Positions 1 to 33,955 of a stretch of 33,955 nucleotides of DNA are shown one piece after another. The stretch comes from a virus: IMG/VR virus record IMGVR_UViG_3300035670_000782, positions 1 through 33,955 of that record, one strand, 5' to 3'. The notes under the pieces were generated by a model. The model ran no database searches. It was given only the letters and a program-made list of their open reading frames with translations, and was not told the origin of the DNA. Each line of letters opens with the position of its first letter. Position 1 is the stretch's first letter. A program made the translations under genes and the position numbers.

Positions 1-1631
1 GGGGCGTAGACCTGCTGCAATTGGTTCGCCCGCGCAGCATCCATCTGCTGTTGCTGTTGCGCCTGCTGCGCTTGGCCGATGTTGTACAGGAAGTTGACGT
101 CCCCTTGGTACATCGCCTGACCAGTCTGACCCAGCGCACCCTGCTGTACGCCCAACTGACCCATCTGCGCGCCCAACTGACCAAGGCCCATGGCCTGCTG
201 CTGGCCGATGTTGAACTGCTGGTTGGCCAACTGACCGATGCCCAAGCCAAGATTTTGCATCTGGCCTGCCTGCTGGCCATAGATGTTCGCGATCCCCTGC
301 CCAGCTTGCATCATCTGGCCGGCGGCCTGCTGTCCGAGGCCCGCTTGCTGGATGCCAAGCTGACCCAAGCCCTGACCCGCGCCGATCTGCTGGCCCGCCA
401 AGTTCCCATACAAGCCCGCTGCGCCCTGCTGCAACTGGCCCTGCTGACCAGCCGCCTGAGTCTGCAACTGCCCGGCCTGTGCAAGCTGCTGCGCCGCCTG
501 CTGCCCAAGACCTGCCTGCTGCGCGGCGATCGACGCCTGCTGCATACCAAGTTGACCGATGCCTTGCGCACCCGCCATCTGCCGCTGCTGCTGTTGTTCA
601 AAGGTGGCCATCGCATTAGCCTGCGCTTGGCTGTAGCCTTGGTTCAGCAGGTTCGCAATCGTGTTCGCCTTCTGTTCCATCAAGCCGCGCTGAAGCTCTG
701 CACGCTGCACACCCTCACGCGTGCCGCCAAACGCCCCCGATCTGACAGCCTGAGCCGATAGCCCCTGTTGGGCAATCTCGCCTTGGCGACTGATCTGGCG
801 CATCGCCTCGTCGATCACCTGCTGCTGATACGGGTTCATGAAGGCCTGAGCATCCGCTGGATTGTAGGCCTGCGCCGCTCCGCCCAACTGTCCCAAACCC
901 TGCTGAATCGTCTGCTGCGCTGCGGCAAAGCCCGGCTGGGCAGCCGCCAAGCGTGCCTCTTCCGCTGCGGTCAGCGCCGTCTGCACGCCTTGGCCAAACC
1001 CCGCCTGTTGGCCCGACGCAGCGGCCATTTGCTGCGCTTGCGATAGGCCCTGCATGCCTTGACCAATCGCTTGCGTCGCCGGGGCAAGATTGGCTTGAGC
1101 GCTCTGGAGCGCAAGCTGTTGGCCCGTGGTCAACGCGCCAAGACCCGAGGTGATGCCGGCCGCTGCGCCTCCTGCCTGTTGGATGGCGCGTTGCGCATCA
1201 GTAAACTGACCACGCGTATCGGCCCCCCGCAGGACGTTGGCGGCCTCCCCTGTCAGGCCCACACCACCAGCAAGCGATTGACGGGCGGATGCCAGATAGG
1301 GGTCGAAAGCGCCGATGCCCGTGGCTTCGGCGCGGCGCATGGCATCCAACTGAGCCTGTTGGAAACCAGCGACTTCATATTTCGGGAGCTGCTGGGCCAG
1401 CGTTTGCGTCGGAACAAGCTTGGGCCGTGTCTGAGCTTGGCCTGTCAAAGAATCGATGACAGGCTTGCCCTGAGCGTCAAGCACCGGTTCGGTGATGATC
1501 TTGCCACTGGCGTCACGTTCCGGTTGGACATTCAAGGCGAGGTTTTCTGCTTCGCGCAGAAGCCGAAGGCGATAGTCCTCGACTCGCGGGTCCTCCCGCT
1601 GGATCATCTGCTGGGTGGTGATGTCTGCCAT
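1..1631 (-). CDS. Gln/Gly/Ala-rich virion (ejection-type) protein, partial at window edge
   Basis: Reading the minus strand from an ATG at 1631 gives 543 codons without a stop, running off the window at base 1, so the C-terminus is missing. The start directly follows the stop of the upstream gene (TAAATG), with an AGGGG ribosome site six bases before it. Residues 1-100 are charged and ordinary. From about 150 on, the protein is dominated by Gln, Ala and Gly. A better-defined block at about 265-350 begins MNPYQQQVIDEAMRQI and includes SGAFGGTREGVQRAE. After 355 it becomes imperfect short repeats of the type GLGQLG-x-QQ. This pattern resembles Gln-rich proteins found beside tail and ejection genes in uncultured podovirus contigs. 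Residues 265-310 may be the conserved core. The role as an internal or ejected virion protein is inferred from position next to the membrane-active protein at 1632-3650. No enzyme motif is visible. Confidence 0.85.
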   Translation of the reverse strand, partial: MADITTQQMIQREDPRVEDYRLRLLREAENLALNVQPERDASGKIITEPVLDAQGKPVIDSLTGQAQTRPKLVPTQTLAQQLPKYEVAGFQQAQLDAMRRAEATGIGAFDPYLASARQSLAGGVGLTGEAANVLRGADTRGQFTDAQRAIQQAGGAAAGITSGLGALTTGQQLALQSAQANLAPATQAIGQGMQGLSQAQQMAAASGQQAGFGQGVQTALTAAEEARLAAAQPGFAAAQQTIQQGLGQLGGAAQAYNPADAQAFMNPYQQQVIDEAMRQISRQGEIAQQGLSAQAVRSGAFGGTREGVQRAELQRGLMEQKANTIANLLNQGYSQAQANAMATFEQQQQRQMAGAQGIGQLGMQQASIAAQQAGLGQQAAQQLAQAGQLQTQAAGQQGQLQQGAAGLYGNLAGQQIGAGQGLGQLGIQQAGLGQQAAGQMMQAGQGIANIYGQQAGQMQNLGLGIGQLANQQFNIGQQQAMGLGQLGAQMGQLGVQQGALGQTGQAMYQGDVNFLYNIGQAQQAQQQQQMDAARANQLQQVYA

Positions 1632-3650
1632 TTATTTCCCCTTGACCGGCCCGCCCTCGAGCATCTTCATCATCTTGTACATGCGCGCAGCACCCTTTCG
1701 TCGGCTTCCGCCGCCGGCATTCCGGACCGCCTTGGCAGTGAACACAAACTCCCCGTCAGACAGCATGGCGGGAATCGAATCTGAAGTGCCGGTGCCCGGG
1801 CCGTTGATCGCGCCGATCTTGCGCGGGAACTCGGTTGGTCGCATCTCGCCACCCCGTGCCGCTCGAACAGGCTGCGGGCCGTACAAGAGCGGAATGCCAT
1901 ACAGCCCCGGCACGTTGTAAGGCTGGGCGATCGGCCCCATACCGGGCGTCATCGGAGGCGGGCTGTACACAGGAGGTGTGGTGGGCATCGGAGCAGCCGG
2001 CATCGGAGCGGCCGGCATGGGCGCTTGAGGCCCCGGGGGCATGGGAATGCCACGGGTCAAGCCGTAATCCACGTTCGCCAACTGCTGCTCACGAGACAAG
2101 CGTTCTTGCTCCGCCCGCTGCATCCATGCCTTGTTGCTGTACAAAGGCTCTTCTTCGGTGGGCGGGGTCTTGAATGCTCCAAGCGCCCCGGCGACTGCCG
2201 TACCGGCCGCTGCCAGCGGGGCATATTTACGGATCAGGCCCGCATCCGCCGGAAGGCCCGGTCGACTCGGGGAGAGGTACTCGTTGTACAGATCCGTCGC
2301 GCCTTGGGCCATGCGACCGAAGAAGCCGGGCTGGGCAGGGTTTGATCCGGGGGGCAGCAGTTGCCCAGAGGCAGAGTACGGCGTCGAAGCGGTCGTCCCC
2401 ATCTCCCCGGCAAAGCTCGGAGCAGGGGGTGTGGCGACGAGTTCCCCGGAGGGTGAGTACGTTCCCGTGCCCATCTCCCCGGCAATGTTCTGCATCATCG
2501 GCTGCTGCGCGGCCGTTCCGATCTGCCCAATCCCACCCGAAGGCGATGTTGGGGCCGGCGGTCCAACCATCTCGGCCGGTGCTGCTGTCGGCTGCGCCGC
2601 TTGGGCCGTGGGCCCCGATACGGCCTGCAAGCCTCCCGAAACAAGGCCCGCAGTCGCGCCCATCTTGAGCGCCTCTTTGGGCTTCATGCCCATCGCAAGA
2701 CCGGCACCCGTACCCAAAGCAGCCGTGGTCAGGCCGGTGTTGAGCGCGCTGCCGGCTGCGCCGGGGAGTACACTGCCGACCGACTGAAGCGGGCTGACAC
2801 CACCAATCGTGCCGCCACCGCCCACGTAACCCAAGGCGGCGGAAACAAGTGCGTCCTTGATATTGCCACCACCTGCGAGCGTGACCGCGCCGGCCGACAA
2901 TGCGGCCGTTCCGGCCGCTCCAAGGGCTTGGCCAATGGCAAGCGGACCGAGGACCGTGGCCAACGCGATCGTGCCGATGATCCGTCCAATCGGAGACGAC
3001 AGGACTTTTTTGACCGCCCGACCCAGCTTCTTGAAGAACTTCTTGAAGTACTCCGGAAGCCCCGTGTTTGGATTGATCGTCCCAGACCCACCCTGAGCCT
3101 CGAGCATCGCCGCTTCGTCCGGCGTGATGTGAGCAAGCATCGTGTCGCCGTTGCGACCCTGCGAAGCAAGATAGCCAGCCATGTCGGCCAATCCGCCTTG
3201 GGCCATGGCCATCGGAGCGGGACCCATGGGAGGCGCGATCGGCGGGCCTCCCATCATCGGCTGCATCGCTCCGTCGACCTGCGACATCTTGAGCTCGTTC
3301 AAAACCGCAAGTGCCGCGCCCACGAACACCGGGTCATACTCTTCCGGCAAATCCCCCGGGTCGACCATGTCTTGGGCCAGCAACTGCTGCAAGACCCGCT
3401 GATAGTCTTGAGGATTGTTCGTCAGGTATTCAAAGACAGAGATAAGCTGGTCGATCTCACGAGGCGTAAGATCAACGTCCGCGAGATTTTCTCTTAAAGA
3501 GGCTTTGACCTCCTCCAGAGCCTGCGGGTTGGTCATGCCAAGCGCAGTTTTGGCCGCGTCATAAGCGTCTGCGCTTGAGACCGTCATCGGAGCCTGTGGC
3601 TCCGGCATGCCCGCCCCCTGAGGGAGCGCCATGATTCCTTCGTTTTCCAT
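1632..3650 (-). CDS. membrane-active internal virion / ejection-type protein, 672 aa
   Basis: The start at 3650 has AAAGGA five bases upstream. Residues 1-120 are a charged helical region. Residues 150-155 carry an AQGGL motif. Residues 200-217 form a strongly cationic amphipathic stretch (EYFKKFFKKLGRAVKKVL), directly followed by about 60 hydrophobic Gly/Ala-rich residues (221-277) able to span or insert into a membrane. A long Pro/Gly/Ala-rich linker follows (330-600). The C-terminus (617-672) carries SDSIPAMLSDGEFV, then an RMYKMMKMLEGG helix; I recall this C-terminal signature from many uncultured phage virion proteins. The order fits a protein ejected into the host envelope, but no enzyme domain is visible. 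A candidate promoter and a palindrome lie immediately upstream, so this gene and the next may have their own transcript. Confidence 0.85.
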   Translation of the reverse strand: MENEGIMALPQGAGMPEPQAPMTVSSADAYDAAKTALGMTNPQALEEVKASLRENLADVDLTPREIDQLISVFEYLTNNPQDYQRVLQQLLAQDMVDPGDLPEEYDPVFVGAALAVLNELKMSQVDGAMQPMMGGPPIAPPMGPAPMAMAQGGLADMAGYLASQGRNGDTMLAHITPDEAAMLEAQGGSGTINPNTGLPEYFKKFFKKLGRAVKKVLSSPIGRIIGTIALATVLGPLAIGQALGAAGTAALSAGAVTLAGGGNIKDALVSAALGYVGGGGTIGGVSPLQSVGSVLPGAAGSALNTGLTTAALGTGAGLAMGMKPKEALKMGATAGLVSGGLQAVSGPTAQAAQPTAAPAEMVGPPAPTSPSGGIGQIGTAAQQPMMQNIAGEMGTGTYSPSGELVATPPAPSFAGEMGTTASTPYSASGQLLPPGSNPAQPGFFGRMAQGATDLYNEYLSPSRPGLPADAGLIRKYAPLAAAGTAVAGALGAFKTPPTEEEPLYSNKAWMQRAEQERLSREQQLANVDYGLTRGIPMPPGPQAPMPAAPMPAAPMPTTPPVYSPPPMTPGMGPIAQPYNVPGLYGIPLLYGPQPVRAARGGEMRPTEFPRKIGAINGPGTGTSDSIPAMLSDGEFVFTAKAVRNAGGGSRRKGAARMYKMMKMLEGGPVKGK

Positions 3651-3677
3651 AAAAGTCCTTTCCGTTAGTGGCCTATA

Positions 3678-3691
3678 GCTCTGTACAGAGC
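3678..3691. repeat. perfect 14-bp palindrome in the leader of the ejection gene
   Basis: GCTCTGTACAGAGC is its own reverse complement and lies 27 bases upstream of the start codon at 3650, downstream of the predicted transcription start. It could be an operator-like dimer site or a short hairpin in the 5' leader. No T-run follows, so it is not a rho-independent terminator. Confidence 0.55.
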
Positions 3692-3716
3692 CGCGCGCCG
3701 GAAAAGGACGCGTATC

Positions 3717-3753
3717 AGGCCAAATTATCTGCTAGGAAACGCCCTGTTGTCCA
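3717..3753 (-). promoter_or_regulatory. candidate sigma-70-type promoter for the ejection genes
   Basis: On the minus strand TGGACA (3748-3753) and GATAAT (3724-3729) are separated by 18 bases, each five of six matches to the bacterial -35 and -10 consensus. The start of transcription would fall near 3717, about 67 bases before the ATG at 3650. The 107-base gap between genes is unusually large for this compact genome, which supports a regulatory role. Confidence 0.42.
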
Positions 3754-3757
3754 CTGA

Positions 3758-4090
3758 TCAAGTACGGTCGATTTCCAAGTACGACAGCCAAAAGTCAACA
3801 TCCGCTGTTGATGCGGTCACCTTGAGCACATCTCCGGCCTGCATGACCAACGGAACACCCGAAAACGCATCCAACGTCTGGCTGGTCGGTAAGACATAGG
3901 TCTTCAACATCTTGTAGGGCGTTGCCCCACCCTCTGGATACAAGGTCACACTGATGTTAGAGGTGCTGGCGTTGTCGTTGGTGACCCGAAGCGAAGATAG
4001 AATGGCATTATTGGCCTCCGGCGCGGTGTAAAGCGTCGTTTCAGTTGCTGACGCCGGAGTCAGATACTTCCGGAGGTATTTGTTGGCCAT
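3758..4090 (-). CDS. small beta-rich virion/tail protein, 110 aa
   Basis: No catalytic motif is visible. The sequence alternates hydrophobic and polar residues as in a beta-sandwich. The N-terminal half (SATETTLYTAP, then VTNDNASTSNISVTLY) parallels the product of 13865-14191 (AATDTTLYTVP, then ICNLGASTTYRIAI), so the two are probably distant paralogues. Such proteins are common beside tail hubs in uncultured phages, and a minor structural role is inferred. The gene starts two bases after the stop of its upstream neighbour at 4093. A likely promoter for the next block overlaps its 3' end. Confidence 0.8.
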   Translation of the reverse strand: MANKYLRKYLTPASATETTLYTAPEANNAILSSLRVTNDNASTSNISVTLYPEGGATPYKMLKTYVLPTSQTLDAFSGVPLVMQAGDVLKVTASTADVDFWLSYLEIDRT

Positions 4091-4092
4091 GT

Positions 4093-4806
4093 TTAACCCG
4101 CCGAAACAAAGTTGATGGTAAGAATCACCGACGGAATCGCAGGTCGCGTGGGTGTGGTTTCCTCGTCGTAGTGCTCAAGAAAAACATCGGTGCTGCTGGC
4201 CCACCAAGCGATCTCCAAGTAGTCGGTGCTTGGGTCATCGACAGTAAAGATGCCGGTAACGGTGGGAACAATGTGCGACCAAGTGGTGTCATTTTTACGA
4301 GCATCGATGTCAAACCGCGTCCGGCTGCTTGGATAGTTGACGCCTGTGTCCTTGGCCCAGACCTCAAACAACTGTTGAGCATTGCTACGATTGGAGACCT
4401 GCAATCGAAAGGTCACTAGATATTGCCCGGCGCATGGGACATAGATCTTGCTGTCGTCAACCACCCGGATGCCGTTGGTGAGCGCCACCACGTCGTAGGT
4501 CAGAAGCTCTTCGGTCGTCGTGCTGGTGAGGTCCTGATCCAAGTTCGAGACCAGCATCGCATGGGGCAAAAGGATTCCGTTGGAAAGCTGAAAGCCACGA
4601 ACACCGCCTGCAAAGCCCCCACCCGCTCCTGCGCCCGCTGCCATCCAAGTCGACGCACCCGCCGTGTTTTCGCTGGTGATCGGGGTGTAGGTGTTGTTGA
4701 GCTGAAAGACGATCTGCTCGAGCGATCGAACCAACTGGTTGAACTGCTCCGGGCTATAGTTCGTCGCGACCGCGTTGGGCAGACGGACGTTGTTGATCTT
4801 GCTCAT
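4093..4806 (-). CDS. tail-associated protein with predicted jelly-roll C-terminus, 237 aa
   Basis: Residues 1-40 look helical (SPEQFNQLVRSLEQIVFQLN), as in a trimeric stalk. A Gly/Ala-rich linker at about 48-70 leads to a beta-rich C-terminal half with alternating strands (QYLVTFRLQVSNRSNAQQLFEVWAKD and later YLEIAWWAS). The arrangement resembles trimeric C1q/TNF-like heads on phage tail appendages. That fold is an inference from pattern only. Its start overlaps the stop of the tail hub gene (ATGA), indicating coupled translation and a shared structure. Confidence 0.8.
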   Translation of the reverse strand: MSKINNVRLPNAVATNYSPEQFNQLVRSLEQIVFQLNNTYTPITSENTAGASTWMAAGAGAGGGFAGGVRGFQLSNGILLPHAMLVSNLDQDLTSTTTEELLTYDVVALTNGIRVVDDSKIYVPCAGQYLVTFRLQVSNRSNAQQLFEVWAKDTGVNYPSSRTRFDIDARKNDTTWSHIVPTVTGIFTVDDPSTDYLEIAWWASSTDVFLEHYDEETTPTRPAIPSVILTINFVSAG

Positions 4807-6653
4807 CGATACCCGTCCGGCGTGATGTCGACCCGCATCGTCCCAAACCGCCAGTTGCTGTCAAGCTCGTCACTTTCGATTTTGAGCTGAATCTGCCGGC
4901 CGCGCGCCCGCGTGTCCACCTTCTGCGTCGTCGGCGTGATGACATACGGATCAAGCGAACTCGGACTCGCCGACGCCTGAGGAAACGGCCGCAGCAAAAG
5001 ACGAACCGTCAGGTTTCCGACCTGATTCTTGAAGTCCGGAATGAACCGGCTCATCAAGAGCATGTTGTCGCCGTCGCCAATGTCAAAGTAGCCCGAGACG
5101 ATGTAGGCCGGAAGCGCTTGGTCGATCGCGTTGACCCCATCCTCTTGGTTGTAAACCACCGTCCGCCCGGCCGTCAGACCGTAAATGGTGGAGATCGTCG
5201 CCTCGGTACTCTCCGGGTCGTAGGCCGTTGCAATCGGCTTTTCAAACGACCCCAAATCCCGCCACGCGGTTCGCGGCATACTGCCCACGGACCAGACGTT
5301 CTCCAAGTAGTTGTAGGTCACGAAACGGTCGATGTAGTCACTCGTGAATGAGCAGTACCACCACGTCACCTCGTTGAACTGCGTGTTGATGCCGACATGC
5401 ACCTTCTGTGCTTGGACGATGTTGATGTCCTTGAACACGTAGTCCTGCACCGTACAGGGAAGCTTCTTGACCGTACCGTCGAAGACAAAGAACGCGTCCT
5501 TGCTCATCCAATAGGCCACACCATTGACGTCAGCCGACGCGTGCGGGCCAATACAGCCGCAATTCGCGCCAAGCTGCTGAAAGCCAAAGGTATAGGGCGG
5601 CCCAAGGTACTGCTGGCCATGGAGCGAGGTGTCTGTCCAGATCAGGATCTGGCCTCGAGAACGCACCGCCGTGATGATCTCGTTCCCGTCGGTCAGACGT
5701 TGTCCGCCGGCCGTGTTCGTGGCCGTCGCCTCAAAGTTGTTGATGTCCTCTTGCGACGAAAATCGCACGTACATGGGATCTTGCGTGCTCGTCGAGCCGA
5801 TCGTGCCTTCTGTTCCAAAGCAGACCAAGTGCCGGTCAGGCGTTGAAACCAGCGCGTATCGGCTTCGGGTGGGCGCACCTGAAACCGCCGTCGCACGCGG
5901 AGACAAGGTGATGTCCGGCGTCCACTCGTAAATGCCGCCGTTGACGAGCTGGAGGATCAAGACCTCCCCAAACGTGTCAAACTGCCAGACGCGAGACAGG
6001 AGAAGAATCGGTACACCGGAAGTACGGGGCGTGCCCCAGTCGCCACTGCCCCACGTGCCTGTCCCCCAACCGTAGTCAAAGAAGCTGCGGTCATCGCCCA
6101 CACTGATTTGATATGCCGCATCGGCCGATCCAGCCGCCGTGGCCGTGCTTGTCGCAGCAGTCGGTGAGGTGATTGCGTACTCGTCTGCGCCCAGCACCTC
6201 GATGATCTGAAACTCATTGTCAAGATCAGCATTCGGTATGCCGCCCGGATCGCCGGTCGTGCTGCTGAATGTTACAAAATCACCTACGGATGCATCATGC
6301 CCAACGTCGTTGACCACGACCCGGGTCTCGCCATCCGTGGTGTCAAAGGTCACCGTTCCAGTCGCACGGATGGGGGTGATGTCCGCCCAATTGCCCCCGG
6401 CAAACGCATAGACCTTCCTGCTCGTGCCGACCACCGCATAAGGGGTGCCGTCCAAGGCATTCCATGTGAAGACTTCACTTGCCACGCCAACAAGGTATGC
6501 GGGAGCGTCGTTAAACCACTGCCATCCTCCTACCTTTTCCGGCAGCCCGTAGCGAAAGCGGATGTAGTCACCATCCACCCAGCCGCCTTCAGCACCATAT
6601 TCGGTGTTCTGCTTGTCGATTCCGGGCTTGAGAAAAAGTCGGAGCAGGGGCAT
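4803..6653 (-). CDS. tail hub / packaged-DNA stabilisation protein (P22 gp10-like), 616 aa
   Basis: The N-terminus (LFLKPGIDKQNTEYGAEGGW, then DGDYIRFRYGLPEKVGGW) is a recognisable signature of the phage stabilisation family that includes P22 gp10. It is followed by many short beta strands, including YAVVGTSRKVYAFAGGNWADITPI and WQFDTFGEVLILQLVNGGIYEW. The C-terminal half has tail-hub-like segments (TLHGQQY-like loops, YWMSKDAFFVFDGTVKKLP). In P22, gp10 closes the portal channel after packaging and holds the tailspikes. The same role is inferred here from the family and the podovirus-like gene set. A strong AAGGA site lies six bases before the ATG. Confidence 0.85.
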   Translation of the reverse strand: MPLLRLFLKPGIDKQNTEYGAEGGWVDGDYIRFRYGLPEKVGGWQWFNDAPAYLVGVASEVFTWNALDGTPYAVVGTSRKVYAFAGGNWADITPIRATGTVTFDTTDGETRVVVNDVGHDASVGDFVTFSSTTGDPGGIPNADLDNEFQIIEVLGADEYAITSPTAATSTATAAGSADAAYQISVGDDRSFFDYGWGTGTWGSGDWGTPRTSGVPILLLSRVWQFDTFGEVLILQLVNGGIYEWTPDITLSPRATAVSGAPTRSRYALVSTPDRHLVCFGTEGTIGSTSTQDPMYVRFSSQEDINNFEATATNTAGGQRLTDGNEIITAVRSRGQILIWTDTSLHGQQYLGPPYTFGFQQLGANCGCIGPHASADVNGVAYWMSKDAFFVFDGTVKKLPCTVQDYVFKDINIVQAQKVHVGINTQFNEVTWWYCSFTSDYIDRFVTYNYLENVWSVGSMPRTAWRDLGSFEKPIATAYDPESTEATISTIYGLTAGRTVVYNQEDGVNAIDQALPAYIVSGYFDIGDGDNMLLMSRFIPDFKNQVGNLTVRLLLRPFPQASASPSSLDPYVITPTTQKVDTRARGRQIQLKIESDELDSNWRFGTMRVDITPDGYR

Positions 6654-6662
6654 CGTTTTTCC

Positions 6663-7100
6663 TTACTTCACCGGGCCGCCAACGAGCCAAGCGTCACAGG
6701 TGCGGTCGCCCGCACACTTGAAGTGAAAGAGCTCGCAGTAGCCTAGGTTGGCGGCGGCAATCACGTCGTCCGCGTAGCTCTCATGCTGCTCAGGCTCGTT
6801 CTCGATACCGTCTGCAATGCACTTAAGCATCTGTGGGGTTTGGATGAACGCTGCACAGTTGTGGCAACGCGCCTTCCTGGCCTCGGGCACATCGGTGCCC
6901 CACATCTCGGCCTTCTTCTGCCAAAACGCACGCGACTGCGACTCCGGGTTCAAGGGCCCGTAGCCGTACTCCTTGATGGCGTGGTTGCGGTTCTTCAGGT
7001 TGACATGGACGTCCATGGTCGCCGTCGGACACGCCTTCATGCCCTTGCTGTAGGCCTGCTTGATGCCATCGGCAATCGCGTCCTTTTTGACGGTGGCCAT
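6663..7100 (-). CDS. cysteine-rich conserved phage protein, possible metal or Fe-S binder, 145 aa
   Basis: The N-terminal half has a conserved-looking block (KNRNHAIKEYGYGPLNPES and FWQKKAEMWG). The C-terminal half has clustered cysteines: C79-x2-C82, C94, C122, C129 and C135. The spacing CHNC ... C ... LGYCELF resembles the cysteine layout of high-potential iron-sulfur proteins (GYC followed by an aromatic residue), although the gap between the third and fourth Cys is longer than in that family. Zinc binding is the alternative. I recall similar proteins in uncultured phages without a known function. The gene lies between a 46-residue gene and the tail hub, so it may be a virion component or a tail-assembly factor. 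Confidence 0.82.
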   Translation of the reverse strand: MATVKKDAIADGIKQAYSKGMKACPTATMDVHVNLKNRNHAIKEYGYGPLNPESQSRAFWQKKAEMWGTDVPEARKARCHNCAAFIQTPQMLKCIADGIENEPEQHESYADDVIAAANLGYCELFHFKCAGDRTCDAWLVGGPVK

Positions 7101-7102
7101 GG

Positions 7103-7243
7103 TCAGCCCTTCTTCCGCACGGCCCGCATATTATCGACGAGATTCGGGTAGGGCCGACCCTCCGCCTTCTTCGGACCAGACAACGCCTTTGGCTTTCCAA
7201 GGCCCTTGGGCCGTGGTTTGTCCCACACAGGCTTTGATTTCAT
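7103..7243 (-). CDS. small basic conserved phage protein, 46 aa
   Basis: The minus strand from the ATG at 7243 encodes 46 residues beginning MKSKPVWDKPRPKGLGKPK and ending in YPNLVDNMRAVRKKG. A GGGAGA ribosome site lies just upstream at proper spacing, and the stop is two bases before the next start (TGACCATG). The product is highly basic and Pro/Gly-rich. The pattern KPRPKGLGKPKALS, then GRPYPNLVDN, recalls small proteins seen at this place in related uncultured phages. Function unknown. Confidence 0.7.
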   Translation of the reverse strand: MKSKPVWDKPRPKGLGKPKALSGPKKAEGRPYPNLVDNMRAVRKKG

Positions 7244-7279
7244 GGTGCTTCTCCCTATAAACACCTGATCATTTCACAC

Positions 7280-7585
7280 CTATCCCGTAACCTTTAGCTG
7301 TAGTGCTTCAAGCACAAGCCTTGCTTTGCGCTGTTCCAGCTTTTCCGTTACCAGAGTTTTTTGTAAACGATCTCGGAATTGTAGGTCTGACAAGAGTTGA
7401 ATGTCTTCAAATGACAAGGTATTTACTAGATCAACAGGCGGTGCATCTTTATATACTAAAAGACGATCCGGATATTCTGTGGGCATTGTAGATAGTATAT
7501 GGGTATAATTATCAATGTTTAATTGATAAGACTCAATTTCCTGCTCCCGAAAACTAATCATTTGCTGCAATTGCTCGTTAGTCAT
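7280..7585 (-). CDS. small coiled-coil tail-associated protein, 101 aa
   Basis: The start MTNEQLQQMISF at 7585 is preferred over an upstream in-frame ATG at 7672, because AAAGGA lies just upstream and the longer form would overlap the propeller gene. The N-terminus is a heptad-like helix (REQEIESYQLNIDNYTHIL) and the C-terminus is also helical and charged. Proteins of this size and layout follow the last tail-fibre gene in many phages and act as fibre adaptors or chaperones; that role is inferred from position. The DNA is AT-rich like the adjacent propeller gene (21 G+C in 7561-7620), so the two probably arrived together. Confidence 0.75.
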   Translation of the reverse strand: MTNEQLQQMISFREQEIESYQLNIDNYTHILSTMPTEYPDRLLVYKDAPPVDLVNTLSFEDIQLLSDLQFRDRLQKTLVTEKLEQRKARLVLEALQLKVTG

Positions 7586-7595
7586 GTTTTGTCCT

Positions 7596-8624
7596 TTAAT
7601 TAAAACCGTTCCATGAAATCCCAAAAGACGATCCGGATGGGGGTACCGCTGGGTCAGCATACTTAGTCCCAAATCCGCTTGATCCCCACGAGTATACCGA
7701 GAGTCCAGAAGCGGTCAGCCCACCAACTGCCAAAGCGCTATTTGCTGTATTAAAAGCCGCTACTCGTCCGTCACTAGCGGGAAGTGTAGCTGGATTTGAA
7801 AACCGGGTTCCAAATCCACTACTACTCCAAGCATAAACAGATATGTATGGTGTGGTAGAGTGTGGGATAGCTATTTGAGCACCGGATGGGGAAAAATTCA
7901 TTCGTCGTCCACTGCCAGTTGGCAGGGTAGATGGATCAGAATACTTAGTTCCAAACCCTGTTGAAGAATTCCACGGATAAATAGATACATATGGAGAGTT
8001 GTCATGGCCAACTGCAATAGTTGTGCCATCCGGAGAAAATGTTACACTTCGACCGCTGCCGGTCGGTAGCGTAGACGGATCAGAATACTTAGTTCCAAAT
8101 CCACTACTCCAAGTACTGACCTGCACATACGGGCTAAATGAAAAAAGAGCCGCTGCTATAGCGTCTCCTGATGGAGAAAACTCAACATCTAATATTGCTC
8201 CATTAAATGGAGTAGCTGGATTAGCGTATTTTGACCCAAACCCACTGCTCCAAGGGTATACTTGGACCCCTGGAGCGCTAGTAGACGCGCACGCAAGATT
8301 ATTTCCATCCGATGAAAACGCAACACCGGCACCTATGGTGCCCCCAGGAAGCGTTGATGGATTAGCATACTTTGTCCCAAAGCCGCTAGTCCATGGATAG
8401 GCTGTGATTAGTGGTGAGTTTGTATGCACAACAGCAATATCGTTTCCGGATGGCGAAAAACTAACATCGTTCCCAGCCCCGGTAGGTAGCGTTGCCGGAT
8501 TACTGTATTTTGTACCAAAGCCACTGCTCCAGTCGTACACAGATACGAAAGGTGAGACATCGTGAGCGACAGCAATTTCGGTTGGCCCACCTAGAAGTCT
8601 GTAAACCCTGGCAGCGAAGCTCAT
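7596..8624 (-). CDS. seven-repeat beta-propeller (WD40-like) tail protein, 342 aa
   Basis: ATG at 8624 is chosen because it forms an ATGA overlap with the upstream fibre gene and has AAAAGGG five bases before it; the in-frame ATG at 8654 lies inside the fibre gene. After a short N-terminal piece the protein consists of exactly seven repeats of about 43-48 residues. The consensus is AVxHxxSPYVSVYxWSSGFGTKYSxP, then a TLPxGxGxxVxFSPxGxxI strand pair. FSPSG followed by IAV is typical of WD40-like propellers and seven copies fit one closed propeller. No signal peptide or enzyme motif is present. Following the fibre gene directly, it is a candidate tail-tip or receptor-binding module. The base composition is AT-richer than the fibre gene, suggesting recent acquisition. 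Confidence 0.85.
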   Translation of the reverse strand: MSFAARVYRLLGGPTEIAVAHDVSPFVSVYDWSSGFGTKYSNPATLPTGAGNDVSFSPSGNDIAVVHTNSPLITAYPWTSGFGTKYANPSTLPGGTIGAGVAFSSDGNNLACASTSAPGVQVYPWSSGFGSKYANPATPFNGAILDVEFSPSGDAIAAALFSFSPYVQVSTWSSGFGTKYSDPSTLPTGSGRSVTFSPDGTTIAVGHDNSPYVSIYPWNSSTGFGTKYSDPSTLPTGSGRRMNFSPSGAQIAIPHSTTPYISVYAWSSSGFGTRFSNPATLPASDGRVAAFNTANSALAVGGLTASGLSVYSWGSSGFGTKYADPAVPPSGSSFGISWNGFN

Positions 8625-10081
8625 ACAAACCCTTTTAATAGGGAAACATACCAATTTCCGGTCGCAGACAGATACGTAGCCACTACCAAATCAACCGCGT
8701 TTGGAGACGTGCTAAGAAATGTGACCGACCCAGACGGCCATTTGAAATTGGATGGCCAAGTCATAGTTCTAGCCCCGGTCGAATCCTGTGTTATAAACCA
8801 GTTTATAGTTTGTCCATTTTGTGGATTTGACAAGGCTGGTGCACTTGTCACATTTCCGGTCATGGTTAAAGTAAATACATTAGAGTCTCGGCAATCCAGT
8901 GCCATACTACTTGCACTAAAACTGACAGAAACAGGGGTGGTTTGCGCGTTACCCGTAAACGTAGCCGCATCTATTGTTGGACTGTCTGCAAGAACAATGC
9001 CGCCAGATCCCGTGACATTCTGCCCTAGGGCAGTAGCGACGCCTGTGCCAAACGAAGTAATCCCCGTTCCACCATTTGCCACCGGCAACGTGCCTGATAC
9101 TTCAGACCCAAGTGCAACATTGCTAGCGGTAACTGCCGAAGTTCCGTTTCCTTTTAAGACCCCAGTCAGCGACGTTGCGCCTGTGCCGCCATTCGCTACC
9201 GGCAACGTGCCGGTCACACCGGTCGTAAGCGGCAACCCCGTCGCGTTGGTCAGCGTGACCGCAGACGGCGGCCCCAGATTCGGCGTCGTCAACGCCGGAC
9301 TGGTTGCAAAGACCAGCGCCCCGCTTCCAGTTTCATCTGTGACGGCTGCAGCGAGATTGGCAGAGGACGGCGTGGCCAAGAAAGTCGCGACGTCTGTGCC
9401 CAACCCGCTCACACCCGTGCTAATCGGCAACCCCGTTGCATTGGTCAAGTCCCCGGAACTGGGTGTTCCAAGCACACCCCCATTGACCACCACCGCACCG
9501 GCTGTACCTACGTTGACCGCCAGCGCCGTCGCGACGTCCGTGCCCAGCCCACTCACCCCCGTGCTAATCGGCAACCCCGTTGCATTGGTCAAGACGCCCG
9601 AAGCAGGCGTCCCCAGCGCAGGTGTTATCAAGGTCGGACTGTCCAGCGTCGGACTGACAAAATAATCCACCATCTGCACGACATTCGTGCCGTCCACGTA
9701 CAGGTGGGCTTTGGCCCCATTCGGCACCGTCACGCCCGTACCAGCCGAGGTCTTGACCGTGATGCTTTGTCCGCCAGTCGTGTTGTTCTGGACGATGTAC
9801 TGCTTCTCGATCGTCGGCACCACCAGCTCACGGGTCGCGGACAACGAGACGCCGGACGTCACATCAAGGACCAAGGCCCGCGCTGCTTGGGCCGAGTTGC
9901 TGTCGGTCAGCGAAATCGTCAGGTTCGCGTCACTGGCAAAGTTCGGATTGCCTTTGCCCACGATCGCCTGCTCAATCGCCGTGCCAAGATTGGTGTTGGT
10001 GACCGTGCCCCAAATATTAGCCTTTTCCCCCGTGGCCATCAGCTCAATCTTGAGATTCGTAGAGAAGTCACTACCCGGCAT
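8621..10081 (-). CDS. phage tail fibre protein, 486 aa
   Basis: The N-terminal block (SDFSTNLKIELMATGEKANIW, NTNLGTAIEQAI) is a recognisable virion-attachment region of tail fibres in uncultured phages. The middle contains fibre repeats of the type LTNATGLPISTGVSGLGTDVAT (two near-identical copies, plus one variant) and two GTLPVANGGTG motifs, which are widespread in phage fibres. The C-terminal 120 residues (MALDCRDSNVFTLTMTGNVT, then INWFITQDSTGARTMTWPSNFKWPSG) form a beta-rich end typical of a fibre tip. At the DNA level the repeats at 9386-9449 and 9531-9593 are almost identical. The ATG at 10081 has AAAGGA upstream, and the stop overlaps the propeller gene, suggesting that both make one adhesion apparatus. 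Confidence 0.88.
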   Translation of the reverse strand: MPGSDFSTNLKIELMATGEKANIWGTVTNTNLGTAIEQAIVGKGNPNFASDANLTISLTDSNSAQAARALVLDVTSGVSLSATRELVVPTIEKQYIVQNNTTGGQSITVKTSAGTGVTVPNGAKAHLYVDGTNVVQMVDYFVSPTLDSPTLITPALGTPASGVLTNATGLPISTGVSGLGTDVATALAVNVGTAGAVVVNGGVLGTPSSGDLTNATGLPISTGVSGLGTDVATFLATPSSANLAAAVTDETGSGALVFATSPALTTPNLGPPSAVTLTNATGLPLTTGVTGTLPVANGGTGATSLTGVLKGNGTSAVTASNVALGSEVSGTLPVANGGTGITSFGTGVATALGQNVTGSGGIVLADSPTIDAATFTGNAQTTPVSVSFSASSMALDCRDSNVFTLTMTGNVTSAPALSNPQNGQTINWFITQDSTGARTMTWPSNFKWPSGSVTFLSTSPNAVDLVVATYLSATGNWYVSLLKGFV

Positions 10082-10103
10082 GATTCCGTCCTTTATTGTG
10101 ATG

Positions 10104-11492
10104 CTAGGTCACAACCTCGACCCAATTCGTTGTTTGGCTGTCGCTCACGGTCGCCCAATTCGGTACTTGGTTGTCGTCGATCGGCCCCCAGACCAAGGCC
10201 ACGCCAACCTGCCCAATCCCGGCAACCCCCACCGGGAACACACTACAGTTTCCGGTTATGACAACAGAACCAATCTGACCCGTCGCCGAGACGCCCGTCA
10301 CAGGAACCGGCGTAATCAGCTCTATGGTAACCGAGCCAACCGCTCCTGTCGCCTCCACACCAGTGACCACGACATTCGCATCACCGGCCACTAAGACCAA
10401 GCCGACTTCACTCGTTCCCTGAACACCCGTGACCGCCACAGGCGTAATCAGCTCTACGGTGACAGCGCCGACCTCGCCCGTTGCCTCGACGCCCGTTACA
10501 CTGACCTCGGCACCCGCTGCGACATCGACTTGTCCGACCTGCCCAGAACCCTGAACGCCCGTCAGACTAAAGTTGGCATCCCCCGTGATCGCGACGGAAC
10601 CAACCTGCCCATACCCAAACGCCAGATACGCCGCATATGCCGCAGGATTCTGCGTCATATAGGCGTTCATTACGTTTTCTATGTATGAGTCTTTGGTAGC
10701 GTTTCCAGTGGTTCCGTTTGTGTACCACTTGACGTAATCCAGAGCATCTGAACTGGTGACAGTACCTGTGTTGTTGATGTCACCAAGCGGACGACCACCG
10801 ATCGTCGTGTCTTTGAAAAGTGTTTTGCCCGGCTCGTTATTAGACGCAGCCTGAAGGATCGCTAGGCCAACGTCCTCCGTTCTGAAGGAGTAGACATCAA
10901 CAGCCGTTAAGAGGTCGACGGTGACTGCGCCAACGGCACCCGTACCAGAGACGCCTGTAGGAGAAGCGGAGGCTCCCGCCTCTATGGCAACCGCCCCCAC
11001 CTCTCCTGTCCCACTGACGCCCGTTAGAGGAACACCTGCTGCCCCTTCGACTACAACCGATCCGACCTCGCCCGTCCCACTGACGCCTGTTAACGAAACA
11101 TTCGCTTCTCCGGTGATGGTCGGCGATCCAACCTCCCCCGTTCCCGACACTCCAGTGACAGTGACTACAACGACACTGCCTGCTTCGACAACCCCAACTT
11201 CACCCGTGCCGTTGACGCCTGTCAGAGAAACACCTGCTGCCCCTTCGACTACAACCGCTCCGACCTCGCCCGTCCCACTGACGCCTGTCAGCGGAACGCC
11301 GATTCCTCCTTCGACTACAACCGCTCCGACCTCGCCCGTCCCACTGACACCTGTCAACGAAACATTGACATCTTCGAGTACTAGCGCCGTCCCAACCGCA
11401 CCTGTGGCCGCAATACCGGTGACGCTGACAGAGACATCAACCTCTGCCAGCGCGGAAAATGGCGCTTCCGCAAATGCGTAAAAACCAAACAT
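10104..11492 (-). CDS. tail protein with 22-residue Gly/Thr/Val repeats and a dockerin-like insert, 462 aa
   Basis: The N-terminus MFGFYAFAEAPFSAL resembles the start of a common uncultured-phage tail family. About 14 repeats of 22 residues follow (VSLTGVSGTGEVGAVVVEG-type), eight before and six after an unrelated insert at about residues 194-295. The insert contains GDINNTGTVTSSDAL (237-251), an EF-hand or dockerin-like calcium loop with Asp238, Asn240, Gly243 and Asp249 in suitable positions. The C-terminus ends with two copies of a short NW motif (VPNWATV, TNWVEV), a plausible trimer or attachment end. A stalk with calcium-stabilised branching is an inference. The start overlaps the upstream stop (TGATG). 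Confidence 0.82.
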   Translation of the reverse strand: MFGFYAFAEAPFSALAEVDVSVSVTGIAATGAVGTALVLEDVNVSLTGVSGTGEVGAVVVEGGIGVPLTGVSGTGEVGAVVVEGAAGVSLTGVNGTGEVGVVEAGSVVVVTVTGVSGTGEVGSPTITGEANVSLTGVSGTGEVGSVVVEGAAGVPLTGVSGTGEVGAVAIEAGASASPTGVSGTGAVGAVTVDLLTAVDVYSFRTEDVGLAILQAASNNEPGKTLFKDTTIGGRPLGDINNTGTVTSSDALDYVKWYTNGTTGNATKDSYIENVMNAYMTQNPAAYAAYLAFGYGQVGSVAITGDANFSLTGVQGSGQVGQVDVAAGAEVSVTGVEATGEVGAVTVELITPVAVTGVQGTSEVGLVLVAGDANVVVTGVEATGAVGSVTIELITPVPVTGVSATGQIGSVVITGNCSVFPVGVAGIGQVGVALVWGPIDDNQVPNWATVSDSQTTNWVEVVT

Positions 11493-11791
11493 CAGACAGC
11501 CACGCTTCCAGACATGTCAGCTTGCGACATCACCCACGCATAGCACTTGTCTAGAAATGCCGCACCTTGCTGCGCCTCGATGTCATCAAGCGGAGTGTGA
11601 TAGCGCCGAAAGTCAACCTCCCGAGTGTCGTCCTCGGGCGTGGCAGTACCATACCCAGCGATGTCGATCATAACCGAGAACTTAGCGCCACCGGCTCGCT
11701 GCCTAGAGATCGAAGCAGTCACGATGCGGAAGTACGCACCCGCGAACGGAATTCCGTACTGAGATTGCGTGAGGTCGATTTGGATTGCCAT
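11492..11791 (-). CDS. small conserved tail-region protein, 99 aa
   Basis: The start (GGAG four bases before ATG plus AATC) is well placed, and the stop overlaps the next start by one base. The sequence begins MAIQIDLTQSQYGIPFAGAYFRI and is beta-rich in the first half and helical in the second (AAFLDKCYAWVMSQ). I recall similar proteins beside tail repeat proteins in uncultured phages. No enzyme motif is visible. A structural or assembly role is inferred from position only. Confidence 0.78.
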   Translation of the reverse strand: MAIQIDLTQSQYGIPFAGAYFRIVTASISRQRAGGAKFSVMIDIAGYGTATPEDDTREVDFRRYHTPLDDIEAQQGAAFLDKCYAWVMSQADMSGSVAV

Positions 11792-11793
11792 GA

Positions 11794-11985
11794 TTACTCC
11801 TGATCAACCATCGGAAGGTTGAAGAACTCTCGTGCCTGCTGCTCGCTATCGAACCAATACCACCCATCAACCGGATAAGTATGGTCTCCTTTCGTTTCGC
11901 GCCTAAGTTCATAGTTGGCGTTCAGCACAAAATTAGGCCCGAACAATAGGTCGCCATCGAGCTTGTAAAATCCGCTTGTGTCCAT
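11794..11985 (-). CDS. small conserved tail-region protein, 63 aa
   Basis: The product begins MDTSGFYKLDGDLLFGPNF and has a central YPVDGWYWFDSEQQAREFF segment. That is a pattern I recall from small proteins encoded beside tail genes of freshwater and marine phages. It starts two bases after the upstream stop. The aromatic, acidic sequence has no membrane segment or catalytic motif. Function unknown; it is probably a minor tail component. Confidence 0.75.
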   Translation of the reverse strand: MDTSGFYKLDGDLLFGPNFVLNANYELRRETKGDHTYPVDGWYWFDSEQQAREFFNLPMVDQE

Positions 11986-11987
11986 TG

Positions 11988-13865
11988 TTACCCCGTCACT
12001 GTCCAGCCCTTGGCCGTCGCAATCGTTGGATCGTCACCCGTCGTGCCATAGTTCCCAGTCACCGTGATCGTCTGCCCGACAACTGTCGGAAGATTGGTGT
12101 AAATCTCATCTAAAGCAGCAGATGATAGCTTGCAGTTTAATACTGAAAATGTGTAGTTGAAACCAGTTGCTTTGATGCTAGAAAGTGAGTTGCATGTTGT
12201 GAACATGTTGGAAAAGTCACTGCTGGATGTAACCGCAGAAACATCTAGCGCCGGAATAGATGAAAGAGAAAAGCAATCACGAAACATACTAGCCATGTTT
12301 GTTACTGATGACGTATCAAGCAAAGGAACTGTTTGCAGAGAATGACAATCATTAAACATAGATGCCATGCCTGTAACAGCAGACGTATTAAACAATGGAA
12401 TACGCTCTAATGAATAACAACCATTAAACATGGTATTCATGGATGTCACAGAAGACGTGTCAAACAAAGGAACTGTTTTTAATGAATAACAAAGTTGAAA
12501 CATGCTAGTCATGTTTGTAACAGAAGAAGTATTAAATAATGGAACCTCTGTTAAAGAGTAACAAACACCAAACATGGAACTCATGTCAGTTACTGAGGAA
12601 GTATTGAACAATGGCACTTCAGTAAGAGAAGCGCACCCGTACAACATTTGTAACATTGATGTAACAGAAGAAGTGTCAAAAAATGGCACATCCACAGGGG
12701 AACTACATACATAAAACATATAACTCATTGTTGTAGCAGAAGACGTGTTAAATAAAGGAACTCCTATTAGTGTTGGACAATTATTAAACATACTACTGAA
12801 AGATGTAACAGATGCAGTATTAAATAAAGGAACTGTCGCTAAAGACCTGCAATTAGAAAACATGCTGTTCATGTTTGTAACAGCAGATGTGTTCAGCAAA
12901 GGAACTTTTGTTAGTGAGTAACATGTATCAAACATGGATGTCATGTTTGTGACGGAAGAAGTGTCAAACAAAGGCACTTCTGTCAGTGAAAAACAGTCCT
13001 CAAACATACTGCTTGTATTTGTAACAGACGATGAATCTGTAATATAAACACTTCTTAGCGCATAACAGCTTCTAAATAAACTTGTAAATGAGGTTATTGC
13101 GCCAAGTTCGTTTAGCCTGACGCGCTCAAGATAATTTTGCCTTACACTTGTTGACGCATTACCAATTGTCAGAGATGTTATTGTTGACGCAGCAATGGCA
13201 ATATCAAGCCATCCGGTTGAGTATCCATTTGCAAGGTTAGTTTGGTTGTGTTTAACCCATAGATTGATGTTTGTTAAATTTACTCCGGCTTGAGGTGTAA
13301 CAGTAACGGTGGCAATTTTGTAAGGCAGGAGAGTTGCAGATCCATCCCCCACTAGATCAATAGCAGACCCACCCGGAGTCGTCGCTACTTGGAATGTGTT
13401 TGCTGTGGCGTTGACGACGTAATATTGCTGAGCTTCGGATACCCCGGTTGTCGTGACAATGTTGTACAGCTTTACCGTCATTCCGTCTGTGTATCCATGC
13501 GCTGTGCGGTCAACCGTATCAGTTGATGCGGTCAGCGTGACCGGAGCATCAGTGCCAGCAAGGTCAGCGTCGTTATAGTCAAACTCGTGATACGCAATGA
13601 CATTGCTTGAATAGCTTGTTGTTGTTCCGTCACCAAAATCAACTGTGTAAGCAGCCTGTACTTGCAAGGCAATAAAGTTGCCGCCATATGGCCACACGGC
13701 ATAAAGCCCGACCATCTTGTTATCGCCCGGATCAGCCTCACAAGCAGGCCACGACGGATTCCGAACCCACGGCTCAGTCACAGGAACGAATCCACCGGGA
13801 TACGCCCGACCAGCAAGCCCAGCAGTGTTTAGCGTTGGGGATGCGCCGTTTAGCCTGATCGACAT
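11988..13865 (-). CDS. BspA-like leucine-rich repeat surface protein, 625 aa
   Basis: Residues 1-80 contain a PKD-like motif (YTVDFGDGTTTSY). Residues 100-200 are beta-rich. From about 260 there are 13 repeats of 24 residues (11 regular, the first and last divergent) with the consensus SVTNMTSMFDTCYSLTKVPLFNTS. This is the BspA-like/DUF285 type of leucine-rich repeat (26-residue surface repeat in Listeria and Mycoplasma proteins). Each repeat holds one Cys that would stack in a ladder. In bacteria these repeats sit on cell-surface adhesins. Here the gene lies among fibre genes, so a receptor-binding or accessory adhesion role is inferred. The DNA is strikingly AT-rich in the repeats (15 G+C in 12481-12540), unlike the neighbours, which suggests horizontal acquisition. 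Confidence 0.88.
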   Translation of the reverse strand: MSIRLNGASPTLNTAGLAGRAYPGGFVPVTEPWVRNPSWPACEADPGDNKMVGLYAVWPYGGNFIALQVQAAYTVDFGDGTTTSYSSNVIAYHEFDYNDADLAGTDAPVTLTASTDTVDRTAHGYTDGMTVKLYNIVTTTGVSEAQQYYVVNATANTFQVATTPGGSAIDLVGDGSATLLPYKIATVTVTPQAGVNLTNINLWVKHNQTNLANGYSTGWLDIAIAASTITSLTIGNASTSVRQNYLERVRLNELGAITSFTSLFRSCYALRSVYITDSSSVTNTSSMFEDCFSLTEVPLFDTSSVTNMTSMFDTCYSLTKVPLLNTSAVTNMNSMFSNCRSLATVPLFNTASVTSFSSMFNNCPTLIGVPLFNTSSATTMSYMFYVCSSPVDVPFFDTSSVTSMLQMLYGCASLTEVPLFNTSSVTDMSSMFGVCYSLTEVPLFNTSSVTNMTSMFQLCYSLKTVPLFDTSSVTSMNTMFNGCYSLERIPLFNTSAVTGMASMFNDCHSLQTVPLLDTSSVTNMASMFRDCFSLSSIPALDVSAVTSSSDFSNMFTTCNSLSSIKATGFNYTFSVLNCKLSSAALDEIYTNLPTVVGQTITVTGNYGTTGDDPTIATAKGWTVTG

Positions 13866-14191
13866 TAGGTCAACTCCGATCCGAACAACTGGAACGACAC
13901 ATCAGCGGTCGCAGCCCGAACGGTCACAACATCGGTTGCCGCGAGCGTAATCCCCAGCGTCAGCAGAACCGTGTCGTACTGATTGATCGCTGCCTCGTAT
14001 GCCAGATATTGCTTGTCCTCGATAGACGCGCCAGCGACTCTAATGGCAATCCTGTAAGTCGTTGATGCGCCAAGATTGCAGATGGAGATCGTGCTGCATA
14101 CCGCAGACGTTGCCGACGGAACCGTGTAAAGCGTAGTGTCTGTCGCCGCCGCAGGATGCGCCTGACCAAGAACCTTGTACGTCGTCGCCAT
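13865..14191 (-). CDS. small beta-rich virion protein, 108 aa
   Basis: The ATG at 14191 (MATTYKVLGQAHP) is chosen because it lies just after the upstream stop and matches the usual start of the family; the in-frame GTG at 14200 has no spacing advantage. The sequence LYTVPSATSAVCSTISICNLG, then VSFQLFGSELT, is beta-rich. It resembles small virion proteins common near tail fibres in uncultured phages and is distantly similar to the product of 3758-4090. The stop overlaps the start of the leucine-rich repeat gene (TAATG). Confidence 0.8.
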   Translation of the reverse strand: MATTYKVLGQAHPAAATDTTLYTVPSATSAVCSTISICNLGASTTYRIAIRVAGASIEDKQYLAYEAAINQYDTVLLTLGITLAATDVVTVRAATADVSFQLFGSELT

Positions 14192-14192
14192 G

Positions 14193-14402
14193 TCATGCAC
14201 CCATCAAGAGAAAGGTTTGCTCGAAACCCACAGAGCCACCGCCGCCAGAGACGGTTGTAAACGATAGATTGCCCGATCCATCTGTGCTTAGAACCTGACC
14301 GGAGGTTCCATCAGCAGATGGAAGCGTTAACACAACTGTTCCAGAGCTAGGAGATTGCAACGTAACATTGCCAGCCCCTGTGTGATTAATATTAATGCTC
14401 AT
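14193..14402 (-). CDS. short fibre-like protein, 69 aa
   Basis: The product begins [18 protein letters not shown] and contains [17 protein letters not shown], a motif typical of phage fibre trunks. A matching [11 protein letters not shown] occurs in the upstream 435-residue fibre, so this may be a small companion subunit or a split-off fibre piece. It overlaps the upstream stop by ATGA. No other domain is visible. Confidence 0.72.
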
Positions 14403-15706
14403 GCGTATGTAACCTCACTTGTCTGGATGGTTGCTACCCATCGGATATTCGTTGCTGCTGCGCCGGTGGCCGTTACAGCCAAGCCGCCGTTTGTTGTGTC
14501 TGCTGATAGGGCTAACGTCCATCCCGGTGTATTGTCGATGGTTGTTAGCACAGAGTTAACCAGAGTGGTCGTGCCAGCACTACCCTCTCGCCGGATCAAC
14601 CCTTCCACTTTCCACGCTGCGGATGCTGTGCCTCCAGACGCTTGCTGACGCGCCACCACTGTTCCACTGAAAGCGTAGGCTGAGTTGTTGGGGAGAATTA
14701 CTTGGTCATTTGTTCCGGGAGAACTGTTATCTGTTGTCAGGACGGTTGCGGTTGCGTTAGTTGTTTGCTTACATAAAACAAACAATCCCGTCTGGCAATC
14801 TCCTGTTGCTGAAAATAAGTTTGATGCGTACGCATATTTGCCTATTACAGCTGCTCTTGCGTAATAGCCAATAGCTGTAGCATTGTTGATAGTTGCCTCA
14901 CAACTTGCACCGATTGCGATTGTGTTGTTGGAGCTTGAAATTGAAAGCTGCCCGATTCCAATTGACTTAGACCCGGACGCGCTTGTTCTATCTCCAAGAG
15001 CCAGAGCCCCGGTTGATCTAGCACCATAGCTGCTCGTATTATTAGCCACCGCAGCAGCGAAAGAATCCGTGCCTGATGCGTAGGAACCACCGAGCGCCAT
15101 TGCGCCGGAGCCTGTTACGGCTTGGGATCTTGTGTTTCCGGAGTTGTAGCCAATAGCTGTGCTATATAACGATGTAGCGTTGCCATTAAGTCCTAATGCA
15201 TTGGTATTTGTTGCTGAAGCAGCAGAACCAATAGCAACCGCATTGTTGCCAGTAGCACTAGGAGAAGTCGGACTTACAGGGTTTTCAGCGTAAAGCTGTG
15301 AGCCACCGCCAGACGGAGCGGCAGACGTCCAGCTTGTACCGTCAGACGTCAGCACATTGCCGCTGGAACCCGGATCAGGAATAGCAAGCGCACTCGCAGA
15401 GCCAGACACAGACCTCTCTGCTGGGTACGTCAGAAACACATCCTTGCTACCCGCACCCCAATTGACCGCTGATCCGCTGTTGCTGCTTTCAAGGATCGTG
15501 TCACGACTGAGAGTCGTTCCAGAAGCTGTATACGTCCCAATCCCAACTTCCCAGTCCGTCCCGTCAGTGACCGTGTAGTAGGTGGTATTGCCATCACCCA
15601 CCACAGAAAACGATTGAAACCCAGTCACAGCACCGGCAAGCGTCAGCGTACCAGTGCCGGTGGTAGTCGTAGTTTCCTTTACACGATCCTTGAGAACGAG
15701 CGCCAT
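14399..15706 (-). CDS. tail fibre with YadA-head-like repeats, 435 aa
   Basis: Residues 1-100 are a conserved fibre base ([17 protein letters not shown], then [17 protein letters not shown]). Residues about 150-285 hold repeated units of the type [55 protein letters not shown] and ATAIGYYAR. These are the Hep/Hag or YadA-head repeats of trimeric autotransporter adhesins, which form a left-handed parallel beta-roll. The C-terminal 120 residues are beta-rich and probably trimerise. A host-recognition fibre is inferred. The start at 15706 has AAAGGT eight bases upstream. The stop overlaps the next gene by ATGA. Confidence 0.87.
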
Positions 15707-15718
15707 GACTTTTGACCT

Positions 15719-16336
15719 TTACGTAGCAACTTTTGTTGACAAAAACCTTTTGGATTTAGATCGAACAATAGCAGATACAATATCCTCGCCATTGGCAAGC
15801 CTGCGATACACAGAACCCGGAGAGATCTGGTAGTCATCGCACCAGTCATGCAGGCACTTGGTTGTATCGCCGATCGTCACCAAAATGTTGCTCCGGTTGT
15901 TACGAGACTGCACAGCCCTAGAAGTCCAGCGAACATTGCCAAGCTCGTAATTGCCGTCGTTATTGATACGATCAAGCGTATGCTCTGGACTAGGTGGCTC
16001 TCCGACATCTCGAAGAAAGTTCTCAAACGCCTCCCAATCAGGAGAAAACCCAATACCGCGTCTACCGTAGTTGTGATAAGCAGGATGATGGGGATTGCTG
16101 CACCGAGCTTTCATGTTGCACCATACATTGTAGATCTGGCTATGACGTTTGCCGTGGCGACGATTAGAGAGTCCAGAGCGCAATAAACACCCGCACGACT
16201 TTGTGTGGCCTATCTTGACTGCGCCGGCCAGCTTTACGCACTCCTTGCCGCAGTCACACACCAGACGCCACAACTTCTGACCGTGTTTGTTCTTGCCCGC
16301 TTCCTCAATGAACTGCAATTTACCGTAGCGTTGCAT
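15719..16336 (-). CDS. free-standing HNH homing endonuclease, 205 aa
   Basis: A Cys cluster near the N-terminus (C27, C29, C33, C48, C50; CDCGKEC and SCGC) suggests a zinc-binding module. The core holds the HNH-type signature HTLDRINNDGNYELGNVRW (119-137), followed by SRNNRS, as in phage HNH endonucleases of group I intron/free-standing type. Residues 160-190 (CLHDWCDDYQISPGSVYRRL) look like a NUMOD or helix-turn-helix DNA-binding tail. It sits between two structural genes with an AGGAGGT ribosome site, stronger than most of its neighbours. No intron or split gene is evident, so it is probably a mobile, self-spreading gene inserted in the tail region. Confidence 0.85.
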   Translation of the reverse strand: MQRYGKLQFIEEAGKNKHGQKLWRLVCDCGKECVKLAGAVKIGHTKSCGCLLRSGLSNRRHGKRHSQIYNVWCNMKARCSNPHHPAYHNYGRRGIGFSPDWEAFENFLRDVGEPPSPEHTLDRINNDGNYELGNVRWTSRAVQSRNNRSNILVTIGDTTKCLHDWCDDYQISPGSVYRRLANGEDIVSAIVRSKSKRFLSTKVAT

Positions 16337-16392
16337 AGTGACCTCCTGTTGAAAGCCACCATGCTATCAGGATTTAACCAACCAATGCAATC

Positions 16393-16830
16393 TCAACTGA
16401 TCCTTATGATCGCGTTGCTTGCATCAGCAGTCGGGAAGATGATGGTAAACGTCCCAGCCGTCGAAGTCTTCGCCCCACCAAAGTCCAGAACACACACCGC
16501 AGGATTGCCCGCCGCCGTGTCGTTATAGATCAACGCCCCATAGGCCGTGATCGTCGCACTGGTGAACGACAGATCAGCAAAGTCCGTGAACGCAGTTGTC
16601 CCCGAGCTGATCGGCGTTACATTGGTCAGCGTACCACCCCCCGCAGAGTACGAACCCGACGCGCTGACCTCGTTGGTCGCCGTGTAGGCCGTAGTCGCCG
16701 CCGTAAACGAAGCGCTGTTGTCGTAAAGCGCCAACTTGAAGGTGTTGCCCGTGCTGGCCGTGAAGTTGTGAACACCCTGCATCAACTCGACCTTGAAGCT
16801 GGTGCACATGAAGTTACCGGTAAATGCCAT
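16393..16830 (-). CDS. tail/neck-region structural protein, 145 aa
   Basis: The sequence begins MAFTGNFMCTSFKVELMQGVHNF, continues with Thr/Ala-rich beta strands (FKLALYDNSASFTAATTAY) and ends FTIIFPTADASNAIIRI. I recall this layout from virion proteins of uncultured phages that precede the neck proteins, but not a named family. It starts one base after the stop of the upstream gene. The 56 bases downstream, up to the endonuclease gene, hold only its ribosome site. Confidence 0.8.
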   Translation of the reverse strand: MAFTGNFMCTSFKVELMQGVHNFTASTGNTFKLALYDNSASFTAATTAYTATNEVSASGSYSAGGGTLTNVTPISSGTTAFTDFADLSFTSATITAYGALIYNDTAAGNPAVCVLDFGGAKTSTAGTFTIIFPTADASNAIIRIS

Positions 16831-16831
16831 T

Positions 16832-17119
16832 TCAGTTCTCCAAAATTGAACGAAGTTCCGCGTGCCCAGCCTGCATCAGCCGGTTTGCAGTGGTTGCGCG
16901 ATCCTGTGTGATCGCTTCGTTGAGGTAAAACAAAACCACTTGTCGTACCTGCTCCTTGAATGCCCGGGCCTGCGCTTGAACCGCCGGATGCGATTGATCC
17001 CCAACAAAGACGATTTTGTCAGCCGCCCGTTGCGCAAGCTCCTCAGGGGTCCAGCCGCGCTCGGTGGTGGTGGCGACTTGAACACCACCCAACAAAACAG
17101 GGGATTGAACAGAAATCAT
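16832..17119 (-). CDS. small helical conserved phage protein, 95 aa
   Basis: The first 20 residues (MISVQSPVLLGGVQVATTTE) are extended. The remainder is strongly helical with RGWTPEELAQRAADKIVFVG and a long charged helix ending NRLMQAGHAELRSILEN. It overlaps the upstream neck gene by ATGA. Proteins of this type recur at this place in uncultured phage contigs. Function unknown. Confidence 0.78.
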   Translation of the reverse strand: MISVQSPVLLGGVQVATTTERGWTPEELAQRAADKIVFVGDQSHPAVQAQARAFKEQVRQVVLFYLNEAITQDRATTANRLMQAGHAELRSILEN

Positions 17120-17772
17120 GGTCCGGGTGACTCCGATTTGATGGGAAGACGAATCATGCCATCCCGATACTCATCGCGACGACGGCGGCCCTGCTGCTCA
17201 ATGCCAAGCCCTTGCAGCGCCTCTTTGTAAGCAGACTTGAAGTAGTTCAGCATATCCAACGGGCCCTTGGTGTAACTATACGCCTGAACAAGACAGGCAT
17301 AAAGCAGCGCTTCCGGCGCATTGATGCTAATCCAAGTCGTAGGATTGGTTGATGACAACTGTACAGGACGATAGATGTACCCGAGTTCAACCGTAAAATT
17401 GGCATTTGGCGTGGGTGCGACATAAAACGTGTCCTGATCCCAAACCGAGTAGTACTTTGGAACGCCCGTAGCCGACCCATCCGGCCAGAACTCCTTCATG
17501 AAGGACGTGTCCCGGAAATCCAAGAAGATCTGATCCCCAGACACCGTGATCATCATGTACCGATGCGTCAGAATGCCTGACGGAGCGGCCAAAAACCGAT
17601 TCCCAGAGGTCATGTTGCCGGCCACCTCGACCTTGAAGACATCTAGATCGATCTCGCGAAGGATCTGATTCTCCGCCATCGTGATGAACGTGTTGATGAC
17701 CGAATTGGTGAAGACGTTCGCCCCCACCTCGGTGTAGTTGCGAATGTTCGTGACAAGCTCGTCGTAGGTCAT
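17116..17772 (-). CDS. head-tail adaptor/neck protein, 218 aa
   Basis: The N-terminus (TYDELVTNIRNYTEV, then SVINTFITMAENQILREIDLDVFKVE) is helical. The middle (GVPKYYSVWDQDTFYVAPTPNANFTVELGYIYRP) is a beta-rich block that I recognise from neck or tail-tubular-type proteins of uncultured podoviruses. The C-terminal helix (NYFKSAYKEALQGLGIEQQG) and the basic RRRRDE stretch suggest contact with DNA or the portal. A connector role is inferred from this similarity and from the position next to a zinc-knuckle-like protein and the gp4-like gene. It overlaps both neighbours by ATGA. Confidence 0.82.
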   Translation of the reverse strand: MTYDELVTNIRNYTEVGANVFTNSVINTFITMAENQILREIDLDVFKVEVAGNMTSGNRFLAAPSGILTHRYMMITVSGDQIFLDFRDTSFMKEFWPDGSATGVPKYYSVWDQDTFYVAPTPNANFTVELGYIYRPVQLSSTNPTTWISINAPEALLYACLVQAYSYTKGPLDMLNYFKSAYKEALQGLGIEQQGRRRRDEYRDGMIRLPIKSESPGP

Positions 17773-18119
17773 GATGTGCTCACTGTGACAGATCCAACGA
17801 CGCCCTGAGCAATCAAGGCCTGACCCTCAACATACGGCCTCATGTCATTGGTGCCGCGCGCTGAACCGTAGCTTTGGAAAGCGGTGAATCCGGGTGCACC
17901 AACATACACCGACACCGGCTCAATCCGATCTGGGCGAGGATCCCGCAAAGCGATTGCGTCACCCCGATATCTCAGAGGCTCAAGCTGCGGCTCTTTAGGC
18001 TCATAGTCATCCGGACAGACCATGTAGCCCTGCCAATTCTTCCGCAGGGTGTTATACGGATAGCGTTGACCGCAATAATCGCACAGGGCGAGCGAGTATT
18101 TGCCGGTCGCATACGCCAT
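17769..18119 (-). CDS. small protein with incomplete zinc-knuckle N-terminus, 116 aa
   Basis: Residues 13-16 are CDYC and a later Cys is at 35 (VCPDDYEPK). In related proteins that I recall, the second pair is CPECxEPK; here position 38 is Asp, so the knuckle would lack its fourth Cys ligand. The rest is a Pro/Arg-rich region (EPLRYRGDAIALRDPRPDRIEP) and a Gly-rich C-terminus. It lies between two connector genes and overlaps one by ATGA. A scaffold-like structural role is inferred; metal binding is doubtful here. Confidence 0.78.
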   Translation of the reverse strand: MAYATGKYSLALCDYCGQRYPYNTLRKNWQGYMVCPDDYEPKEPQLEPLRYRGDAIALRDPRPDRIEPVSVYVGAPGFTAFQSYGSARGTNDMRPYVEGQALIAQGVVGSVTVSTS

Positions 18120-18120
18120 G

Positions 18121-18786
18121 CTAGACCCCTAGATCCGGCACGAACTGCACGCTGGCAGTGTCTCGGTCCTCCAGAGCAGCCCGCTGAAAATCCTCTTCGT
18201 ACATGGCTTTCAAGGCCTGCACCCGGTCCGGAGCAAACTTCAAGGACAAGTAATACGCCAACCCAGATGCCAAGCAAGGCAAGAACCTAAAGTTGACGTC
18301 AGTCGTGTTGGTGTAGTCGCCAGCATCCTGAATTCGCCGGATGCGGTAGTAAACAAAGGTGTAGTTCTGATCCGCCGCCGGATAGAAAAACACCTTCGGG
18401 ACATTGGTCCGCTGCACATAAAACTGTGCCGGCCGAGCTTGAGAGGTCTTGTCAGGGACGTTCAGCCAGTCCTCCCGACTGATCCGCTCGATGTAGACAT
18501 CCGTATTGGTGCCTTGGCTGTTCTGGCGAATGATTGCCTCAAGCACATTGACCGTGTCCGTCGGCAAGGAGATCTCATTGTCCCCCTGCACCAGCGAATA
18601 AGTCGCCTGCTCGATGGTCCAAAGGTTCAACCCCCGATTGGCCCAGTCCAAGAAAAGCAGGTTGAGCGAGCGGCGCGCAGTGTTTAACTGATAGCCGCTC
18701 TGCGGACGCATGCCGCACCGCTCAAATGCCTCTTCAACTAAGTCATCAATCGACAGGTTGAAGTCTGTGGTCCCAGAAGTGGCCAT
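18121..18786 (-). CDS. head-tail connector protein (P22 gp4-like position), 221 aa
   Basis: The sequence SGTTDFNLSIDDLVEEAFERCGMRPQ, then TARRSLNLLFLDWANRGLNLW, is a recognisable connector/tail accessory family of uncultured podoviruses, similar in size and context to the P22 gp4-type head-completion proteins. A beta-rich middle (TFVYYRIRRIQDAGDYTN) and a helical C-terminus (FLPCLASGLAYYLSLKFAPDRVQALKAMYEEDF) follow. In the family it attaches below the portal to close the head. The start overlaps the upstream stop (TGATG). Function inferred from similarity and from the neck gene neighbourhood. Confidence 0.82.
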   Translation of the reverse strand: MATSGTTDFNLSIDDLVEEAFERCGMRPQSGYQLNTARRSLNLLFLDWANRGLNLWTIEQATYSLVQGDNEISLPTDTVNVLEAIIRQNSQGTNTDVYIERISREDWLNVPDKTSQARPAQFYVQRTNVPKVFFYPAADQNYTFVYYRIRRIQDAGDYTNTTDVNFRFLPCLASGLAYYLSLKFAPDRVQALKAMYEEDFQRAALEDRDTASVQFVPDLGV

Positions 18787-19001
18787 CAGTCACACATCCC
18801 GCCCTTGCGGTAGCCCTTGACCATGCCCCCGCCCATCATTTTTTTGCCCATGGCCATGCGCTTGTGCTGGTTCACAGCACCGCCTTTTTTCATCATCACC
18901 GGGCCGGTCGTCTTGCTGGTCTCGGACACCATCTTGTTTTTGGGACCGCTTTCAACGGCACCACCGCCACGCGTCGCGCAGCCCATTCCACGTCCAGCCA
19001 T
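18786..19001 (-). CDS. small Lys/Gly/Met-rich protein, 71 aa
   Basis: The start MAGRGMGCATRGGGAVESG at 19001 is preferred to the in-frame ATG at 19007, because the GGGG ribosome site is then eight bases away rather than two. The product contains KKGGAVNQHKRMAMGKKM and ends GYRKGGMCD, with 11 Met in 71 residues. It is related in style to its upstream neighbour and carries the KxGG motif seen elsewhere. Likely a small basic virion-associated or DNA-binding protein; function unknown. Confidence 0.75.
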   Translation of the reverse strand: MAGRGMGCATRGGGAVESGPKNKMVSETSKTTGPVMMKKGGAVNQHKRMAMGKKMMGGGMVKGYRKGGMCD

Positions 19002-19003
19002 GA

Positions 19004-19240
19004 TCATTTCCCCTTTTTCATAACGGAGCCACCCATCTTCATCTTATGCTTGGCTCCCGGCATCATCGAGCCATCAGGCATTTTGTGCATAGCACGGCCT
19101 TTTGCATCAGAAGAAGACTTCTTCATGGCACGGCCGGACTTGTCCGCCATACCGCCCATCTTCATCTTTCCAACCCCATCGGCTGCAAAAGACGGCACCA
19201 TCTTACCGCCTTTCTTCACCATTTTCATCTTCTCTTTCAT
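19004..19240 (-). CDS. small Lys/Met-rich protein, 78 aa
   Basis: The sequence has 15 Met and 19 Lys in 78 residues, with blocks such as MKEKMKMVKKGGKMVPSF and HKMKMGGSVMKKGK. No domain is recognised. The ATG at 19240 has AGGG seven bases upstream, and the stop lies immediately before or inside the next gene's start region, which supports a real coupled gene. Metal binding or DNA condensation are possible, but neither is shown. Confidence 0.72.
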   Translation of the reverse strand: MKEKMKMVKKGGKMVPSFAADGVGKMKMGGMADKSGRAMKKSSSDAKGRAMHKMPDGSMMPGAKHKMKMGGSVMKKGK

Positions 19241-19244
19241 TGCA

Positions 19245-19490
19245 TTACCCTGCCTTTCGCATTTCGTCCAGTTTGGCTTCCAGACGGTTGAACCGCTGGT
19301 CTACATGGCTGACGATCCTGTCAAAGCGATCGTCGACCTCTTTTCGCGTGACATGCTCACGGGCCATCTCTTCACGGGTCCTATTGAGCAGGATCCCAAG
19401 ACGGCCGAGCTCGTCAAATTTACCCTTCAAGAAGACTCCCATCACGCCCACCAAGGCCGTAAGGACAATGTTCCAGATCATCATTTCCAT
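19245..19490 (-). CDS. small membrane-anchored coiled-coil protein, 81 aa, lysis-cassette associated
   Basis: The ATG at 19490 has a GAGG site seven bases upstream; an in-frame TTG one codon earlier is less likely. Residues 1-22 (MEMMIWNIVLTALVGVMGVFL) are a single transmembrane helix. The rest is a charged coiled coil (KFDELGRLGILLNRTREEM, VDDRFDRIVSHVDQRF). One N-terminal membrane helix plus a periplasmic-length coiled coil next to the holin and endolysin fits an inner-membrane spanin or holin-accessory role, but no partner lipoprotein was found in the window, so this is inference. Confidence 0.78.
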   Translation of the reverse strand: MEMMIWNIVLTALVGVMGVFLKGKFDELGRLGILLNRTREEMAREHVTRKEVDDRFDRIVSHVDQRFNRLEAKLDEMRKAG

Positions 19491-19499
19491 CAAATCACC

Positions 19500-19760
19500 T
19501 CAACACTTCCAAGCCTTCAACGACAGCGCCTTACGCGTTGGCCGTCCTTTTTCATCCTTCATCGGCCCGGGCATCCCAGACATCCGCGCACAAAACGACT
19601 TCCTGCGCTTGGCATCCTTCTCGGTCTTCGGGTTCGGAGCGGGAGGCTTCAGTCCCGGCTTACCCGGATTAGCCGCGTTGTAACTGGCGCGGCCTTTGGC
19701 GTTCAATCCACCCTTTGGGTTCTTACCTTCCTTGCGCGTCCAAGCGGGAGTCTTAGCCAT
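19500..19760 (-). CDS. small basic phage protein of DUF6321 type, 86 aa
   Basis: The pattern TPAWTRKEGKNPKGGLNAKGRASYN, then KSFCARMSGMPGPMKDEKGRPTRKALSLKAW, is a widespread small phage protein family that I recall as DUF6321. It is rich in Lys, Arg, Pro and Gly. AGAGG lies five bases before the ATG. Function unknown; it is a member of a set of small basic proteins in this phage. Confidence 0.82.
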   Translation of the reverse strand: MAKTPAWTRKEGKNPKGGLNAKGRASYNAANPGKPGLKPPAPNPKTEKDAKRRKSFCARMSGMPGPMKDEKGRPTRKALSLKAWKC

Positions 19761-19762
19761 AC

Positions 19763-20152
19763 TTACCTCTTGATTGCGTCCGCTATAGTCGGTGCGATCT
19801 TTTCAACCGACCTGCCAATCACGTAGCCTCCGAGCCCAAACTCAACAATAGACCAGAGCTTCAAATACTCTGCTTCAGACAATCCCGGTGCTGCCCAACC
19901 AAACCACCGTGCCACAATCAGCAGTACGAAGGTAATCATCGTCAACGGTCGCCAGTTGCTGGCCAGCCAGTGAGTGGAGGCGGCCTCGGTCTTAATGATA
20001 TCGGCAGCGGCGGCGTTCAACTGATGGGCGTTTTGCCATAACTGAGAAGCGACCTCAGCCTCGGCCTTGGCGGCTTCTGTCGGGTCAGGGAATTTTGACG
20101 CGACAATCTTCCCAAGAATAGGAGCCAGCACCGGAATGAGGGCTTGAATCAT
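19763..20152 (-). CDS. holin of the three-TM GTA type, 129 aa
   Basis: Three hydrophobic segments are visible: residues 1-18 (IQALIPVLAPILGKIV), about 69-86 (PLTMITFVLLIVARWFGW) and about 97-113 (LKLWSIVEFGLGGYVIG). The block HWLASNWRPLTMITF, ending SEAEYLKLW, matches the three-TM holin family known from gene-transfer agents. Holins make pores in the inner membrane that release the endolysin. The gene starts one base after the endolysin stop, with a GGAGG site, so the two are co-translated as a lysis pair. Confidence 0.88.
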   Translation of the reverse strand: MIQALIPVLAPILGKIVASKFPDPTEAAKAEAEVASQLWQNAHQLNAAAADIIKTEAASTHWLASNWRPLTMITFVLLIVARWFGWAAPGLSEAEYLKLWSIVEFGLGGYVIGRSVEKIAPTIADAIKR

Positions 20153-20665
20153 CTACGCCTCCAAGAGCGTAGCAATACGCCTAGCCCAACCACGAGAAAA
20201 CGAGGGCCAGCCAGACATCGAGGTCATCGCCGTCAAACGCTTTGCCAGCATACGACGCAAAATGCCTTCAGGGTTAAGCTCGTTGATTGCGGCCAACGTC
20301 TTCGGACCAAGAAGGCCGTCCGGTGTAGCGCCTACCGCTTCTTGCAGCCACCTAATGGCGGCCCCCGGACCGGAGTTCACACCGGCATCAAAGACGGCAT
20401 AGCGAATGAGCGGAGGCAGCTCGTCGGCACGGACTGAGTCCCAGTACAGAGAACGATAGAACGGATCAACATCCTGTCGGGTCAGGGCGCGCATCTCATC
20501 ATGCGTAACCTGACGACCGACATACCGTTCCCAAGCAGCTTGAGTCACTCCAAGGTTCGTGCACCCCGGACGACCATCAGGCAGCTTGTTCCCCGGATCG
20601 TTAGGATCGTCCGTGAAACCCCCCTCCAGATCAAGGAGGTGGGTGAGCACCGTACTCCATTCCAT
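20153..20665 (-). CDS. endolysin, glycoside hydrolase family 108 muramidase, 170 aa
   Basis: ATG at 20665 (MEWSTVLTHLLDLEGGF) is chosen because GGGAGG lies five bases upstream and the family starts here; the in-frame ATG at 20695 lies within an intergenic hairpin. The motif LEGGFTDDPNDPG, then TNLGVTQ, holds the catalytic Glu14 of GH108 lysozymes. The C-terminal part (WLQEAVGATPDGLLGPKTLAAIN) matches the peptidoglycan-binding PG_binding_3 region of this family. It cuts the glycan backbone of host peptidoglycan at lysis. No signal peptide is present, so it needs the holin at 19763-20152 for export. Confidence 0.9.
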   Translation of the reverse strand: MEWSTVLTHLLDLEGGFTDDPNDPGNKLPDGRPGCTNLGVTQAAWERYVGRQVTHDEMRALTRQDVDPFYRSLYWDSVRADELPPLIRYAVFDAGVNSGPGAAIRWLQEAVGATPDGLLGPKTLAAINELNPEGILRRMLAKRLTAMTSMSGWPSFSRGWARRIATLLEA

Positions 20666-20686
20666 AGCGGCCTCCCATGACTTGAT

Positions 20687-20722
20687 AAAACTCATGCCAA
20701 TGCCCACATTGGCACAAGTTTT
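20687..20722. terminator. long intergenic hairpin, probable attenuator/terminator before the endolysin
   Basis: Arms TGCCAATG (20695-20702) and CATTGGCA (20707-20714) pair perfectly around a four-base loop. They are extended by outer arms AAAACT (20687-20692) and AGTTTT (20717-20722), with wobble TG/TG pairs between on the minus strand, making a 16-bp stem. On the minus strand it ends in TTTT, a weak T-run. It lies between a structural gene and the lysis cassette, so it could reduce read-through or process the transcript. Confidence 0.55.
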
Positions 20723-21023
20723 AGGCAGGCGCTCCGCCCTCAAAGAGCAGCGTTACACTCGTAATCTCAGACGAACTGAGGTCGATGTAGATGCCGCTTT
20801 CAAAGAGGATGCCCATGTCGGGGATGATCAAGTCCTGAGACCCAATCGCTGCGGGCGACGTCACAGTCAGCTTTGCCGATCCACCACTTGTACTCCCATC
20901 CTTCAGAGTGATCGTGGCGGACGTGGCCGTGTGCGTGAAGTACACCCCCAGCAAACGCGTGCGGCCAGAGACCGCAGCCGAAGCCGCAGTCTTACGTACC
21001 GACTGAATATTGCTGAAGCTCAT
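20721..21023 (-). CDS. small structural protein, 100 aa
   Basis: The sequence begins MSFSNIQSVRKTAASAAVSG and has a beta-rich body (RLLGVYFTHTATSATITLKDG, then LLFEGGAPA). Small proteins of this kind are common next to capsid genes in uncultured phages and are thought to be virion components; position supports that. AGGAG lies six bases upstream of the ATG. No enzyme motif is visible. Confidence 0.78.
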   Translation of the reverse strand: MSFSNIQSVRKTAASAAVSGRTRLLGVYFTHTATSATITLKDGSTSGGSAKLTVTSPAAIGSQDLIIPDMGILFESGIYIDLSSSEITSVTLLFEGGAPA

Positions 21024-21035
21024 GCCACGCTCCTA

Positions 21036-21275
21036 TTAGGACAGGGCAGCGCCGACAGCGGTAACCCAAGCAGATCCGGTGCTGATGACGAGGCAATACT
21101 CATTGTTGCCTGCGCCGTTGTCGTTAATCAGACGAACTTGGCCGGCATTGGCGGCGGCTGCCGTTGGCAGCGCAGAGGTCGCGACAGCGGTCAGTTTCAA
21201 GAAGTCGACGATGGTGATGTCGCCTTCAAAGCCATTATCGGATTTGACCGGTCCGGAAAAAGTAGTACGGGACAT
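21036..21275 (-). CDS. small conserved phage protein, 79 aa
   Basis: The start MSRTTFSGPVKSDNGFEGD at 21275 is preferred to the in-frame ATG at 21308, because GAGGA lies just upstream and the shorter form matches the family. The body ALPTAAAANAGQVRLINDNGAGN, then LVISTGSAWVTAVGAALS, is beta-rich. It resembles short virion proteins I recall from uncultured phage contigs. It is the first gene after a likely promoter and a hairpin leader. Confidence 0.78.
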   Translation of the reverse strand: MSRTTFSGPVKSDNGFEGDITIVDFLKLTAVATSALPTAAAANAGQVRLINDNGAGNNEYCLVISTGSAWVTAVGAALS

Positions 21276-21301
21276 TTGTTCCTCACATGCGAGTTTGATG
21301 A

Positions 21302-21346
21302 GGCACATCTGTCTGCATGTCGTCAGCCGGGACTGTCAGATGTGCC
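21302..21346. repeat. 10-bp inverted repeat in the transcript leader
   Basis: GGCACATCTG (21302-21311) and CAGATGTGCC (21337-21346) are perfect reverse complements separated by 25 bases. In the minus-strand transcript they would form a stem in the 5' leader of the gene at 21036-21275, between the candidate promoter and its start codon. Confidence 0.5.
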
Positions 21347-21367
21347 GGTAACCCCGGGATGGAGATC

Positions 21368-21396
21368 GTTTTAACATGAAGCTCTGGTGTCGTCAA
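21368..21396 (-). promoter_or_regulatory. candidate promoter after the capsid terminator
   Basis: On the minus strand TTGACG (21391-21396) is followed after 17 bases by TAAAAC (21368-21373). The -35 matches five of six consensus bases and the -10 four of six. It lies just past the terminator that closes the head operon and would restart transcription for the lysis, neck and tail genes. Supported by sequence pattern only. Confidence 0.42.
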
Positions 21397-21401
21397 GCAC
21401 G

Positions 21402-21434
21402 ACAAAAAACAAAAAGCCCCCTTTCGGGGGCTCC
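21402..21434 (-). terminator. rho-independent terminator after the major capsid gene
   Basis: On the minus strand AGCCCCC, a GAAA loop and GGGGGCT form a seven-bp stem (21415-21432), followed by a T-rich run (TTTTTGTTTTTT, 21403-21414). It lies about 20 bases after the capsid stop codon, at the natural end of the head operon. The stem, tetraloop and T-run are textbook features. Confidence 0.85.
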
Positions 21435-21455
21435 AAACACATCGTGTGATGTGCT

Positions 21456-22361
21456 TTAAGCGCCGGGCGAACCGAAGATGCCGCGCGGATCGCTGAAGCC
21501 GAAGCTATAGCGCTCACGAGCCTTGTAGCGGACGTTGCCAGTGTCGAAGTCACCCTCGAAACCGGTCTTAATCGCCACACGAGAGAACATCTTCATGCCG
21601 TTGGGCGCATCGGTCTTGATGAACCACGCATCCGGGTCGGTCAGGAAGTGGTTGACGGTGTAGCCCTGCGGCACCATACCCATGTTCCGAATCGCGTTGA
21701 TGTCATTGTCCGCCGTCCCAACACGAAGCGTGGACTTCATGATTCGATCAGCAGTAAACATCAGCTCTTTCGGGATGATGAGCTTCAGGCCTTGAACGGC
21801 AATCTTCAGCCCACGCTCATCCGTGAACGCCGCGATGTCGATCAGAGCCTGCTCAAGCGAGGTCTCAGACAGATCCGCAGAAACGGTCAGCTCGTTCTTG
21901 AGATCCGGACCCGCCAGCGTGGGATGATCCAGAGCGCAAAGAGGCTTGCCATCGCCGCCGATCGAGGTGTCGAATGCGCCATTCAGCACGGACGCCGCCT
22001 TGATCTGCTTGGTTTGAGCCATCGAACGGGCCAGCGCCCTAGTGTAGCGTGCCGACAGACGATCGTAGAGGTTGTCCTCCACGGCTTCTTCGGTCAGCGA
22101 AAACGCCAGCGCAACGGTCTCGTGAGTGTAGCGAGCGGTGTAAACCTCTTGCGCCTGATCGTATGCAACGCCAGCGCCTTCCGTCTTCACCGGAGCCTCG
22201 CCAAAGCCCGACTCCATCACCTCTTCCTCAAACGCACGATCAGAAGTTTCAATGGAGTAGATCTCCGTGTGCTCCTGTTCGTAGTTCTTGTACTCGAGGC
22301 CAAACAGAGCATTGAGACCGGGCTCAAGCTCTTTCACCAGTTGTGCACGTGAAATTGCCAT
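21456..22361 (-). CDS. major capsid protein, HK97-type, 301 aa
   Basis: The sequence LVKELEPGLNALFGLEYKNYEQEHTEIY, then VALAFSLTEEAVEDNLYDRLSARYTRALARSMAQTKQI, is characteristic of a major capsid family of uncultured phages with an HK97-type fold. The C-terminal part (LFTADRIMKST, then MFSRVAIKTGFEGDFDTGNVRYKARERYSFGFSDPRGIFGSPGA) ends with a conserved Phe/Gly-rich strand. It follows scaffold and decoration genes and is closed by a clear terminator, as expected for the most abundant virion protein. AAGGAG lies seven bases before the ATG. Confidence 0.88.
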   Translation of the reverse strand: MAISRAQLVKELEPGLNALFGLEYKNYEQEHTEIYSIETSDRAFEEEVMESGFGEAPVKTEGAGVAYDQAQEVYTARYTHETVALAFSLTEEAVEDNLYDRLSARYTRALARSMAQTKQIKAASVLNGAFDTSIGGDGKPLCALDHPTLAGPDLKNELTVSADLSETSLEQALIDIAAFTDERGLKIAVQGLKLIIPKELMFTADRIMKSTLRVGTADNDINAIRNMGMVPQGYTVNHFLTDPDAWFIKTDAPNGMKMFSRVAIKTGFEGDFDTGNVRYKARERYSFGFSDPRGIFGSPGA

Positions 22362-22363
22362 GA

Positions 22364-22945
22364 TTAAGCTCCTTGACCGGCGACACCAGCACTACCGTAC
22401 AGGTGCTCGTTGATCTTGACAACAACAACCGCATTGGTGCCGAAGGTGTTGCCGGGAACTTCCCACAGGCCAACAATTTTCAGGTTCAATGCAGCGGTTT
22501 TTGCAATGGTAGACGAATCCAGCTCCATCGTCGAAACGCCAGTGGTCGTGCTACCGCCCGTCCCGACTACATCAGCATTAAAGCCAACTTGAGTCTGCGC
22601 AACCGACTCATCAACTTGAATGATGAAAAGCTGGTTGGGATCGTCAATTACATCGGCCATGATCTTGCCAGCCGTGATGTTAACGGAACCCGGATAGTAG
22701 TTCTTCCACGTGGGCTTGCCGGTGGTGGGATCAATGTAGTTGCAGCCATTGAACACGCCAACTGCGGCCGTATGGGTTGCAGGAGCAAACTTGACAAGGT
22801 AGCCGTCATAAACGGTAACCAAGTCGCCTTGATAAATGGCCCCGGACTGGTTGTCCGCAATCTCGTATCCGTACTGTTTTTGACCACCAGTCGCGGACAG
22901 ATTGCCGAGAGGACGCAGACCAAAGGCTTTGTCAACATTAGCCAT
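22364..22945 (-). CDS. capsid decoration / head-stabilising-type protein, 193 aa
   Basis: The product MANVDKAFGLRPLGNLSATG, then QYGYEIADNQSGAIYQGDLVTVYDGYLVKF, is beta-rich and lies immediately before the major capsid gene. That place, and the sequence style, are typical of head-decoration proteins in uncultured phages. The C-terminus includes FIIQVDESVAQTQVGFNADVV. Decoration of the capsid surface is inferred from position and family resemblance. AAGGA lies eight bases before the ATG. Confidence 0.8.
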   Translation of the reverse strand: MANVDKAFGLRPLGNLSATGGQKQYGYEIADNQSGAIYQGDLVTVYDGYLVKFAPATHTAAVGVFNGCNYIDPTTGKPTWKNYYPGSVNITAGKIMADVIDDPNQLFIIQVDESVAQTQVGFNADVVGTGGSTTTGVSTMELDSSTIAKTAALNLKIVGLWEVPGNTFGTNAVVVVKINEHLYGSAGVAGQGA

Positions 22946-22974
22946 TTGATGGTTCCTTCAAAAATGGTTACAGG

Positions 22975-23463
22975 TCATTTCGACCCGCCAAATGAAACGC
23001 GAGATCTGCGGGTGGGCCGATCAATGACCATGCTTGAGTGCGCATTGGCCTTCATCAGCTCGTTATCCGCAGCTTGAAGCTGATCTCCCGCTCGTTGCCG
23101 GTAATACGAATTGCGCTCTTCAATGGTCTCCTCGGGGATGCGAGCCAGAAGAAGAGAACCCACGCTAATCACACCTGCGTGACGCCCATCTTCCGGACTA
23201 GACGAGTGGAAGTCCGGATATTCCTCGGCCCGCACCAGCTCATAGCCCTCGCGAAGACGCGCGGACACATTGGTGCGATCCTGAATACCGGCCGATTCCG
23301 CCCTGATCCAGCGATGTTTGAATCCCGGGGGAGGCTCTGGAGCATCCAATCGCGAAGGGGCTTGCCAAGGACGACGTCGCGTGATCTTCGCACGCAACTC
23401 AGAGTCGCGCGAAGCACGGTTGAGGGCAGGGGCTGCCCCAATGGTCGGTTTAACGTCACTCAT
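22975..23463 (-). CDS. conserved head-region phage protein, 162 aa
   Basis: ATG at 23463 has AAGGA six bases upstream and is preferred to an in-frame TTG two codons earlier. A Pro/Arg-rich N-terminal part (PPGFKHRWIRAESAGIQDRTNVSARLREGYELVRAEEYP) leads to a helical segment (ARIPEETIEERNSYYRQRAGDQLQAADNELMKANA). The block HRWIRAESAG...NVSARLREGYELVRAEE is one I recall from genes between scaffold and capsid in uncultured phages. It is probably a capsid-assembly protein. Function not established. Confidence 0.78.
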   Translation of the reverse strand: MSDVKPTIGAAPALNRASRDSELRAKITRRRPWQAPSRLDAPEPPPGFKHRWIRAESAGIQDRTNVSARLREGYELVRAEEYPDFHSSSPEDGRHAGVISVGSLLLARIPEETIEERNSYYRQRAGDQLQAADNELMKANAHSSMVIDRPTRRSRVSFGGSK

Positions 23464-23465
23464 GA

Positions 23466-24386
23466 TCAATCCTTCACGTATTTGGCGTATTCCTCAAGCG
23501 GAACACCCAGTTTTTTGGCAATGGCCACCTGACTTGGAGTCAATCTGACCGTGCGGCGTGTAGCTTGATTAACCCCAGAAGATCTGGAGGCGGGCGCGAC
23601 CGGCTGCACGTTACGTGTCGGCCCATTTTGCGTACCGGAAAACTTCTTTGGAAAAGCATCCCGAATACGTCGATCCAACTCATGATAATACTCGTCTGAG
23701 CTAGCGTCAAACCCCTCGGCCTCAATAAGCTGCCGATGTATGCCCCACGCAGCATGGGTCATCGCAGTATCACGACCATACCAAGGGTTGCGCTCGGCCC
23801 ACTCCTCAACCTTGGGATCAACCTGCCGCTGTTGAACAGGCTGTTGATACACCTGCTGGGGCTGCTGCTGTTGCGATGCCAGACTTTCGGCATAGGCTTG
23901 GCGCTGAGCTTCCTGCGACTTGACGTGCGCCTGCTCCATCGTCAACGACGTCAACCGCTGCTGAGCCTCGGTCTCGGTGTCAATATCCCCCTCTTCACGC
24001 GCCTTTTTGATGATCTGCTTCAACGCCATCAACTGCGTTTCAATCCGGCCCGTGGCCTCGGATACACGCTGCTGATCAACCGTCAAGTACTGCTTTTCCA
24101 TCTCCTGAGCGCGCGCCTGAACACTTCGAGCGTACTCCAACGCCGCCTGCTCACGGCGCTGCGTCTCTCGCAGCCGCGCCGTCAGCTTGTCAATCCTCTT
24201 TTTGACATTTTCACTGTACTGGTCCAGCTCTCCTCGGTCTGGCGAATCACCTTGATCGCTTCCGGTGGTAAGGACCTCCGGAGGCTGAGGCTTTCCCACA
24301 ACCTCAGACTGCCCATCTTCACTGAGCTGAACCGTGGCCGGTTCTTCGTCTTCCCCAATCTTGAACTCCAACTGCTCTGTGTTCAT
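23466..24386 (-). CDS. scaffold protein, 306 aa
   Basis: An acidic N-terminus (EFKIGEDEEPATVQLSEDGQ) is followed by a long coiled coil (about 57-165, including VKKRIDKLTARLRETQRREQ). Next comes a Gln-rich linker (170-192) and a basic C-terminal helix (RRTVRLTPSQVAIAKKLGVPLEEYAKYVKD). This layout, acidic coiled coil with a basic capsid-binding tail, is typical of phage scaffolds. The position before the capsid genes supports it. AAGGAG lies five to seven bases before the ATG. Scaffolds are removed or ejected as the head matures; no protease is obvious in this window except the HEMTH protein. Confidence 0.85.
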   Translation of the reverse strand: MNTEQLEFKIGEDEEPATVQLSEDGQSEVVGKPQPPEVLTTGSDQGDSPDRGELDQYSENVKKRIDKLTARLRETQRREQAALEYARSVQARAQEMEKQYLTVDQQRVSEATGRIETQLMALKQIIKKAREEGDIDTETEAQQRLTSLTMEQAHVKSQEAQRQAYAESLASQQQQPQQVYQQPVQQRQVDPKVEEWAERNPWYGRDTAMTHAAWGIHRQLIEAEGFDASSDEYYHELDRRIRDAFPKKFSGTQNGPTRNVQPVAPASRSSGVNQATRRTVRLTPSQVAIAKKLGVPLEEYAKYVKD

Positions 24387-24397
24387 ACCGCTCTCCT

Positions 24398-24874
24398 TTA
24401 CATATGCAAAATGTCTTCCGGATCATTGACCACGCCCAAAACCTCGTCGTCATTGATCAGCCGAATCTCACCACCATCAATCGGAATGCGCGCGCCCGCA
24501 TAGCGCCCAAAAATGATCCAATCACCCGCCTTGCACCACTCTCCAGTCGGAAACTTGGACTCATCGGCATAGGCCAAAGGACCCACCTTGAGCACGTAGC
24601 CACACACCGTTGCCAAATTGGATCGTTTCTGGGTTTCCTCAGCCAGCACAATCCCACCCTTGGTCTTTTCGGCCCCGCGATACGGAAGAATGGCAATCCG
24701 CCATCCAGTAGGCGTCGGAATACGTTGCAAAACCGACTCATGCAGCTTCGATGGATCAAACCCCGACTCCGTATAAGAGTCCTCCAACGACGGCCCATGG
24801 CTCTCGGCCTCTTCTCGCCACTTCCGCTCCAAAGCGGTCAGGTTGTCACTTTCTACAGCCTCAACAGCACTCAT
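24398..24874 (-). CDS. GroES-like co-chaperonin (Cpn10), 158 aa
   Basis: ATG at 24874 is chosen because GAGGA lies six bases upstream; the in-frame GTG at 24880 has no spacing. Residues about 50-150 match the GroES fold: PTPTGWRIAILPY, a mobile loop (EKTKGGIVLAEETQKR), ATVCGYVLKVGP, then KAGDWIIFGRYAG and LINDDEVLGVV. The loop has the IVL tripeptide (75-77), which in GroES contacts GroEL. The extra N-terminal 50 residues are acidic and not part of GroES. Phage co-chaperonins such as T4 gp31 help the host chaperonin fold the capsid protein, which is two operon genes further on. This role is inferred. Confidence 0.88.
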   Translation of the reverse strand: MSAVEAVESDNLTALERKWREEAESHGPSLEDSYTESGFDPSKLHESVLQRIPTPTGWRIAILPYRGAEKTKGGIVLAEETQKRSNLATVCGYVLKVGPLAYADESKFPTGEWCKAGDWIIFGRYAGARIPIDGGEIRLINDDEVLGVVNDPEDILHM

Positions 24875-24883
24875 GGTCACTCC

Positions 24884-25081
24884 TCAGTCAAGTAAATCGT
24901 CGTCCGTGTGCTTCTTCAAAAGTGCTTTCACGGAATCTTCGACCATTTTCAAGCCTTCAAGGCGACCCATCATGAAGCGATAACGCTCCATGTCAGCAAT
25001 CGTGCCGTTCAGCACAATCTGCTCTGACTGATGTTGTAGCTTTCTGACTTCCTTCAGAATTGCTTCTGCAAATTCGAGCAT
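24884..25081 (-). CDS. small helical phage protein, 65 aa
   Basis: The product is almost wholly helical (MLEFAEAILKEVRKLQHQSEQI, then MVEDSVKALLKKHTDDDLLD). It overlaps nothing but is spaced ten bases from the co-chaperonin start, whose ribosome site lies at its stop. Such short proteins recur between portal and scaffold genes in uncultured phages. Function unknown. Confidence 0.75.
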   Translation of the reverse strand: MLEFAEAILKEVRKLQHQSEQIVLNGTIADMERYRFMMGRLEGLKMVEDSVKALLKKHTDDDLLD

Positions 25082-25097
25082 GGTGATTCCATGAAAG

Positions 25098-25120
25098 CAG
25101 CCGGTTTACCGCACCGGCTG
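25098..25120. repeat. 8-bp stem hairpin between small genes
   Basis: CAGCCGGT (25098-25105) and ACCGGCTG (25113-25120) are perfect reverse complements with a seven-base loop. The hairpin lies about 17 bases upstream of the start at 25081. No T-run follows on the minus strand, so it is more likely a processing or translation-control hairpin than a terminator. Confidence 0.5.
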
Positions 25121-25140
25121 ATAGCGTTGCTACCAGACGC

Positions 25141-25413
25141 TCAGTATATGCGAACTGGGCGCGTCCCATCCTTCTTCTTAACGATAGCCACCGCTTTCTG
25201 CACCCCCTTGGGCTGCGAAACCATCGTCCCGCCCTTGGCCATCCTGCGCGCCTTGCCCGCTTTCTCATAGGCAATGGCGGCCGCCTGCTCAGTAGCCTTC
25301 TTAACACTCTTCGGCTTGCTGGTGCCCAGCTTTCCAGACTCTTTGTACGACCGGACCATCTCCCCAATGTTGGAGCTGATGGTCTTTTGACTCGATCCAC
25401 GTTTAAGCGGCAT
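25141..25413 (-). CDS. small basic phage protein, 90 aa
   Basis: The start MPLKRGSSQKTISSNIGEMV at 25413 is chosen because AAAGGGGG lies upstream and the shorter form matches the family; the in-frame ATG at 25557 lies inside the portal gene. The body SYKESGKLGTSKPKSVKKATEQAAAIAYEKAGKARRMAKGG is Lys-rich. The pattern KKTISSNIGE...SKPKSxKKAxxQAAAIAY is a widespread small phage family. It begins inside the last codons of the portal gene (11-base overlap). Function unknown. Confidence 0.82.
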   Translation of the reverse strand: MPLKRGSSQKTISSNIGEMVRSYKESGKLGTSKPKSVKKATEQAAAIAYEKAGKARRMAKGGTMVSQPKGVQKAVAIVKKKDGTRPVRIY

Positions 25414-27730
25414 TTCTAACCCCCTTTGGCTGCATCGTCTTGATCGCCTGCAAGCGCAAACGCTCTTGGTTGATCTGATTGTTCTGCTGAAGCTTCTGCT
25501 GATCCATCCCAAGCTTCTGCTGATCCAACTGAATCCTCTGCTGGTCCGCCTGCGCACGCTGTTGTATCTCCATGCGCTTCAACTCGATCAACGGATCCTC
25601 TCCGCCCTCGCCCGAAAGCTTGCCCTGAAGGTCTCGCATCTCCTGCATGTAAGTCGCGACCTTGATCGCCACCATGCCCTCCTTCTGGATAGCCGAAACC
25701 AGACGCTCCGGGTCGGTTCCATACATCTGGAAGAGCTCCGCTTCCACATCCTCTTCCGCTTTCAAGCGAATGTGCTCCAAAATGTGCTTCTGCAACTCCA
25801 TCGCCGCAATCGGACTGGCCTGCAACATCGGCGAAAAACCCATCATCAAGTGCGCCGCGATGTGCGCATCATGCTGCTGGCCCGCAAAGGCCTTCAACTT
25901 CATCCCGTTCAACACATCGCTGTTCTCGGCTGCCGGATCACGGGGCATATTCGTGTTCTGAGGCAGCAAAATGCCGTCAATGTCACGAATATTAAGCGCC
26001 GCATACATCCGATAGTACGCCTCGTACATGTTGTGCATGTTTGGAGCGCTCTGAGCAAGCTGCAACTGCATCTGAGCAAGCTGAATCCGCTGCGCAGTGC
26101 TAAAAATGTTCGGATCAGCCACCGGCTGCACCGACACCATGCTGCTAAAGTCCGCTTTTTTGATGCGCCGACTCGATCCCGGCACGTCATACGGGTACTC
26201 ATTCGGCAAATAATGCGCAAAACCCTCAAAAAGGAGCTTGAATTCCAGCGTTTGAGCGTAATGCAGCCTCTTATGGATGCTCGACATGACCATCGAGCCA
26301 CGTTCCAAGAGCGCTAACGTCGTTCCGACCTGCGCATACTGGTTTCCGTCGCCCACTTGCATGTCGGCCGTGCTCGACAACCGCTTTCCAGCGTCCACCA
26401 AGAAGCCCAAAAGCGACATCAGCACCTGACTCGGCTCTTTATACGGCAGCGGCATCAGCGACGCACTCAATTCCGCCCCGCCCGCATCAATATCCCGCCA
26501 CTCACCCGGCTGAATTGGGTCAGAATCGTCCGCGATCCGCGCACCTTTTGCCTTAAATCCTGCCGGCAGGTTCGACAACGTCCCCGCATCAATCAACTGA
26601 CGCAACGCACTGGTCGCCGCCTTCGACAAACCACCGATCAAGTGCACAAAACCAAGGCCATAGGACCCCGGACCCTCGACCAAAACGTAGTGAACGAAGT
26701 AATTCCGACGGTTTTTTTGCTCGTCGTCCTCCCTCCAGTTCCTCCGAATCCCCACAACCTGATTCGTGTCCTCGGCCAACGTCACCACATACGGCAACTT
26801 CACCCCAGTCGGGTTGCCATCCTCGTCCTTGTCCTCAAATCCGGGAATGTCCAAGTCCACCAACTGCTCAAGCAGGAACACCTCGCCAATGTCATCGGTC
26901 GGCTGAACCCCAATCACCCGGTCAGTCGCACCCTGAATCGGACTCGGATCCGCCGGCGTCGCCGACGTATCGAGCGGAATGTCCAAGTACTCCCCCGCCA
27001 ACGCCCGCTTGCGGTACTCATTCGAGTCCATCGCAATCCGATGCGTGAGCCGTGGGCATTGGGACACGACACTCGAGCCGTTGTACGGGATGTACACGTC
27101 ATCGGCCAAGCACAACTTCGACACCATCCGCTTCAACTGATGGTCGTAATACACCTTCTTGAACGTCGAACCACCGTATCCGGTGTAAAACAAGAGCTGG
27201 TCAAACTCCGGCGTGTACTCCTCCATCACGCTCGTGATCTGATAGTTCATAAAGTCCTGCACGCGAGACGCCTGCTGATACTTCTCCACCGTCTCCTTGC
27301 CCATGATCTGCGTGCGCACGGGGCCTCCAGCCGGCATCAGCTCCTTCAACGCCTGCGCCTGAAACTGGATGATCGCCTCCATCAGCATCGGATGCGAAAC
27401 ACCCGCCGCGCCTCGGAAAGGCTTGGTCCGTTCTTCAAGCTTCAAGCCCAACAGATCAAGGCCCTTGGCGAACATGTTCTCCCAGTCGGACCGCGAACCC
27501 TTGTCCGCCTCGAACATCGCCGACACATCAATCGAAATCTTAGCCAAGACCTCCGGCTCAATGACACCCGCAAGGTTGGCGTAGAAGTCAACGTCTTCGG
27601 CCTCCGCCTCACCGATCGCGACCGTCGCACCACCGTCCTCGTCGATCTCGATCTCAATGTCAAGCGGCGCATCATCCAGCGCAATGATGCCCATGGACGG
27701 GGCAGGATTTACAGCTTTGTCAATCGGCAT
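25403..27730 (-). CDS. portal protein (P22-type, large), 775 aa
   Basis: The core (DWENMFAKGLDLLGLKLEERTKPFRGAAGVSHPMLMEAIIQFQAQALKEL in sequence; about 80-130) and the later VEKYQQASRVQDFMNYQI and FDQLLFYTGYGGSTFKKVYYD are recognisable phage portal segments. The length of 775 residues fits the P22 class. Around 690-770 the sequence is Gln-rich and coiled (QQKLGMDQQKLQQ repeats), as in the barrel of P22-like portals. The portal is the dodecameric ring through which DNA enters and leaves the head. It has AGGA six bases before the ATG. Function is assigned with confidence from family and gene order. Confidence 0.9.
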   Translation of the reverse strand: MPIDKAVNPAPSMGIIALDDAPLDIEIEIDEDGGATVAIGEAEAEDVDFYANLAGVIEPEVLAKISIDVSAMFEADKGSRSDWENMFAKGLDLLGLKLEERTKPFRGAAGVSHPMLMEAIIQFQAQALKELMPAGGPVRTQIMGKETVEKYQQASRVQDFMNYQITSVMEEYTPEFDQLLFYTGYGGSTFKKVYYDHQLKRMVSKLCLADDVYIPYNGSSVVSQCPRLTHRIAMDSNEYRKRALAGEYLDIPLDTSATPADPSPIQGATDRVIGVQPTDDIGEVFLLEQLVDLDIPGFEDKDEDGNPTGVKLPYVVTLAEDTNQVVGIRRNWREDDEQKNRRNYFVHYVLVEGPGSYGLGFVHLIGGLSKAATSALRQLIDAGTLSNLPAGFKAKGARIADDSDPIQPGEWRDIDAGGAELSASLMPLPYKEPSQVLMSLLGFLVDAGKRLSSTADMQVGDGNQYAQVGTTLALLERGSMVMSSIHKRLHYAQTLEFKLLFEGFAHYLPNEYPYDVPGSSRRIKKADFSSMVSVQPVADPNIFSTAQRIQLAQMQLQLAQSAPNMHNMYEAYYRMYAALNIRDIDGILLPQNTNMPRDPAAENSDVLNGMKLKAFAGQQHDAHIAAHLMMGFSPMLQASPIAAMELQKHILEHIRLKAEEDVEAELFQMYGTDPERLVSAIQKEGMVAIKVATYMQEMRDLQGKLSGEGGEDPLIELKRMEIQQRAQADQQRIQLDQQKLGMDQQKLQQNNQINQERLRLQAIKTMQPKGVRNAA

Positions 27731-27745
27731 GATGGTTCCTCGGCG

Positions 27746-27979
27746 TTACCTAAAACGAGCAGTTTTCTTGGCAATGTTTTTGGGCTGTTTGACGAACTGC
27801 TTTCCCGCAGCTTTGCCAGCCCGCTTGGCCCGCGTCGTGGCCGCATACTCCTGCGGAGACAAAGACTTGATGGCCGCCTCCGGCAGATAACGCTCCCCCG
27901 TCTTGCTTGACGGCTTCCCGGACTTGGTCCGCCACTTCTGACTCGTCCAGTCCCTCAACGACTGCTGCGGCGCTTTCAA
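27746..27979 (-). CDS. small basic phage protein with TTG start, 77 aa
   Basis: No ATG is available; the start is TTG at 27979, in a TTGA overlap with the upstream stop. The pattern SLRDWTSQKWRTKSGKPSSKTGERYLPEAAIKSLSPQEYAATTRAKRAGKAAGKQFVKQPKNIAKKT matches, piece by piece, a very common small protein of uncultured phages (TGERYLP, EYAATTRAKR, KQFVKQPK are the landmarks). Strongly basic. Function unknown; its position between portal and the polydomain gene suggests a virion or packaging role. Confidence 0.8.
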   Translation of the reverse strand: MKAPQQSLRDWTSQKWRTKSGKPSSKTGERYLPEAAIKSLSPQEYAATTRAKRAGKAAGKQFVKQPKNIAKKTARFR

Positions 27980-28158
27980 TCTTTATACCCCCCGCCCTTG
28001 GCCTTGTACTGCTTCGCCAAAAGCTGCGCTTTCCTCGCGGACCACTGGCCCGCCGCCGTGCCCTGCGTCGCAGAAGCCTTGATCTTGCTGAACAAGGCCT
28101 TCCGCATCCCGGGCTTCGTGTAGTTGCCCGCCTGATTCACACGACTCTTGGTTGCCAT
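27976..28158 (-). CDS. small basic phage protein of DUF5872 type, 60 aa
   Basis: The sequence ATKSRVNQAGNYTKPGMRK, then GQWSARKAQLLAKQYKAKGGGYK, resembles the DUF5872 family of short phage proteins. GAGGA lies seven bases before the ATG. It ends in the Gly-rich KAKGGGYKD. Basic, no catalytic residues. Function unknown. Confidence 0.8.
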   Translation of the reverse strand: MATKSRVNQAGNYTKPGMRKALFSKIKASATQGTAAGQWSARKAQLLAKQYKAKGGGYKD

Positions 28159-28172
28159 GGCTGTGTCCTCGC

Positions 28173-31100
28173 TTAAGCAGCCATCAGTCTATCAAGCTGG
28201 GCCCGCGCGGTCGAGGCGTTGACGAGGCCGCCTTGGGCAAAGTTCTCGCCCACAATGTTGCCGTAGGCATCGTACTTCAGACGCTGGCCCGCCGGGACGA
28301 TCGCGTTATGCAACTCCTGAATCTGATCCCCGGTCAACCAGCCATGGTCCGGGACCGACATGTTCAGCGCCTCAATCTTGCGCTGTTCCGCATCATTGAA
28401 CACGTCGGTGTAGCGCCTCAGGCCCGCGTTCCGTACATCATTGATCACGGACCAATTGCCGCTCTTGATGAAGTCCTGCACAAAGGGGAGGTAGGCCTCT
28501 TTTGGAGCGGCGTTGCCCTTGCCTTTGATCTGCTCGATTGAAGCGGGTGCAGGACCAAAGCGCTCTGTCATGACCCGATCAAAAGCCTCTTGCATCTGTT
28601 GCTGGTTCTGGGGGGTGTAAGGCGGAAAAATACCCAACTCTTGTTGAAGTGATTCCCTTAACGCAAACATCTGGTCTCGAGGAAGTTTTAAGAGGGCTGT
28701 GCCCGTATCCCACTTCTGCGGAGTGACCTCAATCGTCACATGCGGCTCGCCCTTGGCATCCCGCAGTGAAAAGATCTGAGTCTTCCCTTCCAAAACCTCC
28801 GGGCAATAGCTGCCCACGCAATGGCCCATGACCCGGCCCTCATAATCAAGCGCCTCTTCGGTCTTCTTGGCATCTGCCTTGTCATGCAGCTCAAGCCACT
28901 TGTAACCTTGGTCATATTGCTTTACAACCGGCAGGTTGGCCTGAGCCTGAAGCGCGGCCCGTGCCGCCTCTTTCGCCTTTTCCTGATCGTATTCAGCCGT
29001 CCGACGAACCGCCTGCTCCATCGATACCTTGCTCAACTGCTCAGGACGTAGCCGGCCAGACTGAAGATCATCCCGAAGAACGTCCACAATGTGATCAAAG
29101 CCCAAGTCTCGCGGCTCACCGCCATAAGTGTAGACCTGCGTATTAGGATCAAGTTTCGTGAGCCACGGTGCGTCGTCCACGACCGAGGACAGCCCTCGGC
29201 GGTACTCTTCTTGGGTCAGCGGGCGCGTGTACATACTGGCCGGATAGCCCTGAATGGCAGCGTCAGACAATCCTTCCCATGCTTTTGCCTCAGGACTCCG
29301 GGCAATCCCCTCTTCCGGCACACCCATGCGTTGACGATCCTCAGAAACCCGATACGGCAGAATGAAATCCCCCAGTCGCACCTGATCCGGATTCAAATGT
29401 GTGACCCCCTGCTCCGCCAACGCCCTAACAGGGTCTTCCGGAGTGGCCATCTCCTTTTTGATGTAGTTCGTCAGGTTCCGATCAATCCAAGAATTCAAGG
29501 CGGCCTCATTCTTTAGCCTCGGAATGGCCCTCTCAACCTGAGCACGCGTCTCATCCGACATCCGGGCCATCACCTCTGGCGGATATACCTTGGCAAGTTC
29601 CTCCAGACTTTCCGCCGCCGTGCGATCACGCTTGAGCCCTTGCAGCTCCCCGGAAATCGACTTCTCCAGCCAATTTCCGCCCTTCGGCTTGATGACGTGC
29701 GACGCACCCGCCGGGCCCAGCGCTTGGTTGTACCGCTGGAAGTCCTCAGCCAACATCCGCGCGGCTTCCCCCGCCTTCTCCGCGCCCTTGGCCGCTGCAC
29801 GCACTGGTGCCGCCGGGTTGACAAGACTGCTGCCGAGGTCAGCCGCTGAGTATAAGGCGCGCTGCGTGGGGTCGGTCGGCGGCTCAGGCCTTACCCCCAA
29901 GTCCGTCATCTTCTGCTTGATCCAGTCACTGCCCATGACCGGCTGCTTCGACCCCAACCCCGCCGGCGTCAACAACATGTTCAAAAGATCCACCGGCGCA
30001 CCCGCCATGTTGTACGGCATGTTCGCCACACCCTGCAACACCGCACGGTTCAACGCCTCATTCTCCTCCGGCGTCGCCTTCTTGCGAGTGCGGCTTTGCA
30101 AAGGCTTGCCTGACCTGATGGGGTCGTCTCGGGCGTTGAGCTCGTCAAGATAGCTCCGCGCGTCCAATGTTTCACGTGAAACATCGCCGCCCTCGGCGCG
30201 CTTGATCGGACGAACTCTGGAAGAGGACTTCTTAGAACGAGTCGGCCTTTTGGGAGCCACCGAAGCAGCCTGCGGCGGCGCGACATACGGCGGGACGTAC
30301 ATCTCATGCGCCGATTGACGCATCAGCTCGTCCGCATACTTGGCCCCAAACTCCTTCAAAATCTCCAACTGCGTGGTCAGCGTCGGGTCCACATGCAAGC
30401 CGCCTCGCGTCGGCTTTGTCCCGCCCTTGACAGTCTCAGGTAGATCTTTTGTGGAAAACATAATGCCCGCGCCCCACGCCCCGAGCTCCTTCTGGTTAGT
30501 CCTGTACCGCCCCCACTCAGCATCTTTCGGATCCTCTGCGGTCTGCATGGACTTGTACCACTCCGGTGACAAGCGCTTTGCGTCGTCAGGCCGGGTCTGC
30601 TCGCCCAGATTCCTGTAAAGCGCCACAAACTGCTTGGCCAGCGGCGTGTCAGGATTCTTACGGGCATGCTCATACAGCCGCTCCAATGAGTCATCCACCG
30701 CATGCGTCATCTCATGCGCAAGAGAGCGCTGTAAGTTTTTAGCCTCTCGCCCCATGAACACCTTGCCATAAGGGCCCATCTCAGCGCCGTAAGCCGACGT
30801 CGTATTCCGAGTCTCAAAATCTGGGACTCCGCCTCGAACAGACTGAACAAGACGAGACTTCTCGTTGATGTACCTCTGCTGCTCCGGTGTCATGCGCTCA
30901 AAATAGTTGACCGCCCGAGTGTAGTCATCCTCCATCGGAGGAAGACCCACGCGCGGCTCGACAGGAATGCGAAAACTATCAAGCTGCGCCCGCGCAGAGA
31001 AGTTCTCATCTTGCCGGGCCTCGCCGCCCTTCTGAAAGTTCATCGTCGGCTCTTTCCGCTCCTGAGACCGGGGCTTGCCTCCGCGCAACCGGTCCAACAT

Positions 31101-32105
31101 CGCCGCCGCACCACGCACGGCTCGGGGCAACCCCGGCAACAACATCTCCGGATAAACCGGCTGCACCGCCTGCTCACGCTCCATGCCCTTCAACCGCTGC
31201 GCATTCACCTGCGCATCCGCATCCCGCTCCGCATCCTCATAATTCTTCAAACGCAAAAGCGACTCGTAAAACGCAATCTCCTTCCCCAACCGGTCCATCT
31301 CAGCACGGTCCTGCTCCACCGCCTTCTGCACCTCCTCATTCACCGTGCCCTGAATCAACTCATCTTCTTCGTACTTCCTCAAACCCGCCATGTGCCGATC
31401 CAACTCCCGCAACGCCTCCTGATTCCGCTCAAACGGCACCATGTCCGAGGTGTACGGCTGCAAATCCCTCTTCTGCCGAGTGTCCAACTCCGATGAAATG
31501 TCTCGAAGCGACTGCTGATAGTCTTTTTCTATCGCCTGCGTGGCGTCATAGTATTCCTTGTTGATCCCCTCCTGCGCAGGATCCCGATACAGGTCCGACT
31601 CCTTCATGCCCCGGGGCAGGCTAAGGCGGCCTCGCGCCTCTTCGGCGGTCTGCGCCCGATAAGGCTTACCCCGCCAGTCAAACGTCTCACGGCCCAAGGC
31701 CCGCGCAGCCTGAAAGGCCGCGCCAAAAGAAATTGACGGCTCCCCAGTCTTCGCCAGCAAAAGCGTCATCTCCGCCTGCTCAAGCATCGGATTGGAACGG
31801 GCCTCCCCACCCGCCTGAAACCGCTTCGCCAACAACGTCGGCTTGTCCATGCTCTCTTCCAAGAGCTTCCGAGACTTGGTCTTCTCCTTCTCAGGAACCT
31901 TGGTCAACGGCTCAAGGTCCATGGCCATGCCCTTGCCAAAACCCTTCGCTGACTTCGGCTCCAAAGGACGCTGACGAGTACGCTGGGTCGTGCGCCTAGC
32001 GGTCGCCTTGGGCGCTGCCAGCAACTCTTCCAAAAGCTGCTTCGACTCACTGTCATACTCTTCACCAAGCATGGCCCACGCCCCCTTGTCAAGACCTCCC
32101 CGCAT
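28173..32105 (-). CDS. polydomain ejection-type protein with HEMTH metallopeptidase and PcfJ-like segments, 1310 aa
   Basis: Start at 32105 has GAGG at proper spacing just after the terminase stop. Residues 1-90 are basic/charged. A long coiled-coil region covers about 180-310. Residues 464-468 are HEMTH (AHEMTHAVDD), the zinc-binding motif of many metallopeptidases, in a segment at about 370-600. Residues 690-770 (VANMPYNMAGAPVDLLNML, then YSAADLGSSLVNPAAPVRAAAKG) are hydrophobic and Ala-rich. Residues 1093-1127 (MGHCVGSYC, then IFSLRDAKGEPHVTIEV) match a PcfJ-like signature. A di-glycine motif recurs at about 99, 360, 639 and 1292 and may mark segment borders. Large polydomain proteins like this occur in phages and mobile elements, and are thought to be delivered into the host with DNA. 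The peptidase could act on phage or host proteins. A perfect parS palindrome lies inside the gene. Confidence 0.82.
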   Translation of the reverse strand: MRGGLDKGAWAMLGEEYDSESKQLLEELLAAPKATARRTTQRTRQRPLEPKSAKGFGKGMAMDLEPLTKVPEKEKTKSRKLLEESMDKPTLLAKRFQAGGEARSNPMLEQAEMTLLLAKTGEPSISFGAAFQAARALGRETFDWRGKPYRAQTAEEARGRLSLPRGMKESDLYRDPAQEGINKEYYDATQAIEKDYQQSLRDISSELDTRQKRDLQPYTSDMVPFERNQEALRELDRHMAGLRKYEEDELIQGTVNEEVQKAVEQDRAEMDRLGKEIAFYESLLRLKNYEDAERDADAQVNAQRLKGMEREQAVQPVYPEMLLPGLPRAVRGAAAMLDRLRGGKPRSQERKEPTMNFQKGGEARQDENFSARAQLDSFRIPVEPRVGLPPMEDDYTRAVNYFERMTPEQQRYINEKSRLVQSVRGGVPDFETRNTTSAYGAEMGPYGKVFMGREAKNLQRSLAHEMTHAVDDSLERLYEHARKNPDTPLAKQFVALYRNLGEQTRPDDAKRLSPEWYKSMQTAEDPKDAEWGRYRTNQKELGAWGAGIMFSTKDLPETVKGGTKPTRGGLHVDPTLTTQLEILKEFGAKYADELMRQSAHEMYVPPYVAPPQAASVAPKRPTRSKKSSSRVRPIKRAEGGDVSRETLDARSYLDELNARDDPIRSGKPLQSRTRKKATPEENEALNRAVLQGVANMPYNMAGAPVDLLNMLLTPAGLGSKQPVMGSDWIKQKMTDLGVRPEPPTDPTQRALYSAADLGSSLVNPAAPVRAAAKGAEKAGEAARMLAEDFQRYNQALGPAGASHVIKPKGGNWLEKSISGELQGLKRDRTAAESLEELAKVYPPEVMARMSDETRAQVERAIPRLKNEAALNSWIDRNLTNYIKKEMATPEDPVRALAEQGVTHLNPDQVRLGDFILPYRVSEDRQRMGVPEEGIARSPEAKAWEGLSDAAIQGYPASMYTRPLTQEEYRRGLSSVVDDAPWLTKLDPNTQVYTYGGEPRDLGFDHIVDVLRDDLQSGRLRPEQLSKVSMEQAVRRTAEYDQEKAKEAARAALQAQANLPVVKQYDQGYKWLELHDKADAKKTEEALDYEGRVMGHCVGSYCPEVLEGKTQIFSLRDAKGEPHVTIEVTPQKWDTGTALLKLPRDQMFALRESLQQELGIFPPYTPQNQQQMQEAFDRVMTERFGPAPASIEQIKGKGNAAPKEAYLPFVQDFIKSGNWSVINDVRNAGLRRYTDVFNDAEQRKIEALNMSVPDHGWLTGDQIQELHNAIVPAGQRLKYDAYGNIVGENFAQGGLVNASTARAQLDRLMAA
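30167..30184. promoter_or_regulatory. parS-like ParB binding site (perfect palindrome)
   Basis: ATGTTTCACGTGAAACAT is an 18-bp perfect palindrome. Its inner 16 bases, TGTTTCACGTGAAACA, equal the canonical bacterial chromosomal parS sequence bound by ParB. It encodes D-V-S-R-E-T at residues 641-646 of the polydomain protein. The codons GTT TCA CGT GAA ACA all end in A or T, whereas the neighbours (GGC, GAC, GCG, CGG, AGC) mostly end in G or C. That is consistent with selection on the DNA word rather than the protein. A phage ParB is not present in the window, so any binding would be by a host protein or by one encoded elsewhere. Confidence 0.75.
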
Positions 32106-32113
32106 TCTATCCC

Positions 32114-33580
32114 TCAGTAGTACTCCGGAACAAGCTCCCGGCCCACGGACTCCGACACATCATCCGTCTGCAAACTAATAAAGTTCCCCTGCCGAAACCG
32201 CATCATCGCCATCGTCGTCGAATCCACCATGTCATCATTGTCCCCATTCGGAAACGCCGCACACTCTTCCACCAACTCCTCCGACCAATCACGGTCCGGG
32301 GCCCATACCATCCCCGCCTCAAACATCGGCGCAACAGAATTCGCCCGACTAATCTTGTCCGTCCCAGCCCGCCTTCCCCCCGGACTGTACAAAGTCACAG
32401 GAATACTCATCCTCCTCAACTCTTGCTGCAACGTAATCCCCGTCGCCTTCGCCTCAATCAACACATTGTCCGGCTGCCAGTGCTCATACTGCTCCTTCGC
32501 CACCCGCTTCAACTCCGGAAAGTCCCACCGACCACGCTTCACGTCCAACAAAATAATGTTCGCCCCACTGTCTTCCGACGGATAAAACACACCCCACGTC
32601 GTAATGACAGAATAATCCGCCGTCTCCTTCTTCGAGTACGCCGTGTCCATCGACTGAATAATGTAATTCACTAACGGCGGATCATCATGCGGCCACACCC
32701 GCCACCACTCCCTCTTCAAAATCGCACCCTCATCATTCGTCGGCTGCTGCTGATACATCGCATTCCACTTCTGCACCGACAACGACGCCTTAACCCCCTC
32801 CAACTCCTCCAACTTCCAAAACTCAGGCCACAACGGCTTCCCAGAAGGCAAAATCGCCGGAAACTCAATCACCTCCCACTTGTCCGCGTTATGCGAAGAC
32901 TGCGCCTTCAATAACCGCGCCGTCAAATCCTTCGTCCCCCACCTCGTCATCACCACCACAATCGCACCACCCGGCTGCAACCGCGTCCTCGGCCCAGAGA
33001 TATACCACTCCCACGCATTCTCCAACGCCAAATCACTCATCGCATCCTGCTCGCTATGAGGATCGTCAATAATCAAAACGTCCGCACCCCGACCAGTCAT
33101 CGCACCACCCACACCCACCGCAAAATACTCCCCTCCACGGTTCGTATCCCACCTCCCAGCCGCCTTACTGTCCGCCTTCAAAGTCACATCCGGAAACAAC
33201 TCCTTGTAACTGGACTGATCCATCAAATCCCGAACCTTCCGACCAAAACGAACCGCTAACTCACTGTTGTGCGTCGCCTCAATGGCCTTGGTTCGCGGCT
33301 CACGGCCCATGAGAAACGCAGGCAAGAGATAGGACGCAAACTCACTTTTTGTGTGCCGAGGAGGCATGTTGATGATCAACCGCTTCAACGTGCCATTGGC
33401 AATCCTGTCGAAAGCCGACGCCATTTTCGCGTGATGCGCGCCAAGGATCGCGGACGGCCAGACGTACTTGACGAAGTCGATGAAGTTGGATCTGGCACGG
33501 TCCTGCGCTTCAAGCTGCGAGAGCCGAAGCTCCAACCGAAGACGTTCCGCTTCTAGCTCTTCAGGGATCAAATTTGACAT
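32114..33580 (-). CDS. terL: terminase large subunit (DNA packaging ATPase and nuclease), 488 aa
   Basis: ATG at 33580 (MSNLIPEELEAERLRLEL) is preferred over the upstream in-frame ATG at 33625, because AAAGAGA lies at correct spacing. Residues 72-79 (MPPRHTKS) are the Walker A-like ATP motif, 168-175 (VLIIDDPH) the Walker B with the catalytic Asp pair, and 208-214 (VVVMTRW) the coupling motif. The C-terminal RNase-H-like nuclease shows MDTAYS (Asp312), LIEAKATG (Glu376) and NGDNDDMVDS (Asp450/453). The enzyme cuts concatemeric DNA and pumps it through the portal encoded nearby. No small terminase gene is seen in the window; it may lie past the right edge. Confidence 0.92.
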   Translation of the reverse strand: MSNLIPEELEAERLRLELRLSQLEAQDRARSNFIDFVKYVWPSAILGAHHAKMASAFDRIANGTLKRLIINMPPRHTKSEFASYLLPAFLMGREPRTKAIEATHNSELAVRFGRKVRDLMDQSSYKELFPDVTLKADSKAAGRWDTNRGGEYFAVGVGGAMTGRGADVLIIDDPHSEQDAMSDLALENAWEWYISGPRTRLQPGGAIVVVMTRWGTKDLTARLLKAQSSHNADKWEVIEFPAILPSGKPLWPEFWKLEELEGVKASLSVQKWNAMYQQQPTNDEGAILKREWWRVWPHDDPPLVNYIIQSMDTAYSKKETADYSVITTWGVFYPSEDSGANIILLDVKRGRWDFPELKRVAKEQYEHWQPDNVLIEAKATGITLQQELRRMSIPVTLYSPGGRRAGTDKISRANSVAPMFEAGMVWAPDRDWSEELVEECAAFPNGDNDDMVDSTTMAMMRFRQGNFISLQTDDVSESVGRELVPEYY

Positions 33581-33624
33581 AACGCATCTCTTTCTAAACA
33601 AAAAGTATGGGGTGGGGTGCAGCA

Positions 33625-33653
33625 ATCATAAAACAAGGGGGTGGTTTTATAAA
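33625..33653 (-). promoter_or_regulatory. possible promoter for the terminase operon
   Basis: On the minus strand TTTATA (33648-33653) and TATGAT (33625-33630) are separated by 17 bases, with four and five of six consensus matches. Transcription would start near 33618, about 38 bases before the terminase ATG. It is the only plausible promoter in this leader; the surrounding repeats add uncertainty. Confidence 0.3.
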
Positions 33654-33663
33654 ACAGGGGTGG
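33628..33663. repeat. tandem near-identical 15-17-bp direct repeats
   Basis: ATAAAACAAGGGGGTGG (33628-33644) is repeated as ATAAAACAGGGGTGG (33649-33663), with a 21-base period. The repeats overlap the candidate terminase promoter and could be a protein-binding array or slippage product. Confidence 0.5.
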
Positions 33664-33828
33664 GGCCCCCTTAAAGCTGCCGGGAAAGGGGGACCCAATT
33701 CTGTTTTGGGCAGCATTTACCGTATGAAATCGGGCTAAAGCCTGCGCAGCAAGCGCACCGGCCGTTTTTTTGGGCCCGGGGGCCGTGGGGGGTTGGTCTG
33801 GCCGGGAGTGCCGGGGACCGTGGGCCGG

Positions 33829-33955
33829 GGGCGACGACCAGGCGGGCGACGACCAGGCGGGCGACGACCAGGCGGGCGACGACCAGGCGGGCGACGACCA
33901 GGCGGGCGACGACCAGGCGGGCGACGACCAGGCGGGCGACGACCAGGCGGGCGAC
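33829..33955. repeat. 15-bp tandem repeat at the window end (8.5 copies)
   Basis: The unit GGGCGACGACCAGGC is repeated eight times perfectly plus seven bases to the end of the window. It has no spacer structure and is not a CRISPR array. It is preceded by a GC-rich, repeat-like run (33772-33828). It may be a coding minisatellite (for example RPPGR, GDDQA or SPAWS units in different frames), a variable non-coding repeat, or an assembly end artefact. Confidence 0.9.

Follow-up and report, generated by a model that had tools for sequence, protein, structure and literature searches.

The window analyzed here spans 33,955 bp and is only a fragment, since phage genomes of this type reach about 61 kb when complete. 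Close to its right end, on the minus strand, lies the terminase large subunit gene terL (32114–33625; phrog_38, E 6e-113), and relatives suggest that the true start of this gene is an internal ATG at about 33580. Directly downstream of terL is an ORF of 1310 amino acids (28173–32105, minus strand), which stands between terL and the portal protein gene (25403–27730, minus strand; phrog_1216). The late module begins with terL, and the portal gene follows as its next structural gene. A GroES-like gene is also present in the window. The original prediction described the 1310 amino acid ORF as a virion gene. This label could not be confirmed; the product has a C-terminal domain of the PcfJ-like type (Pfam PF14284, E 6.7e-9), and the corresponding product of DSL-LC04 bears a PcfJ-like annotation. 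The region upstream of terL (33626–33955) ends with the contig and includes, at 33829–33955, a tandem array in which the 15-bp unit GGGCGACGACCAGGC is repeated perfectly 8.5 times. Similar GC-rich repeats are seen upstream of terL in relatives, and this array region is perhaps part of the packaging start region.

The TerL of the window is 79% identical to that of DSL-LC04 (61.5 kb) and 56–61% identical to those of the pelagiphages HTVC023P and HTVC027P. This related TerL and the shared order of the portal, GroES-like and capsid genes place the phage among the HTVC023P-type podoviruses. A near-identity search of INPHARED with the right end of the window as query gave no match. Identification of the host from integrated copies was also attempted and was abandoned, as the genome scan gave only two contigs (L212 and L213), from one Neomarinimicrobiota MAG, whose TerL is 61% identical to that of the window. 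These contigs lack parS and may represent either a host signal or contamination.

Within the PcfJ-like ORF, an 18-bp palindrome, ATGTTTCACGTGAAACAT (30167–30184), encloses TGTTTCACGTGAAACA at 30168–30183. As the original prediction had stated, this is the exact parS 16-mer, and it fits perfectly the chromosomal parS consensus TGTTNCACGTGAAACA, which is common to Bacillus, Caulobacter and Burkholderia (PMC7022226). It is the sole match in the window when up to three mismatches are allowed; 11 of 100 shuffled sequences contained any such match. The site is written by the codons GAT GTT TCA CGT GAA ACA, which encode the peptide DVSRET, and given this peptide and the codon usage of the gene itself, the probability of this codon set is ~7e-5. 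Selection at the DNA level, which had been proposed from these codons, is supported by L011, the only relative that has DVSRET. In L011 all six site codons are the same while the following three codons are changed, so that the palindrome survived the proposed comparison with homologues that keep the peptide.

To place the site in a wider context, 80 relative loci were fetched by TerL sequence alone, blind to parS. The resulting 81 rows, including the window, contain five with too little upstream sequence and four without a site. In 72 of the 76 informative rows a parS-type palindrome (up to two mismatches to GTTYCACGTGRAAC) adjoins terL, either between -56 and +36 of the terL start or +2.0 to +3.4 kb downstream, where all offsets are counted from the position of the terL start that is projected from the window. 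Four position classes can be distinguished. Class A sites are found at -42 to -56 (40 rows), class B sites at -3 (10 rows) and class C sites at +30 to +36 (17 rows), whilst class D sites are located in the ORF downstream of terL at +1989 to +3443 (the window, L011, L044, L084 and L086). The copy in the window lies ~3.4 kb downstream of the terL start (offset +3443). In the class C examples that were read, the site is written by the final codons of an HNH-like ORF, and this ORF stops where terL truly starts. One such HNH-like ORF, at L064:9672–10004, lies directly upstream of terL and its last codons write a parS-like site; replacement of the HNH-like ORF region seems to move the site. Most relatives thus have the site a short way upstream of terL, and it is seldom found in the PcfJ-like gene. 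Conservation of its position inside this gene was considered and rejected, as most relatives have no site there, and the tie between the site and this gene or a virion protein that the original prediction implied is not supported; the copy in the window is a relocated one. Three related phages (L029/L031, L076 and L090) have no site, nor do the known relatives HTVC023P, 023Pt_psg01 and DSL-LC04, and the site is therefore not essential.

Analysis of the position classes on the TerL tree indicates that 22 changes are needed to explain them. The place of the site can differ even when TerL is identical, as in the pairs L062/L064 and L065/L071. Loss of the upstream site, of which the window is an example, goes together with a site in the downstream gene. 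The nearest relatives of the window, L012–L015, have their site upstream of terL, whereas the window and L011 have none upstream and carry it in the downstream ORF. L012 and L013 lack a downstream copy, since a difference of 18 nt takes out half of the palindrome. That the site has been kept while it moved suggests that what is needed close to terL is the site itself, and not a protein or an ordinary operator.

The enrichment was measured against permuted palindromes that keep the base composition. At up to one mismatch, GTTYCACGTGRAAC is found in 51 of the 80 freshwater loci, whereas the 1259 permuted patterns average 0.44 loci, with the provisos that two of these patterns (GYTTCAC... and GTYTCAC...) contain parS and hence are not true controls, and that the statistics ignore kinship among loci. 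A marine set seeded with HTVC027P gave degenerate parS at the same threshold in only 5 of 79 loci (control 0.21), and a second TerL family gave 14 of 80 loci with 30 sites (control 0.38). The class A site columns hold 1.89 bits compared with about 0.9 in the flanks, a descriptive value as the rows were chosen by their site match. The observed variants, with a variable first base and T or C at position 5, agree with the chromosomal consensus, and in the class A copies variation is confined to these tolerated positions (the outer base and position 5). Copies of classes B and C have a weaker second half-site, and those of class C have one weak half-site.

By looking at the longer relatives, the number of sites per genome can also be estimated. 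Eight of nine records of 48–65 kb (G009, G014, G019, G025, G029, G032, G034 and G037) carry one strong site each and the ninth (G013) carries none; the search for further copies that had been suggested thus showed no second copy, either in the window or in these near-complete relatives. Because the window is a fragment, the absence of ParB was checked in relatives. No ParB_N domain was found above the cut-off in 23 relative records and no HTH_ParB domain in 20, several of the contigs being partial, while ParB was detected by both searches in control genomes. The original prediction had reported no ParA or ParB gene, and for ParB this extends to the relatives (0/23 and 0/20 records). On these searches of 23 and 20 records, a ParB encoded by the phage was rejected as the reader of the site. 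The near-complete relatives combine the presence of parS with the absence of a phage ParB, as expected of phages that exploit the ParB of the host, and on the ParB search (23 and 20 records) they do not resemble phage-plasmids with their own ParABS; the window, being a fragment, is judged through them.

The same 16-mer is found well beyond this group. IMG/VR contains the exact sequence in at least 120 stretches and INPHARED in 286 records, compared with 5 and 0, respectively, for a control palindrome of the same composition. A TerL homologue was present in the fetched part of 35 of the 120 listed IMG/VR stretches, and ParB_N exceeded the cut-off in 1 of the 50 stretches tested. Among the IMG/VR matches listed, 45% of the copies are intergenic according to a simple ORF caller, against 9% for random positions. 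Cultured carriers include the Pelagibacter phage HTVC027P, with CGTTTCACGTGAAACA (one mismatch) between two genes that converge, 4 kb away from terL; B103, with an exact parS inside gene 15, adjoining the packaging gene 16, and a second copy, with one mismatch, at 10120; Vibrio phage phi 3, with parS in both terminal repeats; and DSS3P8, Gordonia phage Woes and Butyrivibrio phage Arian. Escherichia and Klebsiella are outside the ten commonest names among the INPHARED records with the 16-mer, and so account for at most six records each, out of at least 387 and at least 449 phage records in the collection. Enterobacteriaceae lack chromosomal par genes (PMC7022226), and the scarcity of the site in phages of these two genera fits a need for a host ParB.

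In the second TerL family all 30 sites are located 5' of terL, with up to five per phage. Five exact parS copies were seen in L308 (-979 to -67) and in L309 (-1459 to -687), upstream of a terL whose product is 27% identical to that of the window. A variant, TGTTTCACATGAAACA, recurs upstream of terL in L314, L330, L331 and L352 of this family and possibly reflects a different ParB specificity.

Based on the identity of the sequence, its enrichment, the single copy per genome, its maintenance through relocation and the lack of a detectable phage ParB, the palindrome can be read with good confidence as a functional parS at which the chromosomal ParB of the host would load, and which this group of lytic podovirus-like phages keeps as a single cis-acting site beside terL. 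ParB is known to bind parS, to close as a CTP clamp and to spread (PMC12704722). If this established biochemistry applies here, host ParB dimers would recognize the phage site, close as a CTP clamp and slide onto the neighboring phage DNA. The ParB-coated phage DNA might then be treated like the origin region of the host: ParA would tether and move it and SMC would fold it, and the infecting or replicating phage genome would be held on the nucleoid and not be lost before lysis.

Capture by the ParA/SMC segregation machinery of the host, in the way that Spo0J serves phi29-type phages in sporulation, is the use that we tentatively favor, as a serious candidate that falls short of being probable. 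It is favored because it corresponds to the usual role of ParB and parS and because the phi29 genome depends on Spo0J to become entrapped in the spore (Meijer et al. 2005, cited by PMC9437464). Yet tethering would need no place at the side of terL, and this place is kept.

The main alternative is a local function, in which host ParB does bind but, after loading next to terL, would spread across the region where the late module or packaging begins. Late genes might be silenced until phage copies outnumber the host ParB, or the DNA might be marked or condensed for packaging. Such local control is possible though not likely, and is nearly as plausible as capture because the site stays beside terL. 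The sites in the clade of the window are confined to the surroundings of terL, with classes A, B and C at or just 5' of it and class D within 3.5 kb, and the multiple sites of the second TerL family all lie on its 5' side. In addition, ParB is reported to repress parS-adjacent promoters in Pseudomonas aeruginosa (PMC5521831). However, the HTVC027P site, between convergent genes and at a distance from terL, does not fit, the sites of B103, Woes, DSS3P8 and Vibrio phi 3 are elsewhere in the genome, and many contigs are short, so that distant sites would escape notice there. A broader version is more doubtful still. In it, lytic phages of many unrelated groups would independently keep the host parS as stolen centromeres that load host ParB onto entering phage DNA, and in the clade of the window ParB spreading at the terL side would time late genes or packaging as a copy-number sensor.

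Titration, which the original prediction listed among its options, would mean that host ParB is sequestered on phage genomes as they replicate and that the segregation of the host chromosome is disturbed. Late in infection the phage copies would presumably outnumber the parS sites of the host, but a decoy is expected to occur as arrays placed anywhere, and not as one site per genome beside terL. Arrays of parS do exist, though in other phages, and with a single copy per genome titration of ParB/SMC is improbable. Slightly less credit can be given to the option that the palindrome resembles parS by convergence and is the operator or cleavage site of a protein encoded by the phage, which could be a regulator, an HNH nuclease or a highly divergent ParB. 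The overlap of class C sites with the end of the HNH-like ORF just upstream of terL is in its favor. Against it, unrelated phages with a wide range of hosts carry an identical 16-mer, which varies in the way that chromosomal parS does. Some of its positions would also not suit an operator, and the searches of 23 and 20 records detected no ParB domain. A chance match or hitch-hiking codons, conceivable for one 16-mer in one gene of one genome, can practically be dismissed in view of the permuted and control palindromes (51 loci against a mean of 0.44 over 1259 patterns) and of a site kept through repeated relocation.

ParB-based chromosome segregation is nearly universal in bacteria. Compared with the parS of chromosomal ParABS systems, the phage site has an identical 16-mer and shares the degeneracy of TGTTNCACGTGAAACA (PMC7022226), but is found on a lytic phage genome without a detectable ParB. 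The closest parallel is that of the phi29-type Bacillus phages, lytic phages that also exploit a host segregation protein (Spo0J is the ParB of B. subtilis); this case is linked to sporulation. The phi29-related B103 likewise has its exact parS next to a packaging gene. These phages belong to another family and their sites are dispersed, whereas the clade of the window keeps one site beside terL and has aquatic, probably non-sporulating hosts. P1-type phage-plasmids also carry a ParABS-type centromere on a phage genome. They encode ParA and ParB with their own site, unlike the clade of the window, which has the host-type site only. Lytic phages of Alphaproteobacteria that carry binding sites for CtrA, another cell-cycle protein of the host, use them for lytic deferment (PMC9437464); however, CtrA is a transcription factor acting at promoters and ParB is a CTP clamp and segregation factor.

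The host parS is therefore ordinary as a sequence and unusual in its setting, and exploitation of the phi29/Spo0J kind is already known. What is new relative to it is the breadth across phages, which is unreported in the literature that could be searched; the same literature gave no report of parS in this phage group. A single, maintained and relocating parS in widespread lytic freshwater phages, together with the enrichment of the 16-mer in unrelated phages, suggests that recruitment of host ParB is a common phage strategy. It offers a new handle on the location of phage DNA after entry, and cultured phage and host pairs are available in HTVC027P with Pelagibacter HTCC1062 and in B103 with B. 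subtilis.

Some further observations were made in the collections. Exact parS copies in INPHARED were seen in 87 Listeria, 49 Microbacterium, 29 Arthrobacter and 25 Gordonia records. The 116,662-bp record L177/G098 has two clusters with 24 parS copies in all between 91,700 and 112,396 (record coordinates), 23 with the sequence TGTTTCACGTGGAACA, and could be a phage-plasmid or a mis-binned piece of chromosome. A 5.9-kb inovirus genome from rodent faeces (L385; PQ006149.1, bajarodino virus 6) has six exact parS copies at 635, 662, 1414, 2857, 4096 and 5628, five of them intergenic and one in a gap of ~40 bp.
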